Shown here piece by piece: positions 1 to 64,000 of a DNA stretch of 64,000 nt (positions within the stretch are counted from its first letter, which is position 1; every line of letters begins with the position of its first letter). A model generated the notes under the pieces. It saw nothing but the letters and a program-made list of their open reading frames with translations, was not told where the DNA came from and searched no databases. The DNA comes from Leptospiraceae bacterium (GTDB lineage Bacteria; Spirochaetota; Leptospiria; Leptospirales; Leptospiraceae), in the NCBI GenBank assembly GCA_015075105.1, contig JABTUZ010000002.1:1102001-1166000 (forward strand). The letters are read 5' to 3'. Position numbers and translations under genes: made by a program.

Positions 1-124
1 TTACTTTTACCTTGCATGAATTTTGAGATACCGACAAAATTGTTCCGGATAACGGGTAGTGCATCGGATGACCGATCTTCCACGCTTTGACAATTGCCGA
101 GATAATGTCTCTTGCTTTTTCCAT
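1..124 (-). CDS. Baseplate/spike protein, N-terminal fragment (Mu gp45-like by position)
   Basis: A minus-strand reading frame starts with ATG at 124, overlapping the stop of the baseplate hub gene by ATGA, and runs off the left edge. Only about 41 residues are visible, including MHYPLSGTILSVSQNS, which reads like the start of a beta-rich baseplate or spike protein. In Mu-type tail operons the gene after the gp44-like hub is the gp45/gpV spike. The assignment rests on that order, not on a diagnostic motif. It is partial because the window ends. Confidence 0.55.
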   Translation of the reverse strand, partial: MEKARDIISAIVKAWKIGHPMHYPLSGTILSVSQNSCKVKV

Positions 125-1206
125 CAACTTCGAATCAACCTCCCTTCCTGTTTTTGAGGCGGAGATTCCGGTTTCTTTTTTGGCTCTTCATAAAAATATC
201 CCGGAAAAATTTCTTGCCTGTATTTTGCATTTCCTCCATCGAAGTTTTTTATGATCTTATTCACAAAAGTTTTCGCGCTTCTTGACGTATCCTCCAAGTC
301 TAGAATTTCTATTATCTGGGAATGTTGGACAGATGGAAACCCAAATGTAGTAAATTTTCCGTTAAACCCGGAACCGCATTGTTCCGCAAATAGTTCTTTT
401 GCTCTCGAAGTTGCCTGCTTCTTATCCAACCCGTCGATCTCGTAATACTTTTTTTCTCCCTTGATTCCGAACTGCCCAGAGTATTGAGTTCCTGTTTTGG
501 GATTTTCACCCCTGACGATAATTATGAAATCTTTTTTCAAGCGCGGGATCAAACTATCCTCAATGATATTGTATTTGAATTGAAAAACTGGAATATCTTT
601 CGAAGATCCACTTTCTGTTCCTGACGCGGCTTTGGATTTTGTAACCTTTTTATCTTTCTCTTGAGTGAATGCATTTCGTTTTACAAAAGCTTTCTGAACG
701 CACAATTTCCAGTCTCGGAAAAATACATCGAGTCCATATTTTGCGCTTAGTTCCCATAGTGCAAATCGACCGCTTTTGTTCGCGCAATTATTGATTGAAA
801 TCGTCTTTGGCGCTTCTGGGTCGATCTTTAGTGTAATATCTTTTTTGATTTTAGAATGAAGGCAATCCTGCAGAAATCCTGCTAGTGGGTGATTATTATA
901 ATTTCTCTTCATTGTTTGAAGCTGACAATAGTGCATAGGGTCTACGCATTTGATTTCAAACGGAATCGTTGGACTTACCTCCCTGACATATCCCGAAAAT
1001 TCAGGGAAAAGTCCGTACTGTGTATAGCCGGCTTTCCAGGTCACTTTATCATCCGGCTTTATATCGTCTTTTTTCAAATTCTTGTATTTAGGAAGTTTAA
1101 CGACTAACGTATCTGTAGGAATTTCACGCGAGGTTTCAAGAATCACTTCGCGAACGATGGGAATTTTGAATTCCCCGATTTTCAATTCCTGATCCAAGAG
1201 CAACAT
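124..1206 (-). CDS. Baseplate hub protein (gpD / Mu gp44 type)
   Basis: This 360-residue protein matches the size and position of the phage late-control gpD / Mu gp44 hub, the ring that joins the tail tube to the spike. The first ~110 residues resemble the hub beta-barrel (GEFKIPIVREV near the start, then a swapped 'VREVSPTIPFEIKCVDP' segment). A Lys/Ser-rich loop lies near residues 185-205, and the C-terminus is proline- and lysine-rich. It sits between a LysM tail protein and the spike-like gene with 1- to 3-base overlaps, so it belongs to one tail operon. The family assignment is from overall pattern and order; no catalytic residues are expected. Confidence 0.65.
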   Translation of the reverse strand: MLLLDQELKIGEFKIPIVREVILETSREIPTDTLVVKLPKYKNLKKDDIKPDDKVTWKAGYTQYGLFPEFSGYVREVSPTIPFEIKCVDPMHYCQLQTMKRNYNNHPLAGFLQDCLHSKIKKDITLKIDPEAPKTISINNCANKSGRFALWELSAKYGLDVFFRDWKLCVQKAFVKRNAFTQEKDKKVTKSKAASGTESGSSKDIPVFQFKYNIIEDSLIPRLKKDFIIIVRGENPKTGTQYSGQFGIKGEKKYYEIDGLDKKQATSRAKELFAEQCGSGFNGKFTTFGFPSVQHSQIIEILDLEDTSRSAKTFVNKIIKNFDGGNAKYRQEIFPGYFYEEPKKKPESPPQKQEGRLIRS

Positions 1207-1568
1207 TACTTCAACCTCTTTTCGCAGGCGACCAAGTCTGCTTTCGATACAAGTGCCGGAATAAAATATTCTACTCCTATATTTTCATAGGGTTGAGCGT
1301 TCAGGTTTTCCTCTCTCAATAGTCCGGCAAAATGTTCTGTTAGATAATAGAGAAGAGAAATGGACTCAAAAGTATCGCCTTCTTCTGCAATGTGAAAAGT
1401 CGGCTCTGTCGGAATATCCGGAATGTTTAACCGGTTACCGGCTACAAGATTTTCCCAATCCTTGATATGAGGATTGTTATCCCTGATTACAGGATAGAGT
1501 TCCCACTTATTATATAGCTTGGCAGAAATTCTCTGCAGGGTATCATTTTCCCGAATCGTATAGATCAC
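1206..1568 (-). CDS. LysM-domain tail protein (gpX / baseplate hub-associated)
   Basis: This 120-residue protein contains two LysM-like repeats. The first covers residues 2-50 (YTIRENDTLQRISAKLY ... NRLNIP). The second starts near residue 57 (FHIAEEGDTFESISLLYY). LysM proteins of this size in contractile-tail operons correspond to P2 gpX or T4 gp53-like factors that bind the hub and tail tube. It overlaps its neighbours by a few bases on both sides, as expected for a co-translated baseplate module. Confidence 0.75.
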   Translation of the reverse strand: MIYTIRENDTLQRISAKLYNKWELYPVIRDNNPHIKDWENLVAGNRLNIPDIPTEPTFHIAEEGDTFESISLLYYLTEHFAGLLREENLNAQPYENIGVEYFIPALVSKADLVACEKRLK

Positions 1569-2065
1569 AAAGAATCTCCCGTAGAATCAGAGCCAGCTTT
1601 GTCGAGAGCGTAATCTTCTTCGTCTGAAAGTGCCGTCAGGATGATTGGCTGGTTATATTGTATTCCGCTGTCCGGAAGCTCAAATGTTTTCAGAACAATA
1701 TTTTTGATTTTTAATGCGTTAAGTCTATCGTTAATAACAGGCAGAGAAGTTTGTTCGATCCAAAGCGATCTCAGTTCTTTGAGTTTTGACAGCATGGATT
1801 GCAAAAGCGGAAGCGAAAAACTGTATGTCGCCGCAAGCAGGGTAAATTCTATTCTCACCTGCCAGTCATCAAACCCGGACATCTCTTTAATTGTGCCTTT
1901 ACGTCCATTGATCTTGGTAACTGTAATAATCTTTTCCTGACGAAGACTGATTTTTGTCGCCGAGGGGAACTCATATCCGAACAGCTCGTCTCCGAGCGTT
2001 AGGCGATCTGTGTCCCCAACCAGAAATTCTGGCGATATATATCCTGCGGGGGCTGCGGCAGGCAT
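1565..2065 (-). CDS. Tail/baseplate protein of unknown family
   Basis: This 166-residue soluble protein lies between the tape measure and the LysM protein, the usual position of DNA-circularisation-like or initiator proteins in Mu-type tails. It begins with an Ala/Pro-rich segment (MPAAAPAGYISPEF). A strand-rich middle follows (ISLRQEKIITVTKINGRKG), and there is an acidic, Ser-rich C-terminus. I do not recognise a specific domain. Start and stop overlap the adjacent genes, so it is a structural-operon member. A role at the tail-tip is inferred from position only. Confidence 0.6.
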   Translation of the reverse strand: MPAAAPAGYISPEFLVGDTDRLTLGDELFGYEFPSATKISLRQEKIITVTKINGRKGTIKEMSGFDDWQVRIEFTLLAATYSFSLPLLQSMLSKLKELRSLWIEQTSLPVINDRLNALKIKNIVLKTFELPDSGIQYNQPIILTALSDEEDYALDKAGSDSTGDSL

Positions 2066-4521
2066 TATGCGCTTACCTCTTCGTATTTTTCAATCTCTGC
2101 GAATAACGCATCCCCGATAATTTCCAGAAGATTTCTTTTGGCATCGGATGAGGAACTCATGTTTACCTGCCCGATGAGATTTGCAATGGACAATGTGATT
2201 CCTTTAGAAGACTTTCCCATTCCCGGAATTGAATTTTCTTCTTCGTCGGAATATTTCGGAATTATGGGAGATTTGGTTTGCAGATTTTGGTTGAATCTCT
2301 GCATGATCGGATTTGAATTCACTGGTTCAGAATCCATTCCGCCAACGATTGTTCTTATAATTGACCGACCCGAACTTGTCAGAGAAGACAGAGGCCCTTC
2401 ATCTGCATCTGAATGCGGAAGAAGTTTTCCAATCGTATTTTCAAAAACTCCGGAGACGGTTTCCTTGAGCGCTGTCGCTTTTTCTGCGATTCCATTTTGA
2501 ATTGTATCAATCAATGCCGATCCTGTATCTTTTACATTCGTCCAAACATCCGAAAGCCCTCCGGCTACATCGCTCATCATCGAACCTAAAAGAGATTTTC
2601 TTCTTCTGATCCCATCAACGAAAGTTTCAACAAATGCAGAACCCGATCCGGACAGGTTGGACAACGGTCCTTCATCCGCGTCCGAATGGGGAAGAAATCT
2701 TCCGATAGCTCCGAGTAAATCGATGACCGATTCTTTCAGAAAACTCACTCCTGAAACAATCCCTCCGGCAAATGTCTTTACAAATTTATTGCCGGACGTT
2801 TTCGCCAAATCTTCCAGAAAGTTAAATCCTATCCTGATACCGTTATACAACAAAGTTCCAATCATCGCAAACGGACTGACCATTCCAAGTAGAAATATAT
2901 AGATCAGATTTTTTCCCCAATCCGGCAAAAAACTCCATGCGTTAGCTACATCGCCCGGAATCGAAGTCAGAAAGTTTTTTATCATATCCCAGTTTTTAAT
3001 GATTAACAAAGGAAGCCAGATAAATGACCAGAGAGGAAGAAGAATCAATCCTATAATCCCTCTCATCCAGTCCGGCATTCCAGACCACCAGCCTTTTATC
3101 TTATCCCAATTTGCTATGAGTAGCGAGATTGCTACAATTGCGGCAGCAACTCCCAGAACAATCCATCCGAATGGATTTGATACAAGTCCGATATTGACAG
3201 CAATCATGAATGCACTAAACGCACCTTTTAACAAAAGCATTCCGCCTAACGCAACTCCTGCTATTGTTGCTATCTGTAAAAATGTTCCGATAAAGGATGC
3301 TATTTTTGGATTGGCTGCCATCAAATCATTCAGGCCTTCAAGTAATTTTACAGTCAGACCAACGACACTACTGAGCGGACCTGTTTCAATCGCCTTACCG
3401 ACACGATCCTGAAATACACGCCATCCCTCTGATGCACGGTTTAGGAGCATAGGTAAACTATTCAGACGTTCTTGTTCCATTTTTGTAATGAATGAAAAAT
3501 CCCTGTTTTTCGTTGCATTCTGGAATTGTAAGATATTCTCTTTGAGTTGTCCTGTTACTGGAACCAAAGCTTGAACTGCTTTTAATCCTTCCTCCGAAAA
3601 TGCCTCGTTTAAAATCTTGGAATTTCTTGTCAGATCTCCTCCCATTTTCTTATTGATTTCATCAATCATATCTGGAACAGATTTCAGTTTGCCCTTTGCG
3701 TCAAATGCAGAAAGTCCAAGTTTTTGCATTCCCTCGACCGACTTCGATAAAAAGGCACGCAAGGAAGTTCCTGCAGTACCGGGAACCATCGTATTCAAGA
3801 GAGTTCCTAAGACTGCTGACTGCTCCTCAAGTGAAATATTCATACTCGCGGCTGTTGAACCTAAAGAGGTCATTGCCTGTTCAATTGTTGCACCATCCGC
3901 TCTGAATATATTGGAAGCCATTGCAATATTATTCGCTATGATTTTTCCAAACATGATATTATCAAATTTCTTATCCTTATCCAGAATTGGATCCATTCCT
4001 TCCGAATAGATTTTCTTAAACTGGTGATAGGTCATGCCGAAGAGCTTACTCATCTGCTCAAAATTTCCTTTTGTGGCAAGAGCTGCGCTTGCCACCGATT
4101 CCGTGAACCCGGATAAGGAAGCCGAATCCAGATCAGATATTGCAGATTTTATATCATAGACACCCGTTAGGATTGCTTCCTTAGTAAGACCGGTTCTGAT
4201 CGACAGACGATAGGCGCTTTCGGTAATTCCATCCACATCAACCTGTGTCAATCCAAGCGATCGAATGTCTGCTTCGAGTTGAGAAGTCTGCATCCTCGCA
4301 TTCAGAAAAGATGCGGTTAAGAATCCTGCGGCCAGTCCGACGGATAGAATGGCGCCTCCGGCTTTCATCTGGCTGAGAGCTTTGTCCATTTTGATCACAT
4401 CTTCGTGAGTATCTCCTAACGTCTTACGGAATTTGTCCCATTTGTCGTTGATTTCCGACAGCTTGGACGTAGCGAGGTCTTTCAGCGATAAAACTACACC
4501 TAATTCAAAAACGCCTTCCAT
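2065..4521 (-). CDS. Tail tape measure protein
   Basis: This 818-residue protein sets tail length and is probably part of the DNA injection path. The N-terminal ~340 residues match the TP901-type tape-measure core (Ala/Gly/Ser-rich helices with a 'GAILSVGLAAGFLTASFL' hydrophobic stretch and the long TKEAILTG...SIS region). A block of hydrophobic segments spans about residues 410-590. A repeat with the phrase LPHSDADEGPLS occurs twice, near residues 610 and 710; this phrase is familiar from tape measures of many contractile-tail phages. It directly follows the tail-assembly chaperone frames, the standard order. Confidence 0.9.
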   Translation of the reverse strand: MEGVFELGVVLSLKDLATSKLSEINDKWDKFRKTLGDTHEDVIKMDKALSQMKAGGAILSVGLAAGFLTASFLNARMQTSQLEADIRSLGLTQVDVDGITESAYRLSIRTGLTKEAILTGVYDIKSAISDLDSASLSGFTESVASAALATKGNFEQMSKLFGMTYHQFKKIYSEGMDPILDKDKKFDNIMFGKIIANNIAMASNIFRADGATIEQAMTSLGSTAASMNISLEEQSAVLGTLLNTMVPGTAGTSLRAFLSKSVEGMQKLGLSAFDAKGKLKSVPDMIDEINKKMGGDLTRNSKILNEAFSEEGLKAVQALVPVTGQLKENILQFQNATKNRDFSFITKMEQERLNSLPMLLNRASEGWRVFQDRVGKAIETGPLSSVVGLTVKLLEGLNDLMAANPKIASFIGTFLQIATIAGVALGGMLLLKGAFSAFMIAVNIGLVSNPFGWIVLGVAAAIVAISLLIANWDKIKGWWSGMPDWMRGIIGLILLPLWSFIWLPLLIIKNWDMIKNFLTSIPGDVANAWSFLPDWGKNLIYIFLLGMVSPFAMIGTLLYNGIRIGFNFLEDLAKTSGNKFVKTFAGGIVSGVSFLKESVIDLLGAIGRFLPHSDADEGPLSNLSGSGSAFVETFVDGIRRRKSLLGSMMSDVAGGLSDVWTNVKDTGSALIDTIQNGIAEKATALKETVSGVFENTIGKLLPHSDADEGPLSSLTSSGRSIIRTIVGGMDSEPVNSNPIMQRFNQNLQTKSPIIPKYSDEEENSIPGMGKSSKGITLSIANLIGQVNMSSSSDAKRNLLEIIGDALFAEIEKYEEVSA

Positions 4522-4522
4522 T

Positions 4523-4765
4523 CTATTCTCCGTTAAATGCCTTCACTATCGCTCTGGCGAAGGTGAGCATCTGCACATGTTGGATGTACTCAACCTCTGC
4601 GGCCAAAGTTTCAACCAACTCATCCATCTTCTCGTAACTGGAAAGATCATCCTGTTGCAGGGCTGGGTATTCGATGATCCTTCCAGGGAAATAGTGCCGA
4701 AGCAAAACTTCGAGTGCTCCATGTCCTTTTACGAGAGACTGATATTTCAGCCCTATAGCTTTTTT
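4523..4765 (-). CDS. Tail assembly chaperone, -1 frame extension (gpGT-type T domain)
   Basis: This is an open frame in the -1 register relative to the upstream chaperone gene. Its first methionine is at 4705, but the frame is open back to the slippery heptamer A AAA AAG (4765-4759). It therefore reads as an 80-residue extension produced by frameshifting, not as an independent gene. The extension ends two bases before the tape-measure start, exactly as in the lambda G/GT and P2/Mu-like chaperone arrangement. In that system the rarer fused product contacts the tape measure and recruits tube subunits. The region between 4706 and 4752 is thereby explained. Confidence 0.75.
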   Translation of the reverse strand, partial: KKAIGLKYQSLVKGHGALEVLLRHYFPGRIIEYPALQQDDLSSYEKMDELVETLAAEVEYIQHVQMLTFARAIVKAFNGE

Positions 4766-5169
4766 GCCGAGGTCTCCTGTGTTACTGCACTCAACTCTGC
4801 GATTTTATTTCCAAGCGGGATGTAAAGCCCGGGAGCTTCCTTGTCCACCCAGGATTGCACCACATCAATGGATGGATAAAGTAAACATGAGCCGACAAGA
4901 AACTGCATCGAGTCTGACTGCTTTTGTTTTTTTGCTCTCTCCAAAACATCGTCGAGAAGAGCCCGGCTTGGAAGCCTGACAATCACCTTCTTGTCGCCGG
5001 TTGTAATCAGGTGGATGCCTCCACGATTCTCAAATTCTTTTTTCAACACTCCAATTGATTCTTTGTGTTGTTCGAGAAAATCGTCGTTGATATCCGCATA
5101 CGGTTGTGGAAGTTTATCGAAAGCGCTTTTCAGCGTTTCGTTTGATGCTATAATCGGATTGATATTCAT
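4753..5169 (-). CDS. Tail assembly chaperone (gpG-type)
   Basis: This 138-residue acidic/helical protein lies between the tail tube and tape measure genes. It ends in Thr-Ser-Ala-Lys-Lys-Leu followed by TAG, and the Lys-Lys codons form the slippery site. Position, size and the frameshift signal identify it as the short form of the tail chaperone pair. It probably coats the tape measure during tail assembly and is absent from the finished virion (family knowledge). Confidence 0.75.
   Translation of the reverse strand: MNINPIIASNETLKSAFDKLPQPYADINDDFLEQHKESIGVLKKEFENRGGIHLITTGDKKVIVRLPSRALLDDVLERAKKQKQSDSMQFLVGSCLLYPSIDVVQSWVDKEAPGLYIPLGNKIAELSAVTQETSAKKL
4759..4765 (-). promoter_or_regulatory. 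Programmed -1 frameshift slippery heptamer A AAA AAG (tail chaperone)
   Basis: On the minus strand the in-frame codons read GCA AAA AAG CTA TAG, so the heptamer A AAA AAG lies in the register required for tandem -1 slippage, six bases before the stop. Slipping by one base opens the frame through to 4523. I did not identify a convincing downstream pseudoknot by eye. Confidence 0.75.
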
Positions 5170-5178
5170 TTTGCCTCC

Positions 5179-5613
5179 TTAAACAAATGCCAATATCGGA
5201 ATTGACAGTAACTGCATTTCGAGCGGAACTTCAACAGCTCCGGACGACCCATTCTTGAAATCAGCGTTGTATTTGCTGATCATTGTCAGTGGTGCCGTAT
5301 AGGTAAAATCCGGTCTTCCCTGGGCAGAAATTCTTCCCACCAACGGACAAGGAGGAAGTTTTTCCAATAGCCCTCCAAATGGGATAGCCAGTGTTACTAA
5401 CTTTTCCATTTCCTCGAAGTTAATCGAGACCTTGAGATTTCGTTTGTAATTTTTTCGTGTGTACCCGACGATCTCTCCCGATTTTCCATACGTTAGTTCC
5501 ACTTCGCAAGCATGGTCAAAACCAAAGCTCGAAAAGTTCACCATGTCATATCCGAATATTTTCAAACTCAATCCGGAAAAACTATAATTCTCTAATACTA
5601 CTTCACCTGGCAT
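5179..5613 (-). CDS. Tail tube protein
   Basis: This 144-residue, strand-rich protein lies directly upstream of the chaperone genes and downstream of the sheath gene. That is the canonical sheath-tube-chaperone-tape measure order of contractile tails. It starts MPGEVVLENYSFSG and keeps alternating hydrophobic strands throughout, the pattern of tube/Hcp-fold subunits that stack as hexamers under the sheath. The assignment rests mainly on order and size. A purine-rich ribosome binding site (AGGAGG) precedes the ATG. Confidence 0.7.
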   Translation of the reverse strand: MPGEVVLENYSFSGLSLKIFGYDMVNFSSFGFDHACEVELTYGKSGEIVGYTRKNYKRNLKVSINFEEMEKLVTLAIPFGGLLEKLPPCPLVGRISAQGRPDFTYTAPLTMISKYNADFKNGSSGAVEVPLEMQLLSIPILAFV

Positions 5614-5626
5614 ATATCCTCCTTAC

Positions 5627-7114
5627 CTATTTCGCAACTGCGAAGCTTGTTTCCCATTCAATCGCGGTTATTCTGTCTTTGATGAACATTTTCAGTTTTG
5701 CCTTCAGGATTTTGTCGTTCTTGAAAGTGTTGTCCGGATCGAGTTTTATTTCGTGACCGGAAATTTCCGCTCTACCCTGGGCTTCCATCTCCTCCGAGAT
5801 TTTACTGTCGATGGTTGCTTTGAGAAAATCCAATCCTCCAGAACCGGAATTGGCTTCTGTGTCCTGACCCAGAAACGGCAAAGACTCGCGGTATAAAATA
5901 CGATGCATTTTATCTGCGCGTCTCCTTTCGGGAATCTCCTTGAAGTCAGAATCGGGAGCCGATTTGATTTTGTCTTTTGCGATATAGACCCCTTCAAAAT
6001 CAGGATAGATTTTTAGGACAGTCAGACCGCTGTCGTGCATCGCGTCCATATAGTCCTGATAGCCAGTCTTCCAATGCCTGATCGTTGCAAAAGTCAATGA
6101 CCTCATTTCCATTACATAACCTGCGGATACGTTAGGCGGAGCAGATGCGAGCTTTGCTGTCAGAAATGTCGCGGCGTTTCTCCATTCACCGATTATTTCC
6201 AATTGATCGTTAACGGCAGAATATCCTCCGAATGCCTCGATACCTCCGGGAATATATTTTCCTTCCGCAGTAACGATACAAACCCGGTCATGAAAGAACG
6301 GGTCCCACTCATCGAGCAGTCCCTGGTAATACTGAGCCTCTGTTTGTCCGGTTGCGATTGTCTGTCCTTCCAGAATTATATATGTCGGAAGTTTTTTCGC
6401 GACTCTCATCTCTTCGAGTATTTGAGCACAGGAAACTGCAACGGATCGAACAAGCCCTCCGACAAGATGAATGGAATACAATCTGTATTCTTCCATCAAT
6501 GCTTCGATTGCCGTGAGCTTGGAAGACACCGAAGCGGAGGGACCGGTAATTGCAAATGTAAAAGTATCTCCTGTTTTAAACGTATTGGCAGGGGTGGAAC
6601 TGTTTACAAAAGTTGTGCTTACTCCAACGTCCAGAGAAATTGCCGATCCTGATGCCGGTGTAATGAGAGGTGATCCGAATGTTTCGCCTCCATCGGTTGA
6701 CTTACGATACTCGGCAGTCTGGTGAGCCCCGTCTTTTGTGATTTTTAAAATCACAGTTCTTGAACCTGTCGGAGTTCCGGATATTGTCGGAAGTGCTACC
6801 TCTCCGATATTTCCGGCTCCCTTGACCGGAGTTGCTATCGACCCTGCGGTATCGTTTACTGGTCGGACACACAAAACAGGAACAGGCTTTTGTCCCCGCG
6901 CCTGGTCAAACTCCTCGTAATACTGTTTAAGAGAATCGAGCAGAGCGCCTTTCACGAAAAGGTTCTTAGCCTGATTGTAATTCGACATGAGATAAATCTG
7001 ATTCGCATTACCTCCCTCGGCTTCTCCGACCTTTGCATGAATCCGGTCATACTTGAACTCGCTGAAATTGATTCCCCCGTCTTTGTGATAGGTGATTACA
7101 TCAGGTGTTGCCAT
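5627..7114 (-). CDS. Contractile tail sheath protein
   Basis: At 495 residues it fits a Mu gpL-type or DUF2586-type sheath protein. The N-terminal part carries the subunit-interlocking strands, and an Ig-like/variable insertion rich in Thr, Ser and Gly lies near residues 110-200 (GTPTGSRTVILKITKDG, then a metal-free beta region). The conserved C-terminal part ends in a domain with ILYRESLPFLGQD and RITAIEWET, typical of sheath C-termini. Its presence shows that the phage is a contractile-tailed myovirus-type. It is followed at 13 bases by the tube gene. Confidence 0.8.
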   Translation of the reverse strand: MATPDVITYHKDGGINFSEFKYDRIHAKVGEAEGGNANQIYLMSNYNQAKNLFVKGALLDSLKQYYEEFDQARGQKPVPVLCVRPVNDTAGSIATPVKGAGNIGEVALPTISGTPTGSRTVILKITKDGAHQTAEYRKSTDGGETFGSPLITPASGSAISLDVGVSTTFVNSSTPANTFKTGDTFTFAITGPSASVSSKLTAIEALMEEYRLYSIHLVGGLVRSVAVSCAQILEEMRVAKKLPTYIILEGQTIATGQTEAQYYQGLLDEWDPFFHDRVCIVTAEGKYIPGGIEAFGGYSAVNDQLEIIGEWRNAATFLTAKLASAPPNVSAGYVMEMRSLTFATIRHWKTGYQDYMDAMHDSGLTVLKIYPDFEGVYIAKDKIKSAPDSDFKEIPERRRADKMHRILYRESLPFLGQDTEANSGSGGLDFLKATIDSKISEEMEAQGRAEISGHEIKLDPDNTFKNDKILKAKLKMFIKDRITAIEWETSFAVAK

Positions 7115-7391
7115 TATTCAGTCCTCCTTTATTTTTCCTGGAACTAAATCCGGTTGACGATGAGTCTACAGTTTCGTCTGACGCACTCGTAATATCAGCC
7201 GGAGTATTTGTCTTTGGAGTTTCCTTTTTAATCGGAGTTCCATCGGGATGGGTCCCTGCAAATTCTCTGAATGCGTTGTTTAGATTTTCTTCAGTTGCAT
7301 CTGAATCCGCCTCCATTCTCAGGTGTTCGATAAATCCTGCCGAAAGAGCCGGCCTGATTTTATGTTTTGCGATAAATTCCTTAACTTTCAT
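7101..7391 (-). CDS. Small phage protein upstream of the sheath
   Basis: This 96-residue protein has a helical first half (MKVKEFIAKHKIRPALSAGF) and a low-complexity Thr/Ser/Asn/Gly tail. Its stop overlaps the sheath start by 14 bases. Mu-like genomes often carry a small gene (Mu gp38 position) just before the sheath, but I recognise no domain. The first residues could be a helix that docks on another tail protein. Function unknown. Confidence 0.55.
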   Translation of the reverse strand: MKVKEFIAKHKIRPALSAGFIEHLRMEADSDATEENLNNAFREFAGTHPDGTPIKKETPKTNTPADITSASDETVDSSSTGFSSRKNKGGLNNGNT

Positions 7392-7401
7392 TTTTCCTCC
7401 G

Positions 7402-8007
7402 TTATATTGTTTGCACTTCCACCGGTTCGATAGCTTCTGTTTGTGCGTTAGTCAAACTCAGGTTTTCTTCTATTTCGTGAAGACCGTCTGAAAAAACGAT
7501 CTCTGCATAAATCTTGTATAATCCGAGTTCTCCCGCAGGATCGGACACGATAGCACATCGTCCCGGGTAAATCTCTATTGTATTCTTTTGGTCTCCCAAA
7601 ATTCTTTGGTGAGTCGCAAGATACAAAAGAGTCTGATCGATTACTCCGATATCACCTGGCTGAATTAAAGGTTCGCTTCCGGTTTTGCCGGGTGCGGATA
7701 TTACATCCAGTTCCGGCTCGCCTAACCAGAAATTCAAAGTATAGCGATACTCCATTTTGAAGTGTTGTTTTAACTTTCGAATGTATCTGTCGCTTCCGGA
7801 AATTCTGTCGGACAATCTGATAACCTTTCTCTTGTTTGGAACCGGACTCACAGGAAGATATTTAACGATACAGAACGGAATGAGTTCCTGAAACCTGTCC
7901 GTTGGTGGATCAATCTCTAAAAACCTTTCGGGAGAAACCAGAGATGTTCCGCCTAACGCAATTCCTGCGACTAAGTTTTTCAGATAATCAATATGAATTT
8001 TTCTCAC
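7402..8007 (-). CDS. Tail terminator-like protein (Mu gp37 / DUF1834 position)
   Basis: This 201-residue protein lies between the virion morphogenesis gene and the small pre-sheath gene. That is where Mu encodes gp37, the tail terminator that caps the tube. It contains the mixed alpha/beta pattern expected (LIPFCIVKYLPVSPV near residue 45, then RYTLNFWLGEPE, and a C-terminal acidic helix). No catalytic motif is expected. Assignment is by position, size and general pattern. Confidence 0.55.
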   Translation of the reverse strand: MRKIHIDYLKNLVAGIALGGTSLVSPERFLEIDPPTDRFQELIPFCIVKYLPVSPVPNKRKVIRLSDRISGSDRYIRKLKQHFKMEYRYTLNFWLGEPELDVISAPGKTGSEPLIQPGDIGVIDQTLLYLATHQRILGDQKNTIEIYPGRCAIVSDPAGELGLYKIYAEIVFSDGLHEIEENLSLTNAQTEAIEPVEVQTI

Positions 8008-8441
8008 TTGAAAATCTCCTTCAAAGCGTTCGACCAGTTCTCTTTCATCTGATTGAAACTATCGTCCATCGCAGGACGAAAATACGGTCTTGCAGGAATT
8101 CCCTTCGCCTCATAGCCAAACTCATGAGCGCGGGCATAAGGACTCATAGTACCGACTTCGTAGATTCCAAGGCTGTGCTTGATTACTTCAAACGAACTCG
8201 ATAGATCGCCTTCTCCGATAAGTATCAAATTGCTTTTCTTCTCTTTCGCTTTTACTTTGAGAGTTTCTTCTTTTAGAGAAGGCCAATCCGATTTGTATTT
8301 CTGTCGTCTGATTCCAACTTCAACATTTCGTTGCAGTAGTGCGGCATTTCTTCCTGTAGCTCTCTCGACGCTTGAACCAAAATTCCCGACAGCTTTTTTC
8401 AGCATAGGACCAAACGAATCTGTAATTTCAAGACCACTCAT
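8004..8441 (-). CDS. Virion morphogenesis / tail completion protein (Mu gpG, P2 gpS type)
   Basis: This 145-residue protein carries features of the phage virion morphogenesis family. It has an N-terminal helix, the phrase DWPSLKEETLKVKAKEKKS (Trp-Pro-x-Leu at about residues 54-57), and a C-terminal 'YARAHEFG ... IPARPYFRP' segment. The AHEFG and PARPF/Y motifs are diagnostic of this family, which completes the head-tail interface. It overlaps both neighbours by 4 bases. Confidence 0.8.
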   Translation of the reverse strand: MSGLEITDSFGPMLKKAVGNFGSSVERATGRNAALLQRNVEVGIRRQKYKSDWPSLKEETLKVKAKEKKSNLILIGEGDLSSSFEVIKHSLGIYEVGTMSPYARAHEFGYEAKGIPARPYFRPAMDDSFNQMKENWSNALKEIFK

Positions 8442-8863
8442 CTGAGATGCACCCGATTTCCTTTTGCAGGCTGATACACTTCAAACTCGATGATCCAATA
8501 ACCGTCGATTCTATCTACAGGCTGAATCCGTTTAATGAGCCACTCCTCATCTGAATTCCATGGTTCGTCCTCTAATATTTCCCGTTTTATGATCCTGCAT
8601 TCCTGATTGATTTCGGTTTCGTGATCTTCGAGACCGTCAAACTGCAAAAGAATGATTGCAGAATATCCTTGCGATTCTCCCGAATCTCTCTTTTCTGACG
8701 ACTCTTCATTTATCCAATAAGCGCGAACGGATTTTAACGGCGTAAAATTCTTCTTTTTGAGTGCGTTCAGATTTCCGCTCAGAGAATCCGGCTTCAAAAA
8801 CGTAATATCTGAGTTCAGATATTTTTCAAAACCGGATTTGATTTGAGAGGATGCGCTCATCAT
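8438..8863 (-). CDS. Phage head-tail connector region protein, unknown family
   Basis: This 141-residue protein is translationally coupled (4-base overlaps) between the DUF1320-type gene and the virion morphogenesis gene. It contains 'GYSAIILLQFDGLEDHETEI' in the middle and ends in basic residues. I recognise no domain. A head-tail joining role is a reasonable inference from position between the neck proteins, but no direct motif supports it. Confidence 0.55.
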   Translation of the reverse strand: MMSASSQIKSGFEKYLNSDITFLKPDSLSGNLNALKKKNFTPLKSVRAYWINEESSEKRDSGESQGYSAIILLQFDGLEDHETEINQECRIIKREILEDEPWNSDEEWLIKRIQPVDRIDGYWIIEFEVYQPAKGNRVHLR

Positions 8864-9279
8864 TCAACCCCCGGATAAACAGATGCATTTTTCCCAGCCA
8901 GGGTTTTATATGCCTTGTCCCGAAACACTTTAGCTTTTTCTCCTCGCTCTTCTACACTGAATTTTTTGTAACGCCTGCTTTCTCCTCCCTGACCGCCGAC
9001 CTGAATTTGTTCTGCGTCAAGGCTCTCCTGAAAACCGAACTCTTCGACAATATCTGCTTTGACTAAAAGCACTTCTGCAGAAAGAAACTGGGACGTAGGA
9101 TTTGACTCCGGATATGTAAATCCCCATTCAATGATCTGATCCTTTGCTCTCTCTGCCGACGAATCGAGGAATCTCTCCCAGATGGTTTTTCCATCCGAGA
9201 GAGGTCTTGAATCGTCCATGTCCAGAACGTAAGGCTTTACAGAAACAAGCTCTTTTAAGTCAACAAGGGGATTCAGCAT
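8860..9279 (-). CDS. Head-tail adaptor, Mu gp36 / DUF1320-like
   Basis: A 139-residue protein directly after the capsid gene, the position of the Mu gp36 family (DUF1320), a small helical adaptor that sits below the portal. The first half has a short beta-rich start, then an acidic helical block (DSSAERAKDQIIEWG) with the 'Y/W-x-x-P' type turn expected in this family. Start ATG at 9279 overlaps nothing; the capsid stop lies 8 bases upstream. Confidence 0.6.
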   Translation of the reverse strand: MLNPLVDLKELVSVKPYVLDMDDSRPLSDGKTIWERFLDSSAERAKDQIIEWGFTYPESNPTSQFLSAEVLLVKADIVEEFGFQESLDAEQIQVGGQGGESRRYKKFSVEERGEKAKVFRDKAYKTLAGKNASVYPGVE

Positions 9280-9286
9280 GTTGTTC

Positions 9287-10537
9287 CTATGCGTGCTTGG
9301 ATTTCAGATGACACGCCTGGTCGAATAATTTTCCGAAGCCGGCATAAACGCTTATAGCAGTCTCGTTGAATTGCTGATTGATGACTTTATCGACTTCGAT
9401 GATCGAAGAATTTTTCTCTTCGTAATATACCATCATGGAATCTTTTTCGTAAGTGAACCAGTCCCAGTTGGTCATTGCGTCGTGAGTTCTCCACAAAATG
9501 TTGAAGAAGTTTCTGATCTCTCCGGTCTTGACAAATTCTTCCTGCAGATTCAGACTTTGCAGAGCCTTGAAATTGGTTTCATCGGCAAGCATATCGAGTA
9601 GAGTTTGCTTGGACAAAACAAAGTGAGTCCATTTGTGACCCTTCGGTTTCTGCTTGATGAGTATATCCAGAAGGTCTGAATATTTCGGCGTTGTAGTTAC
9701 TGTCGTTGAAGCTGGAGCTTCCGATCCGGTATTCCCATCTCCTTCAATTGCAACCTTCAATCCGAGTTGCGCCATGTCCTGGCTCATATTGTATCCGATT
9801 CTTTGCAAGAGAATCGAAAGAATATTCACTCTCACTCGCCTTTGAGCTTCGTAGCTGATCTCGATATCAGTTCCGAACTTCTGCAATTTAACAGAACCTT
9901 CTTTTGTCTTGATGGTAGATTTTGTAAGCCTCGAACCCTCCACAGATTTTTTCATCTTTGCATTTTCTTTTGTGAAATCAAGGGCGATCTGATCTATATT
10001 CGCACCAGTTACAATTTCTTTAGTTGCGTAAAGGTCTTCGACTCTCAATTCTCCTGCATCATAATTCATCCCAAGCTGAATCTGGTCGGATATATAGGCA
10101 GGGACAAGAATCTTTGAATTCGGAGTCCTGAAAAAATCTTCCAGCATTACCCGTCCGGAATTTATATCGATTCCTGCGGATAAAAATTGCCGCTCAATTG
10201 GAGACAATTTTCCGGCGTCCGATTCTTTCGGATCAAAACCTGCCTCCAGTTCCTTTTTTTCGACATACTCTGAAAACGAAAGATTTTCCTCGTTGGCATG
10301 TTTGTACATTTCCTTGTCGAGTTTAATTTCTTTCAGGTCGGCTTTTCTGATTTTCAGATTCTGTTTTGTGGCCACAGCCACTCCGACTGCAAGATTTAGT
10401 TTCTGGCAATTCCCGAATGAACCGTCATACAGATACTGTCCAAGGACAGAAATATCCATGTGAAATCCCGTAAGCTTGACCGCCAGGGCAGTTACGGCTA
10501 ACGCTACGAAAGCAACTAACACATATTTTAACTTCAT
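9287..10537 (-). CDS. Major capsid protein with an N-terminal hydrophobic segment
   Basis: This 416-residue protein fits a HK97-fold major head protein. A charged helical N-arm spans about residues 60-130. The E-loop/P-domain region contains 'VPAYISDQIQLGMNYDAG', and the segment TDIEISYEAQRRVRVNILSI resembles the spine helix region of Mu gpT-like capsids. The first ~35 residues are unusual: MKLKYVLVAFVALAVTALAV is a Lys-flanked hydrophobic stretch that looks like a signal/anchor. It could be a scaffolding part removed on maturation. It follows the decoration gene with a 4-base overlap. Confidence 0.75.
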   Translation of the reverse strand: MKLKYVLVAFVALAVTALAVKLTGFHMDISVLGQYLYDGSFGNCQKLNLAVGVAVATKQNLKIRKADLKEIKLDKEMYKHANEENLSFSEYVEKKELEAGFDPKESDAGKLSPIERQFLSAGIDINSGRVMLEDFFRTPNSKILVPAYISDQIQLGMNYDAGELRVEDLYATKEIVTGANIDQIALDFTKENAKMKKSVEGSRLTKSTIKTKEGSVKLQKFGTDIEISYEAQRRVRVNILSILLQRIGYNMSQDMAQLGLKVAIEGDGNTGSEAPASTTVTTTPKYSDLLDILIKQKPKGHKWTHFVLSKQTLLDMLADETNFKALQSLNLQEEFVKTGEIRNFFNILWRTHDAMTNWDWFTYEKDSMMVYYEEKNSSIIEVDKVINQQFNETAISVYAGFGKLFDQACHLKSKHA

Positions 10538-10917
10538 ACTTTTTCTCCTTTGATAAACCGGACGAGTTTTTTAGTTGTGTCCTGTGAGATTACGATGACC
10601 AACGTTCCGGCAGTATTTACTTTCACTTTCCCGCTTGCATCACTGGATAGAATTCTTCGCCCATATCCGGGATCCGCACCTGAATACTCGAATTCAAATA
10701 CTCCGTCGATTTTCATTCCTCCGATTTTGTCAGAGTCAATAGATGCTATCTGTCCTTGTATTTCATCTCCGTTGCCACCAACCGACATTGTCATTTCGTT
10801 TGTTACATTGCAGACTTTCCCCACATCGGCTGCTACGAGTCCGCCATGATTCATCGCCGCAATCAGCGGCTCTTTGATTCCGTCCCAACCGACGGTAAAT
10901 GGATCTGATATTCCCAT
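10534..10917 (-). CDS. Capsid decoration / head fibre-base protein (DUF2190-like)
   Basis: This 127-residue beta-rich protein lies between the scaffold/protease candidate and the capsid gene. Mu-like phages commonly carry a DUF2190 or similar capsid decoration protein there. The Gly/Asp-rich, strand-turn-strand pattern (GMKIDGVFEFEYSGADPGYG, SDASGKVKVNTAGTLVIVI) supports a beta-barrel cement protein. Assignment is by fold pattern and position; no catalytic motif. Confidence 0.6.
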   Translation of the reverse strand: MGISDPFTVGWDGIKEPLIAAMNHGGLVAADVGKVCNVTNEMTMSVGGNGDEIQGQIASIDSDKIGGMKIDGVFEFEYSGADPGYGRRILSSDASGKVKVNTAGTLVIVISQDTTKKLVRFIKGEKV

Positions 10918-10929
10918 TTTGTATTCTCC

Positions 10930-12303
10930 TTATTTCCTTACTGTTATGTAATCATCCGGTTTTCCGGATGAAAGACCTGTTTCGCCTGACGCTCTTGTAA
11001 TATCCGATGAACCACACTGGTTGCACTTAACCGGAAATTTATCTTCGAGCTTTGCTCCATATTCCTGACACAGAGCTTTCGATTGTTCTAAGTTCGCATT
11101 CTGGATCATGGAAACCATTGCAGGCGATTCTTTCCCGTTCACGAAAACACGGTAGGCTTTGAGAGCCGCTTCACGATATCCCTGCAAAATTTTCTTTGGT
11201 TCATCGAGAAGTCCTGAAAGTTCAGATACTTTTTTCTCGAAATCAAATCCGTCCGGAAATTCCCCAAGAGCAAATAAGGTAGCTAATTTTTTTAGATTAC
11301 CTTCCGCCGAAGTTTTCTCAGTTTTCAATCCGGCAATCTGTTTCTCCATCGACTGTAACACAGAAACCATTTGATCCGGATTCAATTCCACTTCTGTATC
11401 AGTCTCTTTGAACCCGAGTGAAGCCACTGCAACGCCAAGCACCTTCAGTAATGCTGTTTTAATTTTCAAACTATCCTCCTTTGGTTTTTCTTCTGCCCCA
11501 GTATCGCCTGACGCACTTTGCGACAAGTCTGCTTCTCCGGAAAATTCTTTGTCTTCCTGAAAGTTTTCTTCCCGCGTTTCACTTTCTTTATCAAAAATAA
11601 TTCCGTTATTTTGGTTTGCGAAAAGTTTCTTCGCGTTCGGGTCTGCCCCGGCATATACGACAGAGACCTCGGGGACTGAAAGAATTTTCGTGACTACAAA
11701 TCTTACGATGGAACCTTCCAACTCCTGTCCGAGAAACCAGTAGAATCCATCCAAATCCGGATGGGATTTTTCCCAGAGAAAATGAATTCCGGCAGAAACC
11801 GAATCCAGAACCGGAGGGTCTGCCTGCAATCGCTTGATCACATCATCCGCGAAATCATAGTAGAGACGGAAAAGTCCATCTATCCCTTCAAGACCTTTGG
11901 AATTTGTCCACTCAGGATTGGAAATCGTTCCAATCGAATCTTCGATCGAAGTAAAATGATTGCGAAAAACCTTTGTTGAAAATAGAGATAGAGCCGATTT
12001 CAGAACATTGTCTTTTGTGAAATCAAGATAATAATCCGAAATATACGTTTTAGATAGAATCCGGAACAGGAACTCCTCATACCGTAAACCGGATGGAGTG
12101 ATTTTATTTGCAGGAGATGACTGAACAGCCGGAGCAGTTTCCAAGTTCTGTCCTTTTATTTGAATTGGTTGTGGAATGAACGAACCGCAAGCGCGAAGAC
12201 CCACAAATGCCTTGCCGGAAGTGTGAACCTTGACTCCACACTCAAGACTCGCCCAGCCGGACGAATCGAAATTCAACTTTCTTTTGGTCATCTCTTTATT
12301 CAT
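10930..12303 (-). CDS. Head scaffold/protease candidate (Mu gp32-type position) with a C-terminal zinc ribbon
   Basis: This 457-residue protein precedes the decoration and capsid genes, where Mu encodes the gpI protease/scaffold. The middle holds an acidic linker (residues ~235-275), and the third quarter is a coiled-coil-like helix (EVELNPDQMVSVLQSMEKQI and following), as in scaffold domains. The C-terminus carries CNQCGSS, half of a zinc ribbon, plus a flexible tail. I do not see a clear protease catalytic motif, so scaffold function is better supported than protease. It overlaps the upstream small gene by 8 bases. Confidence 0.5.
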   Translation of the reverse strand: MNKEMTKRKLNFDSSGWASLECGVKVHTSGKAFVGLRACGSFIPQPIQIKGQNLETAPAVQSSPANKITPSGLRYEEFLFRILSKTYISDYYLDFTKDNVLKSALSLFSTKVFRNHFTSIEDSIGTISNPEWTNSKGLEGIDGLFRLYYDFADDVIKRLQADPPVLDSVSAGIHFLWEKSHPDLDGFYWFLGQELEGSIVRFVVTKILSVPEVSVVYAGADPNAKKLFANQNNGIIFDKESETREENFQEDKEFSGEADLSQSASGDTGAEEKPKEDSLKIKTALLKVLGVAVASLGFKETDTEVELNPDQMVSVLQSMEKQIAGLKTEKTSAEGNLKKLATLFALGEFPDGFDFEKKVSELSGLLDEPKKILQGYREAALKAYRVFVNGKESPAMVSMIQNANLEQSKALCQEYGAKLEDKFPVKCNQCGSSDITRASGETGLSSGKPDDYITVRK

Positions 12304-12532
12304 CCGGGAACTCTATCTCTACTTCGAGATTCTTATAATTTTGAATTCTGAGAATCGCTTCCTGCAATTCCCGGATTCTATCTATCATCTGAAGATCATC
12401 GTTCAATTCAGGATTTTCCGATCTGCTTACGAGATCACCAATCGGTTGCTCGATGTATCCTTCCGATTTGGGCTTTTTAATTCGTAGCGAGCGGATTTCT
12501 CGGATGCCGTAACGATTGAATTTAACTGTCAT
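12296..12532 (-). CDS. Small phage protein at the second late promoter
   Basis: This 78-residue charged protein (MTVKFNRYGIREIRS...) has a helical C-terminal half (PELNDDLQMIDRIRELQEAI). It is the first gene after a predicted late promoter whose -10 element lies at 12,546-12,541. The expected transcript start falls within a base or two of the ATG, so the message would be leaderless. Function is unknown; position suggests a head-morphogenesis helper. Confidence 0.55.
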   Translation of the reverse strand: MTVKFNRYGIREIRSLRIKKPKSEGYIEQPIGDLVSRSENPELNDDLQMIDRIRELQEAILRIQNYKNLEVEIEFPDE

Positions 12533-12540
12533 GCTAATAG

Positions 12541-12616
12541 TTTTAGCACAGTCTCAAATCAGTCGCAAGGGCGAAGTAATCGCTAAATAGCTCAACTTGC
12601 CGAACGATTTTTTACA
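12541..12616 (-). promoter_or_regulatory. Late promoter copy B (conserved upstream block plus -35/-10)
   Basis: Read on the minus strand, the block contains TTCGGCAAGTTGAGC, then TTCGCCC, then TTGCGA, a 17-base spacer and TAAAAC (12,546-12,541). The same array with the same spacing occurs at 20,101-20,176. A shared upstream block next to a plausible sigma70 core suggests a phage activator binding site. The -10 ends about 8 bases before the ATG at 12,532. Confidence 0.6.
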
Positions 12617-12651
12617 ATTGGTTGGAGTGGAAAAAATAGAGGTTTTGCGGA

Positions 12652-12963
12652 TTATTTTTTTACTGCGTAGTAGAGTTCTTTGACCTGATCGCGAACAGAT
12701 TCAGGAATGTTTTCCAAAGGATATTCGCCTTTGACGATTTTTTGAACCTGCCAAAGCCAAGACTTATGAGATAATTTGTAGTCTTCTTCATTAATCCATT
12801 TTGTCATGGCGTAAATTGCCTGAACATATTCAGGCAGGAGAAATGAATATTCTTCTTCCTGAAGAGAATAGACCATACCAAAGACCTCTATCGTATCCAG
12901 GTCTTCATCGTCTGCGATCACATCGGCAATGATTCGTTTGATTATTTCTGCACGGGTCATCAT
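12652..12963 (-). CDS. Hypothetical phage protein after MuF
   Basis: This 103-residue mainly helical protein (MMTRAEIIKRIIADVIADDE at the start; ESVRDQVKELYYAVKK at the end) overlaps the MuF stop by 4 bases. It is the last gene before the second late promoter. No family recognised. The high content of Glu, Tyr and Trp suggests a compact helical protein; it could be a head accessory factor. Confidence 0.55.
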   Translation of the reverse strand: MMTRAEIIKRIIADVIADDEDLDTIEVFGMVYSLQEEEYSFLLPEYVQAIYAMTKWINEEDYKLSHKSWLWQVQKIVKGEYPLENIPESVRDQVKELYYAVKK

Positions 12964-14300
12964 AATATCTCAAGCCATTCTTCAACTTTAGTCTTTTGCG
13001 GGTCAAGCTGAAAAAAAGTTGATATCTTGTTTGAATCCGGGTCAACTGTAACCAGCCCATTGTATTTTTTTGAATAGAAACCAAATCGTTTGTCATTGTA
13101 ACGATAATAGGCAAACACACGATCAAAAGATTGTAGTATATCCTCGCTCATTTTGACGTATTCTGAACTGTCGTTTGCTCCAAATTCGGCTCCATGTTTT
13201 CCGAATTTCCTGTCAATCGTTGCTGTATCCCATACCGTAGTATTTCTTAAAGCGTCAATACGATTCAGCAACTCTTGAGGAGTGAGATTTTGGAGTTCGC
13301 TGTATCTCTGGGATGTTTTCCATTTTGGATCAGTAAGGTCCGCATTACTTGTATCAAGTGTTCCACTAAAAAATCCCCCTCCGGCTTTCTCAATCTTTGT
13401 TTCAAAACTCGCTACTACAATCGTCCGGCATCTCGGATGATAGGGAGGGAGTTGATTTTTCAGAACGCCGTTTTTTCCGACAAGGTCTTTTGTCGGGAGA
13501 GAGTCGTGTTTGTCAAAATTCAGGAGGGGATTTTTGAATTTGTCCGTCCAGAATTTAGGGTCGGCAGGATATTCCGATGTAAAATCTTCGATAAAATTTA
13601 CAGCAGTTTCGATCTCAACAATCCTGCCATTCATGATCCGGCAGGTCAAGGAAGTTTTCTGGTCTAAAATCGCGATGATTTCCAGATGTTCGATTCCAAT
13701 TTCTTTCAGGCGATAAACCCGTGAAAAATTTCTTGTCCGGAGAATTTGCCCCCGGACGATAAAGTCCATCTTCTGAATCAACTCTCCATCCAGATTTAAA
13801 CCAGAGCCAAGAAGTTCTTCTTTCAGGCGATTGATCGCTCCTTGAGTGTTTCCTGTATTCAATGCTTCCTCAACAGCTTGAGTAAATGCGTCTTTGTGAT
13901 TGGAAAAAGTATTTCCGATATCGAATTTGTAAGCAGTCTGGAAAAATTTCAGAACGTCTTTATTTGCCGGAAGTTTTTCTGCATCAGATTCCTCCTGAAA
14001 ACTTTGTCCAACGTCCCAGGATTCGCTTAAAACTTCCCTGAAACTACTTTTCATTGCATCTGGAAAATTTTCCCCGAGTTCCGTCTGAATCAGATCGATG
14101 ATGAGTTCGACTGCATTATCTTTGTCGAGATGTTTAGAAACCTCTTTTAACGTGGAATAAACTCTGGTTTTGTAATCGTTGAAAAAATTCTTAACAAAAT
14201 TCTCTTCAAGAGTGTTGTAAATTTTCTCCTCATCGGGCGAAATGGCTCCGAGTTTTACGAAATCGCCTAACTTACAGCAATGTTCTGTTTCTGTGAGCGC
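12960..14300 (-). CDS. MuF (gp30-like) head morphogenesis protein, reached by -1 frameshift from the portal gene
   Basis: The Mu gp30/F family is characterised by a C-terminal motif near PPYHPRCRTIVV, present here at about codon 210 from the first ATG. The first ATG is at 14,054, but the frame is open and coding-like for 82 further codons up to 14,300, without an ATG, GTG or TTG. It begins exactly where the portal gene's A-run ends. The whole frame gives about 446 residues, close to Mu gp30 (~424). MuF binds the portal and is incorporated in the head. So either the two are fused by programmed -1 frameshifting, or one A is missing from the assembly. Starting at 14,054 would remove a conserved-looking domain. 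Confidence 0.7.
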   Translation of the reverse strand, partial: ALTETEHCCKLGDFVKLGAISPDEEKIYNTLEENFVKNFFNDYKTRVYSTLKEVSKHLDKDNAVELIIDLIQTELGENFPDAMKSSFREVLSESWDVGQSFQEESDAEKLPANKDVLKFFQTAYKFDIGNTFSNHKDAFTQAVEEALNTGNTQGAINRLKEELLGSGLNLDGELIQKMDFIVRGQILRTRNFSRVYRLKEIGIEHLEIIAILDQKTSLTCRIMNGRIVEIETAVNFIEDFTSEYPADPKFWTDKFKNPLLNFDKHDSLPTKDLVGKNGVLKNQLPPYHPRCRTIVVASFETKIEKAGGGFFSGTLDTSNADLTDPKWKTSQRYSELQNLTPQELLNRIDALRNTTVWDTATIDRKFGKHGAEFGANDSSEYVKMSEDILQSFDRVFAYYRYNDKRFGFYSKKYNGLVTVDPDSNKISTFFQLDPQKTKVEEWLEIL

Positions 14301-15808
14301 TTTTTTTTTTCGAAATCGACGTTTATCAGATTTTTCAGGTCGGATTCCGGATTTTCATCCGGATTATGTCGTTTCGGTTGTCCGTCACTTTTCTCATGCC
14401 CGAAATCTTTTTCGTAATAGTGTTCATTTGTGTTCATGGAAGGGAAGTAAGGGTAAGACAGCCGACCGGCTACAATTTGGCTTAAAATCGATTTTAACGC
14501 GTTTTGTGAATTTTGAATTTTTGTCGCGCTTTCATAACCGAGTTCCTGCGCTCCGGTATCAGGATCAATGATCCCGGAAGCGATTTTTTTTAGCACATTA
14601 TCGATTTTTAAGCTGTCTGATCGGTTGCGGGATTCATCAGCCTGTGCCTCTGCCAGCGGATCCAGTGACAAATTGGATTTCCAGACTCCTTTTACCTGAC
14701 CAAATTTATATCCTTTCAACCTGAGATGAAGCGTTAGTGCTTTCTCTAAAAAGCGTTTTGCCGGATGCCTGATGTTTTGGGCTTTCAATTGAAACAGTCT
14801 TCCTGCAATTTTTGCATAAGACTCAGTTACAGAATAGGATCTTCCGAGAATAAACAAATCAGTGTCTATGCCGGAGGCAATCTGCTCTTCCTGATAACGG
14901 GCAATGTCGGAAAATCCGCCGGACTTGTCCGATGCCACAGAATGATGCTCGATTTTTGTACCGTCGAAAGCGGCCATAAACCCGGAGCCGGAATTTTTTT
15001 CGAATCCCTCTTTCGCCTCTTTCAAAAATTTTCTATTTTCTTTTTCAATATCTGCGTTCGGTGTGCCGGGTTTTGGGGCCGGCTTCTTGAAGAGCGCTAC
15101 GATAAATCCGAGAAGCCCCCATTTATTGATGTGCTTGTCAACATTCTCTCCCGTTTTGTGCTGGGACAAAACCCATTTCAAAGCAGAAATAAAAGGAGGA
15201 ATTCCGTATGGAGATTCTTCTGAATTTTCTATTGCCTCGTAGGAATATATTTCAGGATTTAAAGTGGCGTATGTTCCATTTTTCGTTTTCTGCATCGGTA
15301 CAAATTTAAAACGATCTACAATATTTGTTTTGGAATCAATGGGCTGCTTTTCAAAAACCACATTTTTCACAGGGATCAAACGAATCTCTTCCACTTCCGA
15401 AAGGTCGAGATTCGGCACGGCCTCCGCAGAGAGCGCACCTGTTATAGCAGTTTGTCGGATTAACCGGTTCAGAATTCCCGGATGTAAATCAAACCATGAA
15501 TCAATTTCGTTTTGGAGATTTACTTTTGCTTTATCGTCCACTCCGGAAAAGTCCCACGTAAGGCCAGTATTTCCGATTGAGATAACTCGCTTTAACGCCT
15601 GACTTAAATCAGGTGTAATGAGTACAAGTTTTTCGATTGTATCCAGCATCTCGACGGGATAGTCAGGATATACTTTATTTGTAAAATTCAAAATCTCTTG
15701 TTTTTGCTCAACGAATGGTTTCAGAACGGATGCGAACTCAATAAATGAACTTGAATCCGAAGAAGAATCTGCTTTAAAAAAACTCTTGATTTTTTCAATA
15801 ATTCCCAT
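14267..15808 (-). CDS. Portal protein (Mu gp29 / DUF935)
   Basis: This 513-residue DUF935-type portal forms the dodecameric ring through which DNA enters the head. I place the start at the ATG at 15,808 (MGIIEKIKSFFKADSSS), after the terminase gene; the frame also has a start 42 bases upstream inside the terminase end. Portal landmarks are the helical wing (LTWDFSGVDDKAKVN...) and a central region (IPPFISALKWVLSQHK), then an acidic C-terminus. It ends in Phe-Glu-Lys-Lys-Lys-Arg just before the frame continues 10 codons to TAG. The run of ten A residues codes for the lysines and is the slip site towards MuF. Confidence 0.8.
   Translation of the reverse strand: MGIIEKIKSFFKADSSSDSSSFIEFASVLKPFVEQKQEILNFTNKVYPDYPVEMLDTIEKLVLITPDLSQALKRVISIGNTGLTWDFSGVDDKAKVNLQNEIDSWFDLHPGILNRLIRQTAITGALSAEAVPNLDLSEVEEIRLIPVKNVVFEKQPIDSKTNIVDRFKFVPMQKTKNGTYATLNPEIYSYEAIENSEESPYGIPPFISALKWVLSQHKTGENVDKHINKWGLLGFIVALFKKPAPKPGTPNADIEKENRKFLKEAKEGFEKNSGSGFMAAFDGTKIEHHSVASDKSGGFSDIARYQEEQIASGIDTDLFILGRSYSVTESYAKIAGRLFQLKAQNIRHPAKRFLEKALTLHLRLKGYKFGQVKGVWKSNLSLDPLAEAQADESRNRSDSLKIDNVLKKIASGIIDPDTGAQELGYESATKIQNSQNALKSILSQIVAGRLSYPYFPSMNTNEHYYEKDFGHEKSDGQPKRHNPDENPESDLKNLINVDFEKKKRSQKQNIAVS
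14300..14306 (-). promoter_or_regulatory. Canonical -1 slippery heptamer A AAA AAG at the end of the portal gene
   Basis: The minus strand reads GAA AAA AAA AAG CGC in the portal frame (14,311-14,297). The heptamer A AAA AAG therefore lies in the right register, extended by three more A residues (ten in all). Slipping by -1 gives AAA AAA GCG CTC, entering an open frame of 446 codons (MuF). The heptamer matches the E. coli dnaX type. No clear downstream stem-loop was found by eye. Confidence 0.6.
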
Positions 15809-15809
15809 A

Positions 15810-17459
15810 TCAATAAACCGGCAATGTGCCTGCCCCTCCGATTCCTCCACTCAGTTCATAGGCAAGGCGCATACTGTTCAATGCCATCCCGAAGTGGTTT
15901 TCAACTTTCTTTTTGAATGAATATTTTGGTCTGCCGAATTCATCCTCGCCTCTTTCCCGAATCAGCATCTTCAAATGATATTCGAATTCTTCCATAAGAA
16001 CCAGATCAGGCCCGTCCAGACGGGATTTGTCTGGAAAAATAAAAAGTCCGTTTTTAATCGCATCGACTGTATCCTGAAGGCTTTCGTCCCGATTGATATT
16101 CAGCACTTCGATTTCATCTTCCGAGTTCAGGACATCTTCTTCTTTCAGGGAATATTTTTTGGAAAAATACTGAATCTTGATCTGTTCGGGAAATATCTTT
16201 GCAAGCCGGACGCTCCAACTTTTATTCGGCATCGCGTCAACGATTCCCTGATAAACGGCAAAACGAATGATTGAGCGATGAATAGAATCGTCATCCAATA
16301 CGCTGAACTTTGCAAGACCGATGATTCGTATTCTTGCGTCAGTTGTAGGCTCGCCGAAAACCATGTGAACCGTATCCCCCTGGTCGGCTCCCATGTAACT
16401 ATAGGACTGGGAAATATCATACAAACCATGATCTCCCTTTTGCGAGTCAATGACAGATTGAGTGACAGGCTTTTCTTCATCCGTGCTGTATGGCCAGCCA
16501 ATCACGGATATGTAGAGATTTTTTCTTTTGATATGTGAATTTGCGTTTTTCCAGAGTTGATAAATTTCAGTCGGAGTTTTGTAATTCAAAAACATCTGAG
16601 AAATTTGAACACCTGTATTTTTATGCTTTCTCTTCGCCACATATTCGCCTTTCTGATTGTTCAAAGGCTTATGGCATTTCTCGCAGGCGTAAAAATATTC
16701 CACCTCTTTCGTTTTATTTTTCTTTCCGAAAACTTTTTCAGGATCTTCGAGAAATCTGTTTACCAAGTCATTCCAGTGATTGCAACTATCGCATTTGATC
16801 AGATAGAAATTCTGATCTGAGTCCATAAACTCTGCATGGATTCCGAAATCCTCAATGGACGGCTGAGACCCTGCCATGTCTTTGGCAAAATTGGAGTGCA
16901 AAAGCCTGTCTGAAATAAATCCTGAATTTTCAGGGTTTTGTTCATCGACCTCATCCCGAATCGTTATGTCTGCGTCAAAGGATTTCACATCTTTGAGATT
17001 TGTGGTTCCGTTAAAGCTGAAAAGTGACTTCCCGATATTTTTAATCCGGACGTTATTTACCTCGGATTCTTCAGTGACCATTTTCTGGAAATAGGGAGAA
17101 TGCTTGATAATTGGATCCCAGCGATATTGCACAAAAGCTTTCATTGATTCTCTATCCGGGAAATAAAATCCCCCATTCAGATTTTTTCCATTCGTGAGCC
17201 AGAGAGCGCGTCCTATCATCCAGGTTGAGAAACCAATCTGCGCAGCTTTCATCGCTATCAGTTTTTTTGAATTGGAAAATTTGCGAGTCATGGAGCGAAA
17301 GCATTCATGACCTTTGAATGAATACGGCTCGTATTTCCCGTTTGACCGGATTTGAATTTTGGTAGTGAGAAATTCTTCGAGGGTAGTTTTGTCATATTCA
17401 CGGTCGCCAGCCTCTTTGAATTTTAGTAGAAATTCCTGTTCGGTAGCTGCAGAAATCAT
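15810..17459 (-). CDS. Terminase large subunit (GpA / Mu gp28 type)
   Basis: This 549-residue ATPase-nuclease packages phage DNA. The adenine-binding/Walker A variant is MKAAQIGFST at residues 70-79, and the Walker B is at ADITIRDEVDE (residues 163-173). A zinc-finger-like pair CDSC (223-226) and CEKC (259-262) sits in the nuclease half, as in GpA-type terminases of lambda-like phages. The C-terminal nuclease acidic residues could not be placed with certainty. It overlaps the small subunit by 4 bases and is followed by the portal. Confidence 0.85.
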   Translation of the reverse strand: MISAATEQEFLLKFKEAGDREYDKTTLEEFLTTKIQIRSNGKYEPYSFKGHECFRSMTRKFSNSKKLIAMKAAQIGFSTWMIGRALWLTNGKNLNGGFYFPDRESMKAFVQYRWDPIIKHSPYFQKMVTEESEVNNVRIKNIGKSLFSFNGTTNLKDVKSFDADITIRDEVDEQNPENSGFISDRLLHSNFAKDMAGSQPSIEDFGIHAEFMDSDQNFYLIKCDSCNHWNDLVNRFLEDPEKVFGKKNKTKEVEYFYACEKCHKPLNNQKGEYVAKRKHKNTGVQISQMFLNYKTPTEIYQLWKNANSHIKRKNLYISVIGWPYSTDEEKPVTQSVIDSQKGDHGLYDISQSYSYMGADQGDTVHMVFGEPTTDARIRIIGLAKFSVLDDDSIHRSIIRFAVYQGIVDAMPNKSWSVRLAKIFPEQIKIQYFSKKYSLKEEDVLNSEDEIEVLNINRDESLQDTVDAIKNGLFIFPDKSRLDGPDLVLMEEFEYHLKMLIRERGEDEFGRPKYSFKKKVENHFGMALNSMRLAYELSGGIGGAGTLPVY

Positions 17460-18016
17460 TTCACCACCTTTCCTTCTACCTGTTTTGGTTTCGATATTAT
17501 ATCAAATCTTGCAGTCAGTTTGCGCTGAATTTCAGGCCATGCGGTTTTTATTGCTTTCCGGACAGATGGAATTTCATTCAATACTTCAAGCAAAATCTCT
17601 GCAGACTGCATCGGAGAAAATCCGGACTCTTCATCCTTTTCCAGTTTAAGCTGAAACTCGCTGATAGCCTTGAATGCGTATAGCATTCCTTCGAGGGTTT
17701 TTGCTTCTACAATTGCTTTACCAGACTCGTCAACAATCTGGTTGTATGCGGCGTTGATTAAGGTATCTGTCTTCGCAAAAATTTTTGATCTTTGTGTAGA
17801 GGCCTGATCGATAATTCTTTTTCTGGCAGCATTGTCTACAGCCTTCCGCTTATCTTCCCATACTTCGCCGAGAGCATCCGGTTTTTCTGCCCAGTTGCGT
17901 ATCGTGTTGGCAGTAATTTTCGGAAAGTCGGATTTTAAAATTCCTTCTATTTGCTCAGGATTATTTCCGAGCAGAAACAAATTGAATGCGCGATTGATTA
18001 CCGATTGGTTATACAT
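17456..18016 (-). CDS. Terminase small subunit (Mu gp27 / DUF3486 position)
   Basis: This 186-residue, mostly helical protein directly precedes the terminase large subunit. I take the ATG at 18,016 (MYNQSVINRAF) because GTGGAGAAAA gives a good ribosome binding site immediately upstream. The N-terminal ~60 residues have a helix-turn-helix feel (INRAFNLFLLGNNPEQIEGI ... ITANTIRNW), and the long C-terminal helices may make the oligomer. It fits a DNA-recognising small terminase subunit. Confidence 0.65.
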   Translation of the reverse strand: MYNQSVINRAFNLFLLGNNPEQIEGILKSDFPKITANTIRNWAEKPDALGEVWEDKRKAVDNAARKRIIDQASTQRSKIFAKTDTLINAAYNQIVDESGKAIVEAKTLEGMLYAFKAISEFQLKLEKDEESGFSPMQSAEILLEVLNEIPSVRKAIKTAWPEIQRKLTARFDIISKPKQVEGKVVK

Positions 18017-18614
18017 TTTTCTCCACAAACAAAAGACTATGAGAGTCCGGGCCGATCATTTTAATCAGATCATCGCTTGGATATAAAATGCAGCTCCCGT
18101 CATGATCTTTGTATTTTGAGCGGGCATTTCCATAAGGGTCATGCACAAAGGCTCCGAGAGTATTTCCGTTTTCATCTATCCGAAATCCAACGATGCAGAT
18201 AATATGCCCCTTTGCTCCAGGTAAATAATTGGAAATATTGATACCGGTAACAACGGGTATTCCATTAAGAACATTCTCCCTGACTTTATTCCAGACATCC
18301 AGAGTTTTGAAATAATCGACTCTTTTTTCAAGTCCCCATTTCTCAAGATACTCATTCAGAATTCTTTTATGCACATCCCAGTCATATCTTGTTTCTCCTT
18401 TTTTCAGCTTACTCATCACGATTGCATAATAGGCGCGATCATTGATATCGTAACTAACGTCCATAAAAGTATCCCAAATCCAGTTCCAGAAATATTTCAT
18501 CGACTCAATGAAACATTGCGAGGAAAACTCTGGGTTTCCTTTCGTGTCATAGTTGTCCCTCTGAGTGGAATACTCCGGCATTTTTGGAATCAGAAAATCC
18601 TGGTATCTCAACAT
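18009..18614 (-). CDS. C39-like cysteine peptidase, candidate endolysin
   Basis: This 201-residue protein has the arrangement of peptidase C39_2: Cys in SSQCFIES (about residue 34), His in GHIICIVGF (about residue 136), and Asp in HDPYGN (about residue 158). It is encoded in the lysis cassette with a spanin and holin-like protein immediately upstream in the operon. C39-type proteins cleave peptides, and in phage they are found as endolysins cutting peptidoglycan cross-bridges. No export signal is present, as expected for a holin-dependent enzyme. The function is inferred from motif and location. Confidence 0.65.
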   Translation of the reverse strand: MLRYQDFLIPKMPEYSTQRDNYDTKGNPEFSSQCFIESMKYFWNWIWDTFMDVSYDINDRAYYAIVMSKLKKGETRYDWDVHKRILNEYLEKWGLEKRVDYFKTLDVWNKVRENVLNGIPVVTGINISNYLPGAKGHIICIVGFRIDENGNTLGAFVHDPYGNARSKYKDHDGSCILYPSDDLIKMIGPDSHSLLFVEKNV

Positions 18615-18617
18615 ACG

Positions 18618-19046
18618 TCAGACACCTTCAACCGGAAGTTTTCCTACTCCGAATATTGTTTTCAAAACACCCTGCCTGACGAGAATCATCAGTATAATGA
18701 GAACAAGAATTATAACTACCGATACGACAAGAAAGATCACCATGTTGGCGGATTTGTTTGCATATTCAGCTTTCTCGTCAGAGCAGGTTTGCAGTTTATC
18801 TCTGAGAGTCTGATTTTCTTTTTGGATGGAAGCGGAATTTTTCCCTTGCTCCAAAATTGTGGACTTACAGGAATCCAATTCGGAGAGAATCCATTTCTTT
18901 TCGGTTGAATCGGGTAACTTGTTTATTGCTCCGGATTTTACCGCTTCAATTCTTTCTGCCGTCGTTTTTCCAAGGTCAACATTGCGAACATTGGTCGAAG
19001 CGCATCCGAGAACCAAAGCAAAGAATAGTGCGATTGAAATTTTCAT
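18618..19046 (-). CDS. Unimolecular spanin (u-spanin)
   Basis: This 142-residue protein has an N-terminal lipoprotein signal with lipobox Leu-Val-Leu-Gly-Cys (acylation Cys15). A helical, Gln/Lys/Glu-rich periplasmic part (residues 20-98) follows, and a C-terminal membrane segment at about residues 101-123 (VIFLVVSVVIILVLIILMI). That is the u-spanin architecture, first known for phage T1 gp11: the N-terminus is anchored in the outer membrane and the C-terminus in the inner membrane. It fuses the two membranes in the last step of lysis and indicates a Gram-negative host. Confidence 0.8.
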   Translation of the reverse strand: MKISIALFFALVLGCASTNVRNVDLGKTTAERIEAVKSGAINKLPDSTEKKWILSELDSCKSTILEQGKNSASIQKENQTLRDKLQTCSDEKAEYANKSANMVIFLVVSVVIILVLIILMILVRQGVLKTIFGVGKLPVEGV

Positions 19047-19369
19047 AGCTCACGGCTCCTTGTATTTAAATCCCCGCTGTTTTTTGCGATGGATTGGATT
19101 TTCTCCAAAAGATCATCTTTCGCCTGAATTCTTGTCCGCTTAACGGACGATTCATTGATACGCTTTCCGAGATATAGTCCTCCCTGGCCGAGAGCCGCAA
19201 TCGCCAGAATATTCATGAGAGACAATTCTTCAGGAAGAATCTGAATATCGATGAACACAAAATAAATAACGCATGAAACAAACAGGAAAAATAAAATCCA
19301 TGTCCTGAAAGTTGTGTCGGAAAATTTTCCGGTTTTGTCGTCAGTCCAAATCCAATTTATAAATCTCAT
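19043..19369 (-). CDS. Holin-like membrane protein
   Basis: This 108-residue protein has two hydrophobic segments (residues ~21-45, including ILFFLFVSCVIYFVFIDIQ, and ~50-68, including LMNILAIAALGQGGLYLG) and a charged C-terminal tail. It lies between the spanin and the membrane STAS-like gene. This fits a class II holin (two transmembrane segments, N- and C-termini in the cytoplasm) that would release the peptidase. It overlaps the spanin gene by 4 bases. Confidence 0.65.
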   Translation of the reverse strand: MRFINWIWTDDKTGKFSDTTFRTWILFFLFVSCVIYFVFIDIQILPEELSLMNILAIAALGQGGLYLGKRINESSVKRTRIQAKDDLLEKIQSIAKNSGDLNTRSREL

Positions 19370-20025
19370 CCTACCTCCTTGATCTCAACGTTGTCCGAGT
19401 TTTTTAAATCCCGCAGGGTTTGCAGACTCTTCACTAATTTTTCAAAAATTGCTTTCTTCGGTAGAATAACGCGAAGCTTCATATCGTTATCTTGGGCGAT
19501 TTGTGAAAAGATATTACCGATTGAAGAAAGGGATTTTGAATTTATTGCGCGGACATCGACGAGTTCAAAAGACAATTTTCGGTTTGCAAACGGGAAAGAA
19601 GAGACAAGCTTTTTGAACAGAAGCAACATATCCTCCAGATCCTCATCCTCCCTTGGCCGCAACGTATCAGAAAATCCAATTGACAAACCCAGCGAGTCTA
19701 TATAAATTCTTGCAGGATGTTCCAGGATTTTCTCTACCAGCTCGATTAACTCTTTGTTTTTTTCGAGATAACTCTCGATTTTGTCGATATGAGTTCTCTG
19801 AGCATCAATCGTAGTTTGCAAGGTCTCGATAACCCCGCGCAGCTTTTTAACTTCTGCAAGAAGTTCCGATGCCGTGGGCTCAATTGCCGGTTTTTGGAAA
19901 AATTTCCAGATATACTTAAAAGAATCTTTGATCTCGTTTGCGAATTTTAATATAACAGAAAAGAATAATACAAACCCCAATGCAATTAGCGACGGCAGCC
20001 CCATTTCAAATAGTTTATCTTCCAT
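19366..20025 (-). CDS. Membrane-anchored protein with coiled coil and STAS-like domain
   Basis: The start at ATG 20,025 is preferred because AGGAAGGGTT precedes it; a GTG at 20,073 would add 16 residues. The protein (219 residues) has one membrane segment (LPSLIALGFVLFFSVILKF, residues ~10-28), a coiled-coil region (residues ~50-100), then a C-terminal ~110-residue domain. The pattern LSFELVDVRAINSKSLSSIG and LRVILPKKAIFEKL resembles the STAS/anti-sigma antagonist fold. It is the first lysis gene after the late promoter and a leader hairpin. It may modulate lysis timing or a host signalling pathway. Confidence 0.5.
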   Translation of the reverse strand: MEDKLFEMGLPSLIALGFVLFFSVILKFANEIKDSFKYIWKFFQKPAIEPTASELLAEVKKLRGVIETLQTTIDAQRTHIDKIESYLEKNKELIELVEKILEHPARIYIDSLGLSIGFSDTLRPREDEDLEDMLLLFKKLVSSFPFANRKLSFELVDVRAINSKSLSSIGNIFSQIAQDNDMKLRVILPKKAIFEKLVKSLQTLRDLKNSDNVEIKEVG

Positions 20026-20035
20026 AACCCTTCCT

Positions 20036-20062
20036 AAAAAATGCCGGATGCTTCCATCCGGC
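20036..20062 (-). terminator. Terminator-like hairpin in the late leader
   Basis: On the minus strand GCCGGATG GAAG CATCCGGC forms a perfect 8-bp G+C-rich stem with a 4-base loop (20,062-20,043), followed at once by ATTTTTTA. It therefore looks like an intrinsic terminator acting on leftward transcripts. It lies between the predicted late promoter (start near 20,094) and the first lysis gene (20,025), so late transcription must pass it. The T-run is only on the minus strand. Confidence 0.65.
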
Positions 20063-20100
20063 GAGTAACGCACAAATTCGCTTCCGAATCTGATACATCA

Positions 20101-20176
20101 ATTTTACAGGAGGTAATTGGAATTCACAAGGGCGAACGAAACTTAAGTAAGTGCAATTTGCCGAAAGATTTTTCTG
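20101..20176 (-). promoter_or_regulatory. Late promoter copy A (conserved upstream block plus -35/-10)
   Basis: Read on the minus strand it has TTCGGCAAATTGCAC, TTCGCCC, then TTGTGA, a 17-base spacer and TAAAAT (20,106-20,101). The same array occurs at 12,541-12,616 with the same spacing, including the -35 and -10. The shared upstream block (about 35-40 bases) is likely to be bound by a late activator. The HTH gene at 20,207-20,506 stands directly upstream. Confidence 0.6.
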
Positions 20177-20206
20177 GTTTGATTAAGCGGGTCTTAATTT
20201 TACGGA

Positions 20207-20506
20207 TTATTCAATTTCACGCAATTTTCTCTGACGGGCAAGAAATGAATCCAGATCGGATTTCAAAAATACTTTCCTTCTGGAATTGTATGAGATTTCA
20301 TAAATTTTTCCGTCAGCAACATAACTGTAAAGAGTTCTGCGCTTCACTTTCAGATATTCAGCAGCCTGGTCGGGCCGCATAATCTCGCGCGAATCTTTTG
20401 GAAGAATAATTTCCTCTGCCGGAATCAAAGGTTTACCCCCAGACATTAGTGATGGCTGGACAACTCTTAATAGAGAACCGTTTTTTGTGTAACCCTTGAT
20501 AGACAT
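20207..20506 (-). CDS. Small HTH (AlpA/excisionase-type) DNA-binding protein, candidate late activator
   Basis: This 99-residue protein contains a helix-turn-helix typical of AlpA/HTH_17 proteins at about residues 43-90 (MRPDQAAEYLKVKRRTLYSY, then a wing with basic residues). It sits immediately before the first late promoter on the same strand. Mu uses Mor and C to switch on middle and late genes; neither is recognisable in the visible part, so this gene is a candidate for that job. Its own promoter (TTGACA, 17-base spacer, TCTAAC) overlaps a palindrome, suggesting regulation. Confidence 0.55.
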   Translation of the reverse strand: MSIKGYTKNGSLLRVVQPSLMSGGKPLIPAEEIILPKDSREIMRPDQAAEYLKVKRRTLYSYVADGKIYEISYNSRRKVFLKSDLDSFLARQRKLREIE

Positions 20507-20508
20507 TT

Positions 20509-20543
20509 CTTTGCGTTAGACGCAAAGCTTTTTATTTTGTCAA
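20509..20543 (-). promoter_or_regulatory. Promoter of the HTH gene, overlapping a palindrome
   Basis: On the minus strand TTGACA (20,543-20,538), 17 bases, TCTAAC (20,520-20,515). The predicted start is about 2 bases from the ATG at 20,506, so the message would be leaderless. An 8-bp perfect inverted repeat with a 3-base loop (20,509-20,527; CTTTGCGT / ACGCAAAG) spans the -10, a possible repressor site. Confidence 0.6.
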
Positions 20544-20561
20544 GGATTTTTTATTCTTTCG

Positions 20562-21086
20562 TTAAATTCCTAAGAGTTGTTTCTTTTTTTGTGTAAATTC
20601 TTCCTCAGTTAAAATTCCTCGCTCTTTTAAGCTTGCTAATTTTTCAATTTGTGATGCGATATTATCTGTTGAGTCCGATGGGATGTTCTGAAATTGCATC
20701 CACCGAGTACAAATAATATTGAACAACTTGTCGATTAATTCTTTCTTAGGCATGTTCATGGCCGGAAAACAATCCGATTTATTTCCTGCAGAGAGTAATA
20801 AAATGTCTCCCAATGCACCAGTGCGTTCAACTCCAGTCACATCTTTAAAATAATTTTGCTGAAAGCTTACAGCTTTTTTAATGATAACTCGATCTTCAGT
20901 TACCAAAACAAAAAATTCTCCCCGACTTCCTATTTGATCAATAAAACATGTGGCGATGAATTTCTCTTTAAGTGGATCGAAAGAGGAATATTCTTTTATT
21001 TTATCAAAAATATTTTTTGGAATATCGCTTTGATCATCAGCAAAATAGTAAGTTGAACCCATAATCTGTTTAAATGTCTGTTTCAT
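20562..21086 (-). CDS. SHOCT-domain protein
   Basis: This 174-residue protein has a beta-rich first part (residues 1-130, with FIATCFIDQIGSRGEFFVLV, like a PH-type domain) and a C-terminal SHOCT-like motif (SQIEKLASLKERGILTEEEF, residues ~141-172). SHOCT motifs are short C-terminal oligomerisation or anchoring modules. It lies between the HTH gene and a membrane protein gene, with 2 bases to the latter, and both are minus-strand. Not a standard phage structural gene, so it is likely a lysogenic conversion or regulatory gene. Confidence 0.55.
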   Translation of the reverse strand: MKQTFKQIMGSTYYFADDQSDIPKNIFDKIKEYSSFDPLKEKFIATCFIDQIGSRGEFFVLVTEDRVIIKKAVSFQQNYFKDVTGVERTGALGDILLLSAGNKSDCFPAMNMPKKELIDKLFNIICTRWMQFQNIPSDSTDNIASQIEKLASLKERGILTEEEFTQKKKQLLGI

Positions 21087-21088
21087 GA

Positions 21089-21628
21089 CTATTTCCTCGC
21101 TGAGCCATATATTAATGTCCCTAATGTAACTCCAACCTCAGCCATAGGCCGATCCCGTAAGTTTGGGTCAGAATAGGTTTTGTCTATTTCACGGCAAATT
21201 TTGAGGGCTTCTGTTGCATCGTCTCTTTTCAAAAAAAGATAAACTAAGTCCAGGCAGGCGATATTCTGCTCAGTTATCGAAGCAATGATCCAATCATGTC
21301 CGTTGCCCTTTTTCAATTTGTTTACTCTTATCATTAATTCTTTTTGAGATTCCAGCTTTTCAGATTCAGGCTCATTTGGTTGGGTCGGTCTTTCACTGGC
21401 TTCCTCCGTGGAATCTTTCGTAACAAAATCTCCTTTTACTTCTTTTTTTGAGCCTCCTGAGAAAATGGCGATAAAAACAATCAGTATGAATCCCGAAACT
21501 ATTGCCTGAAGATAATAGAAAAGAAACTTCTTTTGACCGCTCAAAATGGTCGATTTTGCAATTGCGTAAAATCCGATAAACGGTGCTAAATATTTTATTA
21601 CTTCCTCTGCATCCAGCTTTTGTTTCAT
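21089..21628 (-). CDS. Membrane protein with a C-terminal soluble domain, unknown
   Basis: I choose ATG 21,628 (MKQKLDAEEVIKYLAPFIG), preceded by a GGGAGAG site, over the frame start 48 bases upstream. The 179-residue protein has hydrophobic stretches (residues ~12-25 and ~33-57, with FYYLQAIVSGFILIVFIAIF), a Glu/Ser/Pro-rich linker, and a helical C-terminal half with YLFLKRDDATEALKICREID, TPR-like in feel. It shares a minus-strand unit with the SHOCT gene. Function unknown; possibly an accessory gene expressed in the lysogen. Confidence 0.5.
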   Translation of the reverse strand: MKQKLDAEEVIKYLAPFIGFYAIAKSTILSGQKKFLFYYLQAIVSGFILIVFIAIFSGGSKKEVKGDFVTKDSTEEASERPTQPNEPESEKLESQKELMIRVNKLKKGNGHDWIIASITEQNIACLDLVYLFLKRDDATEALKICREIDKTYSDPNLRDRPMAEVGVTLGTLIYGSARK

Positions 21629-21813
21629 AACATCTCTCCCTTTTTCAAATTCTGCCGGTCTTTCAAAAATCGACAAGCCTATTTCTTTTTAAAGCAAAGT
21701 TAAATGGGAGACATAACTTTGCGGAAAAAAAGAGAAAACAGCGAGTTTTTTTTCTTGTCGTACAAAAGAAATGTCTCTCCTCTTGATATACTATACAAAA
21801 ATAAGGTAAGCGA
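21629..21813. other. Intergenic gap between the minus-strand accessory unit and the small plus-strand gene
   Basis: About 185 bases without a convincing gene. It contains poly-T/poly-A stretches and a possible plus-strand -10 (TATACT/TATACA, ~21,787-21,797) upstream of the small gene at 21,814. I saw no clean -35. No repeat longer than chance noticed. Confidence 0.5.
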
Positions 21814-21954
21814 ATGTTGCCGGAAAAAGTGCGAAAAATGAGAGTACTGGAAGTCCTTGTCCATACTATCGAAATGTACAAAGAAGAAGACATCTCGCTT
21901 GAATTTTTAGACGAGTGTGTTGAGGAAATTGAAAGTATTTATTCACATTTTTAG
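21814..21954 (+). CDS. Small plus-strand protein (46 aa) in the immunity region
   Basis: ATG at 21,814 is preceded by AAGG at a workable distance, and the frame runs 46 codons to TAG. The product (MLPEKVRKMRVLEVLVHTIE then acidic) looks like one helix-rich microprotein. It is followed directly by a strong terminator (21,961-21,982), so it is an independent single-gene unit, opposite in direction to the flanking minus-strand genes. Function unknown; could be a small regulator. Confidence 0.5.
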   Translation: MLPEKVRKMRVLEVLVHTIEMYKEEDISLEFLDECVEEIESIYSHF

Positions 21955-21960
21955 AATCAG

Positions 21961-21982
21961 CCGGGGTTGCCCCCGGTTTTTT
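21961..21982 (+). terminator. Intrinsic terminator after the small gene
   Basis: CCGGGG-loop-CCCCGG (21,961-21,976) followed by TTTTTT on the plus strand. It ends the 21,814-21,954 unit. On the minus strand no T-run follows. Confidence 0.85.
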
Positions 21983-21985
21983 CTT

Positions 21986-22297
21986 TTAGCTTACATCATA
22001 GGCAGAATAGTGAGACATGCATGTCCCGCAAATGTTAGGCCTTTTTAGTCCTGCGGCCTCCCAACATTCTTGATCATCCATACGCTCGCTATCAATTACC
22101 GTTTCCGATTTCGAGACTTCATTGCATAAAGATTTGCCCGTTTCATAGTAGAAAGTTAGCTCCCCATTTTTTGATCTGCCCTTAAGCTCAAAAATATGGG
22201 ATACTAGACTATCCTCTAATTTCCTGAATTTAAATCTCAACTTTTTAGAATCCCGATATTGGATTTCTTTATCATATTCTTCATTTAGATTTTTCAT
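21986..22297 (-). CDS. Hypothetical phage protein beside the repressor
   Basis: This 103-residue protein has an N-terminal charged half (NLNEEYDKEIQYRDSKKLRF). The C-terminal cysteines (residues ~84, 93 and 96, ending CGTCMSHYSAYDVS) suggest a metal site. A GGAGG site precedes the ATG. It is transcribed leftward from near an inverted repeat at 22,320-22,372. It could be an immunity-region accessory protein; no family recognised. Confidence 0.5.
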   Translation of the reverse strand: MKNLNEEYDKEIQYRDSKKLRFKFRKLEDSLVSHIFELKGRSKNGELTFYYETGKSLCNEVSKSETVIDSERMDDQECWEAAGLKRPNICGTCMSHYSAYDVS

Positions 22298-22319
22298 GAA
22301 AATCCTCCATTGTATTAGC

Positions 22320-22372
22320 TATAACGATGAAGCTCGAATTTTCAGTTGGAAATTCAAAACTACATCGTTATA
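22320..22372. repeat. Nested inverted repeat downstream of the repressor gene
   Basis: TATAACGATG (22,320-22,329) and CATCGTTATA (22,363-22,372) form a perfect 10-bp inverted pair. Inside them GAATTT / AAATTC form a further 6-bp pair. It lies in the leader region of the 103-aa gene (start 22,297) and after the repressor stop (22,420). Possible operator, attenuator or bidirectional terminator. Confidence 0.6.
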
Positions 22373-22419
22373 TATTTAGTAGCTGTAGCAAATTTCTATT
22401 GAAATTCTTGAAGAGAATT

Positions 22420-22794
22420 TCACTTACCCAGAATATCGCGGATGACGATTTTTAGCTTCTCGCGCTCCGAGTGGGAAAGGTTCAAAATCTTGTCGAAAAG
22501 CTCCTTAACCTGCGGATTCTTTTTAGCCTCTCTGGTATATTGCATCCCTTCATTCAACGCGGCAAGCCTTTCCTCAACACTCCCGGCCTCCATACTCCCT
22601 TCGCCGGTCAAGAGCCAGTTCGCGTTGACTTTATGTTTAAACTGGATAGCTAATGCCAGCGGTTTATCAAAGCTACGTTTATCGCTTAAATACTGAGATA
22701 TTGCGGATTGAGTAATACCTAAGGTTTCCGCAAATTCGGACTGATTAAGTCCCGATTTCTCAATTACGCTTTTTAATCTATTTCCTTGTGGCAT
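22420..22794 (-). CDS. Xre-family HTH repressor (immunity repressor)
   Basis: This 124-residue protein begins with a lambda-type/Xre helix-turn-helix at residues ~5-60 (LNQSEFAETLGITQSAISQYL). A helical C-terminal region follows, carrying NWLLTGEGS, a phrase common in Xre phage repressors. It is transcribed leftward, while the early genes start rightward on the other side of a pair of ATATCACA(A/T)TGTTATA sites. This fits the phage c repressor that keeps the early promoter off. It lacks a peptidase domain, so any induction would not be by self-cleavage. Confidence 0.8.
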   Translation of the reverse strand: MPQGNRLKSVIEKSGLNQSEFAETLGITQSAISQYLSDKRSFDKPLALAIQFKHKVNANWLLTGEGSMEAGSVEERLAALNEGMQYTREAKKNPQVKELFDKILNLSHSEREKLKIVIRDILGK

Positions 22795-22800
22795 AAAAAA

Positions 22801-22849
22801 ATATCACAATGTTATAAAAAATTTGCTTGCAAAATATCACATTGTTATA
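22801..22849. promoter_or_regulatory. Paired operators and early promoter
   Basis: Two near-identical 16-bp sites, ATATCACAATGTTATA (22,801-22,816) and ATATCACATTGTTATA (22,834-22,849), are 33 bp apart (three helical turns). A rightward promoter TTGCTT (22,823-22,828), about 17 bases, TATATA (22,846-22,851) overlaps the second site. The repressor gene starts 7 bases left of the first site. The layout fits a repressor acting on both promoters. Confidence 0.75.
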
Positions 22850-22928
22850 TATGGTCATTTCTGTTGAGGTTTCCTCATCACTCGCTAATTACAAGGATAG
22901 CGATAATGTCAAGAAAGAAAAGGAGAAA

Positions 22929-23132
22929 ATGCTTATGTCACCAATAGCTATACGGAGAAAGATCGAGGATTTCTATGGAACTCTAACCAAGTTTTCAGAT
23001 GAATTCGACCTGAACTATTCTCAGCTTTCGGATACGATCCACAATAGACGACGGGATAAAAAATGCGTATCTGCACTTAACAAAATTGGGATAGTTCTTC
23101 CCAGAAGAGACTCAAAACGGGTAGCCGCATGA
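22929..23132 (+). CDS. Small early protein, paralogue 1 (Ner/HTH-like)
   Basis: Start at 22,929 is chosen because AGGAG precedes that ATG (the frame opens further upstream). This 67-residue basic protein contains FYGTLTKFSDEFDLNYSQLS, a helical pattern resembling a helix-turn-helix, and a basic end (RRDSKRVAA). It is the first rightward early gene after the operators, the position of Ner in Mu, a second negative regulator. It is similar in layout to the next gene. Confidence 0.6.
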   Translation: MLMSPIAIRRKIEDFYGTLTKFSDEFDLNYSQLSDTIHNRRRDKKCVSALNKIGIVLPRRDSKRVAA

Positions 23133-23428
23133 GAGATATAACAGAACGAGAAGATCTGATCATAACTTCGAGCTGCAATCAATCTCTTAAAGCTCCTAAA
23201 AAATCCGCGCTCCCATTGGATGTCAGACAAAACGCAAAGCGGGAATTGATCTATAGATACGAGTCTCTCACCACTTGCGCCGAGAAGGCGGGTTTGAACT
23301 ATCGGGTTCTAATCGAGACGTTAGGGGGAAGAAGTAACAATCAGAAGATCCTCCAATTTCTTATGAAAGAGGGACTGTATTACCCTGAAATTGACACCTC
23401 CCGGAAAAAATCGAGGAAAGTCGCATGA
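23129..23428 (+). CDS. Small early protein, paralogue 2
   Basis: This 99-residue protein overlaps the previous one by 4 bases (ATGA). Its C-terminal half parallels the first protein: YESLTTCAEKAGLNYRVLIE against YGTLTKFSDEFDLNYSQLSD, then basic residues (RKKSRKVA against SKRVAA). So the pair probably arose by duplication of a small regulator. The N-terminal ~35 residues have no counterpart. Likely DNA-binding; not proven. Confidence 0.6.
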   Translation: MRDITEREDLIITSSCNQSLKAPKKSALPLDVRQNAKRELIYRYESLTTCAEKAGLNYRVLIETLGGRSNNQKILQFLMKEGLYYPEIDTSRKKSRKVA

Positions 23429-23872
23429 CTAAGAATCCTTCTTTACAAGCTTCAGAATCGCTTGGTTTTTGGGCTTCACTTTGGGCAGTTGTAAAAGGCT
23501 TTCGAGTCCCCTCTTTGAAAAAATTTCAACAGGATTATTCAACACCATCACAGATAGGGGCAATATCTTCTTTCCTAAATCGCCAAAATACTGATGATTT
23601 TCATCAGCTTCAACTAGATTTAGAAAACCGGATATTAAAGTGCAGGCGACAGCTTCTAAATAAACAAGGTCTCCCAAAACCTCGGAAGAGCAAATCCCGC
23701 AGTAATTCCCGGGTCGTGAAACAAAGTCTTGCCCGCAGTGAGGGCAACCTACAATGACCGGCCATTTACAGTTTGTACAAAAAAGAATGCCGGGTTCGTT
23801 CTCAACCATGGAGAATTCCATGATATGTGAGCATTGCATGTTTGGACATATTGCAAACTTGGAATTTTCCAC
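23429..23872 (-). CDS. Zinc-ribbon protein on the opposite strand
   Basis: This 147-residue protein begins with GTG at 23,872 and contains three Cys pairs (CPNMQC, CTNC / CPHCGQ, YCGIC) within residues ~9-65, the signature of double zinc ribbons. A helical C-terminal part follows. It is antisense to a plus-strand open frame of 110 codons whose product has no recognisable pattern, so the minus-strand reading is preferred. A TATAGA element ends about 6 bases upstream of GTG, so a leaderless message is possible. It interrupts the rightward early operon. Confidence 0.6.
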   Translation of the reverse strand: MENSKFAICPNMQCSHIMEFSMVENEPGILFCTNCKWPVIVGCPHCGQDFVSRPGNYCGICSSEVLGDLVYLEAVACTLISGFLNLVEADENHQYFGDLGKKILPLSVMVLNNPVEIFSKRGLESLLQLPKVKPKNQAILKLVKKDS

Positions 23873-23926
23873 AGTTCTATATTCACGAAATCAAATTACA
23901 AGGCAATCACAAAACAGGAGGTCCGT

Positions 23927-24166
23927 ATGAAGTGCAACCATCCGGAATTGACCCCAAGGGAATACGTGGCAGAACTCATTGAGATGATTGCAGGGGATTA
24001 TGGGTTCACTAGGCTCGACCGTTTGATGAATCCCAGAATCGAAAAAATTCTCACGAGGCTTGCTATCATGGACCTGTTCATGATGGAAACGGAAAAGGAA
24101 AACGAGTTTTGCGAATGGGTAAAACGAAATTTAGCAATCGACAAAAAGGAGAACGCAAATGGCTAA
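23927..24166 (+). CDS. Small early phage protein
   Basis: ATG at 23,927 follows a strong AGGAGG site. The 79-residue helical protein (MKCNHPELTPREYVAELIEM; REYVAELIEMIAGDYGFTR) ends in acidic/basic residues. It shares an early operon with the following small genes by 8-base overlap. No domain recognised. Confidence 0.55.
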   Translation: MKCNHPELTPREYVAELIEMIAGDYGFTRLDRLMNPRIEKILTRLAIMDLFMMETEKENEFCEWVKRNLAIDKKENANG

Positions 24167-24446
24167 CACGAAAAAAGAGGACAGGGTTTCTCACAACTTC
24201 GCGGTTATTCACTACAGAACACTCCGTGAAGACGGATTGAATTACAATAGAATATTCGATATTTGCTGGAAGCGGATACCGGAAGCGCTGACCAAAAAAC
24301 TGAACTGCATAGAGCTTATAGAATATATCAACCTGCATATTTTACCGAAGGTTGTATCCGAACAAAAGGCTCTTCAATCTGCTCCTTCCGCAAGACCCTA
24401 TTCAAGGGAATCGGCAAGAAAATCCACCCTAGAGGTTTTCGCATGA
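24159..24446 (+). CDS. Small early phage protein
   Basis: 95 residues, overlapping its neighbour upstream by 8 bases and ending ATGA with the next gene. Contains NYNRIFDICWKRIPEALTKK and a Ser/Arg-rich C-terminus. It could be a DNA-binding or accessory early protein; no domain recognised. Frame and spacing support expression. Confidence 0.55.
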   Translation: MANTKKEDRVSHNFAVIHYRTLREDGLNYNRIFDICWKRIPEALTKKLNCIELIEYINLHILPKVVSEQKALQSAPSARPYSRESARKSTLEVFA

Positions 24447-24673
24447 ATTTATTGTCAGCACAGCAACCAGCATTTGGGGAGACAGCTCCCCCGATTTTTT
24501 CCAAACGGAGAACAGTCAGAAATTTCTTGAGCGTCAGCATGGGGATGTATTTGGAACCAAAACCCTGCTGCAGAAAAACAGGCGTTACTCGCTACCAGTT
24601 CGGTCTTTGCAAAGCTTGTCTTTTGGAGAGATTTAAACCTCTCAGAAAGATCATAGACGAGGTCAGGGGATGA
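24443..24673 (+). CDS. Cysteine-containing small early protein
   Basis: ATG at 24,443 overlaps the previous stop (ATGA). The 76-residue product has a C-terminal PCCRKTGVTRYQFGLCKACL, a short CxxC-type metal-binding pattern. The frame is open further upstream but without a ribosome binding site. Function unknown. Confidence 0.5.
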   Translation: MNLLSAQQPAFGETAPPIFSKRRTVRNFLSVSMGMYLEPKPCCRKTGVTRYQFGLCKACLLERFKPLRKIIDEVRG

Positions 24674-24679
24674 GAATTG

Positions 24680-25081
24680 TTAATTCAAATTATTATCTTT
24701 TGGGGCTTGCTGCACATTTATTTCAAAAAGCTCTCGCACGTTTGAAGCCACAGTCGCCTCAATGGTGTTGGCTACAAGACACGAAGTTCTTCCAGCCTTC
24801 ATTAATCTCAAACAAAAAAGACGAAAATTGGCAAGCTGGATCAATAGGCTCTTTCGAATATCAAGAGGACCGGTTTTTATGATTTCCCAGCTTCTTTCAA
24901 TTTTGTATTTGTTTGCATTTTTCATAAACAGATACAAAGCCTGCAATTCATTATCATCAATATCAGTAAAATCATCAGAAGATACCGGAAAATTCAGATC
25001 TTCAAGACAATTCTTTTGGAACGCATCAAAGAGCAATCGGAGCGATGAAATTGGCTTTGATACTATAATTATCTTATCCAT
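24680..25081 (-). CDS. Opposite-strand gene in the early operon
   Basis: This 133-residue helical protein (MDKIIIVSKPISSLRLLFDA ... QAPKDNNLN) has its own predicted promoter on the minus strand: TTGACG (25,116-25,111), a 17-base spacer and AATATT (25,093-25,088). The start would fall on the ATG, so the message is leaderless. This is a better call than the competing 70-codon plus-strand frame. No domain found. It is a candidate 'moron': a gene expressed from the lysogen. Confidence 0.55.
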   Translation of the reverse strand: MDKIIIVSKPISSLRLLFDAFQKNCLEDLNFPVSSDDFTDIDDNELQALYLFMKNANKYKIERSWEIIKTGPLDIRKSLLIQLANFRLFCLRLMKAGRTSCLVANTIEATVASNVRELFEINVQQAPKDNNLN

Positions 25082-25138
25082 TTTTCAAATATTCACCACA
25101 CTCACTCATTCGTCAATTCTCAAACCGGAGGTTATGTA

Positions 25139-25351
25139 ATGTCCCAAAACAGTATACCAGAAGAAGTTCTGAAGAAAATAGAACTAATTCGAAGAAATCT
25201 ACTTTTGTCACCAATTCCAGCCGAGAAGACACTTGTTATCGCACTTGCTCAAGCGTTTGTCTTTATTGAAAAAAAAGGGCTGAACGATGAGTGGGTTAAA
25301 TTCAATTCAATCACTCCTGAAAATCCTCCAACTACAGGAGAAAAATCATGA
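25139..25351 (+). CDS. Small early phage protein
   Basis: 70-residue helical protein (MSQNSIPEEVLKKIELIRRN) preceded by a GGAGG site and overlapping the next gene (ATGA). No recognised domain. Likely part of the early operon leading to the transposase. Confidence 0.55.
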   Translation: MSQNSIPEEVLKKIELIRRNLLLSPIPAEKTLVIALAQAFVFIEKKGLNDEWVKFNSITPENPPTTGEKS

Positions 25352-25848
25352 ATTCCGACAAAGAGGTTGACGTTCTGTTTTTAAAATCAATCCAAAACGT
25401 CAACCTGTCAGGGAAAACTCTCCCCGAAAAACTCAGATTTTTGATGTGGGGAAAACCGCGAAAAACAATTTCGGCGTTATCAAATAAATATTCTCTATCA
25501 AAAGAAATATTTTCCAAAGTTATCAAAGGGATCAAAAAATCCAAGCGCATAGAATCGATTTTGCAGGATGAGTGGGGTTTATCTCTATCAGAAATCAGGG
25601 AGATTATCCTTGAACATATTCAAAGACTGGAATCAGGAAATCCAATTTCAGACGAGGAGTTGTATGTCTGGCGAAATATTCATACATCCAAGATGAATGG
25701 AATGGAGCCGGAATTTGGAATTCAGATGCTAAAGCACTTGGACGGATTAAGTAGCGGAGGAGCCGGAATTATTTTCGCGCCACTCTATTACATACGTAAG
25801 CAGAAACGGGATTGGTATTACCGAAACCGCAAGAGGTCTGTCGCATGA
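25348..25848 (+). CDS. Early phage protein
   Basis: 166-residue protein, overlapping both neighbours by 4 bases. N-terminal helices (KTISALSNKYSLSKEIFSKV) could be DNA-binding. The C-terminal basic part reads RKQKRDWYYRNRKRS. Function not recognised. The 25,139-26,393 group is a tightly coupled run leading to the transposase. Confidence 0.5.
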   Translation: MNSDKEVDVLFLKSIQNVNLSGKTLPEKLRFLMWGKPRKTISALSNKYSLSKEIFSKVIKGIKKSKRIESILQDEWGLSLSEIREIILEHIQRLESGNPISDEELYVWRNIHTSKMNGMEPEFGIQMLKHLDGLSSGGAGIIFAPLYYIRKQKRDWYYRNRKRSVA

Positions 25849-26393
25849 CGTATCTAAAGGTATTGTATTATTTCCTGAAATATCCGGACAGGTTTTGGCT
25901 GGCCATGGATTTGTCCCGAATGAGCGGAATTGAACTTCGCTCGGTTTACCGGGCAATCGGGAAATTGAAAGAGCACCATCTTATATGCGATCATTCCAAG
26001 CTGTATTATCTGAATGCGGAAATCATATCTCATCTTTACGGAAAAAAAACAGAGCTTCGGAAAAAACTGGAAAACGGTTCTACGGTCGAAGCATTCAAAA
26101 TCATCTACAAAAAATACGATTTGGAACTTCTTCTGGCGAAGCACTTTATCGCAGATCCACACGGGGAGTGGACAGCCTCAGAGCTATCTTTACTTTACGG
26201 CAGACCGAACTCAACGGTTCAGTCAGCTCTGGAAAAAATGCAAATCTTACAAATCATCAAGGAGGACAGGACAGAACACGAAACCAACAGAACAAACCCG
26301 ATAAACTATCGTCTCGATGCGATTCTATCGGCTAATCTTTCATCGAAAAAAAACTATTTAATGGAACGAATACAGGAGATGGAAAATGTCTGA
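25845..26393 (+). CDS. Winged-helix early regulator
   Basis: ATG at 25,845 overlaps the previous stop (ATGA). The 182-residue protein holds two helix-turn-helix-like segments: FWLAMDLSRMSGIELRSVYR and TASELSLLYGRPNSTVQSAL, a winged-helix layout as in ArsR-type or Rep-like regulators. It is located upstream of the transposase. A role in controlling early genes or replication is inferred. Confidence 0.55.
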   Translation: MTYLKVLYYFLKYPDRFWLAMDLSRMSGIELRSVYRAIGKLKEHHLICDHSKLYYLNAEIISHLYGKKTELRKKLENGSTVEAFKIIYKKYDLELLLAKHFIADPHGEWTASELSLLYGRPNSTVQSALEKMQILQIIKEDRTEHETNRTNPINYRLDAILSANLSSKKNYLMERIQEMENV

Positions 26394-27198
26394 AAAAAAT
26401 GTAAATGTAATATCGCCTTATGAACCGCGAAAAGATTTAGCGATTGATTCGCCGGAAGAGAGGAAATTCCGTGCAGGAGAGCTGATGCTCCGGCTGAAAA
26501 ACTCGATGACTGAAATGGTTGTGGCTCTCAGGGAAATCCGGGACCGACAGCTATTCAAGGAAATGAATTATGCCAGCTTTCAGGATTTTATCGAGCTTGG
26601 ATTTCCTCTGAAACCATATCTCGCAGAAAAAATGCTTCTCATTGCCGACAAGTTCGGAACGGGCGATCAGATTCTGGCACTTGCACAAAGCAGCACGGAT
26701 GAAATGTTTCGTCTCGCAAATCAGGGCATATCTGATAATATCGACGAGGAAGGAATTGTCACTCTCAAAGACGGAACCAAGCAACACATTAAAGAATTGA
26801 TTTCTGATTTAAAAAAGGAAAACAAACAACTGAAAAACAGACTCACCAAAAAAGAAGAACTCATCCAGAAACAAAGCGAAGAGATTCAAAAATCAAATAC
26901 GATCATTGAGGAGATTTCGCACAAGACCGGACTGACCGAAGAAGAGATTCAGGCGATAGCGCAGAAGAAAGAAGCTCTTGGAATGATTGACCGAGCGATT
27001 GCAGAGGTAACGAAATTTGTCTCTCAGATAAACAGCCATGTCCCAAGACATTTGAATTCGGAAAAGCCGGAAGAAAACACGGAGATTATCGCAAGGATTT
27101 CAACTCTCTATGAGGTTCTGAAAATTTCCGAAGCCAACCTGAACAAAACCTGGGAAACGGAGATCTTCGAGTTCAGTCAGAACAAGAGCGTAGCGTGA
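26386..27198 (+). CDS. Coiled-coil early protein upstream of the transposase
   Basis: This 270-residue protein has a globular N-terminal half (residues 1-150; includes FRAGELMLRLKNSMTEMVVA) and a long charged coiled coil (residues ~140-190, KKENKQLKNRLTKKEELIQK). An AGGAG site precedes the ATG. Its stop overlaps the start frame of the transposase gene. No catalytic motif. It could assist transposition, replication or partition; the family is not identified. Confidence 0.55.
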   Translation: MSEKNVNVISPYEPRKDLAIDSPEERKFRAGELMLRLKNSMTEMVVALREIRDRQLFKEMNYASFQDFIELGFPLKPYLAEKMLLIADKFGTGDQILALAQSSTDEMFRLANQGISDNIDEEGIVTLKDGTKQHIKELISDLKKENKQLKNRLTKKEELIQKQSEEIQKSNTIIEEISHKTGLTEEEIQAIAQKKEALGMIDRAIAEVTKFVSQINSHVPRHLNSEKPEENTEIIARISTLYEVLKISEANLNKTWETEIFEFSQNKSVA

Positions 27199-27215
27199 AA
27201 CAGAAGGAGACTCGA

Positions 27216-28898
27216 ATGAAAACATTGGATGCATCCGTTATGAATCGTCTTTTTTCGGAATATGAAAATTCTTTTTTGAAAAAAGACAAAAAAGCAAAAG
27301 GGATAATTCTGGATGAATTCGAGTCTCTTTTCAACGCAGACAGGGGAGTGTTTTACAGAGCGTGGAAAAAATACTGCAAAGAGAGATCGATTCTGACCGC
27401 GTGCAATATTAAGCGAACGAAGAAATCCAGATTATCTCCGGAACGTCAGGCGAAACGCAAAGAAGAACTTCTCAATCTTGCGGCTACCAAGGAGCATTTC
27501 AGAGGAACTCCGACCGAAATTACTTCGAAGATTATCAATCCTGAACAATACACGGAAATTGGAGGTTTGTCAACCTCTCAGAAAAATAGACTTCTCCGAG
27601 CCGAAGGAATCTCCACACCCATGATGGCTCAGAGAAAACCTTCCACTTCGTGGGTCTGCGAATATTCGAATCAACTCTTTATGGTAGACGCCTCACCGAT
27701 GGAAGCAATTTTTTTGAATTTCGACAATGAATTGAAATACGATAAGGAAATCAATTTCAAGGACAAGCACGTAAGTGAGATTCTCGTCCAGAAGAAACTC
27801 AGGAAAGTGTGGGTTTATTATCTCGTCGATATTTATTCACGAGCGTATCTCGTATATGCGGTTGCAGATTTGCCATCAGGCGAAAATTCAAAGTATCTCG
27901 GAGAGAATACAATCGGCTGGCGTAAAGCTTTCACGTATGCGTTCTTGCCGAAAAACTCCCGGATTCCCATGGAAGGCGTCCCTGATGGAGTTTACTCCGA
28001 TCAGGGTTCTGGTTTAATTTCTAATGACTCAAAAAGTTTTCTGACAACACTCAATCCGGAAATGTGGATTGAAACTCATGTCGCAAAACATCCCTGGGCG
28101 AAAGGTCCGGTGGAGTCGAGAATCGGAGCGTGGAAAAGAACGATTGAAAAATTTTTCACGAGAGAGCTTGTAAAGAATTTCGATGATCTTCAACAGAGAA
28201 TAGAGGATTTTGTTGTCTGGGATAACGAGCGGAAAGGATTTTTTCAGAAATGGATTTCCGGGACGAAAGATCATCCGATAAGGAAAGTCTCACAGAAAAA
28301 TATCGACGATGCTACAGTCACACTGATAGACAGAATCGTAAACACTTATCAGTGCGTTAGTATCGAAGGAAGAAAATATTATATACCGGATGATGTTCCG
28401 GTCGGAGCCAAAGTTGACATCTATCGCAGAGGAGATCAAATTTATGCGCAGCTTCCTGATAATACAATCTCAGTTCTTGATCCGGCAGGACCTGTTTCTC
28501 ATGGAATCGGATACAAGTCATTAGACGGAAGGGGAATCAAACTTTCCGAGAGACTGCAAAACGTTGAGGAAGTTAAAACAAGAGCCAAGAGCGCCGGAAA
28601 AAATCTCACATTCGACAACATCCGTCCGGAATCAACTCCCAATATCGGATTCATCCCTGCAAGAGGAGAAAAAATCGAGACTCACTCGGTTCTTCCCCCT
28701 GATAGTTTTGCAACTGCAAAGGATGCTCTGAATTATTTTACCAACGAAACCGGGATCACTCGGGAAGAATCCACAGATATATTTAACGACCTTGAAGGAT
28801 ACTTTAAAGTCTGCGAAAAGAAATTCGGAAAAATTCCGAGCGATTACGTGATAGAGATCGTGAATCACTACGCGAAGCTGACGGGCACGGAAGGCTAA
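27216..28898 (+). CDS. DDE transposase (MuA-type, rve fold)
   Basis: Start at ATG 27,216, after a strong GAAGGAGA site (a GTG lies 21 bases upstream). The 560-residue protein has a DNA-binding N-terminal region, then an rve-type catalytic core. The putative DDE residues are Asp158 (FMVDASPME), Asp262 (GVYSDQGSGL) and Glu300 (KGPVESRIG). A C-terminal beta-barrel-like region follows (VSIEGRKYYIPDDVPVGAKV). It is slightly shorter than MuA (663). It inserts the phage and copies it by replicative transposition. MuB-type genes follow 45 bases downstream. Confidence 0.9.
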   Translation: MKTLDASVMNRLFSEYENSFLKKDKKAKGIILDEFESLFNADRGVFYRAWKKYCKERSILTACNIKRTKKSRLSPERQAKRKEELLNLAATKEHFRGTPTEITSKIINPEQYTEIGGLSTSQKNRLLRAEGISTPMMAQRKPSTSWVCEYSNQLFMVDASPMEAIFLNFDNELKYDKEINFKDKHVSEILVQKKLRKVWVYYLVDIYSRAYLVYAVADLPSGENSKYLGENTIGWRKAFTYAFLPKNSRIPMEGVPDGVYSDQGSGLISNDSKSFLTTLNPEMWIETHVAKHPWAKGPVESRIGAWKRTIEKFFTRELVKNFDDLQQRIEDFVVWDNERKGFFQKWISGTKDHPIRKVSQKNIDDATVTLIDRIVNTYQCVSIEGRKYYIPDDVPVGAKVDIYRRGDQIYAQLPDNTISVLDPAGPVSHGIGYKSLDGRGIKLSERLQNVEEVKTRAKSAGKNLTFDNIRPESTPNIGFIPARGEKIETHSVLPPDSFATAKDALNYFTNETGITREESTDIFNDLEGYFKVCEKKFGKIPSDYVIEIVNHYAKLTGTEG

Positions 28899-28943
28899 AG
28901 TTTACTATGCGAAAAGAACAAACAAAAATACAGGAGCTATAAA

Positions 28944-29291
28944 ATGCAAACAGAGGAAAAATTTATCAAAACAGAAAATGCCGGCAGGATCATGGACGCA
29001 TCTTCGCAAGCAGTAGAAAAGAACGGATGGCTGGTTGTAATGGGACAACCGGGAACAGGCAAGTCCACCATTTACCAGGAGCTTATCAGGTTCTGGAAGA
29101 GCTATCCGAATAAATTTATTTTGATCGAAACGAAATCCTTCAAGCTCGTACAAACCAGGACAAACATTCTCATGAAGAGAATCATCAAGGCAATTAACCC
29201 GGATGAGCACGCGCCCGGCGATATTGAAACACGATACGAGAAATTCTCAGGAATTGTCTTATCGATGCGTATAGTAGAAAAAAGAAAGTGA
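28944..29291 (+). CDS. MuB-type AAA ATPase, N-terminal part (Walker A)
   Basis: This 115-codon frame carries a Walker A, MGQPGTGKSTI (residues ~33-43), and a following helical region. It stops TGA at 29,289-29,291, in the middle of the ATPase core. The next frame supplies Walker B. Together they make 321 residues, the size of MuB (312). MuB binds DNA and delivers target DNA to the transposase. Whether this is two polypeptides, a frameshift product or a broken gene is open. Confidence 0.7.
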   Translation: MQTEEKFIKTENAGRIMDASSQAVEKNGWLVVMGQPGTGKSTIYQELIRFWKSYPNKFILIETKSFKLVQTRTNILMKRIIKAINPDEHAPGDIETRYEKFSGIVLSMRIVEKRK

Positions 29292-29908
29292 TTCTGCTTT
29301 TTGATGAGGCTCAGGATTTGAACACAGTTACTTTCCGCGAGCTGAAAAAACTCCATGAACTGAACGGTATGGGAAAGAAAAATCTTTTTTCGATAATCAT
29401 GTTTGCAAAAAGCACAGTCGGCTTTGAGTCGGTTTTTAACAATCGGGAACTTGGACACAGGATCTGGGTGGAAAGCATGAAGCAGACCAAACCGAAGGAA
29501 ATATTTCAGATCGCAGAAGAATGCTTTGAGCTAAAATTCAAAGACACGAAGGACGGTAATCAAGCGAAGTCCAAATTCCTGGAAGTGATCGATGGATACC
29601 CGGTTACAATAGAACATATTGCAGGGCTACTCTACAGGATTCCCGGCTTTGACGGAAATGTTACCGTGGAAGCAATGCGGAAGTCTTCCTTCCTTAAACA
29701 TAAAATCGATATGGAATATTACAAGATAACCCAAAGAGAAATCCGGGATTATCTGAAAGCAAAAGGTACACCTGTATCGCTCGGTGCGATTAACAACACT
29801 CTCAATGGAGTTAAATCAGACGAACGGGTCGAATCCAGCCTGAGAGAAATAATCGCTCAAAAACAGGAAGCGTTAGGTGAAACCCCTTACATGAGAAAGT
29901 CGGCTTAA
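29288..29908 (+). CDS. MuB-type AAA ATPase, C-terminal part (Walker B)
   Basis: The frame starts at a GTG (29,288) overlapping the previous TGA as GTGA, a coupling arrangement, and has 206 codons. It begins MILLFDEAQDL, the Walker B plus conserved DEAQ. It ends with a helical DNA-binding-like domain (REIRDYLKAKGTPVSLGAIN, residues ~160-180). Reading across the A6 run (29,278-29,283) by -1 would give Lys-Lys-Val-Ile-Leu-Leu-Phe-Asp, the natural continuation. Confidence 0.7.
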   Translation: MILLFDEAQDLNTVTFRELKKLHELNGMGKKNLFSIIMFAKSTVGFESVFNNRELGHRIWVESMKQTKPKEIFQIAEECFELKFKDTKDGNQAKSKFLEVIDGYPVTIEHIAGLLYRIPGFDGNVTVEAMRKSSFLKHKIDMEYYKITQREIRDYLKAKGTPVSLGAINNTLNGVKSDERVESSLREIIAQKQEALGETPYMRKSA

Positions 29909-29932
29909 TTTTTAGGCAAAAAAGGAGAGAAA

Positions 29933-30226
29933 ATGGAGCAGAAAATTACAAACGAATCGGAAAAGAAAGAAGCTCTGAAAAGGCTTGTTGACCTCAACGG
30001 AGAGTTGAAAAAGAAGAACGGGGATATTTCCAAAATTCAGGAAGAGATTAAAACTTTTGAAAGCCAGATAACGGCTGTTCAGGGAAAAATTGCGGAAGCA
30101 AAAAACAGAATTTCTGTTCTGAAAAAGGAAAATCAGGATGAGACAAAAAAATTCCAGAAGGAAGTGGATGAGTTAAAATCTGCGATTGCAGATTACGAAA
30201 TCTCCACTGCCCTGGATGCGGCGTAA
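29933..30226 (+). CDS. Coiled-coil early protein
   Basis: 97 residues, almost entirely charged heptad-like helix (ELKKKNGDISKIQEEIKTFE). An AGGAGAGAAA site precedes the ATG. It lies between the MuB-type gene and the basic microprotein. Such small coiled-coil proteins are common next to Gam in Mu-like phages. Function unknown. Confidence 0.55.
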   Translation: MEQKITNESEKKEALKRLVDLNGELKKKNGDISKIQEEIKTFESQITAVQGKIAEAKNRISVLKKENQDETKKFQKEVDELKSAIADYEISTALDAA

Positions 30227-30237
30227 GGAGGTAACGA

Positions 30238-30384
30238 ATGCCAGCAAAAAAGAAAAAAGCAGTTAAGAAAACAGTCCGGAAGACTTTAAGGAGAAAACCC
30301 AACAAAGTCCCTCCGGCAAAAATTCACAAAACAACTTCAGGAGGAATAGCAGTGGATATTCCGAATGATATGGAGGCAAAATGA
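30238..30384 (+). CDS. Lys/Arg-rich histone-H1-like microprotein (48 aa)
   Basis: ATG at 30,238 follows AAGGAGGTAACGA. The 48 codons end by overlapping the Gam start (ATGA). The N-terminal 25 residues carry about 13 Lys/Arg (MPAKKKKAVKKTVRKTLRRK); the remainder is neutral with GGIAVDIPNDMEAK. It resembles the basic tails of bacterial histone-H1-like proteins and would bind DNA or RNA non-specifically. It could help condense DNA during transposition or assist the nearby Gam. No homologue identified. Confidence 0.6.
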   Translation: MPAKKKKAVKKTVRKTLRRKPNKVPPAKIHKTTSGGIAVDIPNDMEAK

Positions 30385-30965
30385 AAAAGAAGACAGACGA
30401 AACGTTAGTCGATCTTCCGACCAATGTTTACAAAGATCGCGCTGATCTCACCATGGCTGTTGCGAGCCTCGGAGAGACCAAACGCGAAAGGGACAGAATC
30501 AAGAGCGAAACCGACGACCAAATCAGCAAGCTCCAAACAGCCCTCGCAGAACAGTTGAAACCCTTCGACGCAAAAATCCAGCACATTACTGCCGGGATTA
30601 CTCATTTTGTGGCGAAGCATAAATCGGATTTGTTTTCAGATTCGGAGAGAACCTGCAAACTTACATCCGGTGTTTTGCAACTGCGGACAATTCCTGAAAG
30701 CGTCAAAACAAAAACCTCGGCAAAGTTCATCGAAAAAATTCTGACTGAAAACGGACTTTTGGAAAGTTTCAATAAATTTCTCACGAAACTTTCCGGCCTT
30801 TTCATAAGAGTCAAACTTGAACTGAACAAGGAACAAATTCTTGCCGATAAGCAAGGTGCAAAGAAAAAAATCGGGATCGAATTTAATAAAGAGTCTGAAC
30901 GGCTCTACATTAAACCAGGCGAGACCGATGCGGAAATCGAGTCTGAAATGGAAGAGGCCGCATAA
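30381..30965 (+). CDS. gam: Gam-like host-nuclease inhibitor
   Basis: This 194-residue protein resembles Mu Gam (PF07352-type): a long N-terminal coiled coil (GETKRERDRIKSETDDQISK), then a compact C-terminal part (LKLNKEQILADKQGAKKKIG-like helices). Gam binds double-strand DNA ends and protects linear or nicked Mu DNA from host exonucleases; it is a Ku-like fold. Location next to the ATPase and the basic protein fits. The C-terminal acidic end is unusual (ESEMEEAA). Confidence 0.75.
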   Translation: MKKKTDETLVDLPTNVYKDRADLTMAVASLGETKRERDRIKSETDDQISKLQTALAEQLKPFDAKIQHITAGITHFVAKHKSDLFSDSERTCKLTSGVLQLRTIPESVKTKTSAKFIEKILTENGLLESFNKFLTKLSGLFIRVKLELNKEQILADKQGAKKKIGIEFNKESERLYIKPGETDAEIESEMEEAA

Positions 30966-31522
30966 TGGTTTCTCCAACAGATATAACATTCTTCAACCTG
31001 CCCTCCAAAGTGGAGGGCTTTCTTGCTTCCATCGGCCGTAAATACTACCGCGATGTCCGCAAAGAAAGAAACGCCCTGAACGAATTTATGCTACAGAGAG
31101 TTCAGCCCAAAGAAGTTTTCGAACTGGTGAAAAAACTGGTCGCTGTCCGAAATCACCAAAACAACCAGAAAGACAAATTCTGGATTGGTGCGACAGAAAA
31201 CATCTACGGAGCTCTCGCGTATAAAAATCAGATCGAAACCGTTTACGATTCGTTATTCGCTGAAGAAATAAAAAAGGAAGCAGAGAAAGCCGCAAAAAAC
31301 TGGGAGACTTTTTTAACCTGGGCAAAAAAATCTCTTCCTCCCACGACCGCAAACGAACTCAGCTCGCTTAAAATTAAAACTTTGCTCTTACACGATCTGG
31401 ATGACAATAACAAGACAATAGTAACAAATGAAATTTTAGTCTATTCCTGCAACGACACCCTATGGCGCTTCATAGAAGCTTATTTTTTCGACTCCGGTTG
31501 GAAAGTCGGGAGGGTGGTATGA
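30965..31522 (+). CDS. Early phage protein, unknown
   Basis: 185 residues, mixed helical, overlapping both neighbours. The stretch KDKFWIGATENIYGALAYKN and a Trp-rich C-terminus are not from a family I recognise. It lies in the post-Gam region of Mu-like genomes, where accessory (non-essential) early genes reside. Confidence 0.5.
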   Translation: MVSPTDITFFNLPSKVEGFLASIGRKYYRDVRKERNALNEFMLQRVQPKEVFELVKKLVAVRNHQNNQKDKFWIGATENIYGALAYKNQIETVYDSLFAEEIKKEAEKAAKNWETFLTWAKKSLPPTTANELSSLKIKTLLLHDLDDNNKTIVTNEILVYSCNDTLWRFIEAYFFDSGWKVGRVV

Positions 31523-31869
31523 ACAAAATTAAATTTTCTCATACATATATGAAACTTTTCGAATATGACGAAATACCGGTTAAAGAAGCTCAACTTTTAG
31601 AAGTTCTAAATATTGAATTAGAAAAACTTTCTGGATATTTCATAACATACGATACTATTTTTTGGGATGAAGGAGAAATGCATCCAGATTTATATCCTTT
31701 GCCAGAAAAAGGAGATTATTTGCTATTGATATTTGAAAAAATCTCTGCTCCAAACAGAGATATTTTTACTACACTTCGACGTTATACGCAAGAGAAAGAA
31801 AAATATTATAGAGATTCGATTGGAAAAGTTTTCGATGTAGTGATTCAGAAAGGCATCCATGACAAATAA
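31519..31869 (+). CDS. Early phage protein, unknown
   Basis: ATG at 31,519 overlaps the previous stop (TATGA). 116 residues with a DYLLLIFEKIS-like strand. Base composition is visibly more A+T-rich than the neighbours, hinting at a later insertion. Stop overlaps the methylase start by 11 bases. Function unknown. Confidence 0.5.
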   Translation: MNKIKFSHTYMKLFEYDEIPVKEAQLLEVLNIELEKLSGYFITYDTIFWDEGEMHPDLYPLPEKGDYLLLIFEKISAPNRDIFTTLRRYTQEKEKYYRDSIGKVFDVVIQKGIHDK

Positions 31870-32446
31870 CGCATCCATTTTGTCACTGGAAGACAGGGTC
31901 AATCTGTACAGACAGGCATTTCCGAAATTTGCAGAACTTCGAATCTTTAACGGGCGAATCGACAGTGGCTGGATTCTCGGAAACGATTACAGAAACACTT
32001 CCGGCTACTATGGAGCCTATCCTAACGCTTATCTGAAACGAGTTATGGCAATGTTCCCGGATAAAAACAAAATTCTTCACCTGTTCAGCGGAAAGCTTCC
32101 TGCAGGAAATTATGAACGCTTTGATTGCAATGAACTCTCAGGAGCAGAACATATCGGAGACGCTCATCAATTGGAGGAACTTCTCGGAAGTGAACGCTAC
32201 GATCTGATTCTCGCAGATACTCCATATTCCATTGAAGACGCAGAACATTACGGCACTTCGATGATCAAGCGAAACACAGTCCTTGCCGAATGCCGCAAAA
32301 TATTGGAACCCGGAGGACATCTGGTCTGGCTCGACCAGGTCTGCCCTCAATACTCAAAGGAAAACTGAAAATGGTGCGCATGGATACCGATTCACATATC
32401 CACTAATCGCCGATGCCGTGCAAGCTACTGGTTCGAGAAGGTATAA
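31859..32446 (+). pseudogene. Phage DNA methyltransferase with an in-frame TGA (nonsense interruption)
   Basis: The frame encodes a class I methyltransferase-like protein: LHLFSGKLPAG (residues ~59-69, motif I-like), LILADTPYSIED (~118-129, motif IV-like DTPY) and EPGGHLVWLDQV. A TGA (32,366-32,368) interrupts it after 169 codons. The same frame continues for 25 more codons with a typical methylase ending (STNRRCRASYWFEKV) before TAA at 32,444. TGA occupies a position where Trp is common in such proteins. So the truncated product lacks the last ~26 residues, or readthrough occurs. TGA is an ordinary stop elsewhere in this phage. Confidence 0.6.
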
Positions 32447-32447
32447 G

Positions 32448-32945
32448 ATGGATGCAACAAGAAAATTACTTCTGAGACAACGGCTGGATGATCCGGAATA
32501 TATGGATAAGGCCGTCCATTCAATCGAACAGAATATGGCAGAGGTAGTATCTGATAAAAAATTAACAAGAATCTCAGAAACACTGAGAGCAAAAAGTACT
32601 GAAAATGAATTAATCGGAGAGGAACAGAAAATGGAAGAAATGACTTCAGGAATAGAGCAACTTAAGGCAATCCCCCAATTGATAAATGACCTTCGGGAAG
32701 AAAATCAAAAACTACCAATACCTCGACGACGGAACCAGATACCCGGATTCAGTGCTATGTTTTCCCAGCGAATGGGAGGCAAACATGCACCCCACTCAAA
32801 AGCCTGTTTCACTATTCTGCTTTCTCGTTCAGCTATACTCCAACCCTGGCGACACCATTCTCGACAACTGCATGGGCCATGGAACAACCGGAGTGGCCGC
32901 AGTCCAACATCAAAGAAATTTTATCGGCATCGAAAAAGACCCTGA
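32448..32945 (+). CDS. Small helical ORF fused at its 3' end to a methylase shadow
   Basis: From ATG 32,448 the first ~85 codons look like a small helical protein ([20 protein letters not shown]; ends EENQKL). After about 32,700 the frame continues only as the out-of-frame reading of the truncated methylase below (Arg/Pro-rich, low coding character). The original stop has probably been lost where the methylase fragment was joined. Treat the C-terminal part as non-native. Confidence 0.35.
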
Positions 32946-33021
32946 GTATTTCAACCGTGCAAAGGCAAGAATCGAAGCTGAGGAATCTAAAGCTGAAAGG
33001 TCGGCAGCGGAGGTAGTATAG
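32686..33021 (+). pseudogene. Truncated N6-adenine DNA methyltransferase (C-terminal half)
   Basis: The 111 codons have a strong beta-type methylase signature: [19 protein letters not shown] (motif X-like) and [16 protein letters not shown] (motif I, here C-terminal). The motif IV DPPY half is missing. Upstream, the frame is closed by a TAA just before the ATG. So only the C-terminal half of an N6-adenine methylase is left. It may be residual, or it may pair with a separate subunit; no DPPY partner is nearby. Confidence 0.6.
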
Positions 33022-33022
33022 A

Positions 33023-33217
33023 ATGATATTGCTTACAAGAAGAGAAGTTATAGAAGCATGGAAAGAAAACAAGTCTAATTGGGATCATTACACTTGCCCA
33101 TTTTGCAGAAATATTATGACAAAACTTTCTGATAGCGAATATAAATGCACAAACTCTTTTTGTTACGGTGATAACGTTGTAATAAAATTAGATCCTTCAT
33201 CGGAGGATGTGGAGTGA
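33023..33217 (+). CDS. Small zinc-ribbon protein
   Basis: 64 residues with CPFC (residues ~24-27) and CTNSFC (~41-46), a short zinc ribbon, and a charged C-terminus. It lies 1 base after the methylase fragment and overlaps the GemA start. Possibly a phage transcription/translation modulator; no specific family recognised. Confidence 0.55.
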   Translation: MILLTRREVIEAWKENKSNWDHYTCPFCRNIMTKLSDSEYKCTNSFCYGDNVVIKLDPSSEDVE

Positions 33218-33684
33218 GTTTAACTCTTCACAAAAGAATATGGGCTTTAAAAAATAAGGCTGGGATAGAAGAAGAAAATTTCCGATTATTTTTACAATCC
33301 GTAACTGGAAAATCTTCTACAAAACTTCTTTCAGAACTTGAGCAGAAAAATTTCATCAGAGCAATTTTAAAAATTCATCCTCACCTAAAAAAGAAAGCTA
33401 GCAAGTCCGAATTACGAACCCCGGAAAAATATCCTTCGATGGGAAAAAGAGAAGAGAGTCTCGGCTTCTTCGCTTTCATTACTCTGGATCAGCTTAAATA
33501 TATTCATGATTTAGTTTCTATAATCAACCAGAAACATCTTTACAAATTCACAGAGAACACACTTCCAAAAAGAATGTATGGGAAAGAAGCGAGCAAGTTA
33601 AAACGCTGGGAGGCGGTTGCTGTAATTGAAGCTCTTAAAAGGATTTCTCGCAGAGAATTAAAGGAGAAAACTGAAAATAGATGA
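33214..33684 (+). CDS. gemA: GemA / Mu gp16-type regulatory protein (DUF1018)
   Basis: This 156-residue protein resembles the GemA family. Its N-terminal RIWALKNKAGIEEENFRLFL and LLSELEQKNFIRAIL pattern fits the DUF1018 core, followed by a C-terminal helix domain. In Mu, gemA influences host replication and gene expression and precedes mor. No mor follows here before the phage end. It is the last gene of the early operon. Confidence 0.75.
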   Translation: MSLTLHKRIWALKNKAGIEEENFRLFLQSVTGKSSTKLLSELEQKNFIRAILKIHPHLKKKASKSELRTPEKYPSMGKREESLGFFAFITLDQLKYIHDLVSIINQKHLYKFTENTLPKRMYGKEASKLKRWEAVAVIEALKRISRRELKEKTENR

Positions 33685-33815
33685 ATCCTTTTTCTGATTA
33701 TTTCAGCTTTTCAGAACAAAGAAAGACATTAATCGTTTCTTGTTATTCGTCAATATTCTTATAAAAAAACTCTAAAAAGTGCCATTTCCCTTTGATTTTC
33801 CCGAATATTTCCGAA

Positions 33816-33856
33816 ATTTCAGTAGCAGATTTAATGCGTTGATTCTATTTCAGTAG
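33816..33856 (+). repeat. Prophage end repeat (ATTTCAGTAG x2)
   Basis: ATTTCAGTAG occurs at 33,816-33,825 and 33,847-33,856, 31 bp apart, as transposase end-binding sites usually do (MuA binds several sites at each end). A CA dinucleotide at 33,851-33,852 would give the terminal TG/CA. The nearest phage gene (gemA) ends at 33,684, so 33,685-33,850 is non-coding end DNA. Confidence 0.55.
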
Positions 33857-35751
33857 TGCGGGGGAGTAAACTCTGTATTGAATGAATTGAATTGCTCAAA
33901 TAGACCATCGGTAAATAATAATAATTTGTCTCCCGGGAAAAAATTTTCCTCTTTTTCCATATAGATTGAATTATTACGAAGACCGGGTAAATTCCCAGTT
34001 TTGGATAGAGTAACTATCTCGCTTTGCTTTATCAATATTTGAGTCGGATGTCCGGCTGACGCATAACGTATCGTGTTATTTATTTTGTCAATATCCACAA
34101 GAAAGCACGTAAAAAAATAATTCAGATTTATATATTTGCTTATAAAAATATTATTCATCACATTTAAAAGCATAGAAGGGGAATCAAAATTTTCTTTTAG
34201 TGCTTTGTATTCACTGATTATAAGCATTGTAATCATAGCAGCCTGAACTCCATGGCCTGTAGCATCTGCGATCAAAATTCTTATTTTTCCATTCTCCATC
34301 TGAGAAATATCAAATAAATCTCCACCTACCACTTCCATCGGAATATACATAGTTTCGATTTGATAAGAGTCAATTTTTTTGATATGAACAGACATTAGTT
34401 TGTTTTGAATTCTACTCGCAAAATTCAAATCTTGTCGGATGAGTTTCAGAGAATTTTTTAATTCATTCGTTCTCTCTTCTACAAGTATTTCCAGTTCATT
34501 GGAAAGTTTTTCTGACAAATTATAGGCACGTTGATTTTTCACTGCAATTATCACAGCTTGAAAAAGTAGAAAAATTGTTAAACCGAAAGGAGCAATCAGA
34601 CGATCAAAGCCTCTGATAAACTGCAAATCATACAGAATATCATGGGCTGTACTTCCCAAAACGACCATAATACCGATAAGCATAAATAACCCTGTCTTAC
34701 TTTTTTTCTCTTTTAATGCGAGAAATACGACTGATAAAATCCAAACAATACTAAAAAATACAATGCCAAAAAAAATATTTCTAATTGTTTGATGAATCAA
34801 CGAACTAAGCGGGATTACTAAATTTATAACAAAAAGTAAATAGCTCGGATATAAAATAATTTTTTTGTATGTTTGTAGTTTTTTGGGTTCAAACAGTGCT
34901 TGAATATATAAAACAAAAACCGCCGCAGTCGAAAAAAGACAAACCTCGAAAGTATATTGAAGAACATAAAAAGCCTTTTTATTATAAAAATACCATTGTA
35001 ATATATTTTCGTCTATCAAATACCAGAAAGCAGTGATAATACAAAATACGCCAAACCATAAAGAAGGCAAATCTCTTCTTCTTATAAAAAATAAAATCAG
35101 ATGATACAAACCTATCATTAATAATGAGCCTTGCAATAAACCTACAAATGCAATTCTAATCGAGGTATCTCTTAAAATTGTTTCAGCTTTCCCGAATTTC
35201 ACAATAGCACCGGGCCCGCCATAATAGTGGTGGTAATTGGAAACTTGAAATGTTACAAACACCGTCTTTTCTGGCTTGAAAAATGCAGCAATAGGTCTTC
35301 TTTGGGGCCAACTATTTTCTTTACTCGTGCCAATGACCCCACTCATCTCGCTAACTCCAATTTCTTGTCCTGAAGAATTCCAAACTTTTAATTGATAAGC
35401 AGTGCTCGCTCTTTTTACATAAACGGAGTAATAGTCGTAGCTATTCAATAAATTATCCGGAAAGATAATTTTTATTCGGTGAATTCTATTTCCCATTGGA
35501 GTATCTTCATTTGATTTTGGTAAACGATTCCAGATATTTGGAAGCACAACGTATTTGCTAAAAGAATTTTCAGGTCGAATGAGAACCTTTGACTCATACT
35601 CCCATTCTCCGGCAAGTTCAATAGGGTTTGACCAATCCGTAGAGTATTGGTTTAAATCTAAAACTCCTTTTATTACTGGTAAGTTTTTAGTTGCTAGAAT
35701 CTCTATGGATAATAAAAATAAGGGAACCCAAATAAAAGAAATTAGCCTCAT
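33850..35751 (-). pseudogene. 7TM-DISM sensor with SpoIIE-type PP2C phosphatase, cut at its 3' end by the prophage
   Basis: 633 codons. It has a signal peptide, an extracellular domain resembling 7TMR-DISMED (residues ~30-190), seven transmembrane segments (~205-400), a coiled coil (~405-440) and a PP2C/SpoIIE domain with VGGDLFDIS, DATGHGVQAAM and DGLFEQF. The domain is normally followed by about 50 more residues that complete the fold, including a second Asp for the metal site. Here it ends FNTEFTPPHY at the prophage border. So it is very probably split, the remainder lying at the other end of the prophage. Intact relatives control gene expression or motility through phosphatase signalling. 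Confidence 0.75.
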
Positions 35752-35947
35752 AAAAAATCTATAACTTGTATAATGTTTCTAAAAGTAAATACAATTATTG
35801 TACCACCGGGAAAAACAGAATGTAATCTTTCCCTAAAAACATTTCTCTCGAAACTAATTGCTTCAAGCCAATCATCCAATACCAAATAAAAATTGACTTT
35901 TATAAAGCTGTATTTTTTCAATTTCCAAGCAGTCTAAAAAGCACAAA

Positions 35948-38506
35948 ATGAAAAATTATACTCTAAAAACTTGGGAGTTTTTTTCTAACCTTGGGGTCGC
36001 AAAGTCACTACCTCCAATTTTTATCAAAAAAATTATTCTTACAAACCAACTTTTAGTTTTAACTTTTTGGATCTCTGTGTTTTGTTTAGTGATTTATATT
36101 TCAGTCGGGTGCTTATTTTTCGCAAGTTTATGCCTTGTCCCACTATTCATTTCAATCTTGGGATTATTTTTAAACTTCAAAAAAAGATTCACTGAAAGCC
36201 GTTTAGGAACTCTTGTTTTTTTCCTTGGATATCTGTTCCTTCTTTCATCTATTGGAGGGAAGGAGTCCCATTTTCATTTTTTGCTTTTGCCTTTAATTGT
36301 ATTCAATATACAAATTTTTCAATTAGACGAGAAGTGGAAAATGGTTTTCGGAATTCTACTTTCAATTATTGTATATATCGGGTTAGAAATAACAAAGTAT
36401 TCTTTACTGATTCATCTTCGTCCCCAACAAGATTTGATTTTTCTTATCCGCCATTTGATGCTTTTTTCTTCAATCTTTATTCTGATATTTGTTCTACTGT
36501 CCACAACTCAGGCGAGCACAAGAATTGAGATAGAGCTTATGTCTAATAAAGAATTGCTAAACGAAGTAATAACGGGATCATCCGGAGTTTTCTTTCAGTA
36601 TGAATTAAAAAAAGACGGTAAAAGAGTTTTAAATTTTATAAGCGAAAAAATCTTTCAGCTAATGGAAATTACCCCGAATGAAGTTCAAAAAGATCTACAC
36701 TCAATTTACAAAATAGTCTTACCGGAATTTAAAGAAAATGTCAAAAAAGAATTTTTACATTCTTTTAAAAATTTTTGTAATAGCGAACTGGAATTTAAAA
36801 TACAAACTAAAAGTGGGAATGTAAAATGGATCGAGGTCAAAGCCAATATCCAAAAAAGTACAATCAAAGATGGTCGTGTACTATGGAATGGATCATTCCA
36901 CGATATTACGCAAAGAAAAATCAGTGAGGATATTTTCCACGTAACTACAAATGAACTTATCAACTTTAAAAGAGCAGTGGATGAGCACTGCTTGGTTTCT
37001 ATAACCGATGTAAACGGAAAAATTTTATACGTAAACTCAAGACTTTGCCAAATATCCGAATACACGGAACAAGACCTAATTGGAAAAAGCCATAGTGTAG
37101 TAAATTCCTACTATCACCCAAAAGAATTTTGGAAAGAAATGTGGGATACGATTAAAGGTAAAAATATTTGGAGGGGTGTAATTAGAAATAAAACTAAAAC
37201 CGGAAAATTCTACTGGGTAAATGCTACAATTTTCCCCTTACTCGATCAAAACGATAAACCCTATAGATTTGTAGCAATTAGAACAGATATAACAAATTTG
37301 AAAAAAAGTGAAGAAAAACAAAAAGAATTAAACACCTCAGTGAATCTAATCAATGAGAAACTACTTTCAGCTTTAGAAAAAGCAGATGAGGCAAATAGAG
37401 CAAAAAATTTATTTGTTTCTTCTGTTTCTCACGAACTTAGAACTCCACTAAATGCAATCATTGGTTTTTCTGAGCTTTTAAAAAATGATAAAAAAGATAT
37501 AGAAAGCCAAAAAAAATATATTGAGCTAACTAACCAAAGTGCAAAACATTTACTAGGACTTATCAATGAGATACTCGAATTTTCAAGCATAGAAGCAAAA
37601 AAATTTGAAATAGTAAAAGAAGAAATAGACTTGTCAAAGTTACTTTCAGAGATTTCAGAAAGTTTTCTTTTGCAAACGAAAGAAAAAAACTTACAATTTA
37701 TTTCATCTTTTGCTGAAAGTATTCCAGAATTTTTAATTGGAGACACAAAGAGACTCAAACAAGTTTTTATTAACCTACTTGGGAATGCGGTCAAATTTAC
37801 TCATTTCGGAAAAATTGAATTCATAGCAGAAGATAAAAATCAAAACGTACAAAATAGAGATTTAGTTATTTTGAAATTTATCGTAAAAGATACAGGGATG
37901 GGAATTTCCAAAGAAGGACTTAAGAAAATTTTTGAGCCATTTCATAGAGAAACAATTAATCGAATTGAAGGAACAGGTTTAGGTCTTTCTCTCTCTAAAA
38001 AAATTGTAAATGCGTTTGGCTCTGAGCTACACGTTGAAAGCGAAATTGGTAAAGGTTCTAACTTTTGGTTTGAGCTTTCTTTACCAATAGTTCACAAAAA
38101 AGACTCAAACCTCCAAGCAATTGTAAAAGAACAAAAAAACTATTCTGGAAATCTCGCCTTAATTGTGGACGATGTAGAATTAAATCGAATTCTGTTAAAT
38201 GAAGTTTTAACTGGTATAGGCTTTCAAACAGATGAAGCATCGAATGGGAAAGAGGCTTTGGAAATTTTAAAAACCAAAAGACCAGATATAATTTTAATGG
38301 ACGTAGTAATGCCTGTTCTTGATGGAATTGAAACTATTAAAATACTAAAAAATAATCCTGACTTAAAAACAATTCCTACTATTGCAGTAACCGCATCCGG
38401 TTTCGAGGGGAAAAGAGAAGAATTAATATCTTACGGCTTCGATGAATACCTATTAAAACCGATGAAGCTTGCAGACCTATTTCAAAAATTAGAAAACCTA
38501 TTGTAA
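35948..38506 (+). CDS. Hybrid histidine kinase with membrane domain, two PAS and a receiver
   Basis: 852 residues. Six hydrophobic segments (residues ~30-190) are followed by a PAS-like region (~205-330), a second PAS (~335-455), a coiled coil, HisKA with SHELRTPLN (about residue 496), HATPase_c with NLLGNAVKFT, DTGMGIS and GTGLGLSLS, and a C-terminal receiver with LMDVVMP (phosphoacceptor Asp) and LKP. All key residues are present. It is divergent from the truncated phosphatase across 196 bases, so both could be controlled together. The ligand is unknown. Confidence 0.9.
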   Translation: MKNYTLKTWEFFSNLGVAKSLPPIFIKKIILTNQLLVLTFWISVFCLVIYISVGCLFFASLCLVPLFISILGLFLNFKKRFTESRLGTLVFFLGYLFLLSSIGGKESHFHFLLLPLIVFNIQIFQLDEKWKMVFGILLSIIVYIGLEITKYSLLIHLRPQQDLIFLIRHLMLFSSIFILIFVLLSTTQASTRIEIELMSNKELLNEVITGSSGVFFQYELKKDGKRVLNFISEKIFQLMEITPNEVQKDLHSIYKIVLPEFKENVKKEFLHSFKNFCNSELEFKIQTKSGNVKWIEVKANIQKSTIKDGRVLWNGSFHDITQRKISEDIFHVTTNELINFKRAVDEHCLVSITDVNGKILYVNSRLCQISEYTEQDLIGKSHSVVNSYYHPKEFWKEMWDTIKGKNIWRGVIRNKTKTGKFYWVNATIFPLLDQNDKPYRFVAIRTDITNLKKSEEKQKELNTSVNLINEKLLSALEKADEANRAKNLFVSSVSHELRTPLNAIIGFSELLKNDKKDIESQKKYIELTNQSAKHLLGLINEILEFSSIEAKKFEIVKEEIDLSKLLSEISESFLLQTKEKNLQFISSFAESIPEFLIGDTKRLKQVFINLLGNAVKFTHFGKIEFIAEDKNQNVQNRDLVILKFIVKDTGMGISKEGLKKIFEPFHRETINRIEGTGLGLSLSKKIVNAFGSELHVESEIGKGSNFWFELSLPIVHKKDSNLQAIVKEQKNYSGNLALIVDDVELNRILLNEVLTGIGFQTDEASNGKEALEILKTKRPDIILMDVVMPVLDGIETIKILKNNPDLKTIPTIAVTASGFEGKREELISYGFDEYLLKPMKLADLFQKLENLL

Positions 38507-38528
38507 AAAAGTAATAAACAAAAAAACT

Positions 38529-39485
38529 CTAATCCTTAGGTAAAATTTTTAATAAGCCTTCTTCCAAAGTCTCGTAATCAGTATCTTGCTTTTTGTCTTG
38601 CAAGTACAAGTCTAATTTCTTTAGACCAAATTGGCCAAATTCATTTTTTAGCCATTTTTTAATTTGTGAAATAGTTTCTTTCTCGTGGGATTTTCTTGGT
38701 CGTATTTCTTTTATAAAATTTAGTAAATTCTCTATTCCGGCTTTTTTTGTTGCGCTTGTTAAAAATATTTTCGGAATCTTTTTTTCTCCATAAATATCTT
38801 TTAAAAAATCTAAAGAGTGCTCTAAGGTGTACAAACTCGATTTTGCAAGCTCGTCTTCATCACACTTATTTATAATAAATGCATCTGGAACTTCCATAAT
38901 CCCACTTTTCATAAACTGGATCTGATCCCCCCCAAGTGGTTGCAGTATTAAAAAAGAAAAATCAGAAATATTAGAAACCTCAATTTCGTTTTGACCTATC
39001 CCTACAGTTTCAATAATCACATAATCATAAAAAAACTTAAGTAGCCTAACTACGTGGTAAGTGTATGGGTTTATCCCACCCATATCTAACTCACTTGGTT
39101 GTGAACGAAAAAATATTCTATTTTCTCTTGCAGGGATTGCAACTCGAATCCTGTCTCCAAGAATAGAGCCTCCACTGATATGGCTCGAAGGATCAATGGC
39201 AACTATCGCAACTTTTTTATTTGGAAGATTTTTCAGAAACTCTTCACATAACGCACCGATTAAAGATGACTTTCCCGCACCCGGTGTCCCGGTAAATCCA
39301 ATTGTAATAGAATTTTTGTCATTTAAACCTACCAGAGATAGCTTAGAAAAAATGTATTTTCTATATTCAAAAGAATCTTTTCTTTCGAGAATACTGATAA
39401 GCCTCGCTATAGAAAACTTGCTTCCTTCTTTTGCTTCTCCAATCAGAGAAAAAATTTCTTGAAAATCTTCAGAGTCTAAAGTCAC
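38529..39485 (-). CDS. meaB: MeaB-type GTPase (acyl-CoA mutase chaperone)
   Basis: 318 residues, close to MeaB/ArgK (~330). P-loop GTGTPGAGKSSLIGAL-type at residues ~62-74; Switch/DxxG-like FRSQPSELDMGG; VIIETVGIGQNE (G3); FIINKCDEDEL (NKxD). MeaB guards the adenosylcobalamin-dependent mutase by gating cofactor loading and removing damaged cofactor. The mutase gene ends 7 bases upstream of the region, on the same strand, so the two form an operon. Confidence 0.9.
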   Translation of the reverse strand: MTLDSEDFQEIFSLIGEAKEGSKFSIARLISILERKDSFEYRKYIFSKLSLVGLNDKNSITIGFTGTPGAGKSSLIGALCEEFLKNLPNKKVAIVAIDPSSHISGGSILGDRIRVAIPARENRIFFRSQPSELDMGGINPYTYHVVRLLKFFYDYVIIETVGIGQNEIEVSNISDFSFLILQPLGGDQIQFMKSGIMEVPDAFIINKCDEDELAKSSLYTLEHSLDFLKDIYGEKKIPKIFLTSATKKAGIENLLNFIKEIRPRKSHEKETISQIKKWLKNEFGQFGLKKLDLYLQDKKQDTDYETLEEGLLKILPKD

Positions 39486-39491
39486 TTAACT

Positions 39492-41495
39492 TTAAATAAT
39501 CAAATCTACGATCTTATTCATTATCTGCATAAGATCAAAATCTTTTGGAGTAAAAATTTCTTTTATGCCGTCCTTTCTCAAAGAATCAAAATCAGACTCT
39601 GGGATAATCCCTCCCATCACTACAGGGATTTTTCCTTCTGCTTTATAATGCCTCAACTCATCAATAATTTGTTTTGCAATCTCTTTATGAGATCCGGAAA
39701 GAATAGACAGCCCAATCACATCGGCATTTTCTTCTACTGCGCTTTGAACAATTTCTTCGGGCGTTAGGCGAATTCCTGAATAAATCACGTCAAACCCTGC
39801 GTGCTTTGCAGATATCGCTATCATCTCTGCACCATTGGAGTGACCATCGAGCCCTGGCTTTCCTACTACAATCTTTGGTCTATGTCCCTTAGTCTTTTGG
39901 AAATTAGAAACTTTTTCTCTGACCATTTCTACATTTGTATTTTCAAGACTCAATCTTTGACCCTCCACACCTGTAGGAGGTTGGTACACTCCGAATACTT
40001 TTCTAAGTACATCTGCCCACTCTCCTGTAGTAATCCTTGCCTTAGCACACTCAATAGATGCTTCCATCATGTTTTTATTTTCTCTTGCAGACTTTTCTAG
40101 ATTATCCAAAGCCTCTTTTGCTTTTTTTTCGTCTCTTTCCGTTTTAGTTTTTTTTAGTAAGTTTAAAGTAATTTCAGCAGAAGCAGAGTCCACTTTAAAA
40201 ATCCCACCATCAGAATCTGTGACTAAGGGTGAGGGGATTCCATCATTCCATTTATTTTTTCCGACTATGATTTGCTCACCGGCATTGATCTTGGACAATC
40301 TATCTGATTGAGATTTTACAAGACCTGATTTCATGTAACCTTTTTCAACTGCCTTGACCGCTCCACCCATTTCTAAAATCTTTTCTATTTCTTTGTAGGC
40401 TTCTTCTTTTAGGGACTTTACCTTGCTTTCAATAACTTTCGAGCCTTCAAAAATATCCGGGTATTCCAATAGATCGGTTTCGTAAGCCATAACTTGTTGG
40501 AGTCTTAAAGACCACTGTTGATCCCAAGGGCGTGGAAGCGATAGGGCTTCATTCCATGCGGGTAGTTGCAAAGCCCGACAACGAGAATCTCTGCTTAAAG
40601 TTACTCCCAGAGTTTCGAGTAAAATTCTCCATGCGTTATTCTCCGGCTGCTCTTCCGTTAATCCAAGTGAATTTACCTGAACACCATATCTGAAAATTCT
40701 AAACTTTGGGTTTTTTACTTTGTACCTGTCTCTTGTAATCTCATCCCACATTTCTCTAAACGCACGCATCTTGCACATTTCTTCTACAAACTTAATTCCT
40801 GCGTTTACAAAAAAAGAAATCCTACCCACACACCTTTCAAACTCTTCATCTGTAAAGCATCCCCTTTCTTTTATAGCATCTAAAATAGCAATAGCATTCG
40901 CCAAAGCAAAAGCCAATTCTTGAACAGGGCTTGCACCTGCTTCTTGAAGATGGTAAGAACAAATATTAGAAGGATTCCACTTGGGAATATTTTTCAGGCA
41001 ATACTCATACATATCTACGATGATTCTAATAGACTCATTCGGTGGGAAAATATACGTCCCTCTTGCAAGGTACTCTTTGATTATATCGTTTTGGGTAGTT
41101 CCTTCTAATTTTTCCAATGGGGTTCCTGTTTCTTCTGCAAGTGCAATATACAATGACAATAACCACATAGATGTGCCATTGATGGTCATAGAAGTGTTCA
41201 TCTCTCCAAGCGGAATACCCTCAAATAAAATACGAAAATCATCAATAGAGTTGATTGGAACTCCAACTTTTCCTATTTCCGGCTTGGAAATAGGGTGATC
41301 CGAGCTGTAACCACACTGAGTTGGCAAATCAAAGGCAATGGATAAGCCAGTTTGACCCTTGGCTAAGTTTTTTCTATATAACTCGTTTGAGGCTTTTGCG
41401 TTAGTATGCCCTGCATAAGTTCTAAATATCCAAGGCTTGTCTCTTACCTCATCGTTTTTATCGTTGTATATTTTGTGTGCCTGATTTTTTTCCAT
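39492..41495 (-). CDS. meaA: MeaA-type B12-dependent acyl-CoA mutase (ethylmalonyl/methylmalonyl-CoA mutase family)
   Basis: Start chosen at ATG 41,495 (MEKNQAHK) after AAAGGAC. 667 residues. N-terminal substrate-binding domain with FRTYAGHTNAKASN and SIAFDLPTQCGYSSD. C-terminal B12-binding domain carries GKPGLDGHSNGAEMIA (the D-x-H-x-x-G motif for cobalamin) followed by VIGLSILSGSH and VVMGGIIP. The length and the GHTNAKASN / TQCGY pattern are closer to MeaA (ethylmalonyl-CoA mutase) than to the larger methylmalonyl-CoA mutase. The substrate is inferred. It operates with MeaB. Confidence 0.85.
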   Translation of the reverse strand: MEKNQAHKIYNDKNDEVRDKPWIFRTYAGHTNAKASNELYRKNLAKGQTGLSIAFDLPTQCGYSSDHPISKPEIGKVGVPINSIDDFRILFEGIPLGEMNTSMTINGTSMWLLSLYIALAEETGTPLEKLEGTTQNDIIKEYLARGTYIFPPNESIRIIVDMYEYCLKNIPKWNPSNICSYHLQEAGASPVQELAFALANAIAILDAIKERGCFTDEEFERCVGRISFFVNAGIKFVEEMCKMRAFREMWDEITRDRYKVKNPKFRIFRYGVQVNSLGLTEEQPENNAWRILLETLGVTLSRDSRCRALQLPAWNEALSLPRPWDQQWSLRLQQVMAYETDLLEYPDIFEGSKVIESKVKSLKEEAYKEIEKILEMGGAVKAVEKGYMKSGLVKSQSDRLSKINAGEQIIVGKNKWNDGIPSPLVTDSDGGIFKVDSASAEITLNLLKKTKTERDEKKAKEALDNLEKSARENKNMMEASIECAKARITTGEWADVLRKVFGVYQPPTGVEGQRLSLENTNVEMVREKVSNFQKTKGHRPKIVVGKPGLDGHSNGAEMIAISAKHAGFDVIYSGIRLTPEEIVQSAVEENADVIGLSILSGSHKEIAKQIIDELRHYKAEGKIPVVMGGIIPESDFDSLRKDGIKEIFTPKDFDLMQIMNKIVDLII

Positions 41496-41677
41496 TTTTT
41501 GTCCTTTCAAAAGCAAAGATTAAAAACTTAACAGATAATTTCATCTAAATTTTTACTTTTGCTCTATAAATGCCGATTTTATAATAGAGACCAAACAAAA
41601 ACTTGGAACATAATTTATGAAAGCCTTGTTTTTTTTGGGGTAGTTAAAAAAATCAGCCGGTAAGCGCTAAAATTAAA

Positions 41678-42985
41678 ATGAATTTAGAAAGAAATACAAG
41701 AGAAAATCCTTTCAAAATTTTATCTTCCATACTGGCTTTATCCGTTATTGTTTTTATTTTTTTTACGTTAAAAGGAGATCCAAGTAACCCTGAAACATTT
41801 CAACACCTTTCTAATTTAAAGTCTGTTACCGAAGAAGGGTCTTTATTTTCTGCAACTGAACCAATCCCAATTTATACTCTATCTATAGTAAAAAAAATAT
41901 TCAGAGCAAATTACATTCCTATTTTTCGTACCATTTCAGTTTTTTTCTTTGCAATCTTTCTACACCTTTCTATGAAATTATTCGTCAAGGATAAATGGAA
42001 CTTAAATCATTATATCATACTTTATCTCGTTGCATTTTTGCCTTATATCAATTCTATTCCAGAAAAATATTTTGGAGAGTTAGTCTCTGCAATTGTTTTG
42101 ATTTCAATTTTTCTAACTTTTAAAATGGAATCTATTCTTGATATCATTTTATTTGTACTTCTTACCCTCTTAGCTTTTTTCTCCAACTTTATGACTTTTC
42201 TTTTTGGATATTCCGGTTTTGTAATCAAAGCCTCAATCCTCGGAGCAAGAAGAACAAAGGTTACTGTATTCTATAAAAGAAAAAATATACCTAAATTAAT
42301 TCTACTCGTTTATCTATCATTGTTTTTTTTAATATTGCTCACTCTCGGGGTGTTCGATTTTTTTGGAAAACATTCCTTTCATTTTATATTCCATTCATTT
42401 TTAGATCACTTACTTAGTTTTGGTATTTCACTTGGCATTGTATATGTCGGTCAATTTTTACTAAAGTCCGAAAAAGAATTAAACTCACCTGTAAGCACAG
42501 GAATACTCATAATTCTAATCGCAGTTTCAGGGATATACAACTTCAAAAAAGAAGGCTTCAATTTAAGTGAGTTGAACTTGCAAAAAAATGAAATCCATTC
42601 TCTAAAAATGAGAGGGGTTATTTCAAAAGCTGACCAAGTTTACTCAGACAAATTTCTTGCCGACTTCGCCTACTTTTATTCTAAGGAAAAATTAAAATAC
42701 CACAACCTTGAAGAAATGAAAGCAAATGATTTCCTTGTTGTCAATGGGATATGGACAAGCGACAGAAACCAGATAGGAAAACTTTTTCATTCCAATAAAC
42801 CTTTGTTTTATCCTTTAAGCTCTACCTCTGTTCTAATGAGAAAAGAGCTCATAGAAAAAATTCTACAATCAAAAGAAGAGCTTCCATTCAAAGGAAAATT
42901 ACAAAAAGTTTTAAACGAGTTTGAAAAACGAACTCCCTTTGATAATTTTAAATTTTCACTCTATTCTATTTTTAATACAAAGTAG
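41678..42985 (+). CDS. Multi-pass membrane protein, unknown
   Basis: 435 residues with about eight hydrophobic segments between residues 15 and 285, then a soluble C-terminal region (VLMRKELIEKILQSKEEL). No transporter motif seen. It is divergent from meaA; the next gene (methyltransferase) starts only 13 bases after it. A glycan or lipid-related membrane function is only a guess. Spirochaete-typical low-GC coding. Confidence 0.6.
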   Translation: MNLERNTRENPFKILSSILALSVIVFIFFTLKGDPSNPETFQHLSNLKSVTEEGSLFSATEPIPIYTLSIVKKIFRANYIPIFRTISVFFFAIFLHLSMKLFVKDKWNLNHYIILYLVAFLPYINSIPEKYFGELVSAIVLISIFLTFKMESILDIILFVLLTLLAFFSNFMTFLFGYSGFVIKASILGARRTKVTVFYKRKNIPKLILLVYLSLFFLILLTLGVFDFFGKHSFHFIFHSFLDHLLSFGISLGIVYVGQFLLKSEKELNSPVSTGILIILIAVSGIYNFKKEGFNLSELNLQKNEIHSLKMRGVISKADQVYSDKFLADFAYFYSKEKLKYHNLEEMKANDFLVVNGIWTSDRNQIGKLFHSNKPLFYPLSSTSVLMRKELIEKILQSKEELPFKGKLQKVLNEFEKRTPFDNFKFSLYSIFNTK

Positions 42986-42998
42986 AAAAACACAATCT

Positions 42999-43718
42999 AT
43001 GAAAGTGCCCGACAATCTGCTAAATTTCAAGAAATTCAGAAAATTATCACAAGCACAATCTTACGGCGATGCGTTAGGTGCAAATGGAAAGCAATTTGAT
43101 GTAAAATACTGGAGTGAAATCTATGGTAGTGGGGAAGATGTTGACGGAACTTTCAATGCAAAAGAGCACGCTCTCTATCTAAAATCCATTCTCAAATTAT
43201 TTGATATTCCTGTAAGATCATTGGCTGACTTTGGTTTCGGGAAAGGTTTCTTACTGCAAAGAATGATTCAAGCCTTCCAACCCGGAAGAGTATTTGCATT
43301 AGACACATCTAAGGAAATGGTAGAAAGATTAAAAAATTCTAAATGGATTCACACTACAAATATTGCGGTAAATTGCGGCACGATTCAATCCATAAACACT
43401 GAAATTATGAAATACGCTCCTTATGACCTAGGGATTTTTAACTCTGTTTTACAATACATCAAAAATGAAGATATAGAAATTGTTTTAGAAAAAATTTCCA
43501 AGATAACAAAATACCTGTATTTTAGCGTGCCAACAAAAAACGACTACACCCGAATGAAAAAAGAAATCTATTTTGAGGATCCTTACGCTTTCGCAAGAAC
43601 AAAAAATTTCTATATGAAAAAAATTTCTAAATTCTTCACTATTGTTTCATACAACTTACTTGAAAGCAAAGTCAATATCTCAGACAGCAATTTCAACGAT
43701 GAGATATTTCGATTTTAA
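42999..43718 (+). CDS. SAM-dependent methyltransferase-like protein
   Basis: I take the start at ATG 42,999 (MKVPDNLLNFKKF), the first after the previous gene; the frame opens 78 bases earlier inside it. 239 residues. Class I fold features: SLADFGFGKGFLLQRM (motif I-like), RVFALDTSKEMVERLK (acidic residue after strand 2), DLGIFNSVLQYI (motif IV). Substrate unknown. Neighbour of a membrane protein, possibly a coupled pair. Confidence 0.7.
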   Translation: MKVPDNLLNFKKFRKLSQAQSYGDALGANGKQFDVKYWSEIYGSGEDVDGTFNAKEHALYLKSILKLFDIPVRSLADFGFGKGFLLQRMIQAFQPGRVFALDTSKEMVERLKNSKWIHTTNIAVNCGTIQSINTEIMKYAPYDLGIFNSVLQYIKNEDIEIVLEKISKITKYLYFSVPTKNDYTRMKKEIYFEDPYAFARTKNFYMKKISKFFTIVSYNLLESKVNISDSNFNDEIFRF

Positions 43719-45193
43719 ATTTCAAAATTCTTTAATTTTCCAAGTCTGAACTTTTTTTGAATTTTTTCATTTGCTTCTTTTAATTTAGATTTATCCAAAA
43801 CTACTTCTACGCCATTCTCTAACTCTATCTTGATTAAATTATTTTCAGAATTCTGAATCATTTTCTCCATAGAAATTAAATCTCTTGGCTTTTGTTCGTT
43901 GACACTTACAACGATCTTCATAGTCGTATAGTGATACCCATTATTGGAATCATCAGGCAGTACTTGGGTTAATAAAATAATTTTCCCTGATTTTTCATTT
44001 TTGTGAATCCTATGATAATCATACAAATACAATAATTTTTTATCAATTCTTGATCTCCAATTATTTCCCCATTCTTGCAAAAGAAATTCAGACAACTCAA
44101 GAAAGATAAATCCATTTTGAATCGTATATAAAGGTTTTTTTCCTTGCGAATTGGAATAGGGAATCTGAACAGAATTGTAAGGAAAAGGCTTTAATGGCAA
44201 TGACACAATAAGCTCTTTTTTATCTCTGAGTATTTTTACGGGGATAGACCTTCCAAGTCGATTTCCAAATTCTTCACCTGTGTGAGCTATAAACGACAAA
44301 GACTGCTTCCCATAAAAAGGATGCTCAAAAAATCCTTTGGAATCAATTTTGAATTCTCCAAACTCCAAGATCACATCATTTATCTTTAAATTATTCCAAG
44401 CACCAGAGTAGGGGAATAGTTCTGCAACAAGAACACCGGATTTTTCTTTCTTCAATCCAAAATATTCTCTTGTTGCGTTATCAACTATCGGACGAAAACG
44501 AAACCCTTTAAAAGGAAATATTGTTTTTTGTGCTAAATTTTTCCCGCGAAGAAATTGACGCACCACAAGACCCGGTATTCCTTTCCCACTATTCTTACTC
44601 CCCGAAAACTCAGATACAATCCCAATAATTTTACTGTTGTGAATAATCAGCTCACCACTTCCGTCTAACTTCTCATTAGAATTAATTTCAAGTTGAGGTA
44701 GCTCTGTATTTCCCATGGAGTATGGTTCTATATCCATCCCTAGTATTTGTCCTCTTGCAGCTTGTATCACTCCCGAATTGTCCAACTGGCAAAATGTAGC
44801 CGAAACGTTCAAGGAAGAAATATTCTCAAAATCTATCGGCTTCAAATCATTAAAAAAATCTTTATCTTCTACTTCCAGCAAAGTCAAGTTAGACTCGTAG
44901 TCTATTTTTACGGGCTTTGCCTTAAAATAACTATAAGAAGAATATTTCTTCACTTCGATTAAAGTATAGTCAGAGATATAATTTGTAAGAACAATGATTT
45001 GTCCTTTTCCTATTACAGTACCTATAGCCCCTATAGTCTTGGGAGGCTTAGGTTGCCAAGGAGCCAAAAAATTATTTCTTTGGTAAGTCACTTTCACTTG
45101 AACGACACTTCTTTTTAAATTGTCCCGAAACGAGTCAGCGACTAAAGTATTAGAAATAGTAAAAACAAAAATAAATAGAATTTTATAAATCAT
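43715..45193 (-). CDS. Degenerate HtrA/DegP-like protein (likely inactive)
   Basis: 492 residues with an N-terminal signal peptide (MIYKILFIFVFTISNTLVA), a trypsin-like domain and a PDZ-like region near residue 250. The catalytic positions are altered: His in LTNAHVV is Ile73 (LTNYISD), the Asp equivalent is Asn in YESNLTLL, and the Ser in GNSGGP is lost (LDGSGEL). So it may be a binding or regulatory pseudoprotease. It is adjacent to, and codirectional with, an active paralogue with 3 bases between. The C-terminal part shares the pattern FIFLELSEFLLQEWGNNWR. Secreted/periplasmic. Confidence 0.8.
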   Translation of the reverse strand: MIYKILFIFVFTISNTLVADSFRDNLKRSVVQVKVTYQRNNFLAPWQPKPPKTIGAIGTVIGKGQIIVLTNYISDYTLIEVKKYSSYSYFKAKPVKIDYESNLTLLEVEDKDFFNDLKPIDFENISSLNVSATFCQLDNSGVIQAARGQILGMDIEPYSMGNTELPQLEINSNEKLDGSGELIIHNSKIIGIVSEFSGSKNSGKGIPGLVVRQFLRGKNLAQKTIFPFKGFRFRPIVDNATREYFGLKKEKSGVLVAELFPYSGAWNNLKINDVILEFGEFKIDSKGFFEHPFYGKQSLSFIAHTGEEFGNRLGRSIPVKILRDKKELIVSLPLKPFPYNSVQIPYSNSQGKKPLYTIQNGFIFLELSEFLLQEWGNNWRSRIDKKLLYLYDYHRIHKNEKSGKIILLTQVLPDDSNNGYHYTTMKIVVSVNEQKPRDLISMEKMIQNSENNLIKIELENGVEVVLDKSKLKEANEKIQKKFRLGKLKNFEI

Positions 45194-45196
45194 AGC

Positions 45197-46732
45197 TTAA
45201 TCTTCCAAATTATATACTTTACGAATCTGCGTATTTGCTTCTTCGACTTCTTTCTTGTTCAAAATAAGAGGAGTCTCAATATCTCTAAACTGAATTCTGA
45301 TAAATTTATCGGTTGTAGATTGACATATATTTTTTAAATCAGAAATATTTTTAATGAGTTTCCCGTTTACAGATTCTACGATCATATTCACAAAATAATC
45401 GGATGAACTATTAATCGGATGAGATAATTTTCTGTAGAGGACTACATCGCTTTCTACATCTCTATTCATATCGTCGTCTAAAAAATAAAAAAATCTATAG
45501 TGTAGTTGACTTCCTCCTTGCGTGTCTCCATTTTTGCTCCAAGCACTCAAAAGATTTCGAGATACATTTTGAAATACAAGTCCCCCCAGAACAAAATAAT
45601 CAACAGAGTCCTCGTATGAATTTCTCATAAAATCAAAATCCACCATACGTTTTGCAGGGAAGCGAACGTTATGCTCCTTCCCATCTCTGAAAAACTTAAA
45701 AGAAATCATTTCACCGGAATGTTTATTGTCCACTACCTCAACAAAATCCACTCTGGAATCATGGTCCAACATTACAGTTCCATTATTGCCTATGGGCAGT
45801 TTATCAATTTCCAAAAGAAAGTCTCCCTTCTTTAGAAAATTTTCTGCGCTACCCCCTTTGAAAACTTTTGTAACAAACACTCCGGTATAATTATCAGGTA
45901 TTTTTTTATAAGCTCTAAGCGCACTACTGTAAGAATTAATTGTTCTCACTCCAAGCTCTACATACCCGTCATACTTCCCGTCTTTCACATCTTCTAAAAA
46001 ATATTTTATTACTGTAGTAGGAATTAAATAACCGATATTTTCTCCCTTAGACGCAACTTGAAAAGCCACACCAACCACTTTATTGTCTTGAATCGCAGGA
46101 CCTCCAGAATTTCCGGGATTTATCGCAGCATCCACTTGAATAACTAAATGGCTGTCAATCTCAGAATGGGAGTAGGTGGACTGATCTTTTCTGGATACGA
46201 TCCCCCGACTGACAGAAATTTTATCACCTCCCATGGGATAACCAACCACAATGATAGGCGAGTTAAGCTCAGGGATAGGACCGAATTCAAAAATATGCTC
46301 GTCTTCATAAAATTTAGAATCCTTTGCTTGAAGAATTGCGAGATCACAATCATGCCCGATATACTTCACATCTACCTCATACCATTCTGTCTGATTGTAC
46401 CTTTGCACTTGGATAAATTTCCCGTTAGACACAACGTGTGCGTTTGTAAGAATTTGATTATTCCCGATTAAAAACCCCGTCCCTGTGCTTCCCTTGGGAG
46501 GCTCTCTTAGCCATGGAGAGTAAAAGTCCAATCCTTGAGAATATACCCTGATTTGAACTACCCCTTTACGGATTTCTTCAAAATCTGACTTAGTTTGCGT
46601 AAAAATATTACCCGAAAAAAATACTTGTATAAAAACGAATATCCAAAAATGCGATACAAACCGATATTCTCTATGAAATAAATTATTAAAATTCAATTTA
46701 TTCTCCTGTAAATTCAAAGATATTTTTGACAA
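45197..46732 (-). CDS. HtrA/DegP-like periplasmic serine protease
   Basis: 511 residues. N-terminal hydrophobic segment (HFWIFVFIQVFFSGNIF, residues ~28-45) for export. Catalytic triad seen at His99 (LTNAHVV), Asp130 (HDCDLAIL) and Ser209 (NPGNSGGPA). A PDZ-like region near residue 270 (GVFVTKVFKGGSAENFLKKG). C-terminal part ends similarly to the degenerate paralogue. A stress-type periplasmic protease is expected. The pair with an inactive copy suggests a complex or division of labour. Confidence 0.85.
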   Translation of the reverse strand: MSKISLNLQENKLNFNNLFHREYRFVSHFWIFVFIQVFFSGNIFTQTKSDFEEIRKGVVQIRVYSQGLDFYSPWLREPPKGSTGTGFLIGNNQILTNAHVVSNGKFIQVQRYNQTEWYEVDVKYIGHDCDLAILQAKDSKFYEDEHIFEFGPIPELNSPIIVVGYPMGGDKISVSRGIVSRKDQSTYSHSEIDSHLVIQVDAAINPGNSGGPAIQDNKVVGVAFQVASKGENIGYLIPTTVIKYFLEDVKDGKYDGYVELGVRTINSYSSALRAYKKIPDNYTGVFVTKVFKGGSAENFLKKGDFLLEIDKLPIGNNGTVMLDHDSRVDFVEVVDNKHSGEMISFKFFRDGKEHNVRFPAKRMVDFDFMRNSYEDSVDYFVLGGLVFQNVSRNLLSAWSKNGDTQGGSQLHYRFFYFLDDDMNRDVESDVVLYRKLSHPINSSSDYFVNMIVESVNGKLIKNISDLKNICQSTTDKFIRIQFRDIETPLILNKKEVEEANTQIRKVYNLED

Positions 46733-46752
46733 ATTAAAAAACCATTTAAAAA

Positions 46753-47889
46753 ATGTCGATTATAGTTATTGGAGAACCGAAAAGTTTGATTTATATTTTT
46801 CTTGCAATCTGTGTGATTTTCGTAAGCACCATGGTAATAATGAGAAGACCTCTGACTTCCGCAAAATTCACATTTACAATATTTGCAAGTTTTCTATCTC
46901 TCTGGAATATCAACGAAAGTTTGTCCTTATTGCTTTCAGATGAAGGAAAATACTTTTCTCAATCTAAAGACATTTTAGAAATACTCACATTTTTTTTCTT
47001 GGCTCTGTTTTCACTCAATTTTCCTTTTTACAGAAGAAGAGATACTGTGCCCTCCTACTATATCTCTTTGCTTTTGGGAATCGGACTTACGCTGATATTT
47101 TTTACTATTTATCAAAATTTCAGTAAAAGTCAACCTATCGAAAAAGAAGCCAAATCTATCTTGACAAATGCATATCTATGCGCTTCGTTCCTTTTTGTAA
47201 TAGCAATATCTTTTTTCAAAATCAACAAATCATTTCAAAGACTTAAAAGTTTTTTTATACATATCCTCATTCTTTTTGTATCAATACTCGTATTCATAAA
47301 CCTATTTGATTCTTTTTTCCCCGGATACTTCTTCGATAAACACAACAGTGGGTTAAAAGTATCGGTAGTAAATGTATTTTTCTTTTCCACAGTATTTTAC
47401 TTTTTAGTCTATTTCAAATTCTGGGAATTCTATCCCGGAATATTCAGCGTTTTCTATTCACGAGAGTTTTCTACAAAAATCATGGAAAGAATAGCATCTG
47501 CTACACCGGAAGGAGCTAAATTTTTAAAAGACGAACTCTGGAAAGCAAACCTCGATGAAGGCTGGAACAACTTCATCGACAACTTTTGGTTCAATATTAT
47601 AATTGATGAAACATTAGACAACGCAGTAGAGCATGGTGGAAGAAGAATAATGGACGATATTACTGTGCAAGTCTATCAAACAAAGAGCTTTCTCGATTTC
47701 TATATAGTTGACCGAGGAAAAGGATTTGATCCTACCAGTGTCCCAAACCCTGCAAGAGAAGATAGAAAGTCCATCCCTTCAGGAAGAGGTATCCACATAA
47801 TGAAAAAACTATTCAATGTGCGTTGGAATTTTCTTGGAAACGGAATACGTGTTAGAATAAAAAAAGACGATAAAATCGAACTCGATTAG
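46753..47889 (+). CDS. Membrane protein with C-terminal RsbW-like ATPase domain
   Basis: 378 residues: about seven membrane segments (residues ~10-230), then a cytoplasmic HATPase_c_2 domain with [14 protein letters not shown] (N-box, ~residues 290-303), DRGKGFDP (G1) and [10 protein letters not shown] (G2). Such domains act as anti-sigma/anti-antagonist kinases or histidine-kinase-like ATPases lacking a His domain. It may communicate with STAS/PP2C systems, and a PP2C phosphatase of that kind is present nearby (truncated). It overlaps apt tail-to-tail by 4 bases. Confidence 0.75.
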
Positions 47890-48419
47890 TGCCCTTCAAA
47901 TTCACATAACGCATATACGCTTATATTGGACTCAGATTCAATTTTCTTAACCCCACCAAGGTCAGGCAAATTAATAATTACTGCAGCCTCATGCACTTTC
48001 CCACCTAATTTCTGAATTAGTTTAACAGCAGCGCCTAACGTCCCACCTGTAGCGATCAGATCATCCATCAAAAGTACATTATCACCTTCCACAACTGCAT
48101 CTTTATGAATCTCGACTTGATCTGTCCCATACTCCAAGGCATACTCTTCTGCAATAGTTTCTGCCGGGAGTTTCCCTTTTTTTCTAATAGGAACAAACCC
48201 AACACCCAATTGAAATGCTACAGCAGCCGCAGGTATAAAACCTCTCGCTTCTATTCCTGCCACTTTTGTGATTCCCTTATTCTGGTATCTTGCGACGAAA
48301 CTACCTATTATTAGGCGAAGTCCTTCCGGATCAATGAGTAGAGAAGTAATGTCTCTAAACATTACTCCAGGCTTTGGCCAATCAGGTATAGTTCTGATTT
48401 TAGATTTTACTATGGACAT
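47886..48419 (-). CDS. apt: Adenine phosphoribosyltransferase
   Basis: Start chosen at ATG 48,419 ([19 protein letters not shown]); a TTG four codons upstream is possible. 177 residues, normal for Apt. PRPP-binding loop [34 protein letters not shown] is the Apt N-terminal signature. It salvages adenine with PRPP to AMP. Short gap to the RM island region upstream. No regulatory site noticed. Confidence 0.95.
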
Positions 48420-48504
48420 AATTTTTTCCAATCCTTGGGGTGTTTCCTAAAAGTTTATTTATTCAATCTTTGTCAAGAAGAAAGTCTGAAACAAAATTTG
48501 TAGG

Positions 48505-48648
48505 ATTGAAGGATTGACAAGATATGAAGTATTATTAAAACACTTGGCACAAGCTAAAAATTATATAGTGACTTATGACTTTCCAATAGGTTTGCTTATT
48601 AATTTTTGAGCGATTAGTCTGCAATTCAAAAAAATCATAGTTCAGACA
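48505..48648 (+). pseudogene. GxxExxY-family remnant (before res)
   Basis: Reading on the plus strand gives a fragment: GLTRYEVLLKHLAQAKNYIV followed by TYDFPIGLLINF, then TGA, then AISLQFKKI. This is the C-terminal part of GxxExxY proteins (…GLLINFG…L.FKR), broken by a stop where Gly is expected. It ends at the sequence AAAAATCATAGTTCAGAC, shared with the start region after the second remnant. So the res gene is bracketed by decayed copies of this gene. Confidence 0.6.
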
Positions 48649-48872
48649 TTAAATTCTATAAGGCTTCCAGCTTCGTTAAGATTGTAAAGGAATTGAAAAA
48701 CCATTGACAAAAAGAAATAAAAGGCGATAATGATGAAAAAGGTGTTCAGTGATTTCTTAGATGAAATAGTTTGAGAAAAAAGAAAAGCCTAAGAAGCCAT
48801 TGAAGAAAAAACTTGCCTACTTTGCCTAATCTCTTTCTATAGCTTGAATAATTAAAATAAACTTAGATACTT
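48649..48872. other. Non-coding gap before res
   Basis: About 220 bases between the GxxExxY remnant and res. Only stop-ridden frames are present (short Lys-rich pieces such as GTTTGAGAAAAAAGAAAAGC). Promoter for res is likely here; I found no clear -35/-10. No RNA gene seen. Confidence 0.45.
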
Positions 48873-51833
48873 ATGACAAAAACGGAAACAAAACAGTTTC
48901 AATACGAAATACAAAGCTATCAGGAGGACTGTGTTACAAACATTGTAAGTCTTTTTGAAAGTCTTCGCCAAAAAGTGAATTTTGGTGAGGTATTGACAGC
49001 ACACCACAAAAAGAACAAATACAATTTTCCTGTTCAAGACACCAAAAACATAGACATAATGATGGAAACGGGAACGGGTAAAACGTTCACGTTTATAAAA
49101 ACCATTTTTGAACTGAGTAAGCATTTCGGCTACAAAAAGTTTATCGTTCTTATTCCGACAGTCCCAATCCGAGAAGGAACAAAAACAAACTTAGAGGACA
49201 CCAAAAACTACTTTAAAAGTTTTTACGCCAACGAGAAAGAAAAGGAAATTGAAACCTTTGTTTACGAAGGTGGAAACATTTCAGCCGTTAGACAATTTAT
49301 CGGGACTTCTCATTTATCGGTTTTGGTAATGACTCCAAGTTCGTTTAACAGTCGTGACAATATCTTAAACCGACCGTTAGAAAAAGACATTAACACGCCT
49401 GAATTATTCGTAAGCAATCAGGAACCGCCAAAAACCTATTTGGAATGTTTGAAACGACTGAATCCAATTGTGATAATGGACGAGCCACACCGTTTTGAAG
49501 GCAATGCATTTAAAACCTACTTTGACGGTTTTGAAAATTACTTTTTGCGTTTTGGGGCAACATACCCAAAAAAGAAAGACAGTTTAGTACTTTCAAACGT
49601 GGCGTATGTGTTGGACAGCATTTCGTCTTTCAGACAAAGTTTGGTGAAGAAAATTGTAGTTTACACGCAAGACGTAGTTGAAAACACAGATACACTCATT
49701 GGCATTGAAAACAAAAAAGCCATTGTAAGCACATTAACCAACGGAATTATTGCAAGACGAGAATTAGGCGTTGGTTCGGTTTTCAACGGTAAGAGCATAA
49801 AGAAAATAAACAAAGACACCATTGTTTTAGCGGACGACACGATTGAAAAGGTGGACTATTCCTTATCAGACGAATCACTGCGGGCAATGATTAAGGAAGC
49901 AATCAAAATTCATTTTGAAAAGGAAAAAGGACTGTTTGAACAAGGAGTAAAAGCACTCACCTTGTTTTTTATTGAAAGTGACACTAATTTATTTCGTGGC
50001 GACAATCCTAAAATCAAAAACATATTTGAAGAAGAATACAAAAAGCAATACACAGAAATTATAGGGGCGAAAAATATTTCGCCCAATTATTTAAAATATT
50101 TACAAAACGACTTTGACAGCGACAACCTTTTGCAAGTTCACAAAGGCTATTTTTCAGGCGACAAAGGAAATGCTGACGAAAAAGTAAAAGCAGGAGTTGA
50201 CGAAATTCTGAAAGACAAAAAGAAACTACTTTCTTTTGAAAGCCCTACACGTTTCATTTTCTCCATTTGGGCATTGCAGGAAGGTTGGGACAACCCGAAT
50301 GTGTTTACCATTTGCAAATTATCCAATCAAGGAAGTGAAATATCTAAGCTGCAACAGATTGGTAGAGGTTTACGAATTTGCGTAAATCAAAACTTACAGC
50401 GTAACACACTTAAAAATCTGAATGACGACCAAGAGCATTTTTGGAAAATCAATAACCTTGATGTAGTTGTTTCCAGTAAAGAGCAGGGCTTTGTTGAAGC
50501 CATACAAAACGAGATTTTAAGCAACTCATTCCTGATTGCTGAAACCTTTACAGAGCAAGAACTCATTAAGACACTTAAAGAAAAATCGGGCTTTGATGAT
50601 GATACAATAGTTACTTTGGTTGATGATATTTTGAAAGAAAAGAAAATGATTGTTCGAAAGGCAATTGTTGACGGACAAAAGATTTATGAAAAATCACCTG
50701 AGTTCTCTGCGATTTTGAAAGAACAAAATTTGCCCGAAGAACAAGCAAAAGCTATTGAAAGCTTGTTTGCTACTGATACAAATACTTATGTTCAGAAAGC
50801 TGAGAAGAAAAAAGAAAAAAAGAAAGTATTCATAAAACCAACACACCTGCAAGAGTTTCAAAATTTGTGGAACACAATCAATAAAAACGCTTTCTATGTA
50901 TTAGAAACTTTGACCGCAGAACAAGAAAGCCAATTGATACAGAATATTAAAACACAAATTGAAGCCGTAAACATTGAAGAAATTTTATTGCAAACTATGC
51001 GGGCAGAACTCAATGTAAATAAATTAGATAAAGATGATGCGGTTACAAGAGAACTAAAAGATACCGTTTCATACAAAAGCAAAGTAGATTATTTGGAGTT
51101 AGTTCGCACTTTATCCAACAACACCAAAACTCCTCTTTCCTTTGTGGTAAAAGTGTTCAATGCTTTGAATGATGATTTCAAAACGAAAATGCTTTGCAAC
51201 AATCCTGAACAGGCACAAAGAGAAATTTCCGAAATAATCAACAAGAACTTAATTGCAATGCTCAAAGCTAACATTAAGTATGACGGTATTTCGACAGGCT
51301 CAATATCCGGAACAGGTTTACCAAATGTATTCAAAACTGATGTTTCGACCGGCTCAACACAGGGCAAAACATACTTAGACACAGGAAGCGTTGGGAAATT
51401 CCAAAAGGATATTGCAAACGATTTTTCTCTGAAAACCAAATGGGTATTTGAAGAAGTGATTGAATATGATAGTGATTTTGAATTGGAAATTGTGGAGCAA
51501 GACCCCGATATTGACAGCATTGAAATATTCGGGAAACTTCCACGACTGAAAATCAAAACACCATTGGGAGATTACAATCCCGATTTTTGCTATGCTATCA
51601 AAAGCACAGAAGGCAACAAAATATTCCTTGTAGTGGAAGCCAAAGGTTACAAATCGTCAACTGCAATTCCAGTAGATGAAAAAGGCAAGATTGATTTTGC
51701 CAAAAAATATTTTGAGGCATTAGGTGAACACTACAGTCTTCGACAGGCTCAGACCAGCGAAAACATAAAAATTTCATTTAAAGAACGTATCAATAAAACG
51801 CAATTGGCGGCATTGATAAAGTCTGAACTATGA
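48873..51833 (+). CDS. Type III restriction enzyme, Res subunit
   Basis: 986 residues. N-terminal superfamily 2 helicase: Walker A METGTGKTF (residues ~64-72), DEAD-like IVIMDEPHRF (~205), motif VI QQIGRGLRI (~505). C-terminal PD-(D/E)xK nuclease: NPDFCY, IFLVVEAKG (~920-935). Res moves along DNA and cuts near head-to-head Mod sites. Repeat-derived insertions near residues 806-830 and 956-960 (see repeats) lie between domains. It is codirectional with mod but separated from it by a remnant and rhuM, unlike the usual adjacent mod-res order. Confidence 0.9.
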   Translation: MTKTETKQFQYEIQSYQEDCVTNIVSLFESLRQKVNFGEVLTAHHKKNKYNFPVQDTKNIDIMMETGTGKTFTFIKTIFELSKHFGYKKFIVLIPTVPIREGTKTNLEDTKNYFKSFYANEKEKEIETFVYEGGNISAVRQFIGTSHLSVLVMTPSSFNSRDNILNRPLEKDINTPELFVSNQEPPKTYLECLKRLNPIVIMDEPHRFEGNAFKTYFDGFENYFLRFGATYPKKKDSLVLSNVAYVLDSISSFRQSLVKKIVVYTQDVVENTDTLIGIENKKAIVSTLTNGIIARRELGVGSVFNGKSIKKINKDTIVLADDTIEKVDYSLSDESLRAMIKEAIKIHFEKEKGLFEQGVKALTLFFIESDTNLFRGDNPKIKNIFEEEYKKQYTEIIGAKNISPNYLKYLQNDFDSDNLLQVHKGYFSGDKGNADEKVKAGVDEILKDKKKLLSFESPTRFIFSIWALQEGWDNPNVFTICKLSNQGSEISKLQQIGRGLRICVNQNLQRNTLKNLNDDQEHFWKINNLDVVVSSKEQGFVEAIQNEILSNSFLIAETFTEQELIKTLKEKSGFDDDTIVTLVDDILKEKKMIVRKAIVDGQKIYEKSPEFSAILKEQNLPEEQAKAIESLFATDTNTYVQKAEKKKEKKKVFIKPTHLQEFQNLWNTINKNAFYVLETLTAEQESQLIQNIKTQIEAVNIEEILLQTMRAELNVNKLDKDDAVTRELKDTVSYKSKVDYLELVRTLSNNTKTPLSFVVKVFNALNDDFKTKMLCNNPEQAQREISEIINKNLIAMLKANIKYDGISTGSISGTGLPNVFKTDVSTGSTQGKTYLDTGSVGKFQKDIANDFSLKTKWVFEEVIEYDSDFELEIVEQDPDIDSIEIFGKLPRLKIKTPLGDYNPDFCYAIKSTEGNKIFLVVEAKGYKSSTAIPVDEKGKIDFAKKYFEALGEHYSLRQAQTSENIKISFKERINKTQLAALIKSEL
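51289..51360 (+). repeat. Two TCGAC-GGCTCA repeat units in res
   Basis: TTTCGACAGGCTCA (51,289-51,302) and TTTCGACCGGCTCAACAC (51,343-51,360) are inserted in frame, coding STGS both times. A third unit, CTTCGACAGGCTCAG, lies at 51,738-51,752 and codes RQAQ. They fall in regions between or after the catalytic domains. Confidence 0.75.
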
Positions 51834-51856
51834 TTTTAGTGATTAAATGATTTACT

Positions 51857-52042
51857 ATGATTAAGCAAGAATACAAATATGAAGATGTGCATTTTGCTCA
51901 AGCAATAATCTACTTGAAAGCATACAATTTAGAAATCGGTTTACTGATAATCTTTGGCGAAAACAGCTTAAATTTCAAGAGACTAACAAATAAGAAATTC
52001 AATTCAGAAATCACACAATCACATAAATCAAAAAGATCATAG
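51857..52042 (+). pseudogene. GxxExxY-family remnant (after res)
   Basis: A 61-codon frame encodes only the C-terminal portion of a GxxExxY protein: MIKQEYKYEDVHFAQAIIYL, then KAYNLEIGLLIIFGENSLNF, ending with basic residues. The N-terminal GxxExxY part is missing and no catalytic residue is visible. It lies between res and rhuM and ends at the same ATCATAGTTCAGAC sequence as the first remnant. It probably reflects recombination during assembly of the island. Confidence 0.6.
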
Positions 52043-52051
52043 TTCAGACGA

Positions 52052-53041
52052 ATGGAACAAAATATTATCATATACAATACAGACGATGGTAAAGCAAAAG
52101 TTGTTTTATATGCAAAGGATGGTTCTGTATGGATGAGTCAGAATCAACTGGCTGAACTTTTTGCCACCTCCGTACCCAATATTAGTATGCACATATCTAA
52201 CATACTGAAAGAAGGTGAGTTACAGGCAAATTCAGTTGTTAAGGATTACTTAACAACTGCCTCTGATGGCAAACAATATAAGGTTACATTTTACTCCTTA
52301 GAAATGATTCTTGCCATAGGTTTCAGGGTACGAAGCAAAAGGGGAACACAGTTCAGGATATGGGCCAATCAAAACCTTAAAGAGTATATGATTAAAGGGT
52401 TTGTGATGGATGACGAGCGTTTGAAAAATCCCGATGGCAGACCCGATTATTTTGATGAATTACTGGAAAGAATTCGGGAGATTAGAGCTTCCGAAAAAAG
52501 ATTTTATCAGAAAGTAAGAGATTTGCTTTCGCTAAGCAGCGACTACGATGCCACAGACAAAGCGACTCAAATGTTCTTTGCAGAAACACAAAACAAACTG
52601 CTCTTTGCCGTAACTCATAAAACAGCTGCCGAATTAATAGCCTCAAGAGCAGATGCTAGTGCGCCCAACATGGCCCTTACTTCCTGGCAGGGTAATAAAG
52701 TTAGAAAACAGGATATTATCATTGCTAAAAACTATCTCAAGAAAGATGAAATAGACACCCTAAATAGATTAACCATTATCTTTTTGGAGACCGCAGAACT
52801 TCGGGTAAAAGAAAGAAAGGATATCACTCTGGATTTTTGGAGAGATAATGTAAATAAGATATTAGAGCTGAACGACAAAGAGGTTTTGAAAAATGTTGGC
52901 TCGGTATCCAGCAAAGAAATGGAGAAACAGGTGAAGCTCATCTATGAAGAGTTTGACCAAAAAAGAAAAACTTTTGAAGCCCAACAATCCGATTTAGACG
53001 ACTTAAAAAATATTGAAGAGAAAATAAAGAGGAAAAAATGA
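52052..53041 (+). CDS. rhuM: RhuM-family protein
   Basis: 329 residues, typical for RhuM (PF13310-type). N-terminal helix-turn-helix-like region: VWMSQNQLAELFATSVPNIS, then FYSLEMILAIGFRVRSKRGT, then helical KEYMIKGFVMDDERLKNPDG. The C-terminal third is helical/coiled (RKTFEAQQSDLDDLKNIEEK). RhuM proteins are often found in restriction or defence islands and their function is poorly known; toxin-like activity or regulation has been proposed. The stop overlaps the mod start by 4 bases. Confidence 0.85.
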   Translation: MEQNIIIYNTDDGKAKVVLYAKDGSVWMSQNQLAELFATSVPNISMHISNILKEGELQANSVVKDYLTTASDGKQYKVTFYSLEMILAIGFRVRSKRGTQFRIWANQNLKEYMIKGFVMDDERLKNPDGRPDYFDELLERIREIRASEKRFYQKVRDLLSLSSDYDATDKATQMFFAETQNKLLFAVTHKTAAELIASRADASAPNMALTSWQGNKVRKQDIIIAKNYLKKDEIDTLNRLTIIFLETAELRVKERKDITLDFWRDNVNKILELNDKEVLKNVGSVSSKEMEKQVKLIYEEFDQKRKTFEAQQSDLDDLKNIEEKIKRKK

Positions 53042-54981
53042 GCAAAGAACTATTTATAAAAGTAGGATTTACGGTTATGGGAACAGAAACCGACAAACTA
53101 CCACAATTCAATAGTTTAAGAGAATTGCAGGATTTTATCAGGGCAAATAATCTAGATGACCCCGAAACGCTCGAAAATCATAGTAATCCCTTAATCAAAA
53201 AAATCATAGTACAGACACTTTTGACCTTACCCGTTGACGAAAAAGTAAACGGCTACGGGCTAAACTTTGTAGGTAGAAATTTTGCCAGGGCAAAATACGC
53301 GCAAAAAACCGAAAAAGAATTACGCCTGAATCGTTCGTTGAGCGTAGCCGAAACGAACACCCAAAATTTGGTGCTGAAAGGCGATAATTTGGACAGCCTG
53401 AAAATACTGAAAAGCCATTACACAGGAAAGATAAAATGTATCTACATAGACCCGCCTTACAATACCACGAGCGATGAATTTGTTTATCCCGATAAGTTTG
53501 ACAAAGAAGAAGCCGAAGTGTTGGGATTGGCAAACCTAAGCGATGACGACTTTGCACGGATGGATTTTAGCTTTAAAACTAAAAAGAGCCATAATGGTTG
53601 GCTAGCATTTATGTATCCACGTTTGTTATTAGCAAGAGATTTATTGAGTAAAGATGGAGTGATTTTTATAAGTATAGATGACAATGAACAAGCCAATTTG
53701 AAATTACTTTGTGATGATGTTTTTGGAGAAGAGAATTTTGTGGCGAATTTAATTTGGGAGCGTGCATTTTCGCCTAAAAATGACGCAAAATTTATTTCAA
53801 ATAGCCATGATTATGTTTTGATGTTTGCTAAAAGTATTAATGATTTTGACATAGGGAGGCTGAACCGAACCGACGAAGCTAATGCTCGTTATTCAAACCC
53901 CGATAATGATCCTCGTGGTGTATGGATGTCTAGTGATATTTCTGTAAAAACATACAATGCAGAAAATGATTATCCAATAACAACACCATCTGGGCGTGTA
54001 ATAGAGCCTCCAGCAGCGCGCTGCTGGAGTCTCTCGAAAAACGCGTTTTTCGAGAGACTCCAAGATAATCGAATTTGGTTTGGAGCAGATGGTAATGGAG
54101 TACCTAGAATCAAACGTTTTCTTGCAGAATTAAAATTTGATGGTATGGCTCCAACTTCTATATTGGCTCATAAGGATGTTGGTCACAGCCAAGAAGGGGC
54201 AAAAGAGGTGGTTTCTCTCTTTGAGGATAAAGCATCTTTTGACGGACCTAAGCCAGTGAGACTTTTGAAAAGATTATTAACTCTTGCAAATACAGAAGAC
54301 AATAGCATCATCCTTGACTTTTTTGCAGGTTCAGGCACCACAGGTCACGCAGTAATGCAACTCAATGCAGAAGATGCTTCGACAGGCTCAGCACCCGGCA
54401 ACCGTAAATTCATATTGTGCCAGATAGACGAACCAATCAAAGAGGACAAACCGGCTTATAAATTTTGCATTGATAATAATTTACCACCGGTAATTTCGAG
54501 CATTACCATAGAACGCCTTAAACGTGCAGGAAAAAAAATTGCCAAAGAAATAGAAGAAGCAAACAACAAAAATGCAGGTAAACTGCAATTCGACAATTCG
54601 GACACTGAGCGCAGTCGAAGTGCTGATATTGGTTTTAAAGTGTTCGACAGTGTTGAAGCCCCCAAGTTGAAAGTAGATGAAACAGGTCAAATTTCAATTG
54701 AGATAAAAGAAAGCGATGCTTTAAGCCGTATTTACAATATGATTTTCACCGTTGGTTTAGACGAGCCAACACAAGTTCCAGAAGAAGTAGTAAAAGATTG
54801 CATTTACAAAATCGGCAACCATTATTACATCACCAACAGCGAGCGTATTACCAATGATGATTTTTCAGACGTTATTAATGCTTCGATACGCTCAGCAGGT
54901 AAAGTATTCATTGACGGTTGGACAGCCAGCCTAAACGGAACATTACAGAACTATAAAGAGGATGTGAAGATTGTGTTTTAA
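53038..54981 (+). CDS. Type III DNA methyltransferase (Mod)
   Basis: 647 residues. Beta-class order: motif IV IDPPYNT at ~residues 139-145, motif I DFFAGSGTTGHAV at ~427-439, with the target-recognition region between. The usual conserved block CW..SK..F...NRIWFG is present near residue 330, encoded by two palindromes (see repeats). In-frame repeat-derived insertions lie near residues 98, 447 and 522. It methylates the adenine of one strand and supplies specificity to Res. Confidence 0.9.
   Translation: MSKELFIKVGFTVMGTETDKLPQFNSLRELQDFIRANNLDDPETLENHSNPLIKKIIVQTLLTLPVDEKVNGYGLNFVGRNFARAKYAQKTEKELRLNRSLSVAETNTQNLVLKGDNLDSLKILKSHYTGKIKCIYIDPPYNTTSDEFVYPDKFDKEEAEVLGLANLSDDDFARMDFSFKTKKSHNGWLAFMYPRLLLARDLLSKDGVIFISIDDNEQANLKLLCDDVFGEENFVANLIWERAFSPKNDAKFISNSHDYVLMFAKSINDFDIGRLNRTDEANARYSNPDNDPRGVWMSSDISVKTYNAENDYPITTPSGRVIEPPAARCWSLSKNAFFERLQDNRIWFGADGNGVPRIKRFLAELKFDGMAPTSILAHKDVGHSQEGAKEVVSLFEDKASFDGPKPVRLLKRLLTLANTEDNSIILDFFAGSGTTGHAVMQLNAEDASTGSAPGNRKFILCQIDEPIKEDKPAYKFCIDNNLPPVISSITIERLKRAGKKIAKEIEEANNKNAGKLQFDNSDTERSRSADIGFKVFDSVEAPKLKVDETGQISIEIKESDALSRIYNMIFTVGLDEPTQVPEEVVKDCIYKIGNHYYITNSERITNDDFSDVINASIRSAGKVFIDGWTASLNGTLQNYKEDVKIVF
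53332..53358 (+). repeat. Repeat unit in mod with short inverted arms
   Basis: TGAGCGTAGCCGAA is flanked by GTTCGTT and AACGAAC, a 7-bp perfect inverted pair, in frame in mod near residue 98 (coding SLSVAET). Same family as the TGAGC..TCGAA units elsewhere in the island. Confidence 0.7.
54008..54061. repeat. Two abutting perfect palindromes inside mod
   Basis: A 22-bp palindrome (54,008-54,029, CTCCAGCAGC / GCTGCTGGAG arms) overlaps by 4 bases a 36-bp perfect palindrome (54,026-54,061, arms GGAGTCTCTCGAAAAACG / CGTTTTTCGAGAGACTCC). Both code in frame for part of the conserved CW-SK-F block of Mod. Confidence 0.9.
54378..54622 (+). repeat. Two further TGAGC/TCGAAG repeat units in mod
   Basis: CTTCGACAGGCTCAGCACC (54,378-54,396; coding STGSAP) and CACTGAGCGCAGTCGAAGTG (54,603-54,622; coding TERSRS) lie in frame where related Mod proteins have no extra residues. 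The second unit is the reverse orientation of the first type. Confidence 0.75.
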
Positions 54982-55079
54982 TATATACCCCAACTTCCCA
55001 TAATTTAGATTATGTCGCATTTTCTATTTGCCATGAAATACTGATTTAGTTTTATGTTACATAGAGTACATCGTATTTT
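54982..55079. other. Right flank of the RM island
   Basis: About 100 bases between mod and the next chromosomal gene, A+T-rich, no gene. TATGTCGCATTTT at ~55,013 and TTATGTTACATAGAG at ~55,052 are short and could be chance. No direct repeat matching the left flank was found by eye. Confidence 0.4.
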
Positions 55080-55964
55080 ATGTTTATTCTAAAATGTTTA
55101 AAGACTTGCAGAATCAGAATTTTTTTTCCATTCTTGCGACTGCACTATAACACTCTACCATGGGTTGGTGCGATCTGTACGATTTTTTTCAGTGTGTCTA
55201 TCTTTTTCTTTTCTTTGCAAACCTACGCAAATCAAAAACTAAAACCATTAAAAATCGGAGACGACCTGAATTTTGAAGGAATATCTCCCAAGGCAAAGCA
55301 CCAATTTCTAAAATTTATCACACTCGACGGATTTAGATTGTCTGCCGATTTTTACAAAAGTGTTTCTAAAGAAAGAGGTACTTTCGTAATTGTGCCCGAC
55401 CTTCATGACGGAACATATCAAAGCGTGAAAATTTTTGCAGAGAAAATGGTTGAACACTTCAATGTTATCATCCTCTACCCAAGAGGACACGTCAACTCCG
55501 AAGAATTTTTAGGCACAAGAAAATTCTCTCTCGACTTAGTAAAAACTAAAAAAGATTCATTTCAGTTTATTAAAGACTACAAAGCAATCCTTGAAATCAT
55601 TCAAGACAGAAAAGGGGAACTCGGTGTAGAAACAAATAAATGTATTTTTGTGACAGGGAGATTTCACTCCAATTTAATTGTAACTGAAATTTTAGAAGGT
55701 GTGAGTGGCTTAGTTTTACTATCCGCAAGAAAAGAATTTTACAAAACTCCGACAAGTGAGCACATATCTAAATTGAATCAATTACCGATACTTATTCTTG
55801 CGGATAAATATCGAGAATCAGAATTGAAAGAAGCCTTCCAGCCTATCCAAAATTCAAAAATACAGATGGAGTTTTTTGAAAAAATAGGAAATGGGTTTTC
55901 AATACTATTAAAAAGACCGGACACCATGACCACTATTCAAAATTTTGCAGAAAGTATTCAATGA
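55080..55964 (+). CDS. Secreted alpha/beta-hydrolase-like protein
   Basis: 294 residues with a long N-terminal hydrophobic stretch (VGAICTIFFSVSIFFFSLQT, residues ~24-45), so it is exported or anchored. FVIVPDLHDGTYQSVKIFAE and IILYPRGHVNSEEFLG resemble the early strands of an alpha/beta-hydrolase; GVSGLVLLSARK may be a late strand. A canonical GxSxG nucleophile was not seen. Coupled (4-base overlap) to the CapA-like gene. Enzymatic role uncertain. Confidence 0.5.
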   Translation: MFILKCLKTCRIRIFFPFLRLHYNTLPWVGAICTIFFSVSIFFFSLQTYANQKLKPLKIGDDLNFEGISPKAKHQFLKFITLDGFRLSADFYKSVSKERGTFVIVPDLHDGTYQSVKIFAEKMVEHFNVIILYPRGHVNSEEFLGTRKFSLDLVKTKKDSFQFIKDYKAILEIIQDRKGELGVETNKCIFVTGRFHSNLIVTEILEGVSGLVLLSARKEFYKTPTSEHISKLNQLPILILADKYRESELKEAFQPIQNSKIQMEFFEKIGNGFSILLKRPDTMTTIQNFAESIQ

Positions 55965-56992
55965 AATTTTTAAGACTCTTACTTTTCATATATCTTTTTT
56001 GCACACTCACTATAAAAGCCCAAGAACAGCCAGTACGGAATGTGAAGATATTGGTAGGAGGGGACGTTATGTTCAATTGGGGAATCCAAGAACTCAAGAC
56101 AAGGAAGGGTAATAACGCACCCCTAATTCAATTGAAAGAAATTTTTCAAGAGGCAGATTTTAGAGCAATCAATTTAGAAACCCCTGTAATCAAGAAAGCT
56201 TCTTCCGATGAGAGCAAGTCCTATGTGTTTTATTCCAAAGAAGAAGACTTGCTTTCCTTAAAAGAAATTGGAGTCGATCTGGTTTTTCTCGGAAACAACC
56301 ATTCTATGGACTATGGAATAAAAGGGTTAAAAGAAACCTTTGAGCATCTGTCCAAATTGAATTTTTTGTATGCAGGAGCCGGAAAAAATTTAGAAGAAGC
56401 ATCCACTCCTATCACCGTGAAAATCAACGAAATTCCTTTTCAGTTTATATCTGTAAGCATGGTTGGAGAATCCAGACTTTTTGCCCAAAAAAAAAGAGGT
56501 GGTATTGCACCTTGGCAAAAAAAATTTTTACAAAATAAAAGAAAAGACACATCCACAAAAATTTTTTCTATTCACTGGGGAGAAGAATACCGCCCTGCCC
56601 CCTACCCTTCTCAAGTCACCTTAGCTCATTCGCTTATTGATTCGGGATTTAAAGTAGTAGTCGGACACCACCCTCATATTCCTCAAGCAATAGAAAAATA
56701 TAAAGATGGAATCATTCTTTACTCGCTTGGAAATTTAATTTTTGGGAGCAGAAATCCCTACTTAACTCACAATATCATCGCAATACTTCATTTTGAAAAT
56801 GAAAAACTTACGTTATGCGAAATTGTTCCGGTATTCGGAAAATTTCAGAATGAAGAAGAGCACATAGTACGACCTTTAGAAGAAAAAAAGGCAAATGAAT
56901 TTTTACGTGAAATATCCATACTCTCCGAAAAAAGAAACACGAACATAGAAATCAAAAATGGAAGAGGATTTATCTATTTTCGAAAGGAATGA
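55961..56992 (+). CDS. CapA-family (PGA-synthesis type) metallophosphatase-like protein
   Basis: 343 residues with a signal peptide (LRLLLFIYLFCTLTIKA). CapA-type motifs: ILVGGDVMFNWG (DxM at the start), NLETPV, GNNHSMDYG, SIHWGEEY and GHHPHIPQ. These match the metallophosphoesterase-like fold of CapA/PgsA. The exact substrate is unknown; family members work in poly-glutamate or other surface-polymer metabolism. The stop overlaps the converging membrane protein gene by 19 bases. Confidence 0.8.
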   Translation: MKFLRLLLFIYLFCTLTIKAQEQPVRNVKILVGGDVMFNWGIQELKTRKGNNAPLIQLKEIFQEADFRAINLETPVIKKASSDESKSYVFYSKEEDLLSLKEIGVDLVFLGNNHSMDYGIKGLKETFEHLSKLNFLYAGAGKNLEEASTPITVKINEIPFQFISVSMVGESRLFAQKKRGGIAPWQKKFLQNKRKDTSTKIFSIHWGEEYRPAPYPSQVTLAHSLIDSGFKVVVGHHPHIPQAIEKYKDGIILYSLGNLIFGSRNPYLTHNIIAILHFENEKLTLCEIVPVFGKFQNEEEHIVRPLEEKKANEFLREISILSEKRNTNIEIKNGRGFIYFRKE

Positions 56993-57696
56993 TAGGTATG
57001 CTTTGCAATATAAAATAAAATAAACAGTAAACCGAAGGACAACATCCCAAGAGAAACTTCGATTAGTTTTAATTTTTGAATACCTATAAGAGAAAGAAAA
57101 AAAGTCGGGAAAAGAAAGAAAGCAGAAATTTTCAAAGATATTTCTTTTTCCGATACCCAAAAAAGATAACCGATTAAAGACGCTCCAAAAAATAAAGAAA
57201 TCCATTTAGTTAAGCTATAGCCTTTTAAGTCTATTAAGTAAACCGCAACCAACTCTTCCGATCTAGCGTTCAATATTTGAGAAATTCTATAATTTTCAAG
57301 GCAGTCAAAAACCGCAGCAAGAAGAATCGAAAAGTAAAAAAATATTCTATAAAGATTGGACTCGTTCGCATAACGTATCGAAAGTTCAAAAAGCAAGCTA
57401 AAGAATACGACATACAATACGATATAAAACATATCCCAGACCAAGGAATCTTTAAACAACTCTATAGACTCTGTGTGCCTTTCGTCTTCAGGTCCTCCTA
57501 AGATATTGTGAATATGCTCTATTTTTGAAGACAACTCCAATGCGATTATAGTAGATTTTAAATTTGAATGATTTAAGTAAACAGGTGGTTTAGAAGTTTT
57601 GAAAGTCATAACTATAGAAACCAAAATAAGCAAGAGACCATTAAGAAAAAGCGAATGAATTATATTTTTTTCGTTAAGGTATTGAAAAATCTTCAT
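56974..57696 (-). CDS. Multi-pass membrane protein, unknown
   Basis: 240 residues with about six hydrophobic segments, starting with SLFLNGLLLILVSIVMTF (residues ~15-32). No motif recognised. It overlaps the PilZ gene by 4 bases on the same strand, so they are cotranscribed and may act together in cell-envelope or c-di-GMP-linked functions. Ends overlapping CapA-like on the other strand. Confidence 0.6.
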   Translation of the reverse strand: MKIFQYLNEKNIIHSLFLNGLLLILVSIVMTFKTSKPPVYLNHSNLKSTIIALELSSKIEHIHNILGGPEDERHTESIELFKDSLVWDMFYIVLYVVFFSLLFELSIRYANESNLYRIFFYFSILLAAVFDCLENYRISQILNARSEELVAVYLIDLKGYSLTKWISLFFGASLIGYLFWVSEKEISLKISAFFLFPTFFLSLIGIQKLKLIEVSLGMLSFGLLFILFYIAKHTYHSFRK

Positions 57697-58343
57697 CTCA
57701 AGTGCTCGTTTTCTTTTTCAATACTTCCGATGTACTTTTGTATTTTTCTTAATGCCTTTCCTTCTCCAATAAATTGAATTCCGACCCCATTAGGTTTATC
57801 GAACATTTTACCAAGGTTTCTCCATTCTACTTTTGCAAGAATAGAAATTTTCCCGAAATCAGTATCAAAGTGAATCGTTACGTCTTCTTTGTTAGAAAAA
57901 TTTTCAGGCTCGGTTTCTATAAAAGCACCATGATTAGAAATATTAATCATCTTCCCTTCAAATTCTAATCCACTTTTTGAAAGAATTATTTTTTGATTTA
58001 CAGTGTATCTTGGTGAATAATATTTTTTTAGAAATATATATAGATTTTTTCGCTTTGTCCAAGGCTCTTCACTAAAATCAAATCGAACAATTGCCCTATC
58101 CCCGGAAATTAAAACTACTTCGGAGATTTTAGAACAAAGCTCTACTTTTCCAAAACGAAATAAATCAAAAGTCAAGAAAAACACAAGGCTACTGTTTTTC
58201 TCAGGATAAAAATCGAGGTCATCTAAAAAAAATACAACTGTTGCACCACTCTTAGAAATTTCCTTAGTTTCCATCTGATACACTTTTCCAAGAAAATTCA
58301 GAGACACAGGAATTCTAGATTTAATTTTTCTTTCAAAAAACAT
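57693..58343 (-). CDS. PilZ-domain protein
   Basis: 216 residues with two PilZ-like halves: residues ~4-95 (RIPVSLNFLGKV, EISKSGATV) and ~105-205 (SPRYTVNQKI, MINISNHGAFIET). The D/N-x-S-x-x-G turn (NISNHGAF) is present, but the RxxxR motif for c-di-GMP is not clear. So ligand binding is uncertain. It is expected to be a c-di-GMP-type effector or a structural relative. Confidence 0.7.
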   Translation of the reverse strand: MFFERKIKSRIPVSLNFLGKVYQMETKEISKSGATVVFFLDDLDFYPEKNSSLVFFLTFDLFRFGKVELCSKISEVVLISGDRAIVRFDFSEEPWTKRKNLYIFLKKYYSPRYTVNQKIILSKSGLEFEGKMINISNHGAFIETEPENFSNKEDVTIHFDTDFGKISILAKVEWRNLGKMFDKPNGVGIQFIGEGKALRKIQKYIGSIEKENEHLR

Positions 58344-58438
58344 GTATTCTTCTTTCCATAAAGCTAAAACCCATTTTATCTAATCTTCACAGTTTTGCAT
58401 TGACTTTTTTCAATTCAAGTTTTTTATGGTCAAAGTTG

Positions 58439-58444
58439 TATAAT
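58439..58444 (+). promoter_or_regulatory. Probable -10 of the ribosomal protein operon
   Basis: TATAAT at 58,439-58,444 upstream of rpsF, in an A+T-rich region. No good -35 at 17 bases; a TTGACT lies further upstream at about 58,400. Hence only the -10 is offered. Confidence 0.5.
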
Positions 58445-58521
58445 ATTAAACTTCTACCCTTATTATAATCGGCTAAAATGCTGATTTTTTAAAATAAGGG
58501 AATTACCCATTAGGAGACTCT

Positions 58522-58800
58522 ATGAAAAATTATGAAGTAACTGCGGTTTTGAAGGAAGGCTCTTCAATCGTAGAAGAAACCAAAAATGCCATCAAAGATA
58601 TTCTATCTCGGAATTCTGCTGAAATTTCTTCAGAGGAAGACTGGGGCTCTAAAAAAATCTGGCATAAAATCAACGGACAAGAAACAGGGTTCTTTGCTCA
58701 CTGGAAATGTAAAGCAAATCCGGCAAAAGTAGCTCAAATCAAAGCAGAACTTCTTCTAAACGAGAATATTCTACGCTCCCTTGTAGTAACACAAAACTAA
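58522..58800 (+). CDS. rpsF: Ribosomal protein S6
   Basis: 92 residues, the usual size for S6. N-terminal MKNYEVTAVLKEG and C-terminal LLLNENILRSLVVTQ fit the ferredoxin-like fold that binds S18 at the small-subunit platform. TAGGAGA precedes the ATG. First gene of the rpsF-ssb-rpsR-rplI-dnaB block; 1 base to ssb. Confidence 0.95.
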   Translation: MKNYEVTAVLKEGSSIVEETKNAIKDILSRNSAEISSEEDWGSKKIWHKINGQETGFFAHWKCKANPAKVAQIKAELLLNENILRSLVVTQN

Positions 58801-58801
58801 A

Positions 58802-59236
58802 ATGGCAAACGACTTAAATCGAGTTGTGTTAATCGGTCGGTTGACTAGAGACCCCGAATTCAAAATTATCGGGCAAAGCTCAGTTGTAAATTTTTCTTTG
58901 GCTAACAATCGAATCTATGTATCCAATGGAGAAAAACGAGAAGAAACTCATTTTTTCGACTGCGAAGCCTGGGGAAAATTAGCCGATATACTCAAGCAAT
59001 ACGCAAAAAAAGGCAAGCAAGTTGCGATTGAGGGAAGACTAAAACAATCTACCTGGGACACTCCTGAAGGGAAAAAGGCAAGTAAGGTCAGAATCCATGT
59101 AGAGAATTGCCAGCTTTTGGGCGGGATTTCAGAATCATCTTCTGAAAAATCTACCAGTGTGCCTTACGATAATACCGATTCCTCGAACTACGTTCCGGAT
59201 TATGCCGAAACGACAGACGACGATATGGTATTTTAA
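58802..59236 (+). CDS. ssb: Single-stranded DNA-binding protein
   Basis: 144 residues. OB-fold features: [45 protein letters not shown] and [14 protein letters not shown]. The C-terminal tail ends in Asp-Asp-Asp-Met-Val-Phe, the acidic protein-interaction tip of SSB (usually DDDIPF). It coats ssDNA in replication and repair. Operon position between rpsF and rpsR is typical. Confidence 0.95.
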
Positions 59237-59271
59237 TTAAAAACAGTAATATAGAATATTTAAGAGGGAAT

Positions 59272-59643
59272 ATGTCAGAGACAGAAATCAAAAACTCCGA
59301 TAGCGGGGAAATAAAATCTGAAGAAAAATTTGAATCAGGAAAAGAAAGATACCATTACAGAAAAAATTCCGACGAAGACGATGATCTTCGCGGCAAGGAT
59401 ATGGATGGGAAAGGAAAAAAGAATCCAAAGTACAAAAGAAAGATTTGTAAATTTTGTGCAGACAAAACTCTGATTTCCGGGCTGGATTATAAGCGAGTAG
59501 ATATCTTGGAAAGATTTATCACAAATCGAGGAAAGATACTTCCTCGAAGAATTACAGGAACTTGTGCAAAACATCAAAGACAATTAGTGCACGAAATAAA
59601 AAAAGCAAGAAGTATATGCTTACTACCGTTTAAAGTAATCTGA
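59272..59643 (+). CDS. rpsR: Ribosomal protein S18 with an N-terminal extension
   Basis: 123 residues against the usual ~75-90. The first ~50 are acidic and Lys/Asp-rich ([16 protein letters not shown]). The conserved core begins at [11 protein letters not shown]; the CxxC and the later TCAKHQ give a zinc-type S18. [12 protein letters not shown] and [11 protein letters not shown] are the S18 signatures. The extension resembles those in other spirochaete S18 proteins, as I recall. Confidence 0.9.
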
Positions 59644-59653
59644 GGTTTTAGAC

Positions 59654-60100
59654 ATGAAAGTTATATTACAAAAAGATGTATCCAATCTTGGAGATGCAGG
59701 AGATATCAAAGAAGTATCTGATGGATACGCTCGAAATTTTCTGTTTCCAAAGAAATTTGCAATCCGAGCTGACGAAGGCAATACTAAAACTGCCATTCAT
59801 CAGAAAAAAATGGCATTACTCAAGAAAGAGAAAAGAAAGAAGACAATGAGCGATCTTGCCTCTTCTATCAACGGAAAAGAATTTGAGTTAAAAGTAAAAG
59901 TAGGCGAAAAAGATAAGCTATTTGGCTCTGTTACTGCAAATGATATTTCTGTGATGCTGAAAAATTCTGGCTTTGATATTGATAAAAGAAAGATCGAACT
60001 TTCAGATCAAATCAAATCTTTAGGTGAATTTAGCGCGAAAATCAAACTTGCAGACGGAATAAATGCCTCTGTTAAAATCAAAGTAGACAAGGAAGTTTAA
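59654..60100 (+). CDS. rplI: Ribosomal protein L9
   Basis: 148 residues, standard L9. N-terminal MKVILQKDVSNLGDAGDIKE and GYARNFLFPKKFAIRA carry the L9 signature, followed by the long connecting helix and a C-terminal domain (EFELKVKVGEKDKLFGSVTA). Located after rpsR; 15 bases to dnaB. It helps reading-frame maintenance at the large subunit stalk base. Confidence 0.95.
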   Translation: MKVILQKDVSNLGDAGDIKEVSDGYARNFLFPKKFAIRADEGNTKTAIHQKKMALLKKEKRKKTMSDLASSINGKEFELKVKVGEKDKLFGSVTANDISVMLKNSGFDIDKRKIELSDQIKSLGEFSAKIKLADGINASVKIKVDKEV

Positions 60101-60115
60101 AAATATCTTTCTAAG

Positions 60116-61447
60116 ATGAATCCTGAACCCCTTTATGAACTGGAAACTGAGAAGTCTTTCTTAGGCACCATCCTCATAAAGGGCTCTATTATTGACCCAA
60201 ACATTGGACTTTCTCCAGACGACTTCTATCAAGAGTTTCATAAAAAAATCTTTTCAACTATCATTGGTCTCACTGATAAGAATGTCACAATCGATCCAAT
60301 ATCTGTAATTAATGATTTAAGAGAAAAAGCCGGGTTTAGAGACGAGCCAAAAGAATTAGAATATATTTATTCTCTTTACAGAGACACTGTAATTTCTCAA
60401 CCTCTTAGCTATTTTATAAAAAGAATCAAAAATCTTTCCGATAGAAGAAAATATCTTTCTGTTCTAAGAGAATCTATTCAATTAATCAATTCTGATCCAA
60501 CAGAAAACGAAAGTCTTTTTTCAAAAATTGAAAAAGACCTTGCAGTAGTTTCAAAAGCTGTTCAATCTCGCGGGCTGCGCAACATGGCTACCGACCAAAA
60601 TGAATTATTGCAATATATTAAAACTCTATTTGAAAACAAGGGAGAATTATCAGGATTAAAAACCCACTACCCTGAGTTGGATGAATTGACTACCGGTTTA
60701 AAAAGCCATGAGCTTATGATTCTTGCGGCAAGACCGGGCAGAGGAAAAACTTCTCTCGCTTTAAACATAGCGGCTAACGTATCTCTAAAAGACGGAAAAG
60801 CAGTCGCTATGTTTTCAATGGAGATGAGCCGGCTGGAACTTCAAATCAAGCTGATTTGTGCAGATGCAAGGATCAATTCTACCCATTTAAGAAATGGAGA
60901 ACTACACAAATCCGATCAACAAAAGCTCAAAGATTCTATTGTAAGAATTTGCAATGCACCGATCTGGATCGACGATTCAGGCTCTTTGAATTTGTGGGAG
61001 TTTCGGGGTAGAATACGCCAGCTACTAACCACCCAGCCTCTTTCTCTCATTATTGTTGACTACCTTCAATTGATGAATGACCCGGAAAGCAAGGAAGGTG
61101 GACGACAACAAGAAGTTGCCTCTATCTCCAGAAATTTAAAACAGATGGCAAAAGAAGCAAACTGTCCGATAATTGCTCTTTCTCAAATGTCGAGAGCTAT
61201 TGAGCAGCGATCAAAAGATCAAAGACCGCAACTGTCTGATTTAAGAGAATCGGGTGCAATCGAGCAAGATGCAGATATTGTTGCCTTTATTCACAGAGAG
61301 GATATGGTTCGACCTCCAGAAGAAGTGAAACCAGAAATGGTAAACAAGGCAGAAATCATCATAGCAAAAAATAGATCAGGTAGAATGAAATCTTTTTTCC
61401 TAACATTCACCCCTGAGTATGGAAAATTTGATACGTTTATGGCGTAG
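60116..61447 (+). CDS. dnaB: Replicative DNA helicase
   Basis: 443 residues. N-terminal primase-binding domain ([20 protein letters not shown]) and the RecA-like C-terminal domain: Walker [14 protein letters not shown] (~residues 206-218), [24 protein letters not shown] (Walker B) and REDMV. The typical [16 protein letters not shown] arginine-finger region is present. It unwinds DNA at the replication fork. Convergent with the helicase gene downstream. Confidence 0.95.
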
Positions 61448-61449
61448 AT

Positions 61450-62922
61450 TTATCTTCTCTTCTTGTTTTTTTGAGAATTCCCAAACCGATTTGATTTTTC
61501 ATAAACCTTAGGTTTATTTTCTTTTCTTCGATTTGGCCTATTCGAACGATTACGATTATTTTTTTTCTTTTTGTTCTGCTCTTCATAAAAAACTTCTTTC
61601 TCAAATAGAAGATTTTTATCGAACATTTCTGTTTCTTTGTCTAACTTTAATTTAAACAATGCTGCTGCAATATCTATCGCAAGATATTTATCCCCCATCA
61701 GTTTTTCTATTTTCCTGATATACTCACTTAAATGACCAGCGTCGATAATTTTAGAAATAGTTTTTTGAAAATCCTGTAACTTCGCTTCTTCTAAATCTAA
61801 TACTGACGGGATTTCTCTTCTCTGTATTTTTACACCACTTTCTCTTTCTATTTTTTTAATGAAATGGATTTGCCTGCCTACAACAAAATTGAAAGCTATT
61901 CCTGTTTTCCCGGCTCGCCCAGTTCGACCAATTCTATGGACATAGTCTTCGTCGTCTCTCGGCAAATCGTAGTTAAAAACAGCTTCTACATTATTAACGT
62001 CTATTCCTCGCCCTGCTACATCTGTAGCGATAAGAATTTCTACACGACCACTCCTAAAGCCTCTCATCACTTTATCACGTTGATTTTGATTCATATCTCC
62101 GTGTAATCCTTCAACAAAATATCCTCGTGCTTTTAAAACTTCAACCAGACTATCTACTTGAATTTTTGTATTACAAAAAACTAAAGCCAACTTTATTTTA
62201 TAAAACTCAATTAATCGAGCCAAGGCTTCTGATTTTGAATGCTCTTTAATATCATAATAGACTTGTTCTATTTTTGGCGTACTCAATTTCTGATGAGAGA
62301 CATCAATTACCTTAGGGTTTTTCTGATATCTTTTCATAAGATTTAAAATTTCATTGGGCATAGTAGCCGAAAACATAATAGTCTGTCTATCTTCTGAAGT
62401 ATTTTTTAAAATGAATTCAATATCTTCACGAAATCCCATATCAAGCATTTCATCGGCTTCATCCAAAATAACCATTTGAATAGAATCCAACTTCATAGAT
62501 TTTCGTTTGATATGATCAATAGTTCTACCGGGTGTGCCTATTACAATTTGAGGATTTTTCTTTAGTGCTTTCAACTGTCGTCCGATCTCTTGCCCACCGT
62601 AAACCGGTACAACACTAAGATCAGTTCTATACTTCAATAGTTTACGAAACTCTTCCGAAACCTGTATCACAAGCTCTCTCGTCGGACACAATATAATTGC
62701 TTGCAAACTTTTATTGTTACTATCTAAATTCTCTATCGTTGGAATAGCAAATGCAGCAGTCTTTCCTGTTCCTGTTTGTGCCTGCCCGATCAAATCCATC
62801 CCTTTCAAGATCAATGGAATTGCCTCTGACTGAATGGGAGAAGCCTCTTCAAATCCCATATCTGAAATCGCTTCTTTGACCTCTTGAGATATATCTAATT
62901 CTGTAAAACTAATTTTTTTCAT
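61450..62922 (-). CDS. DEAD-box RNA helicase
   Basis: 490 residues. Motif Q/I: ELDISQEVKEAISDMGFEEA and AQTGTGKTAAFAIP; II: VILDEADEML; III: SATMP; VI: HRIGRTGRAGKTG. The C-terminal ~110 residues form a helical and then a highly basic Lys/Arg/Asn tail, which resembles CsdA/DeaD or RhlE-type RNA-binding tails. A role in ribosome biogenesis or mRNA turnover is likely. It converges on dnaB with only 2 bases between. Confidence 0.9.
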   Translation of the reverse strand: MKKISFTELDISQEVKEAISDMGFEEASPIQSEAIPLILKGMDLIGQAQTGTGKTAAFAIPTIENLDSNNKSLQAIILCPTRELVIQVSEEFRKLLKYRTDLSVVPVYGGQEIGRQLKALKKNPQIVIGTPGRTIDHIKRKSMKLDSIQMVILDEADEMLDMGFREDIEFILKNTSEDRQTIMFSATMPNEILNLMKRYQKNPKVIDVSHQKLSTPKIEQVYYDIKEHSKSEALARLIEFYKIKLALVFCNTKIQVDSLVEVLKARGYFVEGLHGDMNQNQRDKVMRGFRSGRVEILIATDVAGRGIDVNNVEAVFNYDLPRDDEDYVHRIGRTGRAGKTGIAFNFVVGRQIHFIKKIERESGVKIQRREIPSVLDLEEAKLQDFQKTISKIIDAGHLSEYIRKIEKLMGDKYLAIDIAAALFKLKLDKETEMFDKNLLFEKEVFYEEQNKKKKNNRNRSNRPNRRKENKPKVYEKSNRFGNSQKNKKRR

Positions 62923-62979
62923 TATTTTCCTAGTGCCATAACTAGGAAAATAAACTCCCCAAATTAAAGAAGACTTAAA

Positions 62980-63510
62980 TTATTTTTTGTTTTCGATTCT
63001 TTCTTCTATCAGTTTGTTTAAAGCCTCTGCAAGATCTTTAAACTCATCTGTTTTACGAAGCCGAATCCTTTCGACCTTCTCACCGGCTAATAACCTATTG
63101 ATTGATTTTTTAATATTATGAATAGGGCCGGCCATTCTATGAGAATTAAAAATTGTAAAGATTGCAAGTATTACCAAGAAAAGACTGGACAAGACTACAA
63201 TGGCGTTCACTTGAATGTGAAACCTGTCTAACTTATGATCATAGTCTGGAAGAAAGATTTCTTTTTCGATAAACTTTTCTACTTCGACTCCATTCACTTC
63301 TTCAAAACCTTTTTGATAAACCTTGATCGGGTCTTGTCTAAGTTTGAATACTGCGCCACCTTCGTATTTAGTTTCATTCACCCAATACAAAACCCCCAGT
63401 GTAACCAAAACGCCAAGAATCAAAATAATTGAATTGTGCAATAAAAATGCGAGCTGAAACTCTTTATCAATAATATAACGGATACGGAATTTTTTTTTCT
63501 CAGAAGACAT
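62980..63510 (-). CDS. Membrane protein with a HAMP-like domain
   Basis: 176 residues: two membrane segments (residues ~18-44 and ~102-124) bracket a periplasmic loop of ~60 residues. A HAMP-like linker follows (HRMAGPIHNIKKSINRLL then RLRKTDEFKDLAEALNKLIE). It ends right after the linker, with no kinase or methyl-accepting domain, so it may be a signalling adaptor. Similar short HAMP proteins are known in spirochaetes (from memory). Confidence 0.7.
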   Translation of the reverse strand: MSSEKKKFRIRYIIDKEFQLAFLLHNSIILILGVLVTLGVLYWVNETKYEGGAVFKLRQDPIKVYQKGFEEVNGVEVEKFIEKEIFLPDYDHKLDRFHIQVNAIVVLSSLFLVILAIFTIFNSHRMAGPIHNIKKSINRLLAGEKVERIRLRKTDEFKDLAEALNKLIEERIENKK

Positions 63511-63642
63511 AACGCTTTCCTCTCAATGTATGTAACATCGTATTTAAGAAACTATTTTTTTGTCAAAAGTATTTAAAGTAAACTGAAATATATTTTTTAT
63601 TTGAGTGCTATGATAGATTGCCCTACTCAATACGAAAAAGCA

Positions 63643-64000
63643 TTAGTTTAAATTGGACACTTCTATAACCTTAGTTCGGTCGATTCTGATTTCTCCCTTT
63701 GTAGTGTGAATCAACATCGAACTGTCGTCCATATCTATAATAACTCCTCGAATCACAGTATTATCGTCTAAGATGATTTTTTCTAGTTTATCGTATTCTT
63801 CCTTTAATTGAGTTTCTGTTAATGGACCGGTGATCCTTTTTTTGGCTACCTTATCTATAAAAATAGTATCTATTTCAGAAAATTCAGATTTCTCGGTTTG
63901 AGTCAAGCGAGATCTTTTAAATCCTTCTAAGGACATTTCAATTTTCTGACCGGGTTCTATCACCTGCTCGCCTACAGGCTCGACTTTTACTTGGTTTTGA
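63643..64000 (-). CDS. Hypothetical protein, 5' end outside the window
   Basis: The frame runs open past the apparent GTG start at 63,963 to the window edge, with VKVEPVGEQVIEPGQK-like residues upstream, so it is partial. The visible part is Lys/Glu-rich with DTIFIDKVAKKRI, then TVIRGVIIDMDDSSMLIHTT, a small beta-rich domain. I do not recognise the family. Upstream region of the gene is not visible. Confidence 0.5.
   Translation of the reverse strand, partial: QNQVKVEPVGEQVIEPGQKIEMSLEGFKRSRLTQTEKSEFSEIDTIFIDKVAKKRITGPLTETQLKEEYDKLEKIILDDNTVIRGVIIDMDDSSMLIHTTKGEIRIDRTKVIEVSNLN

Follow-up and report, generated by a model that had tools for sequence, protein, structure and literature searches.

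A conserved adenine run between the portal and MuF genes of a Leptospiraceae prophage points to a recoded portal-MuF fusion, probably made mainly by polymerase slippage

The portal is the DNA gateway of a phage head and the nucleator of its assembly. In the Leptospiraceae prophage studied here, the portal gene ends in a run of ten adenines and the following MuF-like minor head protein is encoded in an overlapping frame that lacks a start codon near its beginning, which raises the question of how this protein is made and whether part of it is produced joined to the portal. The sequence analysed is a stretch of 64,000 nucleotides, hereafter the window, in which the packaging module lies on the minus strand in the order TerS, TerL, portal, MuF, a small gene, protease and major head protein. 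The terminase large subunit gene (15810..17459, minus strand; phrog_675, E=2.9e-152; PF05876) is located just upstream of the portal, with the head maturation protease (10930..12303, minus strand; phrog_8158, E=2.2e-133) and the major head protein (9287..10537, minus strand; phrog_3922, E=8e-108) downstream. The placement of the MuF gene directly downstream of the portal is that of MuF (SPP1 gp7-like) packaging modules. Tail sheath, tape measure and baseplate genes and a transposase-like gene are found elsewhere in the window, and the genomes sharing the packaging module belong to Spirochaetota/Leptospiraceae.

The portal gene (14267..15808, minus strand) extends in the zero frame from an ATG at 15808 to a TAG at 14269-14267; residues 4-505 of its 515 match the portal family phrog_3753 (E=7.6e-146), and identity to relatives is 26-43%. 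PDB profile searches with the portal and MuF gave no match. At the junction the minus-strand zero frame reads GTC GAT TTC GAA AAA AAA AAG CGC TCA CAG AAA CAG AAC ATT GCT GTA AGT TAG. The A10 run (14301..14310, minus strand) is a putative slip site holding two in-register heptamers, A AAA AAA at 14309-14303 and A AAA AAG at 14306-14300, the second being an X XXY YYZ heptamer of the ribosomal -1 type. With ten residues it is also as long as the A or T runs, of about nine or more, that are associated with programmed transcriptional slippage; approximately 100 matches to A10 are present in the whole 3.42-Mb genome (both strands, overlaps counted). Past the run, the zero frame closes at the TAG after 11 codons, and this portal tail (14267..14300, minus strand) is dual-coded with MuF. 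An earlier note made from the same DNA had described an A10 run at the portal end that forms an in-register A AAA AAG, and a -1 frame open for 446 codons that encodes MuF; the minus-strand sequence confirms the first, and the open reading and PHROGs matches confirm the second. The note had further held that nine or eleven As would make one continuous gene. Eleven would indeed do so, as would eight and no other length; nine would instead place MuF in the +1 frame.

The MuF frame (12960..14309, minus strand; -1 relative to the portal) is open between a stop at 14357 and a stop at 12960. It matches phrog_18054 (E=3e-69) and phrog_9907, a minor head protein and DNA pilot family (E=3.8e-57), with matches to PHROGs minor head and head morphogenesis families ranging from E 1e-9 to 4e-57. 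The motifs TSxxCRxxNG and PPYHxRCRT are conserved in the protein, and its score against Pfam Phage_Mu_F is 14.5 bits, under the cut-off of 29.6. Its N-terminal segment (KKKALTETEHCCKLGDFVKLGAISPDEEK..., 14055..14309, minus strand), which contains a CC motif, lies upstream of any start and would be reachable only through a shift. As claimed previously, no usable start precedes 14054: ATG, GTG and TTG are all absent from the MuF frame between the run and that position, where only ATC, ATT and CTG occur. The 84 window codons from the run to the ATG at 14054 align to the continuous fused ORF of a relative (L032) with 45% identity over 88 columns (E=4.5e-19), the KKK of the window slip falling on the KKK of the fused ORF, and three further relatives (L041, L036 and L064) also match these codons. 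Within the Leptospira split group, changes between the portal stop and the first start, counted among relatives without a start codon there, are distributed 11/4/33 over codon positions 1/2/3 of the MuF frame (p=6e-7). The homology to L032 and this third-position bias bear out the impression that the extra codons look like real protein, and they indicate protein-level selection on the MuF frame ahead of its first start codon.

These observations bear directly on the possibility that MuF is made as a separate protein, by a non-canonical or internal start or by re-initiation past the portal stop, which we regard as improbable. The MuF genes behind other, distant portals mostly do have an ordinary start of their own, often overlapping the portal stop, and in two loci (L102 and L104) the MuF ATG lies just past it. 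In the L036 group an ATG 6 nt past the run overlaps the alternative-frame stop, and the MuF of L. weilii (L014; NZ_CP092208.1, 7506-8771) is given a CTG start by PGAP/RefSeq. However, the window and most split relatives have no ATG, GTG or TTG for approximately 50-250 nt past the run, and the stretch that a separate start would skip is conserved and has homologues in fused ORFs. The CTG start deprives the L. weilii MuF annotation of an N-terminal part that comparison shows to be coding, and annotation misses the first ~80 MuF residues in these prophages, Leptospira included. Stenotrophomonas phage Summit (L016), considered as a further overlap case, was rejected because its MuF start overlaps the portal stop.

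Among 393 genomes of the phylum that were searched, MuF matches were found in 11 others; their full junctions mostly show the same overlap at A9/A10, and two are a single fused ORF. Single-sequence scans of genome and viral collections with the portal returned zero matches and alignment queries were needed, and further loci were gathered by scans with portal and MuF alignments and clustered at 90% portal identity into 56 clusters. Many of these loci come from metagenomic viral contigs for which no host is named, and their draft homopolymer lengths may be off by one. In 27 of the 56 clusters (window included) a shift of exactly -1 at A9/A10 separates the portal from MuF, which has no early start; this extends to relatives the alignment that had been proposed as a check. 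Two other clusters (L068, L081) have a -1 split at a minimal A AAA AAG, and one (L053) has A9 with MuF in +1. A single fused ORF is found in 7 clusters that still have A9/A10 at the junction, one of them including A8 or A7 members, and in 14 without such a run, in agreement with the prior statement that portal-MuF fusions exist; the remaining clusters are degenerate, have a separate start or were not resolved. Altogether A9/A10 occupies the portal-MuF junction in 35 of the 56 clusters, compared to a background of 5 runs of A9 or longer in 306 kb of relatives' ORFs outside the junction (0.0024 per 150 nt). By sequence comparison, both the run and the relation of the frames are conserved at this junction.

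Given this recurrence, it is scarcely credible that an inactivating mutation, or a mistake in sequencing or assembly, accounts for the shift. Homopolymers are error-prone places, but independent assemblies, a complete L. weilii plasmid among them, show the same -1 relation at A9/A10 in 27 clusters, and the frame past the run is under selection; sequencing error was rejected on the recurrence across portal clusters. It is also very improbable that the run acts as a contingency (phase-variable) homopolymer whose length changes at the DNA level toggle the fusion. One Leptospira-type cluster does include A9 (21 members), A8 (4) and A7 (1), but such length variants come from draft viral contigs, where homopolymer errors are likely. 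Run lengths across lineages are tight at 9-10, MuF is nearly always in frame 0 or -1, and every particle is expected to require both the portal and the MuF head part. Taken together, the conserved junction, the fused homologues and the selection on the frame before any start strongly support a programmed portal-MuF fusion, and we consider recoding to this fusion very likely. The earlier note had proposed that a canonical -1 slippery site would join the two proteins if the shift is programmed; on the same three lines of evidence the fusion is strongly supported, while a ribosomal route to it is possible and less favoured.

On the tree, clusters that are fused with a run are interspersed with split clusters, requiring at least 6 state changes, and the window's nearest relatives (L032 and L036) are themselves fused with A9. 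The run is thus kept irrespective of the default frame. The 14 clusters fused without a run indicate that a mixture of portal and fusion is not needed universally and that some relatives tolerate an obligate fusion. In the L036 cluster, near-identical contigs (L041 versus L042; L055 versus L056; L050) switch between fused and split as the run is A9, A8 or A7.

We propose that the portal and the start-less MuF frame form one recoded gene, from which standard decoding would yield the portal alone and slippage on A10 would yield the portal joined in frame to MuF, so that portal rings would hold a minority of subunits with a C-terminal MuF domain. RNA polymerase would be the main slipper, adding or dropping As on runs of at least nine, and a ribosomal -1 slip on the same As would perhaps contribute. 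One recoded gene with a fusion arising through A10 slippage, most likely mainly by RNA polymerase, is the reading that we hold to be probable, and we lean to a similar degree toward polymerase slippage as the main route to the fusion. We infer the slippage itself, its mainly transcriptional route, its efficiency and its purpose, which would be to bring few MuF copies to the portal.

Programmed -1 frameshifting by the ribosome on A AAA AAG as the only source of the fusion appears less likely, though several points favour it. The heptamer is in exact register in the window, an in-register A-rich heptamer is found at every A9/A10 split site, L068 and L081 hold only A AAA AAG with strong 3' structure, and the same prophage has a putative ribosomal-type frameshift site in its tail chaperone candidate. 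Against this, no Shine-Dalgarno-like motif occurs within 22 nt upstream of the window site, and structure there is not significant (local fold z +0.9; 3' window z -1.26). Several sites end in AAC, on which shifting in bacteria is less favourable than on AAG (PMC5009743). Nor does a ribosomal shift alone explain why runs reach 9-10 residues or why several lineages retain them in fused ORFs. Since runs of 9-10 exceed ribosomal need, for which A6G suffices, and persist in fused ORFs, and the window is without the usual stimulators, transcriptional slippage fits better.

A9/A10 sites have no 3' structure in general (mean z -0.4, all sites), whereas both minimal A AAA AAG sites (L068/L081) do (z -3.4, -2.5), a contrast that parallels Thermus versus E. 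coli dnaX (PMC5009743); clear 3' structure is also present at L018/L069. In around twelve relatives the run is directly preceded by a strong hairpin (KS p=0.002), and in the Leptospira group one pair, the sole covarying pair, has changed on both sides. The corresponding hairpin in the window is weak (-1.9 kcal/mol), and the mechanism there therefore rests mainly on run length and the family pattern; an Rfam search of the window found nothing. Two relatives have only A7, which is sufficient for ribosomes and marginal for polymerase; in IS1447, seven As sufficed for slippage (PMC6211511). Early stops in both alternative frames past the run were considered as proof of slippage and set aside: their counts are striking, but no significant enrichment was found against a within-gene control (split +1 frame, p=0.34; fused, p=0.38 and 0.11), and the mirror layout of stops is for this reason no evidence by itself.

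Within tailed phages, recoding is best known from tail chaperones, and a candidate of this kind is present in the same prophage. The ORF upstream of the tape measure gene (4753-5169, minus strand) ends in GC A AAA AAG CTA TAG. The slip would be at 4765-4759, preceded by AGGAG and followed a few nt later by a 7-bp hairpin, and the -1 frame of the ORF adds about 80 codons. This site is predicted to be a classical translational -1 frameshift. It has a Shine-Dalgarno-like motif, A6G and a 3' hairpin, whereas at the portal-MuF site A10 stands without any of the three. The G/GT tail chaperones of tailed phages resemble the portal-MuF pair in being a morphogenesis pair with a shorter product, a minority C-terminal extension and a shift in the -1 direction, but the genes involved are different.

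Precedents for both routes exist outside these prophages. From one start, the dnaX genes yield two products of different length, tau/gamma, Thermus thermophilus by transcriptional slippage on a run of nine and E. coli by a ribosomal shift on A AAA AAG with stimulators (PMC5009743). As at the portal-MuF junction, homologous genes solve the problem by a run or by A AAA AAG, and the long product can be in frame or dependent on a shift. Unlike dnaX, portal and MuF are a phage structural pair in which the long product would add a separate MuF domain to a ring-forming portal, and more than 30 lineage clusters are seen here with the default frame switched repeatedly. Shigella spa13 is a further precedent for transcriptional slippage (PMC5009743), and Shigella mxiE also belongs to this class. 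IS1447 joins OrfA and OrfB by transcriptional slippage on A9, with a stem-loop before the run (PMC6211511), and slippage in a Roseiflexus IS is aided by a stem-loop (PMC5009743). In these elements a slippery run ends the first ORF after a stem-loop and the slip joins two ORFs, a layout that the portal-MuF junction would resemble; in IS1447, however, a transposase is joined by a +1 slip, whereas head proteins here would be joined by the equivalent of -1, and the stem-loop of the IS elements has a counterpart in only a subset of portal-MuF sites, weak in the window. SPP1 gp7 is likewise encoded directly downstream of the portal but is a separate protein (PMC5576092), whereas the start-less MuF here would be covalently attached to some portal subunits. 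In a study of Leptospira transposable prophages, Portal and Pilot appear as two distinct genes, and the text is silent on frameshifting or slippage (PMC8705779). In the open-licence full-text literature searched, we found no prior report of a frameshift or slippage between portal and MuF, nor of conserved portal recoding. The homologous sites described here (A9/A10, A6G with a hairpin, and fused without a run) form a natural series for separating polymerase from ribosome slippage.

A portal ring is built of twelve subunits. Published slip rates are ~16% in each direction for IS1447 (PMC6211511), 25-30% for spa13 and about half for dnaX (PMC5009743). Applied to such a ring, these rates would correspond to roughly two to six MuF domains, and it is plausible that the slip sets the MuF copy number per head. 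The broader proposal, that frame-indifferent polymerase slippage on A9-A10 sets the MuF number on the portal ring across a widespread phage family whose lineages have repeatedly switched the default between portal and fusion while keeping the run, we consider about evenly balanced between right and wrong. If true, the DNA gateway would be a programmed mixed ring, the delivery of a low-copy MuF/pilot protein to the portal would be explained, and asymmetry of the portal ring would become testable. Just past the slip (14241-14309 in the window), a CC or CxC motif is present in the window and many relatives and missing from other clusters; this motif is possibly metal-binding.
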